Positions 1 through 54,551 of a DNA stretch of 54,551 nt are shown here, piece by piece. Both the position numbers and the translations under genes were made by a program. This DNA comes from Anaerohalosphaeraceae bacterium (GTDB lineage: Bacteria > Planctomycetota > Phycisphaerae > Sedimentisphaerales > Anaerohalosphaeraceae): contig JBBFLK010000022.1 of assembly GCA_037479115.1 (NCBI GenBank), positions 1 through 54,551 of the forward strand, in the 5' to 3' direction. Under the pieces are notes generated by a model. It saw only the letters and a list, made by a program, of their open reading frames with translations. It ran no database searches and was not told where the DNA came from. Within the stretch, counting starts at the first letter, position 1. Each line of letters opens with the position of its first letter.

Positions 1-54
1 GCGCAAGTCTTGAATTTAGAAAATGCTAAAATTATTTTTTGGAAACGGCACTAG
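1..54 (+). CDS. 3' end of an upstream gene (partial)
   Basis: Frame 1 is open from the window edge and ends at a TAG at 52-54, giving about 17 C-terminal residues that end in FWKRH. It sits directly upstream of the DUF1156 methyltransferase unit, where systems of this type usually carry a helicase, so this could be the helicase tail. Too little is visible to identify it. A run of six T at 35-40 joins this frame to the small ORF at 39-224 by a one-base shift, so the two may be one gene broken by a frameshift or a base-call error. Confidence 0.4.
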   Translation, partial: AQVLNLENAKIIFWKRH

Positions 55-224
55 GCAAGAAGATTTCCAATGCGAAAAGACGCCTCTGTTCCGAGTTCGC
101 TGCGAAGATGACTCCAGACCTTTTGACGAAAGTTGACCCCAACAACGAGGTGCGCGGCTGGCTCGAGAAAGTTGGCGCGGAACTGAACGCAGGTGAAACA
201 CCGAGACAAGGGGAGGGCGCATGA
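39..224 (+). CDS. Small ORF overlapping the methyltransferase start
   Basis: This is a 61-residue, basic, mostly helical ORF with a TTG start. I do not recognise the family. Its stop overlaps the methyltransferase ATG as ATGA at 221-224, an arrangement typical of translational coupling, and this supports real translation of the 3' part. The frame is closed by a TAA at 27-29, and the only start near the 5' end is a TTG inside a T run without a clear ribosome binding site. It may therefore be the displaced C-terminus of the upstream gene rather than an independent small protein. Confidence 0.4.
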   Translation: METALGKKISNAKRRLCSEFAAKMTPDLLTKVDPNNEVRGWLEKVGAELNAGETPRQGEGA

Positions 225-3200
225 TCCCAAAGGAATGCAAGAGATTGGCGGAGGTGGATTTTCCGATTGCGGTGGTCAGCAAGCACTCGGCGCGGGAGAA
301 GTCCATTCGGCATGGGCATCCATCGACGCTGCACCTGTGGTGGGCCCGGCGGCCGCTGGCGGCCTGTCGAGCCATGCTGCTGGGGCTGCTGCTCCCGGAC
401 CCCTGCGATCCGCGCTGCCCGCCGGATTTCAAAGAGAAGGCACGGTCGCTGCTGCAAAAGACAAGGGGAAATATCGGCCCCAATGACCTTGATTTGAGAA
501 CGGCCTTGCTGGATTTTATTGGCGACTTTGCTGATTGGGATAATTCCTCCCATCCGGTTTATCTGGAAGTCGGCCGGGGACTGGTCAAGGCCGCCTGGCC
601 GGAGGAAACGCCGCTGGTGGTGGACCCCTTTGCTGGCGGCGGGTCGATCCCGCTGGAGGCCCTGCGGCTGGGCTGTGAGGCCTTTGCCAGCGACCTCAAT
701 CCCGTGGCCTGCCTGATCCTCAAGGTCATGCTGGAGGATATTCCCCGCCACGGCCCACAATTGGCGGAGGAACTGCGCCGGGTGGGCAATGAAATCAAGG
801 AAAAGGCCAAGAAGGAACTGGCCGAATTCTATCCCTGCCTGCCGGCAGGCAGGCCAAAGAATCCCGACGAGGCCACACCGAATAAGTATTATGCTTACGT
901 CTTGCGCTGCTGTGATGGTTCTCTTTATAAAGGACACACGGATGACCTTCCTAGACGATTCAAACAACACTGTGAAGGACTGGTCGAATGGACCAAAACA
1001 CGGTTGCCCGTCGATTTGCTTTACTGGGATGAATATGAGACACGAGAAGAAGCCATCGAACGAGAGAAATGGTTGAAATCCGGAGTCGGACGGGAGTGGC
1101 TGGCACAGCAGTTTCCCAAAGAAAAACCTATCGCCTATCTGTGGGCCAGGACCGTTCGCTGTGAATCTCCCAATTGCGGAGCGGAAATCCCGCTGATGCG
1201 GTCGTTCTGGCTTTGCAAGAAAGCCAATCGCAAAAAAGCATTGCGTTATACAGGAACCACGGACAATCTGCCGCAGTTCGAAATATTCGAGCCGGAAACA
1301 GACAAGGAAGTCCAGAACGGCACGGTCACCCGTGCCAAGGCCACCTGTTTGGCCTGTGGTACAGTCCTTTCTCCGGAGCGGGTCCGTGCCCAGCTGGCCG
1401 CCCAACACGGCGGAGCAAATGCCGTGTTTGATGCCAAGGGCAATCGCATCGGCGGGGCACGGCTGCTGGCTGTGGTTACCCTACGAGAGGGCCAAACCGG
1501 CCGTTATTATCGCCTGCCCACCAAAGCAGATTATCAGGCCGTTTATAAGGCCCAGCAGAAACTCAAGAAAATACTTGATGAATGGGAAAGGAACGGCAAA
1601 AAAGGTTTGTGTCCAGTGCCGGATGAGCCGACCCCAGTTGGTGGCGGCTCGGGCGCTGGCCGTGCCTTCAGCGTCCAGAAGTACGGCATGCTCAAATGGG
1701 GCGACCTCTTCACGGCAAGACAAAAATTATCGCTTATTACTATTGCATATAAAATTATGACAGTTAGAGAAAAGCAAAATCTTGCAATAGTACTTAGTCG
1801 AATAACTGATCTTGAAAATTCCCTTTGTGGTTGGCGTGCAAGTTCAGAATGCATTGATCACCTTTTTGCACGACAGGCTTTACCTATTGTGTGGGATTTT
1901 GGTGAAGCTTCTCCAATGGCAGGAGCAACAGGTTCTTGGGATAGCTTATTAGATCGCTCTGCAGAAGGATATTTTACGAGTAGTACATTAAATGAAACTG
2001 GACTAGTTCAGCAAGCCGATGCGTGTCAGTCTCCATTGCCGGAAGATTCTGTATCGGTTTGGTTTACTGATCCGCCGTATTACGACGCGATCCCATATTC
2101 AGATTTGTCGGATTTTTTCTTCGTTTGGCTCAAACGAACGTTACCAGGCCACCCCTTATTGCGAGATCCGTTTGATCCGCAAAATGGCCTAAGCCCCAAA
2201 GCAGCTGAAATAGTTCAGGATGAAACCAAAAAAATAAATAGTCGTTGTAAAGATCGAGCTTTTTTCGAAGAAGCAATGGGGAAAGCGTTTGCCGAAGGCA
2301 GGCGTATTCTGAAAGAAGATGGCATTTCCAGTGTTGTCTTTGCCCATAAAACAACCGAAGGGTGGGAAGCATTATTGACCGGTCTTATCCATGGCGGGTG
2401 GACGATTACCGGCTCCTGGCCCATCGCTACGGAAATGGAGTCGAGGTTAAGAGCCAGAGATTCTGCCGCCCTTGCCACCAGCATCCACCTTGTCTGCCGC
2501 CCGCGGCCCGAGGACGCGCCGGTGGGCGACTGGGGCGAAGTCCTGCGGGAACTGCCCAAACGTGTCGGCGATTGGATGGAACGGCTGCAGGCCGAAGGCA
2601 TCCGCGGCGCGGACCTGGTGTTCGCCTGCATCGGCCCGGCGCTCGAGATCTACAGCCGTTACAGCCGGGTTGAGACGGCGGACGGCCGCCCGGTCAGTCT
2701 GGCCGAATTTCTGGAGAAGGTCTGGGAGGTTGTCGGCCGCATAGCCCTCGAACAGGTGCTGGGTACGGCCGAGGCCAAGGCGCGAAACGGCGTAGCCGGG
2801 GCGCTCGAAGAAGATGCTCGCCTGACGGCCCTGTTCCTCTGGACATTGCAGTCCACCAACGGCCGGAACGGCCCGGGCAGGGAGGCAGGCGAGGAGGCCG
2901 ACGACGAGGCCGGCGACGACGAGGATGAAGAAGAAACCGCCCCGAAGGGTAAGGCCAAAGGGTTCAGCCTGGTCTTCGATGTGGTCCGCCGCTTCGCCCA
3001 GCCCTTGGGCATCGACCTTTCCAAGTGGGAGGGCCGCATCATCAAGACTGAAAAGGGTGTTGTACGGCTGCTGCCGGTTGCTGAACGGGCAAAGCAGTTA
3101 TTCGGCGAGGAAGGGGCTCGGGCTGCGGCTACTTGGGTCGAACAAGATCCGACTCATAATATCCAGCCCATGCTGTTCTCGGATATGGAAGACCGCGCCC

Positions 3201-3478
3201 CGAAGATTCGCGGCCGCCGGGGAAAGCGAACAATCAGTCCCGATGCATCGGAAATTGATGTAAGCCATCAGCGGACAGTCACAACGCTGGATCGGGTCCA
3301 TGCCGCCATGCTGCTGCAGGCCGGGGGGCAGACCAATGCCCTGCGGGCTCTGATCCAGGGCGAACAGCAGCGCGGCCCGGACTTTTTGCGGCTGGCCAAT
3401 GCCCTCTCGGCCCTGTATCCCAAAGACAGCGAAGAAAAACGTTTATTGGATGCTATGCTTCTGGCAGTGCCCAGATAG
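221..3478 (+). CDS. DUF1156 DNA methyltransferase with inserted GIY-YIG domain (anti-phage type)
   Basis: This 1085-residue protein starts at ATG 221, with a GGGGAGGG ribosome binding site 3 bases upstream. The N-terminus has the DUF1156 pattern (AREKSIRHGHPSTLHLWWARRPL). An S-adenosylmethionine-binding motif DPFAGGG lies at residues 135-141, and the catalytic DPPY of an amino-methyltransferase is at residues 617-620. DUF1156 methylases next to DUF499 ATPases are known from helicase-methylase-ATPase defence systems, where methylation is thought to mark self DNA. Two things are odd. About 85 residues (roughly 221-302) form a GIY-YIG nuclease domain that interrupts the protein between ATP and IAYLWARTV. 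The DNA from about 1720 to 2370 is also much richer in A+T than the rest. A strongly acidic stretch lies near residues 890-912. The frame is intact throughout, so the protein may be functional. The methylated sequence cannot be predicted. Confidence 0.88.
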   Translation: MIPKECKRLAEVDFPIAVVSKHSAREKSIRHGHPSTLHLWWARRPLAACRAMLLGLLLPDPCDPRCPPDFKEKARSLLQKTRGNIGPNDLDLRTALLDFIGDFADWDNSSHPVYLEVGRGLVKAAWPEETPLVVDPFAGGGSIPLEALRLGCEAFASDLNPVACLILKVMLEDIPRHGPQLAEELRRVGNEIKEKAKKELAEFYPCLPAGRPKNPDEATPNKYYAYVLRCCDGSLYKGHTDDLPRRFKQHCEGLVEWTKTRLPVDLLYWDEYETREEAIEREKWLKSGVGREWLAQQFPKEKPIAYLWARTVRCESPNCGAEIPLMRSFWLCKKANRKKALRYTGTTDNLPQFEIFEPETDKEVQNGTVTRAKATCLACGTVLSPERVRAQLAAQHGGANAVFDAKGNRIGGARLLAVVTLREGQTGRYYRLPTKADYQAVYKAQQKLKKILDEWERNGKKGLCPVPDEPTPVGGGSGAGRAFSVQKYGMLKWGDLFTARQKLSLITIAYKIMTVREKQNLAIVLSRITDLENSLCGWRASSECIDHLFARQALPIVWDFGEASPMAGATGSWDSLLDRSAEGYFTSSTLNETGLVQQADACQSPLPEDSVSVWFTDPPYYDAIPYSDLSDFFFVWLKRTLPGHPLLRDPFDPQNGLSPKAAEIVQDETKKINSRCKDRAFFEEAMGKAFAEGRRILKEDGISSVVFAHKTTEGWEALLTGLIHGGWTITGSWPIATEMESRLRARDSAALATSIHLVCRPRPEDAPVGDWGEVLRELPKRVGDWMERLQAEGIRGADLVFACIGPALEIYSRYSRVETADGRPVSLAEFLEKVWEVVGRIALEQVLGTAEAKARNGVAGALEEDARLTALFLWTLQSTNGRNGPGREAGEEADDEAGDDEDEEETAPKGKAKGFSLVFDVVRRFAQPLGIDLSKWEGRIIKTEKGVVRLLPVAERAKQLFGEEGARAAATWVEQDPTHNIQPMLFSDMEDRAPKIRGRRGKRTISPDASEIDVSHQRTVTTLDRVHAAMLLQAGGQTNALRALIQGEQQRGPDFLRLANALSALYPKDSEEKRLLDAMLLAVPR
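834..853. repeat. Perfect 20-bp palindrome of the CCTGCCTGCC/GGCAGGCAGG type
   Basis: The 20 bases are fully self-complementary with no loop. The palindrome lies inside the methyltransferase gene, is read as LPAGRP, and is 27 bases upstream of the inserted GIY-YIG domain. From memory, palindromes of this kind are dispersed repeats in many environmental bacterial genomes and sometimes lie inside genes without breaking the frame. Only this copy was seen in the window. Confidence 0.7.
881..1129 (+). mobile_element. GIY-YIG nuclease domain inserted in frame in the methyltransferase
   Basis: The segment encodes a compact GIY-YIG domain of the small YhbQ/UPF0213-like type. It begins YYAYVLRCCDGSLYKG, continues with the arginine-containing helix DLPRRFKQH, and includes the metal-binding glutamate in EREKWLKSGVGREWL. 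This covers essentially a whole stand-alone GIY-YIG protein. Its flanks, ATP on the left and IAYLWARTV on the right, read as neighbouring parts of an uninterrupted DUF1156 protein. The reading frame is kept on both sides, so it behaves like an intein-less in-frame insertion or a fused nuclease domain. Whether it is still mobile, or now cuts DNA for the defence system, is unknown. Confidence 0.75.
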
Positions 3479-3498
3479 AAAGATGAATGGAGGTTTTC

Positions 3499-6273
3499 AT
3501 GGAAGCCTGGTTTAAGGTTGCAACACCGCGAAAAGAAGTTAGAGAGGGCCGCTCGTTCAATCCGGATGAGTTCGCCATTCATTTAGAACAGGTGCTGGCC
3601 AAGACGGCCCCGGAGGATTATCGGGAGCCGAAACAGTTTTTTGCCCGAACCTGCTTTACCCGCGCGCTTCGGGAACATGCGGGCATGGTGCTCCGGCGGC
3701 TTTCCGGCCAGACCTCCAATACGGCCCCGGTGATGACCCTGATCACTCAGTTCGGCGGGGGCAAGACCCACACCCTGGCGGCCTTATATCATTTAGCAAC
3801 TGCAGGAGAGAAGGCATCGGAGTTTTCCGGCGTCAGCACGCTTCTGGAGAAAGCAGGTTTGGACCGTGTTCCCTCGGCCAAAGTGGCCGCATTTGTCGGC
3901 AATGCATGGGACCCTCAGAAGGGCCGGGAGACGCCTTGGATTGATATCGCCTGGCAGTTGGCCGGAGAAAAGGGAGTGGCTTTATTGGGAGAAGCGGCCA
4001 AGACCACACCCCCCGGAACCGAGGCGCTCAACCGGATCTTTCAGGCGGCCGATGCCCCGGTTTTGCTGCTGTTTGATGAAGTATTGAACTTCTTGAACCG
4101 CCACCGCGGCATGGCGGAACAATTTCATGCTTTCATCCAGAATCTGACTGTGGCCGTTACCGGAACGACTCACAGTGCCGCTGTAATCAGTTTGCCCCGC
4201 AGCCAGGTTGAGATGACCGACTGGGATATGCGGTGGCAGGATCGAATCACCAAGGTGGTCCGCCGTGTTGCCAAAGACCTGATTGCCAATGACGAAACCG
4301 AAATTTCCGAGGTGGTTCGCCGCCGTCTGTTTGAGGATATCGGAAACGACCGCATCCGGAAAAATGTGGCTAAATCCTATGCTGACTGGTGTTTTGAACG
4401 GCGGGCACAGCTTCCCCCGGAATGGACGGCAGTGGATAGCGCCAGTACCGAGAAGAAGGCGCGGGAATTTCTTCGGCAGCGGTTTGAAGTCTGCTATCCC
4501 TTCCATCCGGCTACTCTGTCTGTATTTCAGCGGAAATGGCAGGCGCTTCCACAATATCAGCAGACTCGCGGCACGCTGGCCATGCTGGCTCAGTGGATTT
4601 CCTGGGCCTATCGCACCGGCTTTATCGAAGCCCGCAAGGAGCCGTTGATTACGCTGGGTTCGGCTCCGTTGGATGTGCCGGAATTTCGCAGTATTGTGCT
4701 GGGGCAGTTGGGAGAATCCCGCCTTCTTGCCGCCATCGAGGCGGATATTTCCGGTACTCATTCTCATGCTCGGGCATTGGATGCAGACACCCAAGGCGTT
4801 TTGCGGAATATCCATCGAAGGGTCGCGACAACCATCCTGTTTGAATCTTCCGGCGGCCAGGTAGACAAAGTTGCCCACTTGCCGGAATTGCGTTTCGCCC
4901 TCGGGGAACCGGCCATGGATACCACATCCATCGATAACGCAGCGTTTGCTTTGGAAGACAAATCGTACTTTATTCGCCGGGTGGGGTCGGATGGTTTTAA
5001 GATCAGTCATCAGCCGACCATGAAAAAGGTAGTCAATGACCGCCGGGCCTCCCTCGATGAGGAATCTGAAATCATTCCCGCCATGCGGTCACTAATTCAG
5101 AAGGAATTTGAGCGAAGTGCCGGTGTTCCCTTAGTCTTTTTCCCAACCGAAGGGGCCTCTGTACAGGATACCCCGCGGCTGACACTGGTGGTTGCCGATC
5201 CCCGCTCGGAATGGACAGGCGAAGGAACATTGCGCAAGCAAATTGCAGAATGGACAAAACAGCGAGGAAAATCCCCTCGCTTGTATTCGGGATCTCTTGT
5301 CTGGTGTATGAAAAAGCCGGGCCGTGATTTACGCGATAAAGTGGAACTCTGGCTGGCCTGGAAACGAGTGGCCAGGGAGATCGCCGAGGGAACGTTGGGA
5401 GGCGATTTTGACCGCAGCGACCGGGCGGAGCTTCAATCGAAAGTGGCGGAGGCAGAAGAGGCTGCCAAAGACGAGGTCTGGGGTGGCTATCGTTTCGTGG
5501 TCATCGCAGACAACCAGGAATCAGACGGGCTGAAGACCATCGACCTTGGTGCAGGTCATTCCAGCAGCAGTGAATCGATGTGCGGGAGAGTCCTTACGGC
5601 CCTTAAATCGCAGGCCCTGCTGAATGAGTCTGTCGGAGCGGGATATATTGAGAGAAATTGGCCTCCAGCGTTGAAAGAAGGGGGTGCTTGGCCTTTGGCC
5701 AGTCTTCGGCAAAGCTTTCTAAACGGTTCGCTTACTCGGCTTTTAGATCCGGATACGGTTTTACGTTCACGGATTGTCGAATTTGTTTTGAAAGGTGATT
5801 TCGGACTTGCTTCCGGCCAGAAGCCGGATGGATCGTATGAGCGAGTATGGTTTGAGGAATCGATTGCCCCGGATGAAGTCGCATTTGATCCGGGAGTATT
5901 TTTACTGCTTAAATCAAAAGCCCAATCTCTTAAAAGATTGCCGGAACCCGCTCCTCAGCCGGGGCCTACTCCGGGTCCAAGCCCAGAACCTCAACCGCAG
6001 CCGGAGCCTGCTCCGGAACCAGAGTCTGGGCCGGTTCCGCCTTCCGGTGAAAGGAAGCAAACGTTCCGAATCTCAGGCAGTCTGCCGCCGGAGATATGGA
6101 ACCGGCTGGGCACTCGGGTTCTTCCAAAACTGCGAAGCGGTTCCGATTTAGATATTTGTGTGGAGTTTAAGGTCACAGTAGAAAATAGAATGGTTTCTTC
6201 GTTTCATGCAGATTTGCAAAATATCTTAAAGGATTTAGGACTGGATGAGTCTATTTCCATAGAGCCGATTTAG
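3499..6273 (+). CDS. DUF499 ATPase (anti-phage type)
   Basis: A 924-residue P-loop ATPase, 20 bases downstream of the methyltransferase. ATG 3499 is preferred over ATG 3487 because GGAGG at 3489-3493 sits 5 bases before it. The Walker A motif FGGGKTH has its lysine near residue 89, and the Walker B motif LLLFDE lies near 189-194. This matches DUF499 proteins, which are linked to DUF1156 methylases and helicases in defence islands. A proline-glutamate-glutamine-rich linker at about residues 815-850 separates the ATPase body from a small C-terminal domain of about 75 residues. The ATPase probably powers a DNA-translocating or restriction step, with the methylase as the self/non-self partner. 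The helicase partner would lie left of the window. Confidence 0.88.
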   Translation: MEAWFKVATPRKEVREGRSFNPDEFAIHLEQVLAKTAPEDYREPKQFFARTCFTRALREHAGMVLRRLSGQTSNTAPVMTLITQFGGGKTHTLAALYHLATAGEKASEFSGVSTLLEKAGLDRVPSAKVAAFVGNAWDPQKGRETPWIDIAWQLAGEKGVALLGEAAKTTPPGTEALNRIFQAADAPVLLLFDEVLNFLNRHRGMAEQFHAFIQNLTVAVTGTTHSAAVISLPRSQVEMTDWDMRWQDRITKVVRRVAKDLIANDETEISEVVRRRLFEDIGNDRIRKNVAKSYADWCFERRAQLPPEWTAVDSASTEKKAREFLRQRFEVCYPFHPATLSVFQRKWQALPQYQQTRGTLAMLAQWISWAYRTGFIEARKEPLITLGSAPLDVPEFRSIVLGQLGESRLLAAIEADISGTHSHARALDADTQGVLRNIHRRVATTILFESSGGQVDKVAHLPELRFALGEPAMDTTSIDNAAFALEDKSYFIRRVGSDGFKISHQPTMKKVVNDRRASLDEESEIIPAMRSLIQKEFERSAGVPLVFFPTEGASVQDTPRLTLVVADPRSEWTGEGTLRKQIAEWTKQRGKSPRLYSGSLVWCMKKPGRDLRDKVELWLAWKRVAREIAEGTLGGDFDRSDRAELQSKVAEAEEAAKDEVWGGYRFVVIADNQESDGLKTIDLGAGHSSSSESMCGRVLTALKSQALLNESVGAGYIERNWPPALKEGGAWPLASLRQSFLNGSLTRLLDPDTVLRSRIVEFVLKGDFGLASGQKPDGSYERVWFEESIAPDEVAFDPGVFLLLKSKAQSLKRLPEPAPQPGPTPGPSPEPQPQPEPAPEPESGPVPPSGERKQTFRISGSLPPEIWNRLGTRVLPKLRSGSDLDICVEFKVTVENRMVSSFHADLQNILKDLGLDESISIEPI

Positions 6274-6283
6274 CGTTTATGCA

Positions 6284-6520
6284 TTGAAGGGATTATTCTG
6301 GAAATCCTTCTACCGCCACAAACTATCCGGCGACCTGTTCGCTATCGAAACCGACCCGCAGGGCAAGGTCCCGTCCTCCTCCGGCCCGCTGCTGTCCAAG
6401 GAACTTGCCCCGTGTTTCTTGTCAATTCGCGACCGCTTGGAATATCAATGTAGCCCGATATTTTTTGCCGAAACGTTAATACTTGTCTCCCTGAACCTTC
6501 CTTTTATCCCACCCTCATGA
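6284..6520 (+). pseudogene. Possible remnant ORF downstream of the DUF499 gene
   Basis: A 78-residue ORF whose first half (around HKLSGDLFAIETDP) looks protein-like, while the second half decays into low-complexity hydrophobic sequence and overlaps the 3' end of the recombinase gene on the other strand. There is no convincing ribosome binding site. It could be the 5' end of a third gene of the defence unit truncated by integration or deletion. I do not recognise the family. Besides this ORF, nothing else is visible between 6274 and 6503. Confidence 0.25.
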
Positions 6521-7730
6521 TCGCCTCCATCGCCTTCTGATGGTCTTGCTCGGCATAGACTTCTGTAATAGCCGAGGAACGGTGCCCAAGGATAATCCGG
6601 GCGGTTTCCAGCCCGAACTCCTTCCGCAGGAACGTGGCGGCGTTGTGGCGCAGTTGGTGCGGGTGCCAGTGCTGCTCGGGCTTCCAGTTTGTAAATTCCT
6701 CATCCGACATTCCCTCCGGCCGAAACGCCTTCTTGATTGCCTTGGCGATGGAATGGCCATAGCCGGTCGTGGTATAGTGCTCACCCGGCTGTCTTTTGGG
6801 CGCCTTTTTGACGTTGGTGCCCACTGTATTGCCCTGATGCAAAGGCGTCTTGCGGCCGGCAAACTGCTGCTGCCGCCATTCGGCCATGGCCTCTGCAGGG
6901 GAGAAACAATACGCCTCTTTCGGACGCAGCAGAAACGGCCTCAAGACTGCCTGGGCACGAGGGCCCAAGTAAATAGTCCTCGAAAAACCGCGATGGGCCG
7001 TCTTGTGATGAGCAGGGCGGTACAGCCAGATCTTGCCTGACATGTCAATATCACCCGGCCGCAGCATCACCAGCTCCCCGCTGCGGGCACCGGTCAGGAG
7101 TTGAAGCTGAATCAGCGCCCAGACCTGCCGGCTCACATACGGCTGGACCGCGTCGATATGTTCCTGGGGCACCGGACCGATCGGTGCAGTCTCCCTGGCC
7201 TCGCAGCGGCCCTTGGGCAGTCCCTTGACCGTTTTCAGGCCATGATAAACGCCGGCCGGAATCAATTCCTTCTCAGCCGCCCAGCGGAACATCAGTTTGA
7301 TCCGGCTGACCATCTTGTTGATGTTGTTGCGGCAGAGTCCTTTTTGCACCATCTTGTGCCGGACCGCCACAAGGGCACGGGGCCCAAACTCAACCGCCGG
7401 CGCAGCACCATACAGGAACTGAAGCGGCCGCAGGGCCTGTCGGAAGTTGTTGATTTCATAGGTCTGCGTTCCATCGGGCCGAACATAATAGCCCTCGGCA
7501 TGCTTCCAGAACCGGGCGATAATCTCATTGAGGGTGATGTCATTGGGCGGCGGGTCCACCTGCTTTCCGGCCGCCAGCCATTCGGCGATGGCCTGGTGAT
7601 AACGCTGGTTTGCCTCGGCGGTTCCATACGGGCCGAAGTATACGGCTCTTCCGTTCAGGACAGCATAGGCCTGGCCGGTGGCTTTGTGATGACGCAACTT
7701 GGGGATTGGGGTGGTTTTCTGGGCATTCAC
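6504..7730 (-). CDS. Tyrosine recombinase / phage-type integrase
   Basis: A 408-residue site-specific recombinase. The GTG at 7730 is preferred because GGAAAGGG lies 6 bases upstream; an ATG at 7775 would add 15 residues. A SAM-like N-terminal DNA-binding part is followed by the catalytic domain, whose residues are all visible: Arg near 216 (TGARSGE), Lys near 243 (HHKTAH), His-x-x-Arg near 358-361 (HQLRH), His near 383 (LGHRS) and the nucleophile Tyr near 392 (EVYAEQ). The gene starts about 110 bases from the 3' end of tRNA-Asn and points into the island, which is usual for elements integrated at tRNA genes. It probably catalysed integration of the block to its left. Confidence 0.9.
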   Translation of the reverse strand: MNAQKTTPIPKLRHHKATGQAYAVLNGRAVYFGPYGTAEANQRYHQAIAEWLAAGKQVDPPPNDITLNEIIARFWKHAEGYYVRPDGTQTYEINNFRQALRPLQFLYGAAPAVEFGPRALVAVRHKMVQKGLCRNNINKMVSRIKLMFRWAAEKELIPAGVYHGLKTVKGLPKGRCEARETAPIGPVPQEHIDAVQPYVSRQVWALIQLQLLTGARSGELVMLRPGDIDMSGKIWLYRPAHHKTAHRGFSRTIYLGPRAQAVLRPFLLRPKEAYCFSPAEAMAEWRQQQFAGRKTPLHQGNTVGTNVKKAPKRQPGEHYTTTGYGHSIAKAIKKAFRPEGMSDEEFTNWKPEQHWHPHQLRHNAATFLRKEFGLETARIILGHRSSAITEVYAEQDHQKAMEAIMRVG

Positions 7731-7809
7731 GGTATTCCCTTTCCAAAAAAGAGTAGTTCTACTGCTTTCCTGCAAAGAGTTACGACCGCGATGCCCGAAG
7801 GCATGTAAC

Positions 7810-7838
7810 CGTAAGTGTGGGTTTCAGCGTAACTTACG
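7810..7838. repeat. Inverted repeat between recombinase and tRNA
   Basis: A 7-bp inverted repeat (CGTAAGT at 7810-7816, ACTTACG at 7832-7838) with a 15-base spacer lies between the recombinase start and the tRNA 3' end. It could be an arm-type recombinase site, an operator or a hairpin in the recombinase leader. No test is possible from one copy. Confidence 0.3.
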
Positions 7839-7842
7839 CCAA

Positions 7843-7915
7843 CTCCCCGAGCAGGGGTCGAACCTGCGACCTAGCGGTTAACAGCCGCTCGCTCTACCGA
7901 TTGAGCTATCGGGGA
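7843..7915 (-). tRNA. tRNA-Asn (anticodon GTT)
   Basis: The minus strand folds as a standard 73-base tRNA. The acceptor stem is TCCCCGA/TCGGGGA with discriminator G; a D arm is closed by GCTC/GAGC; the anticodon stem AGCGG/CCGCT carries the loop CTGTTAA (anticodon GTT); and the T arm is GCAGG/CCTGC with TTCGACC. CCA is not encoded. Its 3' end faces the recombinase, so the last 18-20 bases (about 7843-7862) are the likely attachment site of the island. Confidence 0.95.
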
Positions 7916-8283
7916 ATCAGTTTAGTTCATAATATTGCTGTTTTCGGTGATTTTGTCAAGCCAGTCGAGCAGAAAATTTCGATTTCCTTTCGGAAAGTAT
8001 CCGGCTTTTTTCATAAAGATTTGTCTGGCAAAGAAAACAGAAATAGCATCTCAAAAATTGTCCAAAATAATAGACCCGAAGACTCCGGTAAAGAGACATA
8101 GCTGCTGTTTTTTTGCGAGGAGTAAGCGTAAATTGAAAAGCAAAGTTTTTAGAAAAGACACCGGATAAACAGGATGCAGAAAGTTGGAATAAAAGGGAAT
8201 TTTTGGTTGAAAAAAAGTCTTTTTGGCTTTCAACTATTTAGCGTTTCTTCGAAAACATATCTGTTTTTTTATAAAGGGGCGTT
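7916..8283. other. AT-rich gap between tRNA-Asn and the EEP/ABC operon
   Basis: No supported gene. The stretch is A+T-rich with poly-A and poly-T tracts, and short ORFs on both strands lack ribosome binding sites. It should contain the promoter of the operon starting at 8284. AAAGGGGC at 8275-8280 is the probable ribosome binding site. No clear -35/-10 pair was found. Confidence 0.5.
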
Positions 8284-9306
8284 ATGAGACAGGTAAATCG
8301 ATTGGCGGTATGGTGTCTGGCCGGCGGGTTTGGACTGCTGACATGGGGATGGGCTGCTGCAGCGGAGAATTCTTCGCAGAAAGGACAGCTCGGCGAGGAA
8401 GTAGTGATTGCGACGTGGAACATCGAGAATTTTATGATGCTCTTTGACCAGGAGATGATGCCGGAACGCAGCCGCAATATGACGGAATATTACCGAGACC
8501 AGGAGGATTTATACGAAATAGCCCGAACGATGAAACTGCCGCAGATGAATGCGGATATTGTGCTGATCCAGGAAGGGCCGACCCAGGCGATGCTGGAACT
8601 GTTCGTGCGGAAGTGGCTTGGCGGACGGTATGCCTATGTCAAATCCTTTGAGGGCAATACGGAGGGACAGTATTTGTGTATGCTGATGAAGCCGGGTTTT
8701 CGCGTGCTGCAGGAGCGGGTGTTTAAGGAGGAGAAAGACGCCGTCAGCGGGCAGATGCTGTTTTCGCGGGGGCCTGCCTTTGTGCTGGTGGAAACGCCGA
8801 AGGGGCGGCGGCTGTGGCTCGGCACGACGCACGCCAAGAGCAAATCGGACAACAGCAAATCGGTGACGGAATGGCGGATTCGGGAGCTGGTGCGGACGCG
8901 TCAGATTTGCGGGGAGCTGCTCGGAGCCGGTCCGACGGAGTATCTGCTGATTGGGGGGGATTTCAATGATGATTTCGGACTGGATTCGTTTGAGAAATCA
9001 GTAGGGCAGGATGCAGTAGAAGTGATGATAAGGGGGGAAGGAAAAGAGAAACTGGTATGTCTGGATGAGGTGATATGGAAACAGAATCCGCAGGCCGCCT
9101 CGTATCATTGTGAAATTAAGCCGCCGCGGTATCGGTCGTTTCTGGACCATTTTTTTGCCAGTCCGGCTCTGGCGGAGCGAATGAAGGAAATTTACCTGGT
9201 GGACGACCCGATTGCGGCGGTAGCCAGCGACCATTATCCGTTGGTGGTGCGGCTGAGCTGGCCGGATGAGTTGAACGAGAATCTGCAGCAGGGAGAAGCA
9301 AAATGA
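8284..9306 (+). CDS. Exported endonuclease/exonuclease/phosphatase (EEP) family protein
   Basis: A 340-residue protein with a signal peptide (about residues 1-26, ending AAAA-EN). All EEP motifs are present in order: TWNIENF, IQEGP with the metal-binding Glu, THAKS with a catalytic His, GGDFNDD, FLDHFF and ASDHYP. EEP enzymes hydrolyse phosphodiester or phosphomonoester bonds in nucleic acids, inositol phosphates or lipids with Mg2+. It overlaps the next gene by 4 bases (ATGA), so it is co-translated with an ABC importer. This suggests it releases a substrate outside the cytoplasm for uptake. The exact substrate is not visible. Confidence 0.85.
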   Translation: MRQVNRLAVWCLAGGFGLLTWGWAAAAENSSQKGQLGEEVVIATWNIENFMMLFDQEMMPERSRNMTEYYRDQEDLYEIARTMKLPQMNADIVLIQEGPTQAMLELFVRKWLGGRYAYVKSFEGNTEGQYLCMLMKPGFRVLQERVFKEEKDAVSGQMLFSRGPAFVLVETPKGRRLWLGTTHAKSKSDNSKSVTEWRIRELVRTRQICGELLGAGPTEYLLIGGDFNDDFGLDSFEKSVGQDAVEVMIRGEGKEKLVCLDEVIWKQNPQAASYHCEIKPPRYRSFLDHFFASPALAERMKEIYLVDDPIAAVASDHYPLVVRLSWPDELNENLQQGEAK

Positions 9307-10652
9307 AACGGATAGGATGGGCGGCGGGACTTCTTTTTGCAGCGGTCTGTCTGGGGCTGCCGGGATGCGGCAAGGAGCCGGCGGGCGGTGAGTCCGGCAA
9401 GGTGGTGCTGTCGGTCATTACGCCGCACAATGAGAATATCAAATATGAGTTCAGCCGGGCCTTTCGGGCCTATGCCAAAGAACAGTACGGCTGGGATGTG
9501 GAGTTTCAGTGGCGGGATGTGGGGGGCGGAAGCAGCTCGATTCTTCAGTATCTTCGGAATGTGTATTCGAAGGCGGACAGCTGCGGGATTGATGTGCTGT
9601 TCGGCGGGGGAGAGTACACGTTTCAATATCTGGATGCGGAAGGGCTTCTGGAGCCCCTGGAGGCGGGGGAGGATGTGTGGGAAAACATTCCGGCGGTATT
9701 CGGCGGGATGGAGATGTACAGTCCGCGGAAGACCTGGTGCGGCAATGTGCTCAGCAGTTTTGGGTTTTTGTACAATAAGGAACTGCTCAGGCGGCTGAAT
9801 GTAACGGAGCCGACTTCGTGGGAGGATTTGGGACGTCCGGAATATTTTGATTTGGTGATTATGGCGGACCCGACGCAGTCGGGCTCACAGGCGGCGGCCA
9901 ACGAGATGATTGTCCAGACGGCTCCGAGCTGGCCGCAGGGATGGGCCAAGCTGCTGCTGATTTTGTCCAACGCCAAAAAGTTTACGGACAGTTCCGGAGC
10001 AGCGGCGCGGGCGCCGAGTCTGGGGGAGTGTGCGGTCTCGGTGTGCATTGATTTTTACGGGATGATGTACGCATCCGAGGCGCCGGAGAAACTGGGGTAT
10101 GTGAGCCCGAAGGGGCAGACGGCCTATACGCCGGACCCGATAGCCGTGCTGAAAAATCCGCCGAATCGGAAGGCAGCCCAGGCGTTTGCGGCGTTTGTTC
10201 TGTCGCCTCAGGGACAGGGGCTTTGGGGGCTGCCGGCTGGGCATCCGGATGGGCCCCAGCGGTATCGACTGAACCGCACACCGATTCGAAAGGATTTTTA
10301 TCAGACATATGGAACAACCGGCGCGGTGCTGGCGGCCAATCCTTATGAGGGCGGCACCGAAATGAAAATTGATGCCAAACTGCGCGAGGTGCGGTACGGA
10401 GTACTGGCGGAGCTTGTTTATTCGGCGGCGATTGAAAATGCTTCACTGCTGCGGGAAGCCAAGCGGCGGATTCTGGAACGGCGGATGGACCCGGCGCTGG
10501 TCGCGGCACTCACGCGTCTGCCGGAGAATATTGATACGGTCGAAGAGATTCATGCGATAGCCGAGCAGCTGAAGGACCGTACAGCCGCCGAGCGGATTCG
10601 AACCGACTGGACGGCATATTTCCGGTCGCAGTATCGGCAGATTCTTCAATAG
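9303..10652 (+). CDS. ABC importer substrate-binding lipoprotein
   Basis: A 449-residue protein with a lipoprotein signal (lipobox LPGC near residues 19-22), so it is probably anchored in a membrane facing the periplasm. The body resembles the iron(III)/thiamine/phosphonate class of periplasmic binding proteins, with an early VLSVITPHNENI strand and a later LSNAKKF region. It is longer than a usual FbpA-like protein, with about 100 extra helical residues at the C-terminus. It overlaps the upstream EEP gene and lies 6 bases before the permease gene. The ligand could be iron(III), a phosphonate or a sugar phosphate; the EEP partner favours a phosphate-containing ligand. Confidence 0.8.
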   Translation: MKRIGWAAGLLFAAVCLGLPGCGKEPAGGESGKVVLSVITPHNENIKYEFSRAFRAYAKEQYGWDVEFQWRDVGGGSSSILQYLRNVYSKADSCGIDVLFGGGEYTFQYLDAEGLLEPLEAGEDVWENIPAVFGGMEMYSPRKTWCGNVLSSFGFLYNKELLRRLNVTEPTSWEDLGRPEYFDLVIMADPTQSGSQAAANEMIVQTAPSWPQGWAKLLLILSNAKKFTDSSGAAARAPSLGECAVSVCIDFYGMMYASEAPEKLGYVSPKGQTAYTPDPIAVLKNPPNRKAAQAFAAFVLSPQGQGLWGLPAGHPDGPQRYRLNRTPIRKDFYQTYGTTGAVLAANPYEGGTEMKIDAKLREVRYGVLAELVYSAAIENASLLREAKRRILERRMDPALVAALTRLPENIDTVEEIHAIAEQLKDRTAAERIRTDWTAYFRSQYRQILQ

Positions 10653-10658
10653 GGACGG

Positions 10659-12401
10659 ATGGAACGAACGGGAACAGAGCAGCCGTTTTGGCGGCGGTAT
10701 CTGGAGAAGGCCGACCCGCTGGTTGCGGCGGAGGTTTTGATTTTTCTTTTTGTGGGGTTGTTTTTTTTCTGGCCGCTGGCGGAAGCGGTTGGGGCGGGGC
10801 TGACATTTGAAGGGCATTTCAGCTTTTACTGGCTGGGACGGCTGTTTTCCAATCGGATTGTGCTGGGGCAGATTGCAAACAGTTTTTTGCTGGCATCTGT
10901 GACAACAGCCCTGTGCCTGCTGCTGACGATGCCGATGGCGATTGTGAGCACCCGGTATCAGTTTCGGGGGCAGGGGGTTTTGACGGGGCTGCTGCTGGTG
11001 CCGCTGATTCTGCCGCCGTTTGTGGGGGCGCTGTCGATTAAGCGGTATCTGGGACAGTTCGGGATTCTCAATCTGGTGCTGGAGCGGCTGGGCGTGCTGG
11101 ATTTGTCTACGGGGCGTCCGCCGGACTGGCTGGGGTCAGGGTTCTGGGTGGTGGCGGTCCTGCAGACGCTGAATCTGTTTCCGATTTTGTATCTGAATCT
11201 GTCGGCGGCGCTGGCGAATCTGGACCCGGCGTATGCGCAGGCGGCCCGCAATCTGGGGGCGGGGAAATGGACGGTGTTTCGGCGGATTACGCTGCCGCTG
11301 CTGCGTCCGGGGATATTTGCAGGCGGCTCGATTGTGTTCATCTGGTCGTTTACGGACATCGGCACGCCGCTGATGGTGGGCTATGAGGAGCTGGCGTCGG
11401 TGAGGATTTTTAAGGAGCTGGCGCGGGCGGATGTGTCGGGGCGGACGTACAGTCTGGTTCTGGTGATGCTGGTGCTGTCGGTGCTTTTTTATGTGCTGGG
11501 CAAGGTGGTTTTCGGGCGCTCGAGCGGAGCGGAATCGGCCAAGGCTAGTACCGCCTCGGCGGGCCGACGACTCGGCTTTTGGGGGACGCTGGGGGCGTGG
11601 GCGTTTTTCGGCGGGGTGATTTTGCTGGCGATTCTGCCGCATATCGGGGTGGTTTTGACGGCGGTTTCGGGTCAGTGGATTAAGACGATTCTGCCGGAGC
11701 GGTACACGCTGGAGCATGTGCTGTTTGTGCTGCGGCAGCCGGAGCCGCGACGGGCTGTGCTGAACAGTCTGGTATATGCGGGACTTTCGACAACCCTGGA
11801 TTTGGTGATCGGCTCGGCGGCGGCGTGGATGCTGGTGCGGCGCCGGCTTCGGGGGGCCAGGGTGCTGGATTTGTGTCTGATGCTTCCGCTGGCGGTGCCC
11901 GGGGTGATTCTGGCGGCCGGATACATTGCGATGACGGCGCCGGGTCGGCTGCTGGAGGCGATTGGGCCGATGCGGAATCCGACGATGCTGCTGGTGATTG
12001 CGTACACGATTCGTCGGGCGCCGTTTGTGGTCCGCGGCGTTACGGCGGGCCTGCAGCAGATTCCGGAGACGCTGGAACAGGCGGCACGGAATCTGGGGGC
12101 GAGTGCGGGGCAGGCGATACGAAAGATTACGGTGCCGCTGATTGCGGCCAATCTGATTGCGTCAGGCCTCCTGACCTTTTCGTATGCGATGCTGGAGGTG
12201 AGCGATTCGCTGGTGCTGGCGCAGCTGCGGGTGCATTATCCGATTACCAAAGAGATTTATACGCAGGCGTATTCGGCGAATGCGGATGCGATGCAGATTG
12301 CGGCCTCGCTGGGGCTTTTGGGGATGCTGGTGCTGGGCGGGTCGCTGGCGGCGGCGGCGGTGCTGATGGGCAAGCGGCTGGGGGCGGTATTCCGGGCGTG
12401 A
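10659..12401 (+). CDS. ABC importer permease, two fused membrane domains (FbpB-like)
   Basis: A 580-residue integral membrane protein with about 12 hydrophobic segments. Two copies of the binding-protein-dependent transport domain are fused, each with a cytoplasmic EAA-type loop (QAARNLGAGKWTVFRRITLPLL near residue 195 and EQAARNLGASAGQAIRKITVPLI near 475). This doubled layout is typical of FbpB/iron(III) and some 2-aminoethylphosphonate permeases. It follows the binding-protein gene after 6 bases. One polypeptide can supply both membrane halves of the importer. Confidence 0.9.
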   Translation: MERTGTEQPFWRRYLEKADPLVAAEVLIFLFVGLFFFWPLAEAVGAGLTFEGHFSFYWLGRLFSNRIVLGQIANSFLLASVTTALCLLLTMPMAIVSTRYQFRGQGVLTGLLLVPLILPPFVGALSIKRYLGQFGILNLVLERLGVLDLSTGRPPDWLGSGFWVVAVLQTLNLFPILYLNLSAALANLDPAYAQAARNLGAGKWTVFRRITLPLLRPGIFAGGSIVFIWSFTDIGTPLMVGYEELASVRIFKELARADVSGRTYSLVLVMLVLSVLFYVLGKVVFGRSSGAESAKASTASAGRRLGFWGTLGAWAFFGGVILLAILPHIGVVLTAVSGQWIKTILPERYTLEHVLFVLRQPEPRRAVLNSLVYAGLSTTLDLVIGSAAAWMLVRRRLRGARVLDLCLMLPLAVPGVILAAGYIAMTAPGRLLEAIGPMRNPTMLLVIAYTIRRAPFVVRGVTAGLQQIPETLEQAARNLGASAGQAIRKITVPLIAANLIASGLLTFSYAMLEVSDSLVLAQLRVHYPITKEIYTQAYSANADAMQIAASLGLLGMLVLGGSLAAAAVLMGKRLGAVFRA

Positions 12402-12470
12402 GAACGTCCACCGGCGAAAATGCGTTGAGGCGAGTTTGGACAACATTATCCTGGTTCGGAAGCGGCGGAT

Positions 12471-13556
12471 ATGATTGAGATACGGCTGGAAGGAATTTCG
12501 AAGGTCTATGCACAGGGGCTCGGGAGCGGGCCGGTCTTGGAGAAGATTGATTTGGTGATTGAGCCGGGGGAGTTTTTCTTTCTGCTGGGGCCCAGCGGGT
12601 GCGGCAAGACGACGCTGCTGCGGATTTTGGCGGGTCTGCTGGAGCCGACGAGCGGCCGGATTTTGTTTGACGGGCGGGATGTGACGCATCTGGCGGCGGA
12701 GAAGCGGCGGACGGCGATGGTGTTCCAGAATTATGCGCTCTGGCCGCATCTGAAGGTGATTGAGAATGTGGAGTTCGGACCGCAGATGCAGGGCATCGAG
12801 CCGGAGAAGCGGCGGCAGATTGCGATGGAAAAGCTGGCGGTCGTGCAGATGGAGGCGTTTGCACAACGCAAGCCCAATCAGCTGTCGGGCGGTCAGCAGC
12901 AGCGGGTGGCACTGGCACGGGCGCTGGCAGCGCAGCCGCAGTGTCTGCTGCTGGATGAGCCGCTGAGCAATCTGGATGCACGGCTGCGGGCAAAGATGCG
13001 CACGGAACTGCGGCGGCTGGTGAAGGAATCGCAGACGACGGCGGTCTATGTGACGCATGACCAGAAAGAGGCGCTGTCGATGGCGGACCGGATTGCCGTG
13101 CTGTGCGGCGGACGGATTGTGCAGATCGGCAGGCCGCAGGAGATTTACCAGCGGCCGAAAAATGAATTTGTGGCGGATTTTATCGGGGAGGCGAATTTTT
13201 TAACAGGAAATCTGTTGCAAACAAATCCGGTGAAAATCCGGACGGAAGCGGGGATTCTGGCGTCAGAGATGAGAACGGACCGGGCGGCGGGGGCGGCGGT
13301 GAAATGCTGCGTGCGCCCGGAGAAGGTGCAGATTCACGATATAAAAGATTTTGCGGATAGAAATCGCCCAAACCTTCTGGCCGGGACGGTTCAAAGCATC
13401 GCCTATTATGGAGAGCTGAGCCAGATAGAAGTGCGGCTGAATGCAGGGGTTGTGTGGACGGTGACGGTTTTTTCCGGCCGGGCGGAGGGGCTTTCGGCGG
13501 GAACTGAGGTTTTGTGCGGGGTCAATCCGGCGGATGTGATTGTGCTGGAGGAGTAA
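12471..13556 (+). CDS. ABC importer ATP-binding protein (FbpC/PotA-like)
   Basis: A 361-residue ATPase with Walker A GPSGCGKTT (near residues 40-48), signature LSGGQQQR (near 140), Walker B LLLDEP followed by the D-loop LSNLDARL, and the switch His in VTHDQKEA. The C-terminal third (from about residue 240) looks like a TOBE-type regulatory domain, as in the molybdate/iron/polyamine/maltose importer ATPases. It is separated from the permease by 69 bases without a gene, but is on the same strand and completes the importer. It would form a homodimer under the fused permease. Confidence 0.92.
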   Translation: MIEIRLEGISKVYAQGLGSGPVLEKIDLVIEPGEFFFLLGPSGCGKTTLLRILAGLLEPTSGRILFDGRDVTHLAAEKRRTAMVFQNYALWPHLKVIENVEFGPQMQGIEPEKRRQIAMEKLAVVQMEAFAQRKPNQLSGGQQQRVALARALAAQPQCLLLDEPLSNLDARLRAKMRTELRRLVKESQTTAVYVTHDQKEALSMADRIAVLCGGRIVQIGRPQEIYQRPKNEFVADFIGEANFLTGNLLQTNPVKIRTEAGILASEMRTDRAAGAAVKCCVRPEKVQIHDIKDFADRNRPNLLAGTVQSIAYYGELSQIEVRLNAGVVWTVTVFSGRAEGLSAGTEVLCGVNPADVIVLEE

Positions 13557-13666
13557 AAAGAGCAAAATGGGGGGCTGGGGCTGTTGCTGAATTGTTGCTG
13601 AAAATTTGCGGAAAACTTAACCGGATGCTTATTTGTTTTTAACAATCGGAAAGTAGGTTTCAGACC

Positions 13667-13695
13667 TTGACAGCACAGCGGTTGTGCTTGAGAAT
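13667..13695 (+). promoter_or_regulatory. Candidate sigma-70 promoter for the PEP-CTERM gene
   Basis: TTGACA at 13667-13672 is followed, after a 17-base spacer, by a weak -10 (GAGAAT, 13690-13695). It lies about 60 bases upstream of the PEP-CTERM start. The -35 is perfect and the -10 is poor. Confidence 0.35.
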
Positions 13696-13754
13696 GTGTG
13701 AAGTGTGTGGGGTTGTGTTGGAACAGGAAACGAGGTTTTTTGGAGGTTGGAAAG

Positions 13755-14468
13755 ATGAAGAAATTAAGTTTGTTGCTCTCGTTGTGCGCCTTAGTCGCTC
13801 CCGGCTTTTCTGCTGTGTTGATGTCCGACAATTTTAATTCCTACAACAATGGTAATTTGGTCGGGCAGGGCGGCTGGTCGGCTCACAGCGGTGCCGGAAA
13901 CGCTCCTGTACAGGTGGTGAATGGAACAGTAAAGCTGATCACGCAGAGTGCTTCGGCGGAGGATGTGAACAAGTCTGTCGGGACAACGATGGGGGCGGGG
14001 GATATTTGGTATGCCGGATTTGATGTGATTGTCGGTTCGGCCTCGACGGGAAAAGATTATTTTGCTCATTTCCTTCAGGGAACGAGCAATTTTGCGGCTC
14101 GTGTTGGTGTGAGCATTGGCACCGGCGGCAAGTTTGCGTTTGGTTTGCTGGGCACCACAACGTATCCGGAAGTTTTGACGGGTTTTGATTACAATGTTGA
14201 GCAGGTTTATCGTGTAGTGTCCTCCTATGATTACAGCTCGGGGCTGTGCACGCTGTGGATTGATGGAACACAGGTTCTGACGCAGAACTGGTTTACGAAC
14301 AATGCGAACACGGCGTATGCATTTCGTCAGGGAACCGGCGGTTCGCTGCGTTTGACGGTGGATAATCTGGTCGTGGCCACCACGTATGCCGAGGCAGCTG
14401 TTCCGGAGCCGGCGACGATGGCTCTGTTGGGCTTGGGCGGATTTTTGGCTGTTGTCCGTCGGAAATAA
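13755..14468 (+). CDS. PEP-CTERM sorting-domain exported protein
   Basis: A 237-residue protein. ATG 13755 is chosen because GGAGG at 13742-13746 precedes it by 8 bases; longer readings begin before the signal peptide. The N-terminus is a signal peptide (MKKLSLLLSLCALVAPGFSA). The middle is a beta-rich, lectin/LamG-like fold (DNFNSYNNGNLVGQGGW). The C-terminus is a canonical PEP-CTERM tail: VPEP, a hydrophobic helix and the basic end RRK. Such tails are recognised by an exosortase, which is not in the window. The role is probably extracellular or matrix-associated. A hairpin follows at 14527-14562. Confidence 0.85.
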   Translation: MKKLSLLLSLCALVAPGFSAVLMSDNFNSYNNGNLVGQGGWSAHSGAGNAPVQVVNGTVKLITQSASAEDVNKSVGTTMGAGDIWYAGFDVIVGSASTGKDYFAHFLQGTSNFAARVGVSIGTGGKFAFGLLGTTTYPEVLTGFDYNVEQVYRVVSSYDYSSGLCTLWIDGTQVLTQNWFTNNANTAYAFRQGTGGSLRLTVDNLVVATTYAEAAVPEPATMALLGLGGFLAVVRRK

Positions 14469-14526
14469 GGTGTTTTTAGCAGGTTTTTGACCGAACTTGC
14501 CGTGAAATGTAGGGAAGATAAGAATA

Positions 14527-14562
14527 GAGATGCGGCCGGAACGGAGATTCCGGCCGCATCTC
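14527..14562 (+). terminator. Strong hairpin after the PEP-CTERM gene
   Basis: A perfect 15-bp stem (14527-14541 with 14548-14562) encloses a 6-base loop, CGGAGA. No T run follows, so it may be a transcript-stabilising 3' hairpin rather than a classical intrinsic terminator. Confidence 0.6.
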
Positions 14563-14645
14563 TCGAATTCCATAAGAAGACAGGAAATAAAGAATTTTCT
14601 GCTTGCCGGTAAAACGAGGGAACCGAAAAACCTGCGAGACCTTTT

Positions 14646-15677
<1,032 letters not shown>

Positions 15678-15684
15678 ACAGGTT

Positions 15685-15723
15685 TCAGTTATCAGTCATC
15701 AGTTATCAGTCGTCAGTTATCAG
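15685..15723. repeat. TCAGTTATCAG-type tandem repeat
   Basis: About four imperfect units of TCAGTTA/TCAGTCA/TCAGTCG separate the prepilin-like gene from the next CDS. The same unit family recurs at 23942-24009. Repeats of this kind are common in intergenic DNA of some planctomycetes. Confidence 0.75.
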
Positions 15724-15740
15724 GAAACAGTTGGCAGCGG

Positions 15741-18344
15741 ATGTTTAAAGAAAATGTGTGCGGCCGCAGGAGGCGGCAAATCGTCGGATGCCTTGTCCTT
15801 CTGTGGCTGGGGGGAGCACGGGGGGCCCTTCGTATTGTTTCCTATAATACCTGCGGGGCGGTTCGGTCCGGGATGGGGACGATTCTGGAGGCCGTCGGAA
15901 ACGACGAGCGAAACGGCATCGTGCGGCCTGTGGATATTCTGCTGGTGCAGGAGCAGGTTTCCGTGAGCACCACCACACAGCAGCTTGTCAATCTTTTGAA
16001 TGGGATTTACGGAGCGGGGGTCTATGCGCGGGGGACTCTGGACGGGGCTACAACAGGTGCAGGTCGACCCGGTGTGGTTTATAATACCCAGACGGTCGTC
16101 CTGCTGGAGGAAGTTCCGGTGAATGTGCCGTCGTCGGATGGGGCCGCACGGGCAACGATTCGGTACAAGTTTCGGCCGGTCGGATACTCTCGATCCGAGG
16201 CGGAATTTTACGTTTATAACAGTCATTTTAAGGCCGAATCGGATTCTGAAAACCAGAACCGGCGGGCGACGGAGGCGGGGGAGATTCGGGCCAACTCCGA
16301 TGCGCTGGGGGAGGGGGTGCATCTGCTTTATGCGGGGGATTTGAATCTTTATACGGCTTCGGAGCCGGCCTGGTCGGTCTTGACGGCGGCGGGGCCCGGG
16401 CAGGCGTTTGACCCGGCAGGGATGGTTGGAAACTGGCATGACAATCCGGCCTTCATTCTGGTTCATTCGCAAAGCCCTGTGACGACGGAACGCTACGGCG
16501 GGCAGGTGACGGGCGGGATGGATGACCGGTTTGATTTTCAGCTGGTCAGCAATGAGATGCTGGACGGAGAGGGGCTGAGTTTTCTTTCGGGTTCGTATCG
16601 GGTGTTCGGCAATAACGGCACGCATCAGCTCAACGGGGAGATTACCAGCGGCAGCGGGGCGGCTCCGGCGGTGTTGACGGCATTGGCAGAGACCAGCGAT
16701 CATCTGCCGGTTGTCGCCGATTATCAGATACCGGCGAAGATGACGGTGAGTGTAGGGGCGATTCCGGCGGAGGTTCTGTACAATCAGCCGGTTCAGATTC
16801 CGGTGACGATTGCCAATACGGCACCGGTTTCCGTACCGTTGGGAGCGGATGAGTTGGATTATGTGCTGACGGCCGGCGGGGCTGTGAGCGGGACGGCGGC
16901 GGGGTCCGTTTTGGCCGGAGGCGAAGAGGTGCGATGGGTGACGCTGACGGCGGCGAGTGTGGGGCCGCAAAGCGGGCAGATTGTGGTGAGCACATCGAGC
17001 CAGGGGGCGGAAAATCCGCTCTTTGTGCAGGAGGTCGTTTATACGGTGGTGCCCGGCTATACCGTTCAGATGATTGAGTACGGCTGGGAGGATTTTACGA
17101 GCCGGTATGACCCGAGCGCCGTGCTGGGCTCGTCAGGGACGGCCGTCTATGGGGCTGTGCAGAATGAGCCGAATGAGGGATTGCGCTGTCTGGAGATTTC
17201 TAATGGGGGAGATTGCGAAAGTGCGGTGTATCTGGCGGCGGTGTCGGGGCTGCTGGCGGGGGATACGGTTCAGGTGAGCTGTCAGGGGAGGCATTTTGCA
17301 GCGGAGGACGGGGGGATTCGGCTGGGGGCGTATCGGCTGGCGGATACGGGGGATGCGGGCAGCATTGTCGGACCGACAGGAGCGGATTCGAATCTCAGCG
17401 GGACGGCCTGGGGGACGCTGGAGGGGGTCTGGACGTTTGAGGGACAGGCGGGCGAGGGGATTTTGATTGCGGCCAAACTTTGCGGTCTGTCGGGGGGCGG
17501 GGCGCTCGATGCGCTGCGGATTACCGTGCCGTCGCACGCGCAGGTGCGGCTGCCGAGGCCGACGGAGGTTGTGTGCGGGCAGACGGGACCGACGGATTTG
17601 AACGGGGACTGTCGGGTGAATCTGGCGGATTTGGCCTTGTTTGCACGCGGATGGCTGGATGGGGAGACGCTCGAAGGGGGGCTGTCTGCTTCGGAGCCGG
17701 CGGTGGTGATTACGGGGATTCTGGATGGAACGCTGAGCGGAAATACCCCCAAGGCCATGGAATTGTATGTCCGAGGAACGGCGGATTTGTCTGGGTATGT
17801 TGTTCAGCAGTCGATTGACGGCGGGGCGTGGAATAACGGGTTTTCGCTGAGCGGGATTTTTACGGATACTTACGTGTATGTGATTCGAAGCAATAACTCA
17901 GGGGTCAGTTATTTTGATTCAATTTTCGGCAGCGAAGGGGCTTTCGGCAATCGGATAGCCGTGTCGGATGTACTGTACTGCGATAACGGCAATGATGGTT
18001 TTCGCCTTATCAAGGACGGGGTGGTTGTCGATCAGGTGTATGAGCGGAATTCCGCTCAGGTGTATCGGGACAGTTTTTTGTACCGCCGCAGCGGGACCGG
18101 ACCGGACGGGGGATGGCTCTCGTCCAACTGGATTTTCGGAGGCAATGACCTGCTGGATTTTAAGACGCCGGCGCAGATTGCAGGACTTGTGCCCTTTGGA
18201 ACCTATCGGATGGATACGTCGTGTACGGTTTTTTCGGAACTTGATTGGGTTCAGGACTGCCGGATTGATTTGGCGGACTTGAAGATTTTTGCGGAACAAT
18301 GGATGCAATGTACGCTGCAGCCAGAGTGGGCCTGTTGGGATTAG
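15741..18344 (+). CDS. Secreted EEP-family phosphohydrolase with accessory modules and dockerin-like tails
   Basis: An 867-residue exported protein. A twin-arginine-like basic start and hydrophobic helix (about residues 10-28) form the signal. An EEP domain follows (about 30-330) with SYNTC, LLVQEQ, YNSHFK, YAGDLNLY, DDRFDFQ and TSDHLPVV, so the active site looks complete. Next come an Ig-like segment (about 335-435), a YGWE module (about 443-605), a first dockerin-like motif (DLNGDCRVNLADLALFARGWL, about 613-635), a lamin-tail-like beta domain (about 650-835) and a second dockerin-like tail (DCRIDLADLKIFAEQWMQC). It probably acts outside the cell on phosphoester substrates while attached through its tail. 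The start codon lacks a strong ribosome binding site. Confidence 0.8.
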   Translation: MFKENVCGRRRRQIVGCLVLLWLGGARGALRIVSYNTCGAVRSGMGTILEAVGNDERNGIVRPVDILLVQEQVSVSTTTQQLVNLLNGIYGAGVYARGTLDGATTGAGRPGVVYNTQTVVLLEEVPVNVPSSDGAARATIRYKFRPVGYSRSEAEFYVYNSHFKAESDSENQNRRATEAGEIRANSDALGEGVHLLYAGDLNLYTASEPAWSVLTAAGPGQAFDPAGMVGNWHDNPAFILVHSQSPVTTERYGGQVTGGMDDRFDFQLVSNEMLDGEGLSFLSGSYRVFGNNGTHQLNGEITSGSGAAPAVLTALAETSDHLPVVADYQIPAKMTVSVGAIPAEVLYNQPVQIPVTIANTAPVSVPLGADELDYVLTAGGAVSGTAAGSVLAGGEEVRWVTLTAASVGPQSGQIVVSTSSQGAENPLFVQEVVYTVVPGYTVQMIEYGWEDFTSRYDPSAVLGSSGTAVYGAVQNEPNEGLRCLEISNGGDCESAVYLAAVSGLLAGDTVQVSCQGRHFAAEDGGIRLGAYRLADTGDAGSIVGPTGADSNLSGTAWGTLEGVWTFEGQAGEGILIAAKLCGLSGGGALDALRITVPSHAQVRLPRPTEVVCGQTGPTDLNGDCRVNLADLALFARGWLDGETLEGGLSASEPAVVITGILDGTLSGNTPKAMELYVRGTADLSGYVVQQSIDGGAWNNGFSLSGIFTDTYVYVIRSNNSGVSYFDSIFGSEGAFGNRIAVSDVLYCDNGNDGFRLIKDGVVVDQVYERNSAQVYRDSFLYRRSGTGPDGGWLSSNWIFGGNDLLDFKTPAQIAGLVPFGTYRMDTSCTVFSELDWVQDCRIDLADLKIFAEQWMQCTLQPEWACWD

Positions 18345-18396
18345 ATATTTGAAATCAATCGGAAATGGAATCGTAAAATGTCTTGGAGGATGTGTT

Positions 18397-20250
18397 ATGA
18401 AAAAGTTTTGGGTGATTGTAGGGACGGCATTGTTGTGCAGTATTCAAACGCCGGCCGTAAAAATTGCGGGCTTGAACAGCGCTGCTGTGGGCACCCGTTT
18501 GACGACGGACGGCTATCCGGTTTCAACGGATAATGTGTGGGCGGACAAATGGGACACAAATGTGACGGTTAAGTCTGCGTCATTGGATATATCAAGCGGT
18601 TTAAGCGTTCCCGGCACACCGGCAAACAATCAATATTCTGCTGTGGGTTGGAATGTGCCGAATCAGTTTTTCAGTTTGAAGGTTGTTTTGGAGGATGGGT
18701 GTAAATTTGGAAATGATATTCAGCTTTATTATGGAGGAATACTCCGTTCTGCAACGGGACCGGTAGCGGGTGAGACAAGAGTCATTGTAAATCAGACGGA
18801 AGTGCCTGTCCGGGCTTATAGCATCACAACGAACTATCAAAACTTTATCGACAATTTGGCTGGTATTGTCAACGGTGCCAAAGAAGTGGAGATTCGTTTT
18901 TATGCTTCCGGGGCCAGTGGTACCGGCGGAACCTATCGGATTGGGGAGTATTATGATGGTGCCTATACGAATTTGGGGCTGTATGGGACAGTCATCATCG
19001 ACCCGAATGTGTTTGACCCGAACGTGCCGATGAGCAAGGCGAATTACGGATGGGAAGATGGGGTCGGCGGGAGTCTCTTTGCAACGGATTATGTCTATAA
19101 GTCCGAGAATACAACAGAGCAGGTCCAAAGCGGCAGCCGTGCCGTCAAAGTGACCGTCAAACCGATTGTCCAGGGAGCCAATAACAAGGTTTATTTTGCC
19201 TGGGTAAAAGGGCTCCAGATGGCGGAGAAAGTAACGGCAAAGGTGTGGGCCTATGATGACAATGGCGCCGATTACAAAAGAGCCCGTCTGATTGCAGATT
19301 ATGTTCCCTCCGGAAACATAGGGAATGTTCTTGGGGCTGTCAGCGGTACCGGTGCTTACACAACCGGCATCGGCTGGGAACAGCTCGAGTACACCTGGAA
19401 ATTTGTGGCGGATGGGCAGCGGGACGGAATGCTCATTGGGTTGCAGCTGTCCGATAACTGGACGAATGTGTCCGAGGATTTCTATTTTGATACGCTGGAA
19501 ATCACGTATCCGGCACATGCCCAGGTTGTTCTGCCGCCGGCTTATGACCCGAGCTCCTATACGGTTCACACGTACGGATGGGAAAACTTTGACCCGTTTG
19601 CTCCGAATTTCCGGGAAACAGTGCTGCTGGGGACCTACGGGGCTCTTCAGACGGGATTGGAGATCAGCCAGGTGCGCAGCGGCGGCAAGGCCTTGTGGAT
19701 TTCTGATGACAGTGCTTCCGATACACCGGAAGGGTATGTAGCGTGGATTCGCGGCCTGCAGCCTGGGGATTATATCAATGCATCCTGTTTTGCAAAGAGT
19801 TATGCGGGACAGACCAGCGGCGGGGTGCGGTTGTGGGCGCATTATACCTATGACGATGCGAATATCCGAAGTTACGGCGGTTCCGCCGGCGGATACGATA
19901 TTTATTCGAATTCGGACGACTGGACGGAATTGCGGAAAACATGGGTATTTCCGTCTTTGACCTATACCGACAGTCAGGGGAATCCGCATCCGGTGACGGG
20001 GATGATTTTGAAGATTCGTACGTATTCCAATGTCGGTGAAGGCGGATTTGTGGATGATTTGAGCATTGAAGTGCCGCAGACGGCGACGGTACTTTTCCCC
20101 AGTCCGGATGGGCCTGCGATTTGTGTTGGCGGGCTGCCTTCCCAGTTTGATTTGGATGCCAACTGCAAAGTGGATTTAGGGGATTTTGTTTATTTTGTGC
20201 AGGATTGGCTTAAGTGCAACCTGCAGCCGGCGGAAGACTGCGGGCTGTAA
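18397..20250 (+). CDS. Secreted protein with two YGWE modules and a dockerin-like tail
   Basis: A 617-residue protein. ATG 18397 is used because GGAGG at 18385-18389 is 7 bases upstream and the next residues form a signal peptide (MKKFWVIVGTALLCSIQTPA). The first 200 residues form a beta-rich domain of unknown family. Two YGWE modules follow (about 215-380 and 390-570), each starting YGWE and ending in a P-x-(H/T)-A-x-V-x-x-P strand. They look like carbohydrate-binding beta-sandwiches, but this is inference. The C-terminus is a dockerin-like tail, DLDANCKVDLGDFVYFVQDWL followed by C-x7-C. No catalytic motif is visible. It lies 52 bases downstream of the EEP protein that shares the module, so the two are probably co-transcribed. 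Confidence 0.75.
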   Translation: MKKFWVIVGTALLCSIQTPAVKIAGLNSAAVGTRLTTDGYPVSTDNVWADKWDTNVTVKSASLDISSGLSVPGTPANNQYSAVGWNVPNQFFSLKVVLEDGCKFGNDIQLYYGGILRSATGPVAGETRVIVNQTEVPVRAYSITTNYQNFIDNLAGIVNGAKEVEIRFYASGASGTGGTYRIGEYYDGAYTNLGLYGTVIIDPNVFDPNVPMSKANYGWEDGVGGSLFATDYVYKSENTTEQVQSGSRAVKVTVKPIVQGANNKVYFAWVKGLQMAEKVTAKVWAYDDNGADYKRARLIADYVPSGNIGNVLGAVSGTGAYTTGIGWEQLEYTWKFVADGQRDGMLIGLQLSDNWTNVSEDFYFDTLEITYPAHAQVVLPPAYDPSSYTVHTYGWENFDPFAPNFRETVLLGTYGALQTGLEISQVRSGGKALWISDDSASDTPEGYVAWIRGLQPGDYINASCFAKSYAGQTSGGVRLWAHYTYDDANIRSYGGSAGGYDIYSNSDDWTELRKTWVFPSLTYTDSQGNPHPVTGMILKIRTYSNVGEGGFVDDLSIEVPQTATVLFPSPDGPAICVGGLPSQFDLDANCKVDLGDFVYFVQDWLKCNLQPAEDCGL

Positions 20251-20277
20251 GGGAGCAATGGTTTTGCAGGAAGGACA

Positions 20278-20309
20278 AGGGCCGGCGCGGGGCGTCGGCC
20301 CTTTTTTTT
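20278..20309 (+). terminator. Intrinsic terminator
   Basis: A 10-bp G+C-rich stem with one G-T pair (20278-20287 with 20293-20302) and loop CGGGG is followed by a run of eight T ending at 20309. It terminates the transcript of the upstream secreted-protein genes. Confidence 0.9.
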
Positions 20310-20389
20310 GAGCCGGAAGCGGCCGAACTGCCGCAAGCAGACAGCGCGGGTTGTGGAATATTGAAAAAGATGTTAGGATGGAGTTTGCT

Positions 20390-21568
20390 ATGCGAAAAGG
20401 GATAGTTTTTCTGTGGCTGTTTGCGGCGGTGCTGCCGGCAGGGGCAACGATGATTCGGACGGCAACCTTTAATTGTTCGCTGACCCGTTCCCAAACGGGC
20501 GGGCTGATTGAGGATTTGCGCGGGGGGCAAAATCCGCAGGGCAAGGCTGTAGCGGAGATTCTTCAGCGGGTGCGGCCGGATGTGGTGCTCCTGAACGAAT
20601 TCGACTGGGATGCCGGAGGAGGGGCAATCGGGATTTTCCAAAAAGAGTATCTGGAGGTTTCCCAGAGCGGGCAGGAGCCGCTGGTCTATCCGTTTGTGTT
20701 TACGGCGCCGGTGAATACGGGGCTGGCCAGCGGAATTGATTTGGACGGAGACGGGCGGACGGACGGGCCGGAGGACGCCTTCGGCTACGGCCGGTTTGAA
20801 GGGCAGTACGGAATGGTGCTCCTGTCGCGGTTTCCCATCCGAAAGGAGGCCGTTCGGACGTTTCAAACCTTTTTATGGAAAGATATGCCGGGGGCGCTGC
20901 TGCCGAAAAGGCCCGGAGCGGACAAAGAGATGTGGTATTCGCCGGAGGCGCTGGACCGGCTGCGGCTGTCGTCCAAAAGCCATTGGGATGTGCCGGTTGA
21001 GATACGCGGCCGAGTGATTCATGTTTTGGCATCGCATCCGACGCCGCCGGTCTTTGACGGGGCGGAGGACCGCAACGGGCGGAGAAATCACGATGAGATT
21101 CGGTTTTGGGCGGATTATTTGACACCGGAGCAAAGCGGGTATATTTATGATGATGCGGGCCGGCGGGGAGGACTGGAGGAAGGGGGGCTTTTTGTAATTT
21201 TGGGGGATTTGAATGCCGACCCGGCGGATGGGGACGGGCTGCACGAAGGGATTTTGTCGCTGCTGAATCACCCGCGCGTGCAGGATGTGCGGCCCGCATC
21301 GAAGGGAGCGGCGGAGGCGGCCCGGCTGGATGGAGGGGTGAACGAAGGGCATAAGGGACCGGCGGAGTTGGATACGTATCATTCGCCGCCCGGACGGCCG
21401 CCGGGAAATCTGCGGCTGGATTATGTGCTGCCGTCGAAGGAATTGAAGGTTATCAAGGCGGAGGTTTTCTGGCCGGAGCGGGCCGACCCGCTGTCGAGAC
21501 TGACGGCAGGGCCGCCGTATGTCAGTTCGGACCATCGGCTGGTTTGGGCGGATTTGGAACTGCCGTAA
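20390..21568 (+). CDS. Exported EEP-family phosphohydrolase
   Basis: A 392-residue protein. ATG 20390 is chosen because it begins a clean signal peptide (MRKGIVFLWLFAAVLPAGA) with GGATGGAG 6 bases upstream. EEP motifs are present: TATFNCSL, LLNEFDW with the metal-binding Glu, SHPTPP, LGDLNADP, LRLDYVLPS and SSDHRLVWAD. A short calcium-loop-like segment, DLDGDGRTDGPEDAFG, lies near residue 120. This is the third EEP protein of the window and the closest to stand-alone planctomycete forms annotated as secreted phosphodiesterases. It is 21 bases upstream of the deoxyribosyltransferase-like gene, so the pair may be an operon handling nucleic-acid-derived substrates. Confidence 0.82.
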   Translation: MRKGIVFLWLFAAVLPAGATMIRTATFNCSLTRSQTGGLIEDLRGGQNPQGKAVAEILQRVRPDVVLLNEFDWDAGGGAIGIFQKEYLEVSQSGQEPLVYPFVFTAPVNTGLASGIDLDGDGRTDGPEDAFGYGRFEGQYGMVLLSRFPIRKEAVRTFQTFLWKDMPGALLPKRPGADKEMWYSPEALDRLRLSSKSHWDVPVEIRGRVIHVLASHPTPPVFDGAEDRNGRRNHDEIRFWADYLTPEQSGYIYDDAGRRGGLEEGGLFVILGDLNADPADGDGLHEGILSLLNHPRVQDVRPASKGAAEAARLDGGVNEGHKGPAELDTYHSPPGRPPGNLRLDYVLPSKELKVIKAEVFWPERADPLSRLTAGPPYVSSDHRLVWADLELP

Positions 21569-21589
21569 CAGGAATGGGAGTGCTTCAGA

Positions 21590-22462
21590 ATGGCTGCAAA
21601 AAATCAGAATGCTTCGAAGAAAAATTCGATTCTTCCGTGGGCGAAGAAAGGGTTTCTGGAGAATGCCCGGGTGTACCTGTCGGGCCCGATGGATTTTGTT
21701 CACAGCCGCAAAGTGGAAAAGAAATGGGGCTGGCGGGTGCGGGTCGGGCAGTTTCTCAAGGAGCTGGGGGTGACGGTGTTTGACCCGTGGTCCAAGCCGA
21801 GTGTGCAGGGGATGTACGGATACGGACGGGAGGGGGAACAGACGGTCCGGCTCCGGGAGACGTGGACGTTTGAGCCGACGGAGGAGGGGCGCCGGGCGCG
21901 AAGCAAATGCTGCCAGACGTTTCGGGAAATTATGCATCTGGACCTTCGGATGGTGGACATCAGCGACTTTCTGATTGCCTACAGTCCGACGAATATTTAC
22001 AGTGTGGGCACGCCCCATGAAATTATTGTAGCATCCCTGCAGCATAAGCCCATCCTGTTTGTCAGTCCGCCGGTGGTTTTCACAGCCCTGGAGCATCTGC
22101 GGCGGCACCTGGAGGAAAAGAAAGACCGGAAGGGCCAGCGTCTCTTGGCGGATTTGGAGCGTCAGGTGCCGATTAAGCCCAACCCCCGCGGAGTGCCGAG
22201 TTTGTGGTATATGCCGCTGATTGGCAGCGAGAACTTTTTTGACGGTTTTGGGTTTGCCAAATACCGGGATGCCTTTGGGTGGGTGCCGGACCCGACGGAC
22301 CGGCTGGAGGAAAAATATCCGCCCAAGCGGCCGCTTCTGCCGTTTTTGGAGGAGGTGCATCGGGGGAACAAGGCCCCGCAGCGGTGGGACCCGGTCACGG
22401 AGAAGATGGTGCCGGACGATGACTGGCTGCTGCTGGATTTGGCCCACCAGAATCGAACGTAA
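21590..22462 (+). CDS. Nucleoside 2-deoxyribosyltransferase-like protein
   Basis: A 290-residue cytoplasmic protein. Early ARVYLSGPMDFV and later DISDFLIAYSPTNIYSVGTPHEIIVASLQHKPILFV match the nucleoside 2-deoxyribosyltransferase fold, including the Glu in TPHEI at the position of the catalytic nucleophile. Family members cleave or exchange the N-glycosidic bond of deoxynucleosides. It is about twice the usual length, with a long insertion after the first strand and a C-terminal extension rich in Pro and charged residues. GGGAG lies about 10 bases before the ATG. Located directly after an EEP gene, it may take part in nucleotide salvage, but other small-molecule substrates are possible. Confidence 0.6.
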   Translation: MAAKNQNASKKNSILPWAKKGFLENARVYLSGPMDFVHSRKVEKKWGWRVRVGQFLKELGVTVFDPWSKPSVQGMYGYGREGEQTVRLRETWTFEPTEEGRRARSKCCQTFREIMHLDLRMVDISDFLIAYSPTNIYSVGTPHEIIVASLQHKPILFVSPPVVFTALEHLRRHLEEKKDRKGQRLLADLERQVPIKPNPRGVPSLWYMPLIGSENFFDGFGFAKYRDAFGWVPDPTDRLEEKYPPKRPLLPFLEEVHRGNKAPQRWDPVTEKMVPDDDWLLLDLAHQNRT

Positions 22463-22473
22463 ATCAGACGGGC

Positions 22474-23928
22474 TCAGTTGATTTTTTCATAGACTCGGAT
22501 GTAGTCGATGTACATCAGCTGGGGGAAGGGAGTTGTGCTGTCCGGGTAGCCGGGCCAGTTGCCGCCGACGGCGATGTTGACAATAAAGAAGAACGGCTGA
22601 TTGAAGGGGGCCGGATAGGGGTCGCTGGACCACCAGTTTGAAGACGTATAGTAGTTGATGTCGTTGAAAAACCAGCGGATTCGGGTAGGTTCCCATTCAA
22701 TAGCATAAGTATTAAATCGTCCGGCCGGGCTGGGAGACGGAGCATAAGAGCCGCCGTTGGAGTTGTGAATATACGGATTGCTGCTGCCGTAATGGATGGT
22801 TCCGTAAACGGTGGACAGCGAGTTGATGGCCTCCATGATGTCGATTTCGCCGCAGCCGGGCCATCCGATAGTGGAAATATTGTTGCCGAGCATCCAAAAA
22901 GCAGGCCAGATTCCTTTTCCGCCGGCGGGCAGTTTGATACGGGCTTCCATCCGTCCATATCGGAAGGACCGCTTATTTTGCGTCTTCAGCCGGGCGGATG
23001 TGTAGGTTTTGCCGAGATGGTTTTTGCGGGCGGCGATAACCAGACAGCCGTTTTCAATGTAAGAATTTTCTGGGTGATCCGTGTAGTACTGCAGTTCGTT
23101 ATTTCCCCAGCCGCCGGCGCCGATTTCCCAGGTCCAGCTGGCGGTATCGATAGAGGGGCCGTCAAATTCATCAGACCAGACGAACCGATAACCCGGGTAT
23201 TGGGGAATTGTGTTCAGCCAGCGGGAGCAGAATAAGTCAAGGTCTTCCAGATTAATCCAGTTTTGTCCAAGGAGATTGTGTGACGGGGATTCACTGAGCC
23301 AGGCGGAGGCCAGCGGAGCGAAATCAAGGAGATTGATAATTTGGTCAAAATTGTAGTCGGGGCTGTTGAGGACCCGGCCGTCATCGATGGACAGATTGTC
23401 CCAGAAGGCCTTGCCGGTGGAGGGAGAGCCGGTGGAGACGGTATAGCAGAGCAGCCGAGCCAGATTCGCGGAGGCGGGCACGGTGAGCGTCTGGGCGAAG
23501 GTGTACCAGGTTCCGGCCGTATGGGAGGGGGTGAGGTTGCCGACTATCGTTTCGGAGATTTTGGTGCCGGAAGAAGCGGGGCCGTTCCAGAACTCGACTT
23601 TTATGAGGGCTCGTTTGTTGACGAGGACTTCCGTGGTGTGGTAAATCATCTCGCCGGAGACCTGAATTTGCATACCGGCGGTCACGGGAACGGATTGAGA
23701 CAGGCCGGTGTCGTTGTTCCATATGGCGATGCCGTAGCTGCCTTTTCGATAGCCGAGGTCGGAATGATGCCAGCCGTTAGTCCCCCAGCCCTGCCAGTTG
23801 TCCGGGTATCCGTTGGCAAAGTGGCCTTTGACAGCCCCGGATTCGAAGTCCCCGTTGATAAGCAGGTTTTGTCCATACAGGAGAGAGGCAAAGGCCAAGA
23901 GCCAGAGAATTGAGATGATTCGCCGCAT
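22474..23928 (-). CDS. Secreted GH16 glycoside hydrolase (beta-glucanase type) with binding domain and dockerin-like segments
   Basis: A 484-residue exported enzyme; the signal peptide is about residues 1-19 (ending LLYG-Q). Residues 20-185 form a carbohydrate-binding-like beta-sandwich (NLLINGDFESG start). Residues 193-245 hold two degenerate dockerin-like motifs. The GH16 domain (about 248-484) has the catalytic signature EIDIME at 361-366, in which the first Glu is the nucleophile and the last the acid/base. GH16 members with this layout are usually endo-1,3-beta- or 1,3(4)-beta-glucanases, which cut laminarin or lichenan outside the cell. It is the last gene of the leftward lacI-phosphorylase-GH16 set, separated from the phosphorylase by a TCAG repeat. 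Confidence 0.9.
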   Translation of the reverse strand: MRRIISILWLLAFASLLYGQNLLINGDFESGAVKGHFANGYPDNWQGWGTNGWHHSDLGYRKGSYGIAIWNNDTGLSQSVPVTAGMQIQVSGEMIYHTTEVLVNKRALIKVEFWNGPASSGTKISETIVGNLTPSHTAGTWYTFAQTLTVPASANLARLLCYTVSTGSPSTGKAFWDNLSIDDGRVLNSPDYNFDQIINLLDFAPLASAWLSESPSHNLLGQNWINLEDLDLFCSRWLNTIPQYPGYRFVWSDEFDGPSIDTASWTWEIGAGGWGNNELQYYTDHPENSYIENGCLVIAARKNHLGKTYTSARLKTQNKRSFRYGRMEARIKLPAGGKGIWPAFWMLGNNISTIGWPGCGEIDIMEAINSLSTVYGTIHYGSSNPYIHNSNGGSYAPSPSPAGRFNTYAIEWEPTRIRWFFNDINYYTSSNWWSSDPYPAPFNQPFFFIVNIAVGGNWPGYPDSTTPFPQLMYIDYIRVYEKIN

Positions 23929-23941
23929 GAGTACCCCCGAG

Positions 23942-24009
23942 TCAGTTATCAGTTATCAGGCATCAGTTATCAGTTATCAGGCATCAGTTATCAGTCATCA
24001 GGTATCAGG
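23942..24009. repeat. TCAGTTATCAG-type tandem repeat
   Basis: About eight imperfect 7-8 base units (TCAGTTA, TCAGGCA, TCAGTCA, TCAGGTA) fill almost the whole gap between the GH16 start and the phosphorylase stop. They belong to the family seen at 15685-15723. They would lie in the message if the genes form one operon. Confidence 0.8.
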
Positions 24010-24015
24010 AATTTG

Positions 24016-27000
24016 TCAGCCCAGATGGATGTCGAGACGGTCGATTTTTCGTTCGCGAATTTGTTGGGCTGTTTCGTCGCTTAAATACGGGTTCGTGATG
24101 GAAGTTTTTTCGTCCAGAATATATTGAACCGGCCGTACGGAAGAGGGACCGTAGGTGTTTTTGCGAGCCGGATTGTGATAGACCAGCAAAATATCCCCCA
24201 GCAGGGCACAGGCGAAGGCATTTTCCGGAATGAGGAACGAGCGGTCTTTCCAACGAATTGTATGGGGCTGCCGGGTAAACCACTCACCGGGCAGAGCCGG
24301 TGTGGGCTCAAAAATGAGCCGTCCGGCGTCCAGGCGGAAGGGCCGGGCACCAACGGTCAGCAGGAGCCAGATGTGGATGAATTCGGCGGTACTTCCGGAC
24401 AGTCGGGCGACAAAGCCGCGTCCGCGGGCCTCCGAGTCCGGACAGACGGAGGAGGCGAGGAAGGAGCTGTTTTCGAGGATGCTGCGTCCGTACACCTGGG
24501 GCTTCATAAAAGGCACGAGCATGGTTTGGGCATCCTCGAAGAAATCTTCATAGAGGCCGTGCTTGAGCAGTTCGAGCAGGTATTTGTAGGTCATGTGAAG
24601 CCAGACGGATTCGTTTTCGAACCAGCCGCGCGTGAAGGTCCGGGCGCGTCCGATTTCCGGCGAGCAGGACTCCAGCGATTCGTTCAGCTTGTACATCTTC
24701 AGCTGCGGATCAAGCAGGGGACTTTGCCGGACGGCGGCGGAGATGCGGCGGGCGGTCTGGGTATCGCAGATGCGCAGCCAGTGGACTTGCCCCTCGAGGA
24801 ACAGCGGCAGCGGATGGGCTTCAAACGTGCGAAGGTCTTCCAGGCGGCCTGCCGAGGGCGGCTGCGGTGTATGGAAAAAGTACGTATGAAGGAGGCCGTT
24901 TTGCGGATTGACGGACTCCTGAACGGCTTTTTCGCAGCGTGCCAGAATGCCCTGCAGGAGTTTTTTGAGTACAGCTCCTTTGACGAGCCGGGTTTTGTCG
25001 GAGCTGTTTTGATAGATTTTTCGGCGGTAGGACTCGCGGATGTCGGCGGCTCGGTGCCAGGAATAATCCGACCGGACGTCGGCCAGGACGGCTTCGAGCA
25101 GGTCAGCGACGGCCTCCGGGAAGCGTGTATCCGGCATGGTTGGCAGGATGCGCAGGAGCCATCGGGCCAGCCGGCAGATTTCCGCCGTTTCACAGGTGGA
25201 AGAACCGAACAGACCGGGCAGGCCGTTGAGGGCATCGTTCCAGCCGGGCCGGCCCGCCTCCATTTCGACACCGCGGCCTTCAAAGTCGAGCGAGACGATT
25301 TTCAGGGCCAGCAGGGCACAGAGTTTGCCAAAGAGCGTTACCGGCGGCAGAGGAACCGGCGGACAGGGAGCATCCTGCACCGCGTGCAGCTGCCGGAGTC
25401 CTTTTTTCCGCAGGAGATATTTCTGCCGGCGGTCCGCAACCTGTGCCGGCTCGCAGAACCATTCGATATCCGCCGGCTCCGTTAAAACGGTTTGGATGCG
25501 TTCCGGATAGAGGGCCTCATAGGATTCGAGCAGGTCGGTGAGGTAGGTCCAGTGGTCTATCCAATATCCGCCTTCATGGCCGCTGGCCTCCAGATGAACG
25601 TTGCAGCGGGAAAGAATCTGTTCAAGCCAGGAATGCCGGGCGGAAAGGCTGGGGGCATACAGGTTGGCCCAGGACAGGAGCTCTCCGGGCAGGAAGGGCC
25701 GTTTCAAAATGGCCGCAAATGCATCCTGCGCAGCGGAGTCCTCCGAAGGGCAGACGTGCAGAGGATTGTCGCTTTGCGGCCAGAGCCATCGGTACCCTTT
25801 CACAGAAAGGGGATTGTAGCCGTCCGGCTGGAGCAGGGAGGCGAACATTCGGATTTCCGCATCCGCCGTTTGGGGATAGAACCAGAGATTGTTTCGGCGG
25901 TTCTGACAGATGTCGCGGTAATTTCCTTCTCCGCTGGACAGAGGGCAGGCCGGCAGGTCAAAGAAATTGTAGTCCCGTTCGGCGTCGCCGTGTCTTCGGG
26001 AGTACAAATGCAGCAGAACGGGGCCGCGCCGAGACGGCAGCGAATACGGGATGCCTCCGCGGAGGACATTGTCAAGGAAGTTTTGACGAGCGTAGCCGTC
26101 CAGCCGCGGGTCGGCAGAGAGCGTAAAGGCGGGTGCTGTGAGCGTTTCGATGGTTTTGCGGCTCTGCCGAGAGGCGGTTTCAAAATCAGATAATTTCTGG
26201 AAATTGGACAAAAAGGTCTTCAGAAGGGATTCATTCGGGGCCATTCCGGCGATGGAGACCAAAACGAGGGATTCCTGCGGTCCCAGAGCGGTCTGAACCG
26301 GAGTCAGGGCGCAGGGAAGTTTGTTTTCGCCGACCTGAAGGGACCGGTCCGGCAGCCCCTGCGGCGTAAAGTGCCGCGGCAGCAGAAGGTCCTGATCGGT
26401 CCCGAAGATAACGTCCGGGTCGTAGTAGGGTTCGACGGGCAGGAGGTAATCGCCCTCGCTGAGCCAGGAGGCGTAGAAGTTTCCGCTCTGCACCTCTTCG
26501 ACTTCGGCCTCATCGTGAACCCGAACGCGTGCGGCATAAAACGGAATGCGGCCGTCGATGAGCCGAACGGAGGCATAGGCCTCGTAGATGCGGCGCATGG
26601 TTTTGATGCCCAGTTCCGTAAAGCCCGCCGGCAGAATCTGCGCCAGGCCGTCCAGAAGAAAGAGTTTTCTGGTTTTGACCGTCAGGTTCGAGACGGTCAG
26701 AAGACGGATAAGCGAGCCGAGCGGCTGGTTGACGGGAGAAAAATAGACGGCTTCGAACCGCAGGCCGAAGGGCTCGTTGTCTTCCCGGATTTTGATGCGG
26801 TCCATCTCGATCCAGAGTGAACGTTGGACGTTCTCCGATGGGCGGTTGCGCAGACCGAAGGGTTCCAAAAAGGCCTCATCGGCGAAGCAGAAGGTGCGGA
26901 AGCCCTGGATAGGCGTCATTTGGTACGCCCAGTTGGCGGGCAGAAATTCGAGGATAGCATGATTTTTATTGGCAACGCCGAAGGAAGAGACGACCTGGCC

Positions 27001-27186
27001 GCGGTTGACATACAGGCACCAGAGAGGCACGCCGTCCGGTCCGCCGATTCCGGGCAGGAATCCGGCAAAGGCCGGCCGGCTGTCATACTGGTCGATGCGG
27101 AAGATGCCGCCGGATTCAAGCTGATAACCGGTCGGCAGTTCGGTTTTTACTTGGAGGTTTTTGGGGTTGGCGATTTTTGTTTTCAT
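24016..27186 (-). CDS. Long glycoside phosphorylase (GH94/GH149/GH161-like, probable beta-glucan phosphorylase)
   Basis: A 1056-residue cytoplasmic enzyme without a signal peptide. ATG 27186 is preferred because it leaves a 20-base gap to lacI, while ATG 27246 would overlap lacI; neither has a strong ribosome binding site. The protein has a beta-sandwich N-terminal half and an (alpha/alpha)6 barrel. The segment PGWNDALNGLPGLFGSS near residue 645 matches the catalytic-Asp region of cellobiose-phosphorylase relatives. At over 1000 residues it is longer than cellobiose phosphorylase (about 800) and fits the long 1,3-beta-glucan phosphorylases of GH149/GH161. It would use phosphate to release glucose 1-phosphate from imported glucan oligomers. 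The neighbouring GH16 and symporter genes support this; the exact family needs a profile search. Confidence 0.75.
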   Translation of the reverse strand: MKTKIANPKNLQVKTELPTGYQLESGGIFRIDQYDSRPAFAGFLPGIGGPDGVPLWCLYVNRGQVVSSFGVANKNHAILEFLPANWAYQMTPIQGFRTFCFADEAFLEPFGLRNRPSENVQRSLWIEMDRIKIREDNEPFGLRFEAVYFSPVNQPLGSLIRLLTVSNLTVKTRKLFLLDGLAQILPAGFTELGIKTMRRIYEAYASVRLIDGRIPFYAARVRVHDEAEVEEVQSGNFYASWLSEGDYLLPVEPYYDPDVIFGTDQDLLLPRHFTPQGLPDRSLQVGENKLPCALTPVQTALGPQESLVLVSIAGMAPNESLLKTFLSNFQKLSDFETASRQSRKTIETLTAPAFTLSADPRLDGYARQNFLDNVLRGGIPYSLPSRRGPVLLHLYSRRHGDAERDYNFFDLPACPLSSGEGNYRDICQNRRNNLWFYPQTADAEIRMFASLLQPDGYNPLSVKGYRWLWPQSDNPLHVCPSEDSAAQDAFAAILKRPFLPGELLSWANLYAPSLSARHSWLEQILSRCNVHLEASGHEGGYWIDHWTYLTDLLESYEALYPERIQTVLTEPADIEWFCEPAQVADRRQKYLLRKKGLRQLHAVQDAPCPPVPLPPVTLFGKLCALLALKIVSLDFEGRGVEMEAGRPGWNDALNGLPGLFGSSTCETAEICRLARWLLRILPTMPDTRFPEAVADLLEAVLADVRSDYSWHRAADIRESYRRKIYQNSSDKTRLVKGAVLKKLLQGILARCEKAVQESVNPQNGLLHTYFFHTPQPPSAGRLEDLRTFEAHPLPLFLEGQVHWLRICDTQTARRISAAVRQSPLLDPQLKMYKLNESLESCSPEIGRARTFTRGWFENESVWLHMTYKYLLELLKHGLYEDFFEDAQTMLVPFMKPQVYGRSILENSSFLASSVCPDSEARGRGFVARLSGSTAEFIHIWLLLTVGARPFRLDAGRLIFEPTPALPGEWFTRQPHTIRWKDRSFLIPENAFACALLGDILLVYHNPARKNTYGPSSVRPVQYILDEKTSITNPYLSDETAQQIRERKIDRLDIHLG

Positions 27187-27206
27187 GGATTCGGTCCGTG
27201 TTGAGC

Positions 27207-28238
27207 TCAATTCGAAGAAGGCGGTGCGGTGGTGCTTCGAACGCAAAGCGTTTCGTCCAGAACCACCCGTTTGGGTTTTTGTTTTTCAGGCTGTGTGATT
27301 TGTTCAAGGAGCAGTTGAGCGGCGAGGGTCCCCATTTGAGCGGAACCCAGGTCGATAAAGGTCAGCCCCGGACTCATGATTTTGTTGGCGTAATGGTCAC
27401 AGAAGCACATGATGCTGAGCCGCTCAGGGACAGGGATTTCAAGGGAGTGGGCGGCCTGGAGGAGGTTGAGGGCTTCCATGTGTCCGTAGGCAAGAATGGC
27501 AGTTGCTTTTCTTTCAAACACCAGTTCCTGAAGCAGTTTTTCCGTGTCGTCGAGCACGTCGAGGGAGCTGATAATGGGTTCAAGACCGTTTTTCTTCATT
27601 TGAGCTATATACGTTTCCTGACGGTCGGTAATGCTCGAATGGCCGACCATCATGTATTTTCTGGGCGGCGGTGTATAGGCGATTTTGCGATGCCCCAGGT
27701 CCATCAGATGTTTGAGGGCCAGTCGGGTTCCCTGAACGTCATCGGGAACGACAGAGGTCCCGCCGGCAGGGGCGGGGCCGTTGATGACGACATACGGGAT
27801 GCCCAATTGCAGGATTTCTTCCATCGTCGGCTCGGTGCATCGAGCGAGAATGACGGCCCCGTCGATTTTCCAGGCGGGCATTTCGCTTTCGTCGGGTTTG
27901 TGTTTGGACATATCGACGGTGACGTCAAAGCCCTGTCCCTGCGAGTCGATGACTTCGGTAATGTGGTTGACGACGGTCTGATAGATGTTTCCGAGCTGGC
28001 TGAGGGCGTGATTGCCGCCGATGATGTGAATCATCTTGGTGGACCGCATCGTCAGACTTTTGGCGATGAGGTTGGGGCGGTAGTTCAGTTTGCGGGCGAT
28101 TTCGAGGACACGCTGCCGCACCTCCTCTTTGACCGAGAAGCCGTTTCCGAGCCGGTTGTTCAGGATGCGGCTGACGGTGGATTTGCTGACGCCCGCCTGG
28201 GCGGCTACGTCACTCAAACTGGGAGCCGTCGATTTCAT
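27207..28238 (-). CDS. LacI-family transcriptional regulator
   Basis: A 343-residue regulator. The N-terminal helix-turn-helix SLSDVAAQAGVSKSTVSRILNN (residues 7-28) and hinge NYRPNLIAKSL are classical for LacI/GalR. The rest is the periplasmic-binding-protein-like sugar sensor. It precedes the phosphorylase gene by 20 bases. A palindromic operator-like site at 28283-28294 lies 45 bases upstream of its start, which suggests autoregulation. Copies of the site stand before the GH-A gene and the sulfatase gene. It probably represses polysaccharide-use genes until an inducing sugar binds. Confidence 0.93.
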   Translation of the reverse strand: MKSTAPSLSDVAAQAGVSKSTVSRILNNRLGNGFSVKEEVRQRVLEIARKLNYRPNLIAKSLTMRSTKMIHIIGGNHALSQLGNIYQTVVNHITEVIDSQGQGFDVTVDMSKHKPDESEMPAWKIDGAVILARCTEPTMEEILQLGIPYVVINGPAPAGGTSVVPDDVQGTRLALKHLMDLGHRKIAYTPPPRKYMMVGHSSITDRQETYIAQMKKNGLEPIISSLDVLDDTEKLLQELVFERKATAILAYGHMEALNLLQAAHSLEIPVPERLSIMCFCDHYANKIMSPGLTFIDLGSAQMGTLAAQLLLEQITQPEKQKPKRVVLDETLCVRSTTAPPSSN

Positions 28239-28282
28239 CGTTCAAATATTCCTCTTTGTTTTTCTGCTCAAATATATAATTA

Positions 28283-28294
28283 GAAACCGTTTGC
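28283..28294 (-). promoter_or_regulatory. LacI-type operator upstream of lacI
   Basis: GCAAACGGTTTC on the minus strand, 45 bases upstream of the lacI start, has the AAAC-G-GTTT core with a central CG typical of LacI-family operators. It would control the leftward lacI-phosphorylase-GH16 transcript. Confidence 0.6.
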
Positions 28295-28375
28295 TTATGC
28301 AAGTATTATATCTTTTCGGATGTCCGATGTCAACGATTCTTTTTGAGGGAAGCGGCCGCAAAGCATGGCTGAAGA

Positions 28376-30340
28376 TTATCGGACGAGTTTGAGGGCGTAA
28401 AGTTTGATGGAGTGAGTGCCTTGGCTGCCGGGGAAGTACAGTCCGATTCCTTTGAGGGCGAACAGGTCCACCCGTCCGGCTCCTTTTTGGTTGCCCCAGG
28501 CGGTTCTGGGCTCCAGTTCCGTTAGGTTCAGCCGGTAGATTTTCCGGGTTCCGCTGCCGTGAATCAGGGGGAAAATGAAACTTTCGGCATCATCGCCGGC
28601 CCGGGTGTCATAGGAGGCGGCGTCAGGGCGATCGACCCCTGCTTCGTCGATAAAGCATTGAAAAGCAAGGGTTTGCGGGATTTCAGCGTCCAGTTCAACG
28701 GCGCTGTAGCCGTCCAAATCAGAGGCAAAATCAGGGCCTTGACCTCTTTTGGTGTCTTTGGGGCCGAACAGGAGCAGGCCGCAGCCCCAATCACGCCCGG
28801 TCTGCAGGAGGATTTGAGCACCTTGATTCTGAGGCAGGGTTTCGAGCTGGATGGAGGCATCCGGTGCCTGGAAGAGTTCTGGATTTCTGAGGGGCTCGGA
28901 GCGTAGCAGGTCTATGAAGGGCGGCCGTTCAGGGCGTTGAGCAATTTCAACGCGAATTTTTTTGGGTTTGGGAAGTTCAGTCGGGGCTGTTTTTGATGAT
29001 TGGGTGTGGATTTCTGCGACGCGGGAGTTCGTTTGTTTCATTGCGGCAAGCAATTCCGAGTACTGGCGATGGTAAATATCTACAATGCCGTAATTGGAGT
29101 TTTCGCCGTCAAACCGGCCTTGTGGAGACTGGTCGGCAAATTCGAACCAATGGGCCCCAATCACGATGGGGTAAGACAGGAGGTCTTCGACATATTTTTG
29201 ATAGTTTTCAGCACGCTGGGCCTGTGTTTTCACGACCGCGCCGGCACCGCCGGTGTTGGGGTTGCCGCTGGTGTTTTCTTCGGCACGCCAGGAATATTCC
29301 GTAATGAGCAGGGGCTTTTGTCCGCCCCAAATCCAGTAGCGGGCAATCATATCCGGATCGGCAACGGGAGCGGCACGATAATCATTGAAAGAAATAACAT
29401 CGCAATACCGTCCGCAGGCCTCGATGACAGGCTGAGGGGCATAAGCGGCAAAACGGGTGCCTAAAATGAGCACACCGGGCATTGATTGGCGAACGATTTG
29501 GGTGGAGATACGATAAAAAGCGTCGGCAGCATAACCGATAAAGGCCTGTCGGTCCTGATGGGCCGCCGGACTCAGGCAGGAGCGGGCGTAGTCGGCGGTC
29601 AGATTGTCCCAGGAATCGAGCGGTTTGCCCCAGGCCCTGGCGAGATTGTCGGCGGAACTGTAGCACTGCCGGAGAAATTTGACGGCGGCCTGATAAGCAG
29701 CATCCTCTTTCGGCAGGGCCAGGGCGGCTTCGAGGAGTGTTGAATTGGGGATTTCGCCCCAGGGGGCATGGCCGTACCAGGGCATTTCGTTATCCAGAAA
29801 GACCCCGAGCAGATTGTTTGTGTGGGGGTACCGCTCGAGGACGGTTTGGATATTTTGGCGGACGCGTTTTTCAAAGTCCGGCCGAAGGGCGTCCAGACAG
29901 CGGTCGGCGTTGTGGGCGGCTACATACAAGCAGATTGTCCCCGGGATAGGACCGTCATACAGGCGTCCGTCGGACCAGGCGCCGAGGGTGTTAAAGCCGT
30001 GGTCATGGAGCAGCTGCAGAACCTCTCGCTTCCATGCATCGAAGCTGCCGCCAAAAAGAGTGGGGACGGGGTTGTAATACTGAGTGCTTGGGCGAGGGCG
30101 GAAGGGCTCAGAGGTGATGTTATTGATGCCGATGGACAGAAACCGGCGGCCGGCCGAATCGACAAACCAGTATTTTCCGTTTTCATCTTTTTGAACGGAG
30201 TAAGGGCCGGTCAGGACCGCAGGATTGGCCGACGAAGTTTGGGCAAAACTGCAAACGGGAAAAAACAGCAAAGAAAAACAGGCCAGGTGGAATGCGGCTG
30301 TCTGGGATGGTTTTTGACGGCTTAAGAAGGATGAAGCCAT
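28376..30340 (-). CDS. Exported clan GH-A glycoside hydrolase (agarase/GH42-like)
   Basis: A 654-residue exported enzyme. ATG 30340 is chosen because AGGAG lies 8 bases upstream; ATG 30346 would be only 2 bases from it. The signal peptide is about residues 1-34. A (beta/alpha)8 barrel (about 45-445) opens with KYWFVDSAGRRFLSIGINNI. Candidate catalytic glutamates are in FLDNEMPWYG (acid/base) and LLITEYSWRAEE (nucleophile), as in clan GH-A families such as GH42, GH50 and GH158. A C-terminal beta domain of about 180 residues follows. The family and substrate cannot be fixed from sight; the locus suggests a beta-glucan or an algal galactan. An operator-like site is 41 bases upstream. Confidence 0.75.
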   Translation of the reverse strand: MASSFLSRQKPSQTAAFHLACFSLLFFPVCSFAQTSSANPAVLTGPYSVQKDENGKYWFVDSAGRRFLSIGINNITSEPFRPRPSTQYYNPVPTLFGGSFDAWKREVLQLLHDHGFNTLGAWSDGRLYDGPIPGTICLYVAAHNADRCLDALRPDFEKRVRQNIQTVLERYPHTNNLLGVFLDNEMPWYGHAPWGEIPNSTLLEAALALPKEDAAYQAAVKFLRQCYSSADNLARAWGKPLDSWDNLTADYARSCLSPAAHQDRQAFIGYAADAFYRISTQIVRQSMPGVLILGTRFAAYAPQPVIEACGRYCDVISFNDYRAAPVADPDMIARYWIWGGQKPLLITEYSWRAEENTSGNPNTGGAGAVVKTQAQRAENYQKYVEDLLSYPIVIGAHWFEFADQSPQGRFDGENSNYGIVDIYHRQYSELLAAMKQTNSRVAEIHTQSSKTAPTELPKPKKIRVEIAQRPERPPFIDLLRSEPLRNPELFQAPDASIQLETLPQNQGAQILLQTGRDWGCGLLLFGPKDTKRGQGPDFASDLDGYSAVELDAEIPQTLAFQCFIDEAGVDRPDAASYDTRAGDDAESFIFPLIHGSGTRKIYRLNLTELEPRTAWGNQKGAGRVDLFALKGIGLYFPGSQGTHSIKLYALKLVR

Positions 30341-30380
30341 GAACATTTCTCCTGAGAAGTTGTTTTTGGCGACTTTAGTA

Positions 30381-30392
30381 AAAACCGTTTGC
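30381..30392. promoter_or_regulatory. LacI-type operator between the divergent GH-A and symporter genes
   Basis: AAAACCGTTTGC (the reverse complement is GCAAACGGTTTT) lies 41 bases upstream of the GH-A start and 120 bases upstream of the symporter start. It differs from the lacI site at one of 12 positions. One site could control both directions. Confidence 0.6.
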
Positions 30393-30511
30393 TATTTTAA
30401 AATATTTTGTTTTTTCGTCAAGAGAAAACTTGACAGAAGCCGCCGGGATTTTTTATGCTGACGTTCGGAGCGTTCAGGAGCGGCGGTTCCGTTGAAACGG
30501 AAAGGAGACAA

Positions 30512-31951
30512 ATGAATTTCAGTTCCTCGTCGAAAACGGCCCCCGAAGACCGGATTGGGCTGGTGCAGAAGTCGGCGTATGCGATTGGGATGTTTGTGAA
30601 TAACCTTCAGGCGGCGGCACTGCCGGCGATGTCGGTGATTCTGAATCTGGGGCTGAAGGTGGATCCGGTGCTGGTGGGTTTGCTGGCCGCTATTCCGCGG
30701 GCGTTTGATGCGCTGACGGACCCGGTCATGGGGTACATTTCGGACAACACACGGTCGCGCTGGGGGCGTCGGCGTCCTTATATTTTCTGTGGAGCGATTC
30801 TGTCGGGGGTGATTTTTGCTCTGATGTGGCAGCTGCCGGCCGGGCACAGCCAGGCATTCTATTTCTGGGTTTTCCTGACGGCTTCGCTGGCGTTTTTCGG
30901 GGCTTATACGGTCTATGCGACGCCGTTTGTGGCGTTCGGCTATGAGATGACGCCGGATTATCACGAACGTACCCGCCTGCATACCTTCGCCAATACGGTG
31001 GGGCAGGCCGCCTGGCTGATTGCGCCGTGGTTTTATGCGCTGATGGCCGATGAGAAACTCTTTCCGGATAAAGTGCAGGGGGCCAGGGTTTTAGCGGTCT
31101 TTATCGGGGCGGCGGTGGCGGTGCTGGGGGTGGTGCCGGCGATTTTTTGCCGGGAACGCTTTGGACAGATGCCGACGGCGGCGCAGGCGCCGGGGGGCGT
31201 ATGGAAGAATCTTCTGGATTTTTTTAGGACATTTGGGCAGACCTTTCGCTGCCGGCCGTTTGTGAAACTTTGTGCCGCGACGTTTTTGGTCTTTAACGGC
31301 TACCAGCTGGGCGTGTCATTTTCTCTGTATGTGATGATTTACTATGTGTACCGCGGAAGCGACCTGATGGGCGGGCATCTTCAGGGCCTGTATGGAACGC
31401 TGATGTCGGCGGTCACCCTAATAATTGTGATTCCGCTGACAGGATGGGTGGCGACGCAAATCGGCAAGCGTCCGACCTTTTTCTGCACCATCGGGCTGTC
31501 GCTGATTGGATATGCTCTCAAGTGGGTCGGATACAATCCGAATCACCCGAATTGGCTGCTCTTTGCGGCTCCGCTGGTGGCATTCGGGACAGGGTCGCTG
31601 TTTACACTGATGGGCTCGATGATTTCAGATGTGTGCGACTATGATGAACTGCAGAGCGGCCAGCGTCGGGAAGGAATGTTCGGAGCGATTTACTGGTGGA
31701 TGGTGAAGGTGGGGATGTCGGCGGCGGGTTTGCTGGCCGGGATTCTGCTGCGGCTGTCGGGCTTTGATGTAAATCTCGGTGCTGCTCAGCCGGAAGCGTC
31801 GCTGTTCTGGCTGCGGGTCTTTGATGTGGGGATTCCGCTGGCAACTTCCGCTTTGGCGATGGCAGTCATTTATCTGTATGAGATTGATGAAACGAGAGCC
31901 AACGAAATCCGACAGATTTTGGAAAAGCGAAGAGGAAAACTGTCCGCCTAA
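30512..31951 (+). CDS. GPH-family sugar:cation symporter (MFS)
   Basis: A 479-residue membrane protein with about 12 hydrophobic helices. ATG 30512 follows AGGAG by 4 bases. Early motifs include PRAFDALTDPVMGYISDNTRSRWGRRRPY, the signature of glycoside-pentoside-hexuronide:cation symporters (MelB type) with the conserved Asp-rich first loop. Such carriers import oligosaccharides with Na+ or H+. It diverges from the GH-A hydrolase with a shared LacI-type operator between them, and lies beside the phosphorylase locus. It is the likely uptake route for the glucan oligomers released outside. Confidence 0.92.
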   Translation: MNFSSSSKTAPEDRIGLVQKSAYAIGMFVNNLQAAALPAMSVILNLGLKVDPVLVGLLAAIPRAFDALTDPVMGYISDNTRSRWGRRRPYIFCGAILSGVIFALMWQLPAGHSQAFYFWVFLTASLAFFGAYTVYATPFVAFGYEMTPDYHERTRLHTFANTVGQAAWLIAPWFYALMADEKLFPDKVQGARVLAVFIGAAVAVLGVVPAIFCRERFGQMPTAAQAPGGVWKNLLDFFRTFGQTFRCRPFVKLCAATFLVFNGYQLGVSFSLYVMIYYVYRGSDLMGGHLQGLYGTLMSAVTLIIVIPLTGWVATQIGKRPTFFCTIGLSLIGYALKWVGYNPNHPNWLLFAAPLVAFGTGSLFTLMGSMISDVCDYDELQSGQRREGMFGAIYWWMVKVGMSAAGLLAGILLRLSGFDVNLGAAQPEASLFWLRVFDVGIPLATSALAMAVIYLYEIDETRANEIRQILEKRRGKLSA

Positions 31952-32107
31952 TTTTTTACTGCTTGCCGTTGTAAGAATTCGAAACCAACAATCCTGCCGA
32001 ATTACAGGACCGCTTCGCCGGAGATTTTTCCTATCGGATTTGAGGACAGCCCGCTTGTTTCTGGGGGGAACCAATGGGGCTTGTATGAGATAACAGGTTC
32101 AGATACA

Positions 32108-32947
32108 ATGGCAGATATGAAGAAGAGGCGACTGATTCGAATGGGGATTTGGGGGGTATGGGCGGTCGGGGTTGTTTTTTCCTTATGTTCCTGTCGAAAG
32201 CCGCTGCCGAATTCTTCCGGGAAGGACAGGCCGAGTGCTCCGACTGAACGGGCTGAGCCGGCGGCTGCCGTGCCGGAGCGTTCGGCGGGATGGAACCGTC
32301 CGCGCACGGCGGAACGGCAGCGGGAACGGATGCAGATGGTCAATCGGATTCGGCAGGATTACGGCCTGACGGATGAGCGGGTGTTGGAGGCGATGCGGAA
32401 TGTGCCGCGTCACTGGTTTGTGCCTGCTTCACAGCAGGCCTATGCTTATCTTGATTCGCCGCTGCCGATTGGGTACGGACAGACGATTTCGCAGCCCTTT
32501 ATTGTGGCGTATATGACCAGCGTGCTGAAGCTGGAGCCGAATGAGCGGGTGCTGGAGATTGGGACGGGGTCAGGGTATCAGGCGGCGGTGCTGAATGAGT
32601 TTACGCCCCATGTGTTTACGATCGAGATTGTTCGTCCGCTGGCTGAGCGGGCGATTGAAACGTTTGCGCGATATGGATACGAGACGATTCAGGTACGAAT
32701 TGGGGACGGCTATAAGGGCTGGCCGGAGGCGGCGCCGTTTGATGCCGTTATTGTGACGTGCGCGCCGGACGAAATCCCCAGTCCGCTGCTCGAGCAGCTC
32801 AAGCCGGGCGGAAGGATGATTATTCCGGTGGGCAGCGAGTGGGGCGTGCAGGAGCTGGTATTGGTGGAAAAGGACAGCCGGGGAGACATTCGCAGACGTT
32901 CTGTAATGCCCGTGCGGTTTGTCCCGCTGATACGGGAGAAAGAATAA
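32108..32947 (+). CDS. Protein-L-isoaspartate O-methyltransferase with exported lipoprotein-like N-terminus
   Basis: A 279-residue protein; the start at 32108 is uncertain (32081 and 32117 are alternatives). From about residue 80 it is a clear L-isoaspartyl methyltransferase: RHWFVPASQQAYAYLDSPLPIGYGQTISQP, then the SAM-binding strand VLEIGTGSGYQAAVL and the later LKPGGRMIIPVG. The enzyme methylates abnormal isoaspartyl residues to start protein repair. The N-terminus is unusual: basic residues, a hydrophobic helix and a SLCSC box resembling a lipoprotein signal, then about 45 residues of Pro/Ala-rich linker. The protein is therefore probably membrane-attached outside the cytoplasm, where SAM supply would be a problem. 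Confidence 0.85.
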   Translation: MADMKKRRLIRMGIWGVWAVGVVFSLCSCRKPLPNSSGKDRPSAPTERAEPAAAVPERSAGWNRPRTAERQRERMQMVNRIRQDYGLTDERVLEAMRNVPRHWFVPASQQAYAYLDSPLPIGYGQTISQPFIVAYMTSVLKLEPNERVLEIGTGSGYQAAVLNEFTPHVFTIEIVRPLAERAIETFARYGYETIQVRIGDGYKGWPEAAPFDAVIVTCAPDEIPSPLLEQLKPGGRMIIPVGSEWGVQELVLVEKDSRGDIRRRSVMPVRFVPLIREKE

Positions 32948-33001
32948 TTCAGACAGGGACAGAGAGACCGTCGGTAGAAAAAACGGCGGCCGCCCTTGTT
33001 T

Positions 33002-35458
33002 TTAAGTCGGTTTTCGGGCAGCGGAGGCACAGAAGCGGCCCATCAGCATCATCACCCGGTTAAGTTTGTCAGGCGAACCGTCCATTTCCGCATAGGCGGT
33101 AATTAACTCAAGCAGTTCGGGGTCGGGGTCTTTGCGTCCGTATTGATGCGAGGTATTCACAATGCCGGCGTCCAGACCGTACTCCATGGCCTTGGCGACG
33201 TAGGCGCGGCAGATGCCGATTTTGCGCCCGGGCAGGTCGCGGCAGCAGTTGCTGATGCCCAGCGAACAGTGACAATGCTTCAGTTTTGGGTCGCTTTTGA
33301 TGCGCTTAATCGTTTCGAAGGCACGGTAGGTGTATCCGGGGATGCCGGGCTCCATCGGCAGGTCGATGGCGATAGGAAAAACGGTGGAGTCGAAGAAGAT
33401 TTCATCGGGTTTGAAGCCGTGCTGCATCGCTTTGTCGTAGAGGGTGTGGGCGAGCTGGACGAGCTCTTCGACGGAATGTGAACCGCCGGGGCCTTTGGGA
33501 CGGCCTTCAGTCACCAGCAGGCCGATAAACCGGAAGTCGTACTGCCGTTTGAGGGGCATAATTTGATCGGCCGTAAAGACTTTGATGGAGTTGAGCAGCG
33601 GCGGTTTGACGGGCTGGTCGGTGTTGTACCATTCCTGCAGGCCGGCGATGAGCACGTTGTTGTTGCTGGTGTCGATGCAGACAGGGACGCCTTTGCCCCA
33701 GCGGCGGACCAGTTTGACGTATTCCTTCATCATCCGCACGGCGGTTTGGGGATTGTCTTCCCCGAAGGCGTCGAGGTTGACGGCGATATAGTCCGCTCCT
33801 TCATCGGCCTGCGTTTCGATGAGGGCCTGGATGTATGACAGCGGGCCGCTGGGTTCGGTATAGGCGTTCGGGCCGAGGGCGTCCAGTTCTTTCATCACGG
33901 CGCCGGTTTTAGGAATCGAGGCATGGATGGCTTCACCGATTTGAATCAGAGGTGCGTGCATCGTATGGTCCTTTCCGAATAGATAGTTGATAATCGAGCT
34001 CGTATGTTCGAGGGACGGGATGCGCGGCTTGTTGATGCGGGTGCGGAGCGTTTGGCGGCCGTTGGGTTCGGTGAGGGCGAATTGATAGACCGTTTCGCCG
34101 ACGCAGATTCGGTTCAGATTGTTGCCGCAGCAGCCGTTCACGGCTGCATCCCCGCAGGGAACATTGTCGAGGCCTTTTTCGCATTCCCCGATGGTGCAGC
34201 AGCCGAAATTTTCGGGCAGATAACAGTCGCCGCATTCTTCGCATTCAAAAAGGAGGTATTTGACGGGTTTTTCGACAGCGTTAAAGAGTTTATAGGTACA
34301 ATTTTGTTCGTTATCGGCTCGGAAGAAACGAAGCGTTTTTTTGAAGGCATGAAAGCCGATATGGTTTGGGTCCAGCAGGAACCGGTGCATAAAGTCAAAG
34401 AACCGTTTGCGGACGGTTTTTGTAGGGGTTGAAAGCGGGATTTGTCGGCCGGCATCATCGTAGAGATAAAAGGTCTTTTTCGGGGGCCAATAGAGGTTGT
34501 CCCGGAAAGGCTGCCAGTCGGTTCCGATTTCGGCGGCTCGTTGAAGGATTCGGATAAAGGTTGGGTAATCGTGGACACCGCCGACATCGACGCCCGCGGC
34601 ACCGATAGCCCGGTACATCGCAATCTGCTGGGCGGCCCGCTCGATGTGCTGCTCGACGGATTCGGATTGAAGTTTGGCCAGGAGTTCGTCGCTCACAAAG
34701 CAGCCCGGCAGCTTGATGTCGTGCATCAGGCGGGGGGCGGGGGTAAGTGTCGTGAGCCAATAGACATTGCCGATGACGGGAATGCTGATATGATTTTCTC
34801 GAAGGTACTGCATTAACTCGAGGGATTTTCTCCAGTCCCAGCCGACCTGAGTGATGAGGAATTGGGCGCCGGCGGCGATTTTCTTTTCCATTTTGTAGTA
34901 TTGCTGCATCAGGGACGGCTCGGTGTATTTGAACGGCGATACGGCCGCGCCGGGAAAGAACTGATGGATGGAATCCCATTGACCGGGTTTGGCGCTCAGG
35001 ATGGCTTTTTGGTTTTCGCGTTTCATCAGCGACAAAAGCCCGAGCGATTCGAGCTCGAAGACCCCTTTGGCCGTTATGGGTTTGTCGCCGGTAAGGACAA
35101 GGAGGCTTTCGATGCCGCGCTGACGGTACCCGACCAGAGAACTCAGGAGCGAATCGGCGTTGGCGTCTTTGCAGGTCAGGTGAGGTATGATATCCAGATT
35201 GTCTGCAAGGTGATTTTGGTCGAGGACGGCGATGACATCGGCAGGGTCGAGGTTGGCAATGCCGCCGGGATTTTGAGGCAGTGTGATGCCGGCTAAAATG
35301 AAGTCGGAGGGGATATCCTTGCTCCCTTTTTCCTGATATTGTTTCAGGAAATTCAGAATAGGGGCAAAACTGTAGTTAGGGCCGCCGACTAACTCGGCAA
35401 TGACGGCAAATTTTTCCCTTTTTTCCAGGATTTGTCTGAGAGTTTGTTTGCCGGCCAT
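33002..35458 (-). CDS. Folate C1 fusion: methylenetetrahydrofolate reductase, Cys-rich domain and pterin-binding methyltransferase domain
   Basis: An 818-residue protein. ATG 35458 is chosen with GGAG 9 bases upstream. Residues 1 to about 330 form a MetF-like barrel (FAVIAELVGGPN start, GITLPQNPGG, LLVLTGDKP, FLITQVGWDW), the flavin site that reduces methylene- to methyl-tetrahydrofolate. Residues about 406-449 are a zinc or Fe-S-like Cys cluster (CEECGDCYLPENFGCC, GECEKG, CG, CC) as in the MTHFR C-terminal/MetV domain. From about 500 to 790 there is a second barrel (IQIGEAIHASIPKTGAVM, DYIAVNLDAFGED, VPVCIDTSNN, LGISNCCRDLP) like the pterin-binding domains of AcsE, MtrH and MetH. The whole could make methyl-folate and hand it to a corrinoid partner, which is not encoded here. 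Confidence 0.82.
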   Translation of the reverse strand: MAGKQTLRQILEKREKFAVIAELVGGPNYSFAPILNFLKQYQEKGSKDIPSDFILAGITLPQNPGGIANLDPADVIAVLDQNHLADNLDIIPHLTCKDANADSLLSSLVGYRQRGIESLLVLTGDKPITAKGVFELESLGLLSLMKRENQKAILSAKPGQWDSIHQFFPGAAVSPFKYTEPSLMQQYYKMEKKIAAGAQFLITQVGWDWRKSLELMQYLRENHISIPVIGNVYWLTTLTPAPRLMHDIKLPGCFVSDELLAKLQSESVEQHIERAAQQIAMYRAIGAAGVDVGGVHDYPTFIRILQRAAEIGTDWQPFRDNLYWPPKKTFYLYDDAGRQIPLSTPTKTVRKRFFDFMHRFLLDPNHIGFHAFKKTLRFFRADNEQNCTYKLFNAVEKPVKYLLFECEECGDCYLPENFGCCTIGECEKGLDNVPCGDAAVNGCCGNNLNRICVGETVYQFALTEPNGRQTLRTRINKPRIPSLEHTSSIINYLFGKDHTMHAPLIQIGEAIHASIPKTGAVMKELDALGPNAYTEPSGPLSYIQALIETQADEGADYIAVNLDAFGEDNPQTAVRMMKEYVKLVRRWGKGVPVCIDTSNNNVLIAGLQEWYNTDQPVKPPLLNSIKVFTADQIMPLKRQYDFRFIGLLVTEGRPKGPGGSHSVEELVQLAHTLYDKAMQHGFKPDEIFFDSTVFPIAIDLPMEPGIPGYTYRAFETIKRIKSDPKLKHCHCSLGISNCCRDLPGRKIGICRAYVAKAMEYGLDAGIVNTSHQYGRKDPDPELLELITAYAEMDGSPDKLNRVMMLMGRFCASAARKPT

Positions 35459-36096
35459 ATAAGGATTCTCCACAGAGCTGGATTCCCGCCTTCCTTCTGA
35501 GTTGAAGCTCCGAAGGACAGGGTGCAGGAATGACAGCGGAACTTTTTTTCTCAGCACGTATTATGCATAAAGCCGAGGAAGAATAAAGAACGGAACGATT
35601 ATAATTTTCGTCTCAAAAGAAAGATTTTTATTCCTTTAAAAAACAAAATGTGGAAAACCTGTGAATAAGGTCCACGTTTTTTGATTGTAATAAGATATAT
35701 TAGACCTATATACTTTTCTTTTAATCATATAAAAATCAGAAAAACGGGAATCGGAGGATTTTTTCTGAAATTGTTTTCGTTCATAATTCATTTTTATAAA
35801 ATGACTTATATTTGTCTTGATTTTATAAGGAAATTGGATACCGACCGGTATGTATATTCTTGCTGATTTGTTAGATTTTTGTATATTTTGGATTTTACAA
35901 CATGAAAATTGTGAATGATTAGTGGATAAGTAAGTTTTTGTTTTGCGAAAGTTCGTTCCTGCCTAAATAATGGATTAAACGAAAGATGCAGAAAAGCGTC
36001 TGCAGAAAAAGGTTTCTTGACAGATTGGCCTTTCTCTATTACGAAGGAATCAAGTGAGTTCAAGAAAAACAATTGAGAACGAAAAGGAGATCAATG
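35459..36096. other. Long AT-rich intergenic region between divergent genes
   Basis: No supported gene in about 640 bases. The part near 35492-35517 can form a 10-bp hairpin with one mismatch (TCCTTC/GAAGGA outer stem, GAG/CTC inner stem, loop TTGAAG) in the leader of the folate fusion gene. From about 35570 on the DNA is very A+T-rich, with T and A tracts, and contains only short ORFs without ribosome binding sites. Divergent promoters must lie here. I saw no known riboswitch core. Confidence 0.5.
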
Positions 36097-36474
36097 ATGG
36101 ACCCAAACAAGGAGGGGCAAAGTTCGACGGCTGTGCCCAGTGAAAGTACATCCCCATCTAAGGATGCACTGAATCTGGCAGTATTGTGCCATATACTGGG
36201 TTTTTTCACGAGCATTCTTGGGCCGCTGATTTTGTGGATGATGAAAAAAGATACGGATGCTTACGTGGAACATCACGGACGTGAGGCCCTGAATTTTCAG
36301 ATTATGCTTTTGATTGGTTATGTTGTCGGCGGGATTTTGACTTTTCTCTGTATAGGTTTCGTAATTCTTGCGGCGGCGTGGATTGCGGATCTTGTTTTTT
36401 CCATCCTGGCGGCGGTAGCGGCATCGAAAGGACAGCGGTATCGGTATCCAGTCTCGATCCGCCTGATTCAATGA
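36097..36474 (+). CDS. DUF4870 small membrane protein
   Basis: A 125-residue protein with a Ser/Thr/Pro-rich N-terminus and then the DUF4870 (Tic20-like) pattern: ALNLAVLCHILGFFTSILGPLILWMMKKD, VEHHGREALNFQIMLLIGYVVGGIL and a third hydrophobic helix before the basic C-terminus. ATG 36097 lies 7 bases after AAGGAG; ATG 36094 is equally possible. Function is unknown; members are small inner-membrane proteins. A terminator-like hairpin follows. Confidence 0.85.
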   Translation: MDPNKEGQSSTAVPSESTSPSKDALNLAVLCHILGFFTSILGPLILWMMKKDTDAYVEHHGREALNFQIMLLIGYVVGGILTFLCIGFVILAAAWIADLVFSILAAVAASKGQRYRYPVSIRLIQ

Positions 36475-36494
36475 AATAAGGGGAGAAAGCGAGG

Positions 36495-36536
36495 CGGCAT
36501 GTCTTTTTCCTGAAAAGGGGATGGACATGCCGTTTT
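36495..36536 (+). terminator. Terminator-like hairpin after the DUF4870 gene
   Basis: A 9-bp stem (CGGCATGTC at 36495-36503 with GACATGCCG at 36524-36532) is followed by TTTT. A smaller pairing is possible inside the 20-base loop. Confidence 0.6.
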
Positions 36537-36585
36537 GCTGCGCCCGCCGGCCGGAAGAGTCGTTGCAAAACCGCCGGGCGGTGAT

Positions 36586-37092
36586 ATGATGGCCCTGATG
36601 GCAAAAGATAAGGAAAAAGAACATCAATCAGGTACAGGGCCGGTTGCCCAGAACAAGAAGGCACGGTTCGAGTATGAAATCGTCGAAACGGTCGAGGCAG
36701 GAATTGCTCTGCTCGGGACCGAGGTTAAGAGCCTGCGCGCCAAACAATGCGACCTGGAGGGGGCCTATGCGAAGATTCAGGATGGGGAATGCTGGCTGAT
36801 TGGATGCAAGATTGCTCCTTATCTGCAGGCGGGCGGGGCCAATCATGACCCGGTCCGGAAGCGAAAGCTGCTCCTGCATCGCAGCCAGATTCGCAAGATT
36901 CGAAGCAAGCTGGAGCAGCGGGGATTTACGCTGGTACCGCTGAAGGTGTATTTCAATGCGAGAGGATATGCCAAAGTGGAATTGGGGCTGGCACGCGGGA
37001 AACGCCAGTATGACAAACGGCAGAAGCTGCAGGAACGCCAGATGAAGCGGGATTTGGAAAGGGGAAGGAAGAAATACAAAGGGAAATTTTAA
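36586..37092 (+). CDS. smpB: SsrA-binding protein SmpB
   Basis: A 168-residue protein (ATG 36586; 36598 is an alternative), slightly longer than the usual 155-160. Family motifs are clear: NKKARFEYEIVETVEAGIALLGTEVKSLR, GECWLIGCKIAPY, RKRKLLLHRSQI, GFTLVPLKVYFNARGYAKVELGLARGK and the basic C-terminal tail with YDKRQKLQERQMKRDLERG. SmpB binds tmRNA and brings it to stalled ribosomes for trans-translation. No ssrA gene was seen next to it. The DUF1844 gene follows. Confidence 0.97.
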   Translation: MMALMAKDKEKEHQSGTGPVAQNKKARFEYEIVETVEAGIALLGTEVKSLRAKQCDLEGAYAKIQDGECWLIGCKIAPYLQAGGANHDPVRKRKLLLHRSQIRKIRSKLEQRGFTLVPLKVYFNARGYAKVELGLARGKRQYDKRQKLQERQMKRDLERGRKKYKGKF

Positions 37093-37153
37093 ATCCTAAA
37101 CTCCAAACCCTGAATCCTAAACGAAACGAAAGATAAAAAACTGGAGAATGCCG

Positions 37154-37531
37154 ATGGCTGATGAAAAAAAGATTATTGTTGATGAGGATTGGAAAAGTCA
37201 GGCCCAGAAAGAAAAAGAACAGCTGAAGGCCCAGGAAGAGGCCTCCAAGAAGGACGGCTCGGATAAGGGGCCGATGGAAATGCCGCCGGCGGATTTTCTG
37301 GGGCTGGTGAGCATTCTGGCCTCCCAGGCGTTCTATGCGCTGGGGGTGATTCGCAGTGCGGCGGACAAGGATAAGGAGATTGAGCCGGACCTGCCGATGG
37401 CACGATACCATATCGATCTGCTGGCGATGCTGGAGGAAAAGTGCAAGGGGAATCTGACGAGGGAGGAGCAGGCCGTTCTGACGGAGACGCTCTCTCAGCT
37501 TCGGATGGTGTTTGTGAAGCTGTCGATGTAA
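37154..37531 (+). CDS. DUF1844 protein
   Basis: A 125-residue soluble protein. ATG 37154 is chosen with GGAGA 8 bases upstream. A charged, Lys/Glu-rich first half (likely coiled or disordered) precedes the DUF1844 core: MPPADFLGLVSILASQAFYALGV, ARYHIDLLAMLEEKCKGNLTREEQAVLTETLSQLRMVFVKL. The family is widespread in planctomycetes and other bacteria, and no function is established. It lies just before trpC, with 23 bases between its stop and the trpC GTG. Confidence 0.88.
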   Translation: MADEKKIIVDEDWKSQAQKEKEQLKAQEEASKKDGSDKGPMEMPPADFLGLVSILASQAFYALGVIRSAADKDKEIEPDLPMARYHIDLLAMLEEKCKGNLTREEQAVLTETLSQLRMVFVKLSM

Positions 37532-37554
37532 GTCTTCTTGGTTTTCGATGGATT

Positions 37555-38370
37555 GTGAGTACGATTCTGGACGAAATTCTGGCTCATAAGCGGCAGGAGG
37601 TGGCGGTTCGGAAGGAACAGATGCCGCTGGAGGAGCTGCGCAGGAAGATTGCCGGACTCCCGAAGTGCCGCAATTTTTATCAGGCGGTGACGAAGAAAAA
37701 TCCGCGCGGGCTGAATGTGATTGCGGAGGTCAAGAAGGCCTCCCCGTCGGCAGGGGTCATTCGGGAGGATTTTGAGCCGGTGGAGATTGCGCGGATTTAT
37801 GAACGATGCGGGGCGGATGCCGTCAGCGTGCTGACGGATGAAAAATATTTCGGGGGGAAGCTGGAGTATCTGACGGCGGTCAAGGAAGCGGTGCGTCTGC
37901 CGGTGCTGCGGAAGGATTTTATTGTGGACGCTTATCAGGTGTATGAGGCGCGGGCGGCGGGGGCGGATGCGATTCTGCTGATTGCTGAGGCGCTGCCGCA
38001 GGGCCAGATTATGGATTTGATGATTCTGGCCAATCAGCTGACCCTGACGGTACTGCTGGAGGTGCACGAAGCGGATCGTTTGCTGCAGATGCGCAGTCTC
38101 ATCGGGTTTCCGCAGAAACACTACAGTGTGCTGGGAATCAACAACCGGGACCTTCGGACGATGAAGGTGGATTTGAATCATACGCGGCGGCTGGCGGAAC
38201 TGGCGGACAATCGCCGGGAGGTGATTGCCGAAAGCGGGATTCATACGCGGCAGGATGTTGAGATGCTCAAGGGATTGGGGATAGGAGGGGTGCTGATCGG
38301 TCAGGCCCTGTGCGGAAGCCGCTCCATTGAAGAAAAGTTTAAAGAACTGTTCGGCGGCGGGGGCGCATAA
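37555..38370 (+). CDS. trpC: Indole-3-glycerol-phosphate synthase
   Basis: A 271-residue (beta/alpha)8 enzyme that closes carboxyphenylamino-deoxyribulose phosphate to indole-3-glycerol phosphate in tryptophan synthesis. The start is GTG 37555 (VSTILDEILAHKRQEV), which gives the normal family length; the open frame extends 38 codons further upstream without family-like sequence. Motifs: VIAEVKKASPSAGVI (catalytic Lys), VSVLTDEKYFGG, LRKDFIVDAYQV, DAILLIAEAL, GINNRDL, VIAESGI and GVLIGQAL. No other trp gene is in the window. The following transporter starts at the base after its stop. Confidence 0.95.
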   Translation: MSTILDEILAHKRQEVAVRKEQMPLEELRRKIAGLPKCRNFYQAVTKKNPRGLNVIAEVKKASPSAGVIREDFEPVEIARIYERCGADAVSVLTDEKYFGGKLEYLTAVKEAVRLPVLRKDFIVDAYQVYEARAAGADAILLIAEALPQGQIMDLMILANQLTLTVLLEVHEADRLLQMRSLIGFPQKHYSVLGINNRDLRTMKVDLNHTRRLAELADNRREVIAESGIHTRQDVEMLKGLGIGGVLIGQALCGSRSIEEKFKELFGGGGA

Positions 38371-39171
38371 GTGGACGGTCTGATTTTGCTGAGTATTGGA
38401 TTGGTGATGGGACTGTTTGGGGGGCTTCTGGGGATTGGGGGTTCGATTGTGATGATTCCGGCGCTGACGCTGGTTTACGGAGAGAATCAGCATCTGTATC
38501 AGGCGTCGGCGATGATTTGCAATTTTTTTGTGGCGGCGGCCTCGCTGGCGGCTCATTGGCGTGCGGAGGCGTTTGTCGGGTCGGTCTTGAAGCGGCTGCT
38601 GCCGGCGGCCTTGATTGGGGTGATTTTCGGGGTGGCATTGAGCAACTGCCGATGCTTTGAGGGGCGGAACAGTTTTTATCTGGCTCGAATGTTTGGCGGG
38701 TTTTTGGTGTATGTGGCGGCGTACAATTTGTGGAAGTTCTGGTCTCCGCCGGAACCGAGGAGAAAACCGCCTGTGTCTGAGCGGGTTCGGGGATTTTTTT
38801 CGGCGGGAATCGGGTTTCTGACAGGTATCGGAGCCGGGCTTTTAGGAATTGGGGCTGGGACAGTATCCACGCCGCTGCAGCAGTTGTGTCTGAAACTGCC
38901 GCTTCGGAATGCCATGAGCAATTCGGCGGCGGCGATTGTCTCGATGGCCTGGCTGGGGGCCATTTATAAGAATGCAACCCTGGCTGAACATGGAATAGCC
39001 GTTGGGCAGTCCATACGCATCGCTCTTTGGGTGCTGCCGGCGGGGATGGTCGGCGGATATTTGGGGGGTGTTTTAATGCACAAACTGCCGAAAAACCTTG
39101 TGCGGGCGGTCTTTACGGCGGTTTGTCTTTTTGCGGCATACCGACTGCTTACGGTTCAGCCGAGCCGATAA
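38371..39171 (+). CDS. TauE/SafE-family membrane protein (anion exporter type)
   Basis: A 266-residue membrane protein starting with GTG immediately after the trpC stop, so it is translationally linked. The pattern MGLFGGLLGIGGSIVMIPAL near the N-terminus and its internal repeat GIGAGLLGIGAGTVSTPLQQ identify the TauE/SafE family, with about 8 helices. Members move sulfite, sulfoacetate or other small anions. The linkage to trpC does not tell the substrate. Confidence 0.88.
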   Translation: MDGLILLSIGLVMGLFGGLLGIGGSIVMIPALTLVYGENQHLYQASAMICNFFVAAASLAAHWRAEAFVGSVLKRLLPAALIGVIFGVALSNCRCFEGRNSFYLARMFGGFLVYVAAYNLWKFWSPPEPRRKPPVSERVRGFFSAGIGFLTGIGAGLLGIGAGTVSTPLQQLCLKLPLRNAMSNSAAAIVSMAWLGAIYKNATLAEHGIAVGQSIRIALWVLPAGMVGGYLGGVLMHKLPKNLVRAVFTAVCLFAAYRLLTVQPSR

Positions 39172-39213
39172 AAGAGCAAGAGGCTAAAAAAAAGAAGGAG
39201 CCGGCTGTCTTTA

Positions 39214-39240
39214 CACCACGGGCTTGCGTCCGTGGCTATA
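39214..39240. repeat. REP-like palindrome
   Basis: CCACGG (39216-39221) and CCGTGG (39230-39235) flank a GCTTGCGT loop, followed by CTATAAC. This shape (a GGGCTTGCGYCC core with short conserved flanks) resembles REP elements moved by REP-associated tyrosine transposases. One copy is seen and no transposase is near. Confidence 0.45.
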
Positions 39241-39254
39241 ACAAAAGAAACGCC

Positions 39255-39272
39255 TTTTGAAGTTCTTCAAAA
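39255..39272. promoter_or_regulatory. Palindrome upstream of the first ECF sigma gene
   Basis: TTTTGAAG and CTTCAAAA flank a central TT, an 18-base perfect dyad 88 bases upstream of the sigma start. It could be a regulator binding site for the sigma/FecR operon. It is seen once only. Confidence 0.3.
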
Positions 39273-39359
39273 AAACGCATTTTTTCCCTCAAAAAATACC
39301 AAAGTCGGGGTTTGTTTACATCTGATAGAAAGAAGAGATTCTGAAAGCAAAAAAGATAT

Positions 39360-39887
39360 ATGGAGTCTAAAGATACATTTTTGAAGCTGTTTCTTGCCCA
39401 CAGCAATCATTTGTTCAGTTTCATCCTGACGCTGGTGCCGAATTACTCGGATGCGGAGGATTTGCTGCAGGAAACGGCTTCCCTGATGTGGGAGAAATTC
39501 GATACCTATCGTCCGGGAAGCAGTTTTTGGGCGTGGGCGCGTCAGATTGCCCGCTATAAAGTGGCCAATTATTATCGGGTGAAGAAGAGCCAGTTTCAGC
39601 TGGATGAAGATTTGCTGGAGGATTTGGGGGCGGCTCATGAGCGGATAGTCGGCCATTTGAATGAGCAAAAAGCGGCGCTGACCGGCTGTTTGAAAAAGCT
39701 GCGTGAAGATGATTTGAATCTGATTCGGATGAAGTATTTTCAGAATCTGTCGATTGCGGAAATTGCCCGCCAAAGCAATCGGTCGATTCATACGCTCTAT
39801 AAGCGAATTTCCTTTATCTATTTTCTGCTGCAGGACTGCGTACAGAAAACCCTGGCGGCGTGGGATATCCGGTATGAATCAGAATGA
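39360..39887 (+). CDS. ECF RNA polymerase sigma factor (planctomycete/verrucomicrobial type)
   Basis: A 175-residue sigma-70 family protein. The region 2 pattern FSFILTLVPNYSDAEDLLQETASLMWEKFDTYRPGSSFWAWARQIARYKVANYY covers residues 19-72. Region 4 (about 115-165) includes the helix-turn-helix LSIAEIARQSNRSIHTLYKRI. It overlaps the FecR-LamG gene by 14 bases, so the two are coupled; the partner probably controls this sigma factor. Targets may be the secreted LamG/dockerin genes downstream. An 18-base palindrome lies upstream. No clear ribosome binding site is visible. Confidence 0.92.
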   Translation: MESKDTFLKLFLAHSNHLFSFILTLVPNYSDAEDLLQETASLMWEKFDTYRPGSSFWAWARQIARYKVANYYRVKKSQFQLDEDLLEDLGAAHERIVGHLNEQKAALTGCLKKLREDDLNLIRMKYFQNLSIAEIARQSNRSIHTLYKRISFIYFLLQDCVQKTLAAWDIRYESE

Positions 39888-41577
39888 GTGCATCCGGTTT
39901 TATGAACTGATTACGGCGTCTGTGGACGGGACAATCAGTCCCGACGACTTTGCCCGTCTGAAAGAGATTCTTCGACGGGAACCCCAAGCCCGTAAGCTGT
40001 ATGCCGATTATATGGCGATTTTGGCCCATATCAGGACTTTGCCGGAGCTGCAGGAGCCGATGGAGACCGAAGACGGCCAGGACAGCGGTCTGGATATGGA
40101 GTTGTGGGCGGCACTGGCGGCCTCGGAAAAGACGGCGGAAACGATAGACCTGCCGAAGAAAGAGGAACCGGTCCTGGGGCTGGAGCAGAAGGAAAGCCGA
40201 CGAGAACAGCCCGTTATCAGTCGACTGTCGCTTTATGCCCTGCTGATGTCGTCGGCGGCTCTGATTTTTCTGGTGGTGTATGCCTTCTTATTTACGGGAG
40301 CTTCGCGTCCGACGGTAGCGCGGCTGTCGAAAACGGCTGGGGCGAAATGGGGGGATGGAAGCGGACCTCTCAGCTGGGGCAGCGAACTAAAGACCGGCCC
40401 GCTCCATTTGGCCGAAGGATACGCAGAACTCCTTTTCGAAGGAGGGACGACACTGGTGGTGGAGGGGCCTTCGATGCTGGTTCTGGAGTCGGGCAGCCAA
40501 ATCTTCCTGCAGGAGGGCAAAGTGGTGGCAAAGATGGAAGGAGGCAAGGAAGGGTTTGTTGTGCGTTCGCCCTCGGCCAGCGTGGTCGATTACGGAACGG
40601 AGTTTGGGGTTCAGGTTCATCCGACAGGCCATACGGAAACCTATGTGTATGAGGGGCAGGTAGAAATGCGGGATTCGTCCAATCCGGTTCGCTTTCGGCA
40701 GCGTCTTCTTCTCAGTGCCGGTCAGGGGGCGGAGGCGGATGCGGACAGCCGGATTGCCGTCAAGCAAATTGACCCCACTCGTTTTGTTCGGACGGAAGAG
40801 ATGGATGTCCGTTTTCAGGCACAGAAAGAGGGCGGCTATTATCGATGGAAGGCCTATTCATATACCCTTCGCCGTGATTCTTCACTGGTTGCTTATTTCC
40901 CGTTCGAGAGTACGGCGAACGATTCGAAGGTTCTGGAAAATGCGGTGTCCGAACGGTTTGGCGTTGGACACGGCCGGCTGGGGGAGGGGTTTTCCGCTGC
41001 ACCGGAATGGACGAGCGGACGATGGCCGCAGAAAGGTGCCCTGCGGTTTGACCGGCAGACGGGACAGGGGGTTCGGGTGCCCTCGCATCCGGCGCTGTGT
41101 CTGACCGGGCCGATTACGCTGGCGGTGTGGGTCAATCTGCAGGAAAATCCGGAGGCGCTGGGCGGCCATATTCTTTCGTGCCGGGACAACAATCGTGTGA
41201 ATTATCAGCTCAGCTATTTCAATGGGTGGAACAGCGCCGGTCAGGAGGATTATACAATCCAGTTTCTGCGGTATCAGTCTTTTACCAAGCTCAGCAGTCG
41301 GCCGCTTCTGCTGGAGCCGGGGCGATGGACCTTTCTGGCGGTGACGCATGACGGCAAGACAGTGTCGTTTTATGTCAACGGCACACTCCACAGCACTGTA
41401 CCGTATGTGTATCAGGCGGAGCCGGCAACGGCGGATTTGCTGATCGGCGATGTGGATGTGCCCGGGGTGGATTATTCCTTCAAGAGGTTTCATGGAATGT
41501 TGGATGAGGCGGCGATTTTCAATCGGGTTTTAACTGCGGAGGAGATTCGGCAGATGTATGAAGCCGGCAAACCATGA
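39874..41577 (+). CDS. FecR-domain membrane protein with C-terminal LamG domain (putative sigma regulator)
   Basis: A 567-residue protein. ATG 39874 begins inside the sigma gene (14-base overlap). Residues 1-100 are a cytoplasmic helical part resembling anti-sigma regions (FYELITASVDGTISPDDFARLKEILRREPQARKLY). One membrane helix follows (about 113-137), then a FecR domain (about 145-280: GSELKTGPLHLAEGYAELLFEGGTTLVVEGPS, VDYGTEFGVQV), then a LamG/concanavalin-like domain (about 335-567). It is suited to sense an external glycan and control the neighbouring ECF sigma factor. The layout repeats at 51940-53574 with a different sequence. Confidence 0.85.
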   Translation: MNQNECIRFYELITASVDGTISPDDFARLKEILRREPQARKLYADYMAILAHIRTLPELQEPMETEDGQDSGLDMELWAALAASEKTAETIDLPKKEEPVLGLEQKESRREQPVISRLSLYALLMSSAALIFLVVYAFLFTGASRPTVARLSKTAGAKWGDGSGPLSWGSELKTGPLHLAEGYAELLFEGGTTLVVEGPSMLVLESGSQIFLQEGKVVAKMEGGKEGFVVRSPSASVVDYGTEFGVQVHPTGHTETYVYEGQVEMRDSSNPVRFRQRLLLSAGQGAEADADSRIAVKQIDPTRFVRTEEMDVRFQAQKEGGYYRWKAYSYTLRRDSSLVAYFPFESTANDSKVLENAVSERFGVGHGRLGEGFSAAPEWTSGRWPQKGALRFDRQTGQGVRVPSHPALCLTGPITLAVWVNLQENPEALGGHILSCRDNNRVNYQLSYFNGWNSAGQEDYTIQFLRYQSFTKLSSRPLLLEPGRWTFLAVTHDGKTVSFYVNGTLHSTVPYVYQAEPATADLLIGDVDVPGVDYSFKRFHGMLDEAAIFNRVLTAEEIRQMYEAGKP

Positions 41578-41734
41578 TTTCCGTGGAGAAGTCGGGGTTT
41601 CCGCTTTCCTCCTTCGCGGAAGATTCGGAGGACAGGTTGCGGGAAAGACCGTTTTTGATTTTTGTGCGGGCGGTTCATAAGAAATCTGGAGGAAGTTTCC
41701 TATTCAAGAGGCGTTTTTCGGAAAGGGTCTGACG

Positions 41735-43723
41735 ATGAAAAGGATGAGAGGCGGACTTTTGGAACTGTTTGTATGGCTGGCTTGCGGGGCGGCTGCCGTG
41801 GGATGGACGGGGAGCGTCTATCAGGGTGTTTACGTGGATGCGACGGAAAGCAACACGGCGGCGGTCAGCGGACAGAGCCCGTGGAACAGCGGAACGGGGG
41901 ATACGGCGGGTCTGTGGAAGCTCCGCAACACCTTTGGCAATGAGATGATGCTGTGGGAGGCCAACGGCAATACCTCTTATTTGGGGGACTGCCCGATGCT
42001 GGTGACAACAGTTTCGGGGCTGATGCCGGGATTTCGGTATGCGGTTTCCGTAGTGTACTGGAATCCGTCGGGACAGAATATTCGTCTGCTGGCAGGGTTG
42101 AGTACAGACACTTTAAGCGAGTTTAATACGAATAACGGCAGCAGCCGACAGACCGGGGCGGTGGATGCGGACCGATATGAGTATGAAGGTCTGATTGGAA
42201 CGGCTCAGGCGGACGGTGCGGGGACAATTCGGGTTTATATCGACGACATCGCCAATACGTACCGGAGCTGGTACGATGGGCTGACGGTTCGGGCGCTGGG
42301 GGCTTCGGACCCGAATCCGGCGGACAGGGCGGCGGATGTGCCGGGCGGGCAGAATCTGACGCTGCAGTGGGCGATGCCGACCGATGCAGCCAACCCGAAT
42401 CAGCCCAGTCCTTATGTGAGCAAGCATTATTTGTATTTGCGGAAGAACGACCCGAATCTGGCGGGCGTCGTTCCTCTGGAAGTTGCTGTTTCCTCGAATC
42501 CGGCAGCACAAAGCCGAACGGTGTTTGTGGAAAACAATGCTGTCTATTACTGGAGGGTGGATGAGAGCATTCAGGGGTCTGGGCCGAATGACCCCAATAC
42601 GGTTCAGGGGGATGTGTGGACGTTCCGGACCACCCAGACAATTCCGACCTTTGAGCCGCCGTACGGCAGTCAGCCGAGCGGTGCAGCGGCATTTGTCGGA
42701 CAGCAAATCACTTTAACGGCGCAAGCGGGAGTTTCACCCGGTCAGGACAGTGCCTTTGCTTATAAATGGTACAAAGGGCCGTCCGGTGTGACAACCCACC
42801 CTGTGCTGAATGAGCCGGGGCACATTGAAGGGGCGATGACGGCGCAGCTGAAGATTTGGGTGCAGCCGGGTGATGAAGGGGATTACTGGTGCCGGGCGAC
42901 AAACAGTCAGGGCAGCGGCGATTCCGCAGCGGCCCGGATTGTGCTCAAGAAGCTGCTGGCCCATTACACATTTGACGGGACCCTGAATGATTCCGCGGGA
43001 GCCAATCACGGGACGATGGGCAGTCCGGTTTATACGGCGGGCATCAGCGGGCAGGCGCTGGTGTTTGACGGCACGCAGTCGATGAACATCGGAACAGGCG
43101 GGTATCCGAACGGCACGGAAGGAGGCGGGCTGTCGGAGGGGACGGTTTCGTTCTGGATTAACTCGAGTGTGACCGGTGCACACAGTTTTCTCGGCAGTGC
43201 CAATGCCGCTGACGGGACGATGCTGAATATTCACTACTCCAACGCCAATGCGGTGCAGCTGTATGTGCAGAATGCCGCGTCCAGTCAGATGCTGGTGCAG
43301 TTCTCGTCTCCGATTAATCTGCGGAACGGCCAGTGGCATCTGCTGACGTTTGCGTGGAACAGCGGGACGGGGCAGGGCTGGATTTATCTGGACGGACGGC
43401 TGGCCTACACGGGAACCTCCACGGCGGTCAGCGGGTTTACGGGCTGGCAGTATCCGCTGACGGTGGGGGCCTTCAATAACGGAGGGACGCCGGCTTCGTT
43501 TTATAACGGGGCGATGGATGACCTGCGGGTGTACAACTATATGCTGACGGCGGCGGAAGCAGCGCAGCTGTATGTGGATTTTGTCCCCGGGGCGACGATT
43601 TGTCCGACAGCACCGGCACATGATTTTAACGGGGATTGCCAGGTGGACCTGGCGGACCTGGCGGAATTTGCGGTCGGCTGGCTCGAGTGCCGACTGATTC
43701 CGGCGGATGCATGCGGGCAGTAG
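41735..43723 (+). CDS. Secreted WYDG-module / Ig / LamG protein with dockerin-like tail
   Basis: A 662-residue exported protein; GGAAAGGG precedes the ATG. The signal peptide is about 1-22. Residues about 28-188 are a diverged copy of the WYDG module (YVDATES, VVYWNPSGQNIRLLAG, SWYDGLTV). A fibronectin-like segment (about 190-305), an Ig-like domain (about 310-405, WYKGPSG, GDYWCRATNSQG) and a LamG domain (about 408-622) follow. The tail DFNGDCQVDLADLAEFAVGWL ends in C-x8-C. No catalytic site is visible; it probably binds glycans or acts as a scaffold. It is a paralogue of the next gene. Confidence 0.78.
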   Translation: MKRMRGGLLELFVWLACGAAAVGWTGSVYQGVYVDATESNTAAVSGQSPWNSGTGDTAGLWKLRNTFGNEMMLWEANGNTSYLGDCPMLVTTVSGLMPGFRYAVSVVYWNPSGQNIRLLAGLSTDTLSEFNTNNGSSRQTGAVDADRYEYEGLIGTAQADGAGTIRVYIDDIANTYRSWYDGLTVRALGASDPNPADRAADVPGGQNLTLQWAMPTDAANPNQPSPYVSKHYLYLRKNDPNLAGVVPLEVAVSSNPAAQSRTVFVENNAVYYWRVDESIQGSGPNDPNTVQGDVWTFRTTQTIPTFEPPYGSQPSGAAAFVGQQITLTAQAGVSPGQDSAFAYKWYKGPSGVTTHPVLNEPGHIEGAMTAQLKIWVQPGDEGDYWCRATNSQGSGDSAAARIVLKKLLAHYTFDGTLNDSAGANHGTMGSPVYTAGISGQALVFDGTQSMNIGTGGYPNGTEGGGLSEGTVSFWINSSVTGAHSFLGSANAADGTMLNIHYSNANAVQLYVQNAASSQMLVQFSSPINLRNGQWHLLTFAWNSGTGQGWIYLDGRLAYTGTSTAVSGFTGWQYPLTVGAFNNGGTPASFYNGAMDDLRVYNYMLTAAEAAQLYVDFVPGATICPTAPAHDFNGDCQVDLADLAEFAVGWLECRLIPADACGQ

Positions 43724-43759
43724 GGTTGAGAGAGAAAGAACCAGACAGGAGAAGAAACG

Positions 43760-45787
43760 ATGAAAACGGCAAGGTATATAAGCAGTTTGATTTTAACCGG
43801 GCTGTTGTGCGGCATAGGGTTTGGGGCGCAGAGTTATCTGGATGCCCGGGGCGGAGCGAGCGGCAATACGGTCAATGCGCTGACAGGCAGTCCGACGGAC
43901 TGGTGGGTCTCCTCGCCTTCGCAGGATAACCTGTGGGGCCGGCGGACGGGATTTGCAAACAATCCGAGTTTTACGCTGGGCGGGGACAGCGATATTCTCG
44001 AATCGAGCGGAACCGGCAGCGGACGGGAAAACAGCCCGATGATCAAGACGACGATTTCAGGTCTGCAGCCGGAGATGTATTACAACCTGTGGGTGGTGTA
44101 CTGGTCGGCCAACGGACAGAACTGGTGTGTTCGGGCGGGTCTGACTTCGTCGAATCTGCCGCTGTATGACTTTACCGGTGCGGCGGGAGCAACAGCCGGT
44201 ACTCGCACAGGTAAAACGGAAGGAGACCGCAATGAACTGACGGCCTATCTGGGCTACAAAGCCGCCGGTGCGGACGGAAAACTGTCGGTGTTTATCGATG
44301 ACAAACCGTCGGATGCCTCCCAGGGCGCCTGGTATGACCGCAGCTGGTATGACGGAATCCTTTATGAGGTGTACAATGTGCCGTTTGCTCCGTCGCCGGC
44401 GGACGGGGCGGTGAATGTGCCGACCTCGACGGCGGTGCTGTCTTTTACACCCATGCGGGACCCGAATCATCTGAATCAGGAGAACCCCAAGATTCTGCTG
44501 CACAGGGTTTATTTTGATGATGACCCGAATCTGGCGGACGCAGACGATTTGCTGGCGACCGTGCCGGCAGGGCAGAGCCAGACGCAGATGCCGACTCTGC
44601 AGCCGAATAAGACGTATTACTGGCGGGTGGATGAGCTGTTGGATGACAACAGTGTGGTGACGGGTGTTGTCTGGTCATTTCAGACGGTCAAGACTATGCC
44701 TGATTTTAATCCGCCCATTGGGTATCAGCCGGTTAATACGGCGGTCTTTGTCGGAGAGGATGCCGTGCTGACGGCGGCGGCGGGCGTCGGCAGCTTTACG
44801 TATCAGTGGTACAAAGGCGCTTCCGGGGATACGAGTCAGCCGCTGTCCGATGAGCCCGGGCATATTTCCGGAGCGAACAGTTCCCAATTGACGATTACCG
44901 CAGCGGCGGCGGATGAAGGGCTGTATTGGTGCCGGGCGAGCAATGAGCTGGGTTCTGCGAATTCCGATGCCGCGAGCATTGCCGTCAAGCGGCTGGTCGC
45001 TCGGTGGACGATGAATCAGTCGGACTATCAGGGCGGTCAGTATCTGGATGCAAGCGGAGAAGGGCATGCGGCGGTTCCGAACGGAGCCCCGGCGTTTCTG
45101 GAGGGTGCGGACGGCCAGGCCTTTGGGGCGGTTCAGGTGAATTCGGAAAACGGGTTTGCCGATGCAGGAACATGGAATCCTTCCGCTTACACCGGGCAGA
45201 TAACGGTTTCGCTGTGGGCTCGATGGAACGGGCAGACGGAACCGGCCAGCTGGCAGGGACTCCTTGCCAAGCGGGCTTCATTTGCGGCGGACGGAATGAT
45301 GTGGCAGCTTGAGGTGGACCAGACGAACAACAACGTGGTATACAAAAACGGCAGCAACACGGCGATATCCTCAGGGCCGCTGCCGATTGGACAGTGGGCG
45401 CATGTGGCGGTGGTATTTGACGGGACGACGGCAACACTGTACCGCAACGGACAGCGGGTCAGCAGCGGAGCGGTTCCGTTCAGCAGCGGCACATCAGCTC
45501 CCCTGGTTATCGGAGCTTCGGAGAAAAGTACGGCGGGAGTTTTCAGCTGGCCGTTCTCGGGCGGGCTGGATGATGTGCGGATTTACAATTATGCCCTCGA
45601 ACCGGCGGCGATTGCCCAGTTGTACCTGGATGTTGTGCCGGGTGTGTCCATTTGTGTGGACAACCCGGAGATGGATTTGAGCGGTCCGCAGGGACAGCCG
45701 GACTGCAAAGTCAATTTGTATGACCTGGCGGAAGTGGCACGGCAGTGGCTGGTCTGCAATCTGATACCGGCGTCTGCGTGTGATTAA
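43760..45787 (+). CDS. Secreted WYDG-module / Ig / LamG protein with dockerin-like tail
   Basis: A 675-residue exported protein, 36 bases after its paralogue, with AGGAG before the ATG. The signal peptide is about 1-22. The WYDG module (about 24-200) contains DARGGASGNT, LWGRR, ESSGTGSGRE, YWSANGQNWCVRAG and DDKPSDASQG, ending SWYDG. A fibronectin-like segment, an Ig-like domain (QWYKGASGD, YWCRASNELGS) and a LamG domain (about 410-625) follow. The tail is DLSGPQGQPDCKVNLYDLAEVARQWL and then C-x7-C. The module is almost identical in key stretches to the PEP-CTERM protein at 48411-49094. A terminator-like hairpin follows. Confidence 0.8.
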   Translation: MKTARYISSLILTGLLCGIGFGAQSYLDARGGASGNTVNALTGSPTDWWVSSPSQDNLWGRRTGFANNPSFTLGGDSDILESSGTGSGRENSPMIKTTISGLQPEMYYNLWVVYWSANGQNWCVRAGLTSSNLPLYDFTGAAGATAGTRTGKTEGDRNELTAYLGYKAAGADGKLSVFIDDKPSDASQGAWYDRSWYDGILYEVYNVPFAPSPADGAVNVPTSTAVLSFTPMRDPNHLNQENPKILLHRVYFDDDPNLADADDLLATVPAGQSQTQMPTLQPNKTYYWRVDELLDDNSVVTGVVWSFQTVKTMPDFNPPIGYQPVNTAVFVGEDAVLTAAAGVGSFTYQWYKGASGDTSQPLSDEPGHISGANSSQLTITAAAADEGLYWCRASNELGSANSDAASIAVKRLVARWTMNQSDYQGGQYLDASGEGHAAVPNGAPAFLEGADGQAFGAVQVNSENGFADAGTWNPSAYTGQITVSLWARWNGQTEPASWQGLLAKRASFAADGMMWQLEVDQTNNNVVYKNGSNTAISSGPLPIGQWAHVAVVFDGTTATLYRNGQRVSSGAVPFSSGTSAPLVIGASEKSTAGVFSWPFSGGLDDVRIYNYALEPAAIAQLYLDVVPGVSICVDNPEMDLSGPQGQPDCKVNLYDLAEVARQWLVCNLIPASACD

Positions 45788-45809
45788 AAGGGAAGAGACT
45801 GTTCACAAT

Positions 45810-45842
45810 GGGGTCTGTGCCGTTCAGTACAGACCCCCTTTT
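45810..45842 (+). terminator. Terminator-like hairpin
   Basis: A 9-bp stem (GGGGTCTGT at 45810-45818 with ACAGACCCC at 45829-45837) and 10-base loop are followed by CTTTT. It separates the WYDG/LamG gene from the BNR gene and argues against any translation start of the BNR gene before 45843. Confidence 0.65.
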
Positions 45843-45879
45843 GGGGGGACTTTCGATGAGAGGACCTCAGAAAGGCATC

Positions 45880-48333
45880 ATGATGAAAACGGCTGGATGG
45901 GTTTGGATTTTTCTGCTTGGAGTGAGTGTTTGTTCGTTTGCCGGACCGCTGGTTGTGCTGAATGACAACGGCGGGTGGTGCTGGTATCAGGATGAGCGGG
46001 TAATTGTGCAGGGCCGCAAACTGATTGTCGGTTCGATTGCCAACGCGGCCGGCGCCGGCGGCACTGCCCGCCACGGAGACATTGAGGTGGTCTCCTATGA
46101 CCTGGACAGCGGCTCAATGGTTCGGGTGACCCTGCATGACAATCTGGAGGCTGATGACCATGATGTGCCGGCCTTTCTGGAATTGCCGGACGGACGTCTT
46201 TTGGCGGTGTACACCAAACATCTGACGGACCGGCTGATTCGTTATCGGATCAGCGTCAATCCGTATGATGCCACGCTATGGGGCTCTTATCTTACTCTGA
46301 CGCGCGGAGCCAGCACCTCCTATTCCAACCTGTTCCGGCTGGCCGATGAAAATAACGGAAACGGCCGAATTTACAATTTTTACCGCGGGGAAAATTTCAA
46401 CCCCAATTTTCTTGTTTCAAATGATAACGGGCAGACCTGGTCCTACGGCGGCTGGCTGCTTCGAAAAGACGGACAGCGGCCGTATGTCAAGTATGCCTCC
46501 AATAACCTCGACAGGGTTTTTCTGGTTTGCTCGAATGCCCATCCGCGGGAGTATTACAACAGCGGCCTTGGGGGAACGAGCATTTTTGCCGGTTATGTCT
46601 ATCAGGGCGGGCTGTATCGGCTGGACGGGGTCAAAGTGCGGGATATCACCACGACGGATGCGGCGGCGCCGGAGACGCTGACGCTGGTCTTCCCGGGAAG
46701 CTGGACCCAGCGGGCCTGGCCGACGGATATTCATCTGGATGCGGACGGCAGGCCGGTGATGATTTTCTCCGTGCAGGTGGCTTCCAGCGGAACCTTTGAC
46801 GGCAGTGATTTGCGGTATTTTTATGCCCGCTGGGACGGCAGCCAGATGCGGACCTATCCGCTGGCCTATGCAGGCAGTGCGCTGTATTCGGCGGAGAACG
46901 ATTATGCAGGACTGGCGGCGATTCATCCGGAGCAGCCGAATGTAGTGTATATTTCGACCAATGCCCATCCGGTGACGGGCGCTCCGCTGATCAGCGGGGC
47001 GGACGGGAAACGCCATTATGAGATTTTCCGCGGCACCACAGCCGACGGCGGAGAGACCTGGACCTGGGAGTATATCACAAAGAACTCGACCGTGGATAAT
47101 CTTCGTCCGATTATTCCCATCGGCGGGCCCGGCACGATTCTGCTCTGGATGCGGGGGACTTATTCAACCTATACGAATTATAACACGCAGGTGGTTGCCA
47201 TGTTTGATCCGGAGCCGATTTTGCCCTACGAGCCGGAGATTCTGGAACATCCAAAGCCGGTCAGCGCACCGACAGGAGGGAAAGCGGTTTTTGAAGTGAA
47301 AGCGGCGGGACTGGAGCCGTTTACGTACCGCTGGTATAAAGTCAATCCATCCGGTTCGAATGTTTTGGTTGGAGAAGGTTCGCCGAAGCTTGTTCTGGAG
47401 GGTCTTGGTCCGACGGATTATGGACGCTACTATTGTGTGGTGTCGAATTCGGCCGGGTCGGCGACTTCTTCTTCGGCGATGCTGATGAAGGCGGACTTGC
47501 TGGCGTATTGGCCGCTGGACGGTTCCTATCAGGATGTCAGCGGAAACGGTTATCATGCCGTTGGAGTGGGGAGCCCTGCCTTCACGAGCGGCTACCAGGG
47601 GCAGTGCATTTCTCTAAACGGAAGCAGTTATCTGAACTGCACAAACAGTGCCGATTTGACGCTGGCCGGCGGCGGCACAATTTCGGTTTGGGTCAGGACC
47701 CCTGCGCTGAGCACCGCCTGGGCTTCTGTAATCGGCAAAGGCCGTTATTCCTGGCGTCTGTGTCGAAACAATGCGACCAACTTTATTTCCTTCCATTTCA
47801 ATTCTCCCAATTATGAATTTCAGGCCAATGGGGATATTCCGGTGGTGGACGGGCGATGGCATCATCTGGCGGCAACCTATGACGGTCAGGTCATTCGGCT
47901 TTATGTGGACGGACAACTGGATGCTTCCGCTGTGACCCCCGAGCCGGTCAATGAGCGGACGGACCCGGTATTTATCGGGAATCGGTCAGATGCGGCCCGA
48001 TACTGGACGGGACAGATTGATGAGGTGCGGATTTACAGTTTTGCGATGAGGCCCGAGGAAATCAGGCTGCTGTATGAGGAAGGGCGGGCCTGTTATCGGA
48101 TTGAACCGTTTGATTTCGACCGGAACTGCCGAACGGATATAGCGGATTTGGCGGTTTTGGGAGGACAATGGCTGGACAGCGGCTGGGAGGGGGATGTGTG
48201 TGTGAACCGGCCGGAGGCGGATTGGACGGGAGCTTCGGGTGAGCCGGATTGTGCTGTGGATTTGTATGAGTTTGCGGAACTGGCATCGGACTGGCTGTCC
48301 TGCACAATGGTTCCGTCTTCGAATTGTCTGTGA
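45880..48333 (+). CDS. Secreted BNR-repeat protein with Ig, LamG and two dockerin-like motifs (possible polysaccharide lyase/sialidase-fold enzyme)
   Basis: An 817-residue exported protein. ATG 45880 (or 45883) follows AAAGG; earlier ATGs fall in a hairpin or lack a signal peptide. The signal peptide is about 1-22. Residues 25-440 match the BNR_4-type beta-propeller (NDNGGWCWYQDERVIV, DIEVVSYDLDSG, DDHDVPAFLELPDGRLLAVYTKH, SYSNLFRLADE), found in PL24/PL25-like lyases and in uncharacterised polysaccharide-degrading proteins. An Ig-like domain (about 450-520), a LamG domain (about 525-700) and two dockerin-like motifs (DFDRNCRTDIADLAVLGGQWL and EPDCAVDLYEFAELASDWL) follow. Together with the nearby sulfatase, this suggests a sulfated algal polysaccharide as target, but activity is unproven. 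Confidence 0.75.
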   Translation: MMKTAGWVWIFLLGVSVCSFAGPLVVLNDNGGWCWYQDERVIVQGRKLIVGSIANAAGAGGTARHGDIEVVSYDLDSGSMVRVTLHDNLEADDHDVPAFLELPDGRLLAVYTKHLTDRLIRYRISVNPYDATLWGSYLTLTRGASTSYSNLFRLADENNGNGRIYNFYRGENFNPNFLVSNDNGQTWSYGGWLLRKDGQRPYVKYASNNLDRVFLVCSNAHPREYYNSGLGGTSIFAGYVYQGGLYRLDGVKVRDITTTDAAAPETLTLVFPGSWTQRAWPTDIHLDADGRPVMIFSVQVASSGTFDGSDLRYFYARWDGSQMRTYPLAYAGSALYSAENDYAGLAAIHPEQPNVVYISTNAHPVTGAPLISGADGKRHYEIFRGTTADGGETWTWEYITKNSTVDNLRPIIPIGGPGTILLWMRGTYSTYTNYNTQVVAMFDPEPILPYEPEILEHPKPVSAPTGGKAVFEVKAAGLEPFTYRWYKVNPSGSNVLVGEGSPKLVLEGLGPTDYGRYYCVVSNSAGSATSSSAMLMKADLLAYWPLDGSYQDVSGNGYHAVGVGSPAFTSGYQGQCISLNGSSYLNCTNSADLTLAGGGTISVWVRTPALSTAWASVIGKGRYSWRLCRNNATNFISFHFNSPNYEFQANGDIPVVDGRWHHLAATYDGQVIRLYVDGQLDASAVTPEPVNERTDPVFIGNRSDAARYWTGQIDEVRIYSFAMRPEEIRLLYEEGRACYRIEPFDFDRNCRTDIADLAVLGGQWLDSGWEGDVCVNRPEADWTGASGEPDCAVDLYEFAELASDWLSCTMVPSSNCL

Positions 48334-48410
48334 AAAAGTGTGTGAAGTGTGTTGTGCAAAAAAGAAAAGCGAATTGGAACAGGAATGGAAACCTTTATGT
48401 GGAGGAAAGA

Positions 48411-49094
48411 ATGATGAAGAGAGATGGTTTGATTTGGCTGATGCTCCTGTTGGCCGCTCTGCCGGCATGGGCGGTGATTTATGTGGATGCCGAGGGTGGG
48501 GCTTCGGGCAATACAGCCCGGGCCAGTGACGGGGATGTCGATGCCTGGTGGACGACGGCAACGGCTCCGGATGGGTTGTGGGGCCGCAGGGCATTTGGGT
48601 ATGACCAGGATGGTGTGCTGAACGGCGCTGCGAAGGATATCTTTGAATCGAGCGGCACCGGCAGCGGTCGGGAAGACAGTGTGGCGATTGTGACAACCGT
48701 TTCCGGCCTGACGCCCGGGCAGCTCTATCAGGTCGATGTGGTTTATTGGTCTTCGAACAGCCAGAACTGGTGCATTCGGGCCGGATTCAGTCTGGACAAT
48801 ATGCTGCTGTTTGACCGCCTGGGGGATGCCGGCAGCGGAGCCATTGCTGGCACTCGGATTGAGGGGATTCAGGACGGCGACCGGTGGGTTTTTACGGGAA
48901 CCATCGGGACGATTGCAGCGGATGGGAACGGCCGGATTCGCGTTTATCTGGATGACAAGCCGTCGGATGCCTCTCAAGGCGGCTGGTATGACCGGACGTG
49001 GTATGACGGACTGATTCTGACGGAAGTGCCGGAGCCGGCCACGTGTCTGCTGGCTGCGGCAGGAGCCTTGCTGGGAATTCGCCGCAGGAAATAA
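48411..49094 (+). CDS. PEP-CTERM protein made of a single WYDG module
   Basis: A 227-residue protein. ATG 48411 (or 48414) follows GGAGG at 48401-48405. The signal peptide (about 1-21) leads directly into the WYDG module (YVDAEGGASGNT, LWGRR, FESSGTGSGRE, VVYWSSNSQNWCIRAG, YLDDKPSDASQGGWYDRTWYDG). It then ends in a PEP-CTERM tail: VPEP, a short hydrophobic helix and IRRRK. This is the same module as in the dockerin-tailed proteins upstream, but with a different anchor. Its leader shares two blocks with the other PEP-CTERM gene. A strong terminator follows. Confidence 0.85.
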   Translation: MMKRDGLIWLMLLLAALPAWAVIYVDAEGGASGNTARASDGDVDAWWTTATAPDGLWGRRAFGYDQDGVLNGAAKDIFESSGTGSGREDSVAIVTTVSGLTPGQLYQVDVVYWSSNSQNWCIRAGFSLDNMLLFDRLGDAGSGAIAGTRIEGIQDGDRWVFTGTIGTIAADGNGRIRVYLDDKPSDASQGGWYDRTWYDGLILTEVPEPATCLLAAAGALLGIRRRK

Positions 49095-49125
49095 TTCTGC
49101 CTTTGTCCACAATTTCTGCTTTTCA

Positions 49126-49154
49126 AAAGCCGTCTCCACTCGAGACGGCTTTTT
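49126..49154. terminator. Bidirectional intrinsic terminator
   Basis: A perfect 12-bp stem (49126-49137 with 49143-49154) with loop CACTC and a T run at 49151-49156 serves the PEP-CTERM gene. The A/T symmetry means it may also stop the convergent maturase transcript ending at 49170. Confidence 0.9.
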
Positions 49155-49169
49155 TGTTTTGGCGGTTCT

Positions 49170-50300
49170 TCACCGGGGGGGCTGGCGTCTTTGGACGGCG
49201 GAGGCAGCCAGGGCCTGAAGATGAGGCAGGGCATGGTCCAGGAACATTTTATAGGCCCGGCAGAAAAAACTGGGGGTTTTTTCCGTTCCTGTTAAGGGAA
49301 TTCGGTCTTTGAGGCATCCGCCGCCGCACAGGTCCAGGTAGCGGCAGACCAGGCAGGAGTCTGCGATTCGGCGTTTTCGGCGGATAAAATTCTGTTTGAG
49401 CGGGGAGGCGGCCAGCTGTTCAAGCGATGTATCGAGGAGACTGCCCAGACGCGTTTCCGGCGTGACGAAAAAGTCGCAGCAGTAAGCGTTGCCGTCGTGC
49501 TCGATGACCAGATAGTCGCTGCAAAGCCGGCCGAAGATACACTCAGCGGGGGGGCCGCCCGCCAGAACATTTATAAAATTGTCAAAGGTGCGGACGCTGA
49601 GTCTTTCCGTCCAGCCGTCCCGCCAGCGGTCGAAAAACCGGCACAGGAAGCGGCCGTATTGCTCCGGAGTAATGCTCCAGGGAGCGGGCTGTGGGGGATT
49701 ATCAGGGTCGATTTCAAAACAGGGGACCAGCTGGAGGAAGGCAAATCCCTGTGCTGTGAAGAAATCAAACAGGAGGTCCGGCTCGGTGATATTGCGGTCG
49801 TTGAGCAGGACAAGGATGTTGAATTCGACGGCGGCCTTTCGGCAGCTGTCAATCGCCCGGAGAACTCGGCTGTAGGTGCCGCGGCCGGAATGGTCTTTTC
49901 GATAGAAATCGTGGAGCTCCTGCGGGCCGTCCAGACTGATGCCCAGCAGGAAGTTGTGTTCAGCGAAGAAGCGGCACCAGTCGTCATCAAGAAGGACGGC
50001 GTTGGTCTGGAATGTGTTTTGGACGGATTGTTCTTCGGTTCGGTATTGTGTCTGAAAGCGGACGGCTTTTTTGTAGAAATCCAGTCCCATCAGGGTTGGT
50101 TCGCCTCCCTGCCAGGCGAAGGCATTCACAGGGAATCGCAATTGAAGGTACTGTTTGCAGAGCGTTTCAAGAACAGCTTCGCTCATCCGGCAGGGCGAGT
50201 CGGGAAAGAGGGTCTTTTTGGGGGTATAAAAACAGTACCGGCAGGCCAGATTGCAGTCCGGCCCTGCCGGTTTGATGAGCAATGTAAACGGCTGAACCAT
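49170..50300 (-). CDS. Anaerobic sulfatase-maturating enzyme (radical SAM, SPASM)
   Basis: A 376-residue enzyme. ATG 50300 starts 7 bases after the sulfatase stop, with GAGGAT upstream. The radical-SAM cluster motif C-x3-C-x2-C is CNLACRYC (residues 16-23). The following FAWQGGEPTLMG and ISLDGPQELHD are typical of sulfatase maturases. The C-terminal Cys-rich SPASM region (AECIFGRLCSDYLVI, YCCDFF, CLVCRYLDLCGGGC) would hold two extra Fe-S clusters. The enzyme oxidises the active-site Cys of sulfatases to formylglycine without oxygen. The adjacent sulfatase is its obvious substrate. Confidence 0.94.
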   Translation of the reverse strand: MVQPFTLLIKPAGPDCNLACRYCFYTPKKTLFPDSPCRMSEAVLETLCKQYLQLRFPVNAFAWQGGEPTLMGLDFYKKAVRFQTQYRTEEQSVQNTFQTNAVLLDDDWCRFFAEHNFLLGISLDGPQELHDFYRKDHSGRGTYSRVLRAIDSCRKAAVEFNILVLLNDRNITEPDLLFDFFTAQGFAFLQLVPCFEIDPDNPPQPAPWSITPEQYGRFLCRFFDRWRDGWTERLSVRTFDNFINVLAGGPPAECIFGRLCSDYLVIEHDGNAYCCDFFVTPETRLGSLLDTSLEQLAASPLKQNFIRRKRRIADSCLVCRYLDLCGGGCLKDRIPLTGTEKTPSFFCRAYKMFLDHALPHLQALAASAVQRRQPPR

Positions 50301-50307
50301 CGTTCGG

Positions 50308-51867
50308 TTATCCTCTGGCTCCTCTGAGAATAACTCGGTTTCCGTCCGTCCAGTTGTCGCGGTAGTACGTGACGGCTTCAAAGGTATCGCTGAGGGAGTC
50401 CATTTTCTCATTCAGTTTGCTGCGAAGGTCCTGCAGGGTCGTCTGGTACTCCGGATTGGACACCAGATTTGTCATTTGATAAGGGTCGTTTTGATTGTCA
50501 AACAGCAATTCCTGCGGTGCATCGGCTCTTGGGATGCGGAATCTGGCATAGGTAAAGCGTTTGGTTCGGACAGCCCGCCACTCGTGGCCGACATCCCAGG
50601 CGGCGGTGGCCCCGGTTCCCTGCAGAAAGGCAAACTCCGGCTGCGGGCCGGATTGTCCCAATGCCAGATGGGCCAGATTCATTCCTTCCCATCGGGAGGG
50701 GACAGGCAGACCGAGCAGACCGAGGAATGTCGGGGCGAAATCGACGGTGGATAGGCAGGCATCGGAGACGGCCCCGGCCGGGATATGTCCGGGCCATCGA
50801 ATCAGGAAGGGAATGCGGGCTGCTTCTTCGTAGAAGATGTTTTTGGCGCGGCGGCCCTGCGAACCGAACATTTCCCCATGGTCGGAGGAGAAAACAACGA
50901 TGGTGTTTTCGGCCAGACCGCTGGCGTCAAGAAACTGCATCAGCCGTCCGAAGTTCCAGTCGAGGTTGGTTGTCATCGCGTAATAGTTTCGTCTCCACGT
51001 TTCGAGGGAGGCACGCTCGGTGTCGGACAGCCGAGCCCAGTTATCGGCATAGGGGTCGTTGGTTGGTTTATAGTTGGGCGGGTTGGGCAGAGAAGTCTTT
51101 GCGAACATATCCCGATATTCGGCGGGGACGTTTTCGTCATTCCACGGGTCGTGCGGCGTACCCCACGACAGAACCATTGCGAAAGGCCGGGAGGATTTGA
51201 CGGCATTGCACTTAAGCCAGTTGATAGCCAGGTCTGTCTGACCATCGGGTTCATAGACGCCGGGGCCGTAATAAATTTTTTCTTTGGATTCGGTGTGGTA
51301 GTAGGTGTTGTAGTAATCGTGATGGAAGTTATAGGCGGCCCAGAAGCCGTTAAAGCCGAGCCGGTGGACGCCGCGGGGGACAAAGGAGTTATTCGGGTTG
51401 TCGTGGTCGCCGAGGACGTTGGCATACAGGTGCCATTTGCCGATATAAGCAGTCTGGCAGCCGGCGCGGGTCAAAACATGACCGAGGCAGTCCTGATAAG
51501 GATTGAGCCGCAGTTCGTTGATGACCATTCCGTGGCTGGTGGTATACTTGCCGGTCATCAGCGTGGCGCGGAAGGCCGAACAAACGGGGGTATTGGCGAC
51601 AGTGTTGACGAAGTTGGTGCTTTGGGCGGCAAACCGGTCCAGATTCGGAGTAACGGCCTGCCCGGTATAGTGGGTGCCGTTCCAATAGCGGGCATAGCCG
51701 CAGTGGTTCAATCCCAGCTGGTCGGCCAGGACAATCAGAAGGTTCGATTTTAACACTGAGGAGCCGGCATAAAGGGAAGGGGCCAGTCGATTCAGAAGAA
51801 GCCCGGCGGCTCCGAGCGTGCCTTGTTTGAGCAGAGTACGGCGGCTGATTTTGTTTGTCGGATTCAT
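50308..51867 (-). CDS. Tat-exported sulfatase
   Basis: A 519-residue formylglycine sulfatase. A twin-arginine signal (SRRTLLKQGTLGAAGLLL, residues 8-25) indicates export in a folded state. The active-site box is CSAFRATLMTGKY with Cys96 and Arg100; Ala replaces the common Pro/Ala of CxPxR. Metal-binding and later motifs LIVLADQ, YIGKWHL, WGTPHDPW and VFSSDHGEMFG are present, as in S1-type arylsulfatases acting on polysaccharides or glycans. It is first in an operon with its maturase. A LacI-type operator is 43 bases upstream, suggesting control together with the glucan locus. Confidence 0.94.
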   Translation of the reverse strand: MNPTNKISRRTLLKQGTLGAAGLLLNRLAPSLYAGSSVLKSNLLIVLADQLGLNHCGYARYWNGTHYTGQAVTPNLDRFAAQSTNFVNTVANTPVCSAFRATLMTGKYTTSHGMVINELRLNPYQDCLGHVLTRAGCQTAYIGKWHLYANVLGDHDNPNNSFVPRGVHRLGFNGFWAAYNFHHDYYNTYYHTESKEKIYYGPGVYEPDGQTDLAINWLKCNAVKSSRPFAMVLSWGTPHDPWNDENVPAEYRDMFAKTSLPNPPNYKPTNDPYADNWARLSDTERASLETWRRNYYAMTTNLDWNFGRLMQFLDASGLAENTIVVFSSDHGEMFGSQGRRAKNIFYEEAARIPFLIRWPGHIPAGAVSDACLSTVDFAPTFLGLLGLPVPSRWEGMNLAHLALGQSGPQPEFAFLQGTGATAAWDVGHEWRAVRTKRFTYARFRIPRADAPQELLFDNQNDPYQMTNLVSNPEYQTTLQDLRSKLNEKMDSLSDTFEAVTYYRDNWTDGNRVILRGARG

Positions 51868-51909
51868 TTCTATCTCCCGTGTGTCATCTTAACAAAGCAG
51901 ACAACGAAT

Positions 51910-51921
51910 GAAAACGGTTTC
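51910..51921. promoter_or_regulatory. LacI-type operator upstream of the sulfatase
   Basis: GAAAACGGTTTC, 43 bases upstream of the sulfatase start, matches the operators at 28283-28294 and 30381-30392 in core and spacing. Confidence 0.55.
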
Positions 51922-51939
51922 TTTCTTACTGCTGAAGAG

Positions 51940-53574
51940 TTATTTTCGCGGGGCGGTTTGATACAGATGCTGAATCTCTTTTTCCGAGAGGACCCGGTTG
52001 AAGAAAGCGATATCCGTGATGGCACCGGAAAAGCCAGCCCCCAATTCATCGAGGGAGCGCCCGAAGGACAGCTCTATGTACCGTTCAAGCGGGGTGTCCT
52101 GCGGACGGGCGGATTGGGCACACAGACGCCCATTGAGATACATCAATTTCCGGGTGCCTTTGGCGTGGGTGACGGCAAAGAAATACCAGCGGCCCGGCTC
52201 GAGAGGACGGTCGCTGACAATGGAATTGACTTTTCGAGCATCCGGCCGTCGGTTCGGGTAGTAGGCGGTATGTTCCAATCTGCCGTCCTCGGCAATCCGC
52301 AGGATGCGATAGTAGGAATTTTCCATAACAGCCGGAATAGGTTGAGCGGTCAGATGAGACCAGATGAGCTGGGGCTCAATTTTATCCGGCCGAAGCCAGC
52401 AGAGAACGGTGTAGTCGCCGGAATCATTTTCAAAAATCGGCCGGACCTCGGAGATTCGGACCGACTGCTCAGGCATCATTGCAAGAGCGTAAGAAGGACT
52501 GTCTGGAGTCGAGAAAGGTCCTTGAACAACTTGCAGATCGGAGGAGAAATGAATCTGTAAGCCGGTTTTTCCTGTGAGATCGGCGAGGGTTTGGGGGAGT
52601 TTTTCTTTTAGCCGGAGATAAAGGGTGGGCTCGAGGACTCGAACGGATGCCTCAAACGGGGAAGGAATCTGATACGTAAAGTCCTGGACTTTCGCCGGAA
52701 TCAGTGCAAGGGTTTGCCCGGAGGCAGAGGCGGCCTGAAAAGCGGTGAGCCGCACGGTTTTCTGGGAAGTACGGAGGTTGGAGCCGAGAAGCATTTCCAC
52801 CGTTCCTTCAAGAACGTGAGCTTCTGTGTTGGCGTACTGGTCCATAACAACGCCGAATTTGGTTCCGTAATCGATGATGCACGCGGAGGGTGTCCGAACC
52901 GTGAATCCCTCGGCATTTTTGGGGACATCGGCAGTCAGTTTCCCCTGAATCAAAAACAGCTGATTGTCATTTTCGAGTCGGAATTCGGCGGGACCTTCCA
53001 GAAGAACAAAGGCGCCTTGCTCAGTGCGAATGCGTACAAGCCCCTGCTGAAGACGAAGGGTTTGTTTGCCAAGCGAAGCGCCGGGAGAGTACTGTTCAAA
53101 TTCCTCGTCAAAACATGCCTGAAAGGTTTCGAGGATTTGCCCATGCTGGGTATCTCGAACCGGCATCCAATGAGTGTAAAGAAGGAGCATCAGGGCGGCG
53201 GCGATGGATGCAAGCATCGGCACCAGACTGATTTTGCGGAAGGTCGGAGAGGGTTTGGAGGCCGCAATAGGAGGAGCCGGAGGTTCTTTGGCGATTGGAA
53301 CGGCCGGGGACAGTTGCTCCATTTCAGCCAGAGAAAGCCACAGTTCCTGCTTAAGAAGACCTTCTTCGTCTTCTTCTGTTAGTTCCCATTGAAGGATGTC
53401 CGGTGTTTTTCGGAATTGAGCGGTGTTTTCAATGATGGAAAGATAGAAGGTTCGCACGTCAAGGCGTGTCTGGAGGAGTTTTTCAAAGGATTCAAACTCC
53501 TCCAGGGAGATTGAACCGTCGAGAATTCGAAGGATAATTCGGGCGATTTCAAATTTTTCGCGGACGGATTCCAT
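51940..53574 (-). CDS. FecR-domain membrane protein with C-terminal LamG domain (putative sigma regulator)
   Basis: A 544-residue protein. ATG 53574 overlaps the sigma stop by one base (TAATG), a tight coupling; longer readings are unlikely. Residues 1-110 are a helical cytoplasmic region (KFEIARIILRILDGSISLEEFESFEKLLQT). A membrane helix lies near 122-140, a FecR domain at about 150-290 (GFTVRTPSACIIDYGTKFGVVMDQ) and a LamG-like domain at about 330-540 with LEPGRWYFFAVTHAKGTRKLMYLNGRL. It parallels the protein at 39874-41577 in order of parts but differs in sequence. Confidence 0.85.
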   Translation of the reverse strand: MESVREKFEIARIILRILDGSISLEEFESFEKLLQTRLDVRTFYLSIIENTAQFRKTPDILQWELTEEDEEGLLKQELWLSLAEMEQLSPAVPIAKEPPAPPIAASKPSPTFRKISLVPMLASIAAALMLLLYTHWMPVRDTQHGQILETFQACFDEEFEQYSPGASLGKQTLRLQQGLVRIRTEQGAFVLLEGPAEFRLENDNQLFLIQGKLTADVPKNAEGFTVRTPSACIIDYGTKFGVVMDQYANTEAHVLEGTVEMLLGSNLRTSQKTVRLTAFQAASASGQTLALIPAKVQDFTYQIPSPFEASVRVLEPTLYLRLKEKLPQTLADLTGKTGLQIHFSSDLQVVQGPFSTPDSPSYALAMMPEQSVRISEVRPIFENDSGDYTVLCWLRPDKIEPQLIWSHLTAQPIPAVMENSYYRILRIAEDGRLEHTAYYPNRRPDARKVNSIVSDRPLEPGRWYFFAVTHAKGTRKLMYLNGRLCAQSARPQDTPLERYIELSFGRSLDELGAGFSGAITDIAFFNRVLSEKEIQHLYQTAPRK

Positions 53575-54119
53575 TAAAAGTGTTCCGAAAGGAGATTTCG
53601 CTGAATGCATTCGAAGAGAAAACAGTGGATTTTGGCGAGGTTTTTGTAGACCAGTTCGTTGGATTTTCCCCACTGCTGTGCAATTTGTTTGACCGGCAGA
53701 GCGCGCTGGTATCGAAGATTGATCAGCAGTCGTTCCTTTTCCGATAACCGTCTGATGCAGGTTTTCAGGGCTTCAGCTCGTCGGGGTTTTTCAATCTGGT
53801 GCTGTGTATAGGTCTCTGAGAGAAGACGGAGGGTTTCGGAGGAGTAGCGTAGAGGTGTTCGGGCGGTTTTTCGGCGATGTTCGAGGATGAGAAAGTAAGC
53901 GATTTTACAGCCCCATGCGGTGAAACTAGTTCCAGGTTTGAATTCCTCGAATTTACGCCACATTGTGGAGGAGGTTTCCTGAAAAATATCTTCAGCATCG
54001 GTGGAGTTTGGAACCATAGTGAGAATATAGGTATAGATTTCACTTTGGCTTTGGGCGTAATAGCGAAAAAAAGTATCTTCTTTACAATAATTTTTCTTTT
54101 CGTTTTGTTCCGCCGTCAT
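53574..54119 (-). CDS. ECF RNA polymerase sigma factor (planctomycete/verrucomicrobial type)
   Basis: A 181-residue sigma-70 family protein. Region 2: IYTYILTMVPNSTDAEDIFQETSSTMWRKFEEFKPGTSFTAWGCKIAYFLILEHRR. Region 4 has the helix-turn-helix LPVKQIAQQWGKSNELVYKNLAKIHCFL. It is coupled to the FecR-LamG gene through TAATG. Its region 2 resembles the sigma factor at 39360 closely, so both belong to one lineage-specific ECF group. The leader has AGAGAAAG but no strong ribosome binding site. Confidence 0.92.
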   Translation of the reverse strand: MTAEQNEKKNYCKEDTFFRYYAQSQSEIYTYILTMVPNSTDAEDIFQETSSTMWRKFEEFKPGTSFTAWGCKIAYFLILEHRRKTARTPLRYSSETLRLLSETYTQHQIEKPRRAEALKTCIRRLSEKERLLINLRYQRALPVKQIAQQWGKSNELVYKNLAKIHCFLFECIQRNLLSEHF

Positions 54120-54451
54120 TGGGGGCTTTCTCTCGTATGTGCGTATGTGCTATAAAATTATAAGATTTTCTATATTATAACCGTCTGAGTTCTTCTTTTT
54201 TGTAAAATAATTAGGTTTTATTGGAGGATAATGTAGATATATATAATCTTTTTCTGGGCACACCAAACAACTGTTTGTTATAAGTCCAATTCTTTAAGGA
54301 GGTTTTGGTTTTTCCTATCTGTTTTTTTTGAGATTTTCCTTCCAATTTTTCGAATAAGAATCAAGTAAAAGTAGGGAAGATTGGAATCTTTCTGATTAAG
54401 TGCTTTGTGGATTTGGACGTTCCACAATTGTCAGGAAAAGGAATCGAACAG
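54120..54451. other. AT-rich intergenic region between divergent genes
   Basis: No gene is supported in about 330 bases. It contains two ribosome-binding-site-like sequences that lead nowhere (GGAGG at 54222-54226, followed by ATG TAG, and AAGGAGG near 54296) and long A/T tracts. It must hold the divergent promoters of the sigma and prepilin genes. Confidence 0.5.
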
Positions 54452-54551
54452 ATGAAAAAACGGTTTTCCAACTCTTTTCAGAGCAGGGGGTTCCATAAGG
54501 GATTTACGCTGATTGAGCTGCTGGTGGTGATAGCGATTATCGGGCTTTTGC
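54452..54551 (+). CDS. Prepilin-type N-terminal cleavage/methylation protein (5' part)
   Basis: Only the first 33 codons are inside the window. A basic leader (MKKRFSNSFQSRGFHK) and the prepilin signature GFTLIELLVVIAIIGLL show the same type as the gene at 14646. AAGGAAT lies about 9 bases upstream. The rest is cut off by the window end, so the type of C-terminal domain is unknown. Confidence 0.85.
   Translation, partial: MKKRFSNSFQSRGFHKGFTLIELLVVIAIIGLL

Follow-up and report, generated by a model that had tools for sequence, protein, structure and literature searches.

Short palindromes are scattered through bacterial genomes, sometimes in frame in proteins, and for most of them we know of no mover. 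In the REP/RAYT systems a nuclease gene is partnered with short dispersed palindromes, the RAYT enzymes being HUH/Y1 transposases, and the Rickettsia palindromic elements are short palindromes that lie in frame in protein genes and for which, to our knowledge, no enzyme is known. Homing endonucleases use the GIY-YIG fold, and one GIY-YIG enzyme, SegB, adjoins tRNA genes. SegB is described as a phage homing endonuclease in the excerpted text of PMC13096335, and the excerpted text of PMC10293859 states that Tsy transposons carry a GIY-YIG nuclease gene, that their movement needs a tyrosine recombinase and TnsF, and that the GIY-YIG nuclease is non-essential.

Here we describe a locus at which a palindrome and a GIY-YIG domain are both inserted in frame in a DNA methylase gene of an Anaerohalosphaeraceae bacterium. 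The window, that is, the whole stretch that was analysed, is 54,551 nt long (contig JBBFLK010000022.1 of assembly GCA_037479115.1). The partnership of nuclease and palindrome is like that of REP and RAYT, but the enzyme here is a GIY-YIG and not an HUH/Y1 protein, and Pfam detected no HUH/Y1 transposase in the ORF at 221-3478, the one site to which this result applies. An in-frame palindrome is also the mark of the Rickettsia elements, from which the locus differs by the candidate enzyme alongside, the likeness being one of description. Like SegB of phages T4/T6 and similar free-standing homing endonucleases, the unit is a single-gene nuclease, whereas no phage relatives of the window's domain were found, and its copies lie by tRNA fragments accompanied by a hairpin, as well as in frame inside protein genes. 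The Tsy transposons share a GIY-YIG gene with the unit but, as far as the excerpt cited above goes, they move by a tyrosine recombinase and TnsF.

The host ORF at 221-3478 (plus strand) encodes 1085 aa, and its reading frame is uninterrupted throughout despite the inserts. It matched PADLOC HmaB (PDLC00661, E 3.1e-123) and the DUF1156 DNA methylase family (PF06634, E 2.8e-23), and DUF1156, GIY-YIG and UPF0020 were the only Pfam families found in it. The adjoining gene at 3487-6273 (plus strand) encodes HmaC, a DUF499 AAA+ ATPase (PF04465, E 3.4e-15; PADLOC HmaC, E 3e-99), and the two genes are part of an Hma (helicase-methylase-ATPase) defence system. HmaA is not visible because the contig opens only 220 bp ahead of hmaB; in another genome (G122), hmaB is preceded by an HmaA-like gene. 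Beside the Hma genes we also noticed a tyrosine recombinase of the phage-integrase family at 6504-7775 on the minus strand (PF00589, E 7.5e-13), an ORF that would fit horizontal acquisition of the Hma defence genes.

Two pieces of additional DNA lie in hmaB. The first is a 21-bp in-frame insertion at about 835-855, with ends ambiguous by 1-2 bp, whose core is the perfect 20-bp palindrome CCTGCCTGCCGGCAGGCAGG at 834-853. The second, at 881-1129 (plus strand), is an in-frame insertion of 249 bp that encodes 83 aa with the GIY-YIG domain (PF01541), and the native gene resumes at 1130. Between them stand 24 bp of native hmaB at 857-880 (plus strand), encoding KNPDEATP, which aligns with RDPDGATP or KDPDGATP of insert-free homologues. 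The junction of the window thus reads EFYP[CLPAGRP]KNPDEATP[83 aa]IAYLWARTV, and that of the insert-free homologues reads YP(K/R)DPDGATPIAYLWARTV or near it (12 sequences from 10 distinct genes: L010-L014, L016, L017, L039, L043 and L045, with L044 equal to L014 and L046 to L013; loci L015, L018 and L051-L053, in which the junction motif was unmatched, stand outside this count). The nearest relative found, from a genome of the same family (G944), shares 96% identity over residues 1-206 but lacks both inserts, reading AAP and then IAYLWARTV. In a search of 392 genomes of the phylum, the closest HmaB homologues aligned over residues 1 to about 190-212 and then over about 302-1085, at nearly adjacent coordinates of their own. 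Within the order, 4 of 161 genomes, the bacterium's own counted, gave HmaB matches at E <= 1e-40, and two of these were distant. One of the ten homologues, L039 (G382:C249), has a 1362-aa frame in which a different insertion, of about 775 bp, is found around residue 345; there is another GIY ORF in its vicinity.

A sequence-only reading of this locus had proposed that the flanks ATP and IAYLWARTV were once adjacent and had set alignment with other DUF1156 proteins as the test that could refute it. These flanks, or nearly the same residues, are indeed adjacent in the 10 homologous genes and in G944, and neither insertion is present at the hmaB junction in any of these 11 genes. It had also placed a perfect palindrome 27 bases upstream of the GIY-YIG domain. 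This palindrome is CCTGCCTGCCGGCAGGCAGG, and it does adjoin the GIY-YIG insertion, but as a second insertion with native DNA in between. The alignments show that the palindrome unit and the GIY-YIG unit are two separate additions to hmaB, flanking 24 native bp.

The insert matches PF01541 at HmaB residues 222-287 (E 3e-13; 50.3 bits against a curated cut-off of 22.6), with R26 and E62 present, which bears out the earlier claim of a nearly complete GIY-YIG domain with catalytic Arg and Glu in the DUF1156 protein. Y6, Y16, G18, R26, H30, E62 and K66 (insert numbering) are invariant in 26 aligned relatives including the window's, and we take the first six to be the catalytic positions. Modelled alone with AF2, the 83-aa insert adopts the GIY-YIG fold (pLDDT 90.0); the full-length HmaB model was too poor (mean pLDDT 55.7) to place the domain, and the structure prediction thus speaks for the fold of the insert and not for its placement. 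The best PDB matches of the insert were the UPF0213 proteins 1zg2 (E 1.1e-5) and 1ywl (3.3e-3), followed by the branched-DNA nuclease Slx1 (6seh, 8.9e-3). The UPF0213/YhbQ-type proteins 1zg2 and 1ywl, the best matches in sequence and structure, share the fold and a similar length with the insert. The PDB names them hypothetical proteins, whereas the window's domain lies in frame in a methylase beside a palindrome, and its relatives have inverted repeats. No start codon precedes the domain and the insert has no stop of its own. By its sequence, the insert is a member of the GIY-YIG nuclease superfamily and a predicted nuclease.

Several other origins were considered and rejected. No group I intron or ribozyme exceeded the Rfam gathering thresholds in 14 loci, including a 3-kb stretch with the window copy, and the only Rfam matches there were 18 tRNAs and one DUF805 RNA. 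Pfam found no intein family in the hmaB ORF. As for a phage origin, searches of phages (E <= 1e-6) and of viral contigs gave no relatives; a search of plasmids gave one weak match.

Related domains occur in frame in other genes. When 11 chosen domains were compared with the window's, the best was that of L246, which is 58% identical and interrupts, in frame, a type I N6-methylase from a Bacteroidota genome, and the L056 domain (47%) sits in the same kind of methylase at the same site in another phylum. Identities were 51% for the tRNA-associated L006, 46% for L071, which lies inside the HmaA helicase of G061, and 44% for the HsdM copies L041 and L040; the lowest-scoring of the 11 were the HsdR copies L094 (G316) and L255 (G741), found at similar sites in two phyla. 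By score, L246, L071 and L056 came first, ahead of L006 and the two HsdM copies. Repeats of the form CCTGCC...GGCAGG flank the copies at L040, L041, L056 and L158 (the L071 locus), and a variant, CCTGCCCGCC...GGCAGGCGGG, flanks that at L246. The hosts of these flanked copies are HsdM (G166, G292), another type I methylase (G275 and, with the variant, G763) and HmaA (G061). Measured over the repeats, the copies at L040, L041, L056, L158 and L246 are 282, 282, 297, 285 and 297 bp long, all multiples of three, and the repeats of these five in-frame copies resemble the window's palindrome in sequence. No GIY insert was found in 4 homologues of the HmaA, or in 2 native plasmid HsdM proteins. The domain carries an internal stop in two sister copies (TAG in G061, TGA in G275) and the HsdR frame of G316 terminates just after it; therefore, the units are not always kept intact.

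All five of these copies (L040, L041, L056, L158 in G061:C84, and L246) start at a GAC, possibly a target preference. In the window, the native segment that separates palindrome and GIY-YIG domain has a GAC halfway along it, at 866-868. Repeats like CCTGAGCTTGTCGA / CTTCGACAGGCTCAG flank GIY copies in HsdR and elsewhere (L255, L094, L082, L090 and L188); this palindrome type is very common in bacterial genomes and we know of no mover for it.

In three sets of loci, from the window's own phylum, Patescibacteria and Bacteroidota, 27 GIY places lay in ORFs of at least 165 aa, a census that covers the fetched loci and leaves out long ORFs elsewhere, for example in G115, G301, G779, G661 and G831. 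Nine of them interrupt a host recognised by Pfam: in eight cases this is a restriction or defence gene, and in one it is an ABC permease, with the insert near its end. Another nine are C-terminal fusions to complete domains (four UvdE, five DUF6933) and look like ordinary domain fusions, and the last nine contain no other Pfam family.

Free-standing relatives are found at tRNA genes. A species-representative collection contained three, in Flavobacteriaceae, Nomurabacteria and Peregrinibacteria genomes; the first two lie between a palindrome-interrupted 5' tRNA fragment and an intact copy of that tRNA, and the third lies directly 3' of a tRNA. A tRNA gene on the same strand stood within 300 bp of the GIY ORF at 24 of 82 unique places in the own phylum (where over 100 GIY places were listed), 14 of 31 in Patescibacteria and 7 of 34 in Bacteroidota, the latter two fractions being those of the best matches because only the returned loci, the best 30 in each set, were examined (L247, a repeat of L006, was dropped from the Bacteroidota places). 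Pooled, these are 45 of 147 places, with none having a tRNA on the opposite strand only. The corresponding count at control points was 0 of 590, taken from 59 loci fetched for other reasons; this control is a rough one because the 59 consist of HmaB relatives and pattern loci.

The arrangement at the tRNA genes was analysed in the own-phylum and Patescibacteria sets and L006-L008, leaving out the Bacteroidota set. Where the intact tRNA was on the downstream side, the order target-A, insert, target-B, GIY emerged in 19 of 22 tests, one of the 19 (L088) being a spurious pairing. Target-A and target-B were at most 2 nt apart in the tRNA in 13 of the 19. In 16, the inverted repeat of the insert scored above at least 48 of 50 shuffles, and the hairpin of these 16 ended 8-37 bp before the GIY match. 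With the intact tRNA upstream, two segments were recovered in 12 of 22 tests and a strong hairpin insert in 2 of 22. In the window, a protein gene shows this order too: a piece of the target, the hairpin, a second and short piece of the target, and then GIY-YIG, with 27 bp between hairpin and domain. Patescibacteria, Bacteroidota and the window's phylum all have the two-piece layout, at targets that are unrelated.

The GIY family is multi-copy. At E <= 1e-10 it matched 168 of 239 Patescibacteria genomes, with as many as 15 matches in a genome, and at E <= 1e-12 it matched 74 of 203 from Bacteroidota. Some Bacteroidota contigs (G685:C34, G685:C23 and G764:C1) carry GIY-YIG arrays at the near-constant spacings of 364-368 bp and 323 bp. 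In two Bacteroidota genomes (L006 and L270), one and the same position in a tRNA-Arg gene is occupied by palindromes and GIY copies that differ between the two, which is what repeated targeting or homing would produce. In the bacterium's own genome, another GIY-YIG ORF (L001, G000:C4:128656-128877) directly follows the hairpin ACTCCCGCGAAGGCGGGAGT, and a 24-bp direct repeat lies around it.

Inverted repeats and hairpins were commoner around GIY ORFs than in controls from the same loci, in counts that skip places near contig ends; exact-duplicate GIY loci had been merged (110 to 97). Inverted repeats across the ORF (score of at least 12) were present at 14/31 places against 3/93 control pairs in Patescibacteria and at 18/90 against 12/270 in the own phylum, and imperfect hairpins beside it at 10/31 against 6/93 and 23/79 against 17/237, respectively. 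Hairpins with perfect arms were found at 10/31 places against 50/310 at 8 bp in Patescibacteria, where those of at least 10 bp were unenriched (at 10 bp, 1/31 against 13/310); for the own phylum, enrichment extended over 8-11 bp and was gone at 12 bp and above. Imperfect arms gave the better scores. Many GIY relatives have no clear hairpin or repeat. A tree of the domains was built on 81 columns, leaving out L045, L008, L160 and rows shorter than 60 aa, with L246 also absent; many of its forks are open and its bootstrap is unsettled. Genomes of Patescibacteria and of the own phylum occur together in one 18-row clade (support 85/84), and 13 of its rows have a listed inverted repeat. C(C/T)GTTAG occurs in 11 of these 13 and in 0 of 24 other listed rows, a confinement to one clade that a nuclease with cognate ends would show. 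The five in-frame labels in the tree need two changes, with the window's row set against the other four across an arbitrary midpoint root. Solo hairpins of the type CCCGTTAGAGA...TCTCTAACGGG were found in 0 of 9 genomes, and in 2 of 12 when shorter arms were allowed; therefore, this terminal repeat type is not demonstrated as a dispersed solo repeat.

The window's palindrome had been taken to be of a dispersed type, which holds across the phylum and not within the genome of the bacterium. CCTGCCTGCCGGCAGGCAGG has a single match in the window with up to three mismatches (0.01 expected from shuffles), and its core occurs once in the 3.0-Mb genome. The exact 18-bp core is present in 6 of 149 genomes of the phylum including this one, with at most 9 copies in one genome. 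All three genomes with at least four GIY matches contain it, as against 3 of 146 others (Fisher 4e-5, at a threshold picked post hoc), and the association with any GIY match is weaker (4/33 against 2/116 genomes, p 0.02). Among 14 copies examined outside the window (24 in total), none had a GIY match or a tRNA in the fetched stretch.

The best explanation, in our view, is that a minimal selfish element, consisting of a GIY-YIG nuclease and a partner hairpin, inserted in frame at 835-1129, and we put the probability of this reading at roughly 0.68. Such an element would have two modules, a small UPF0213/Slx1-like nuclease and a hairpin (palindrome) that lies about 8-37 bp from it, or is represented by terminal inverted repeats in other copies. 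The nuclease would cut branched or hairpin-forming DNA, such as tRNA genes, extruded palindromes and the target, and repair would then copy the unit in. At protein genes, mainly copies that are free of stops and made of pieces that are multiples of three would persist; HmaB would therefore still be translatable, the nuclease domain forming an additional loop, and probably still works despite the insert. Restriction and defence genes may be favoured because they are non-essential and widely exchanged, so that they would carry the unit between lineages; this would best account for the copies found in restriction and defence genes. Movement and cleavage by the unit are what we infer from comparing sequences. 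That a small mobile GIY-YIG unit invaded hmaB without breaking the frame, one of two alternatives in the sequence-only reading, is well supported because of the empty sites in 11 genes, the free-standing relatives with terminal inverted repeats or tRNA duplication, and the in-frame sisters.

The other alternative, a GIY-YIG domain recruited for function, would have HmaB both methylate and cut DNA, or cut unmodified phage DNA. The conserved active-site positions are intact, the ORF is open over 1085 aa, eight of the nine recognised interrupted hosts are restriction or defence genes, and the UvdE-GIY and DUF6933-GIY proteins show that a GIY domain can be retained in fusions. There is precedent too, since Eco29kI is reported to be a GIY-YIG enzyme (PMC1952068) and a fused Eco29kI restriction-modification polypeptide is reported to be functional (PMC3039593). 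A recruited domain sits poorly, however, with its absence from the 11 homologous HmaB genes, with the free-standing members of the family that have inverted repeats or lie in tRNA genes, with the stops in G061 and G275 and the early end of the G316 host frame, and with the presence among the hosts of a helicase and a permease, to which a cutter would bring no obvious function. We therefore regard a functional methylase-plus-cutter as unlikely, and as less likely than the mobile unit; no finding requires it.

Two unrelated events, i.e. a solo palindromic repeat entering hmaB and a GIY-YIG fragment landing nearby by chance or illegitimate recombination, are quite improbable. Because neither a duplication nor terminal inverted repeats were seen at the window copy, and its palindrome core is the sole one in the genome, the two pieces could be independent insertions; they stand 24 native bp apart, and 14 of 14 solo palindromes examined are without GIY. 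How one event would place two pieces some 8-37 bp apart is unexplained by the mobile-unit model. Against a chance pairing, the same order and similar spacing are repeated at many unrelated tRNA targets, and the palindrome is of a type like the flanking repeats of the closest in-frame relatives. That the insert is the relic of a classical homing endonuclease, a GIY-YIG enzyme once housed in an intron or intein whose splicing element is gone, is highly improbable despite the GIY-YIG fold, as it has 83 aa and no further DNA-binding domain, and the targets are many and unlike each other.

With the minimal selfish element as the preferred reading, we tentatively propose, as a real possibility short of a likelihood, that these units form an undescribed class of minimal mobile element of about 250-300 bp, in which an Slx1-like GIY-YIG nuclease and its cognate hairpin would be the whole machinery. 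In Patescibacteria, Bacteroidota and the window's phylum, they would spread via tRNA genes, with the tRNA restored, and in frame via restriction and defence genes, and they may be the missing mover of several dispersed bacterial palindromes. No prior description of such elements appeared among the best-ranked full-text literature matches, a scope mostly outside subscription papers and preprints. If the proposal is true, a cognate nuclease beside or inside palindromes would make the question of their mover testable. The in-frame copies in restriction-modification and Hma genes would then show selfish DNA riding on exchanged defence genes, and would show proteins gaining whole domains in one step.
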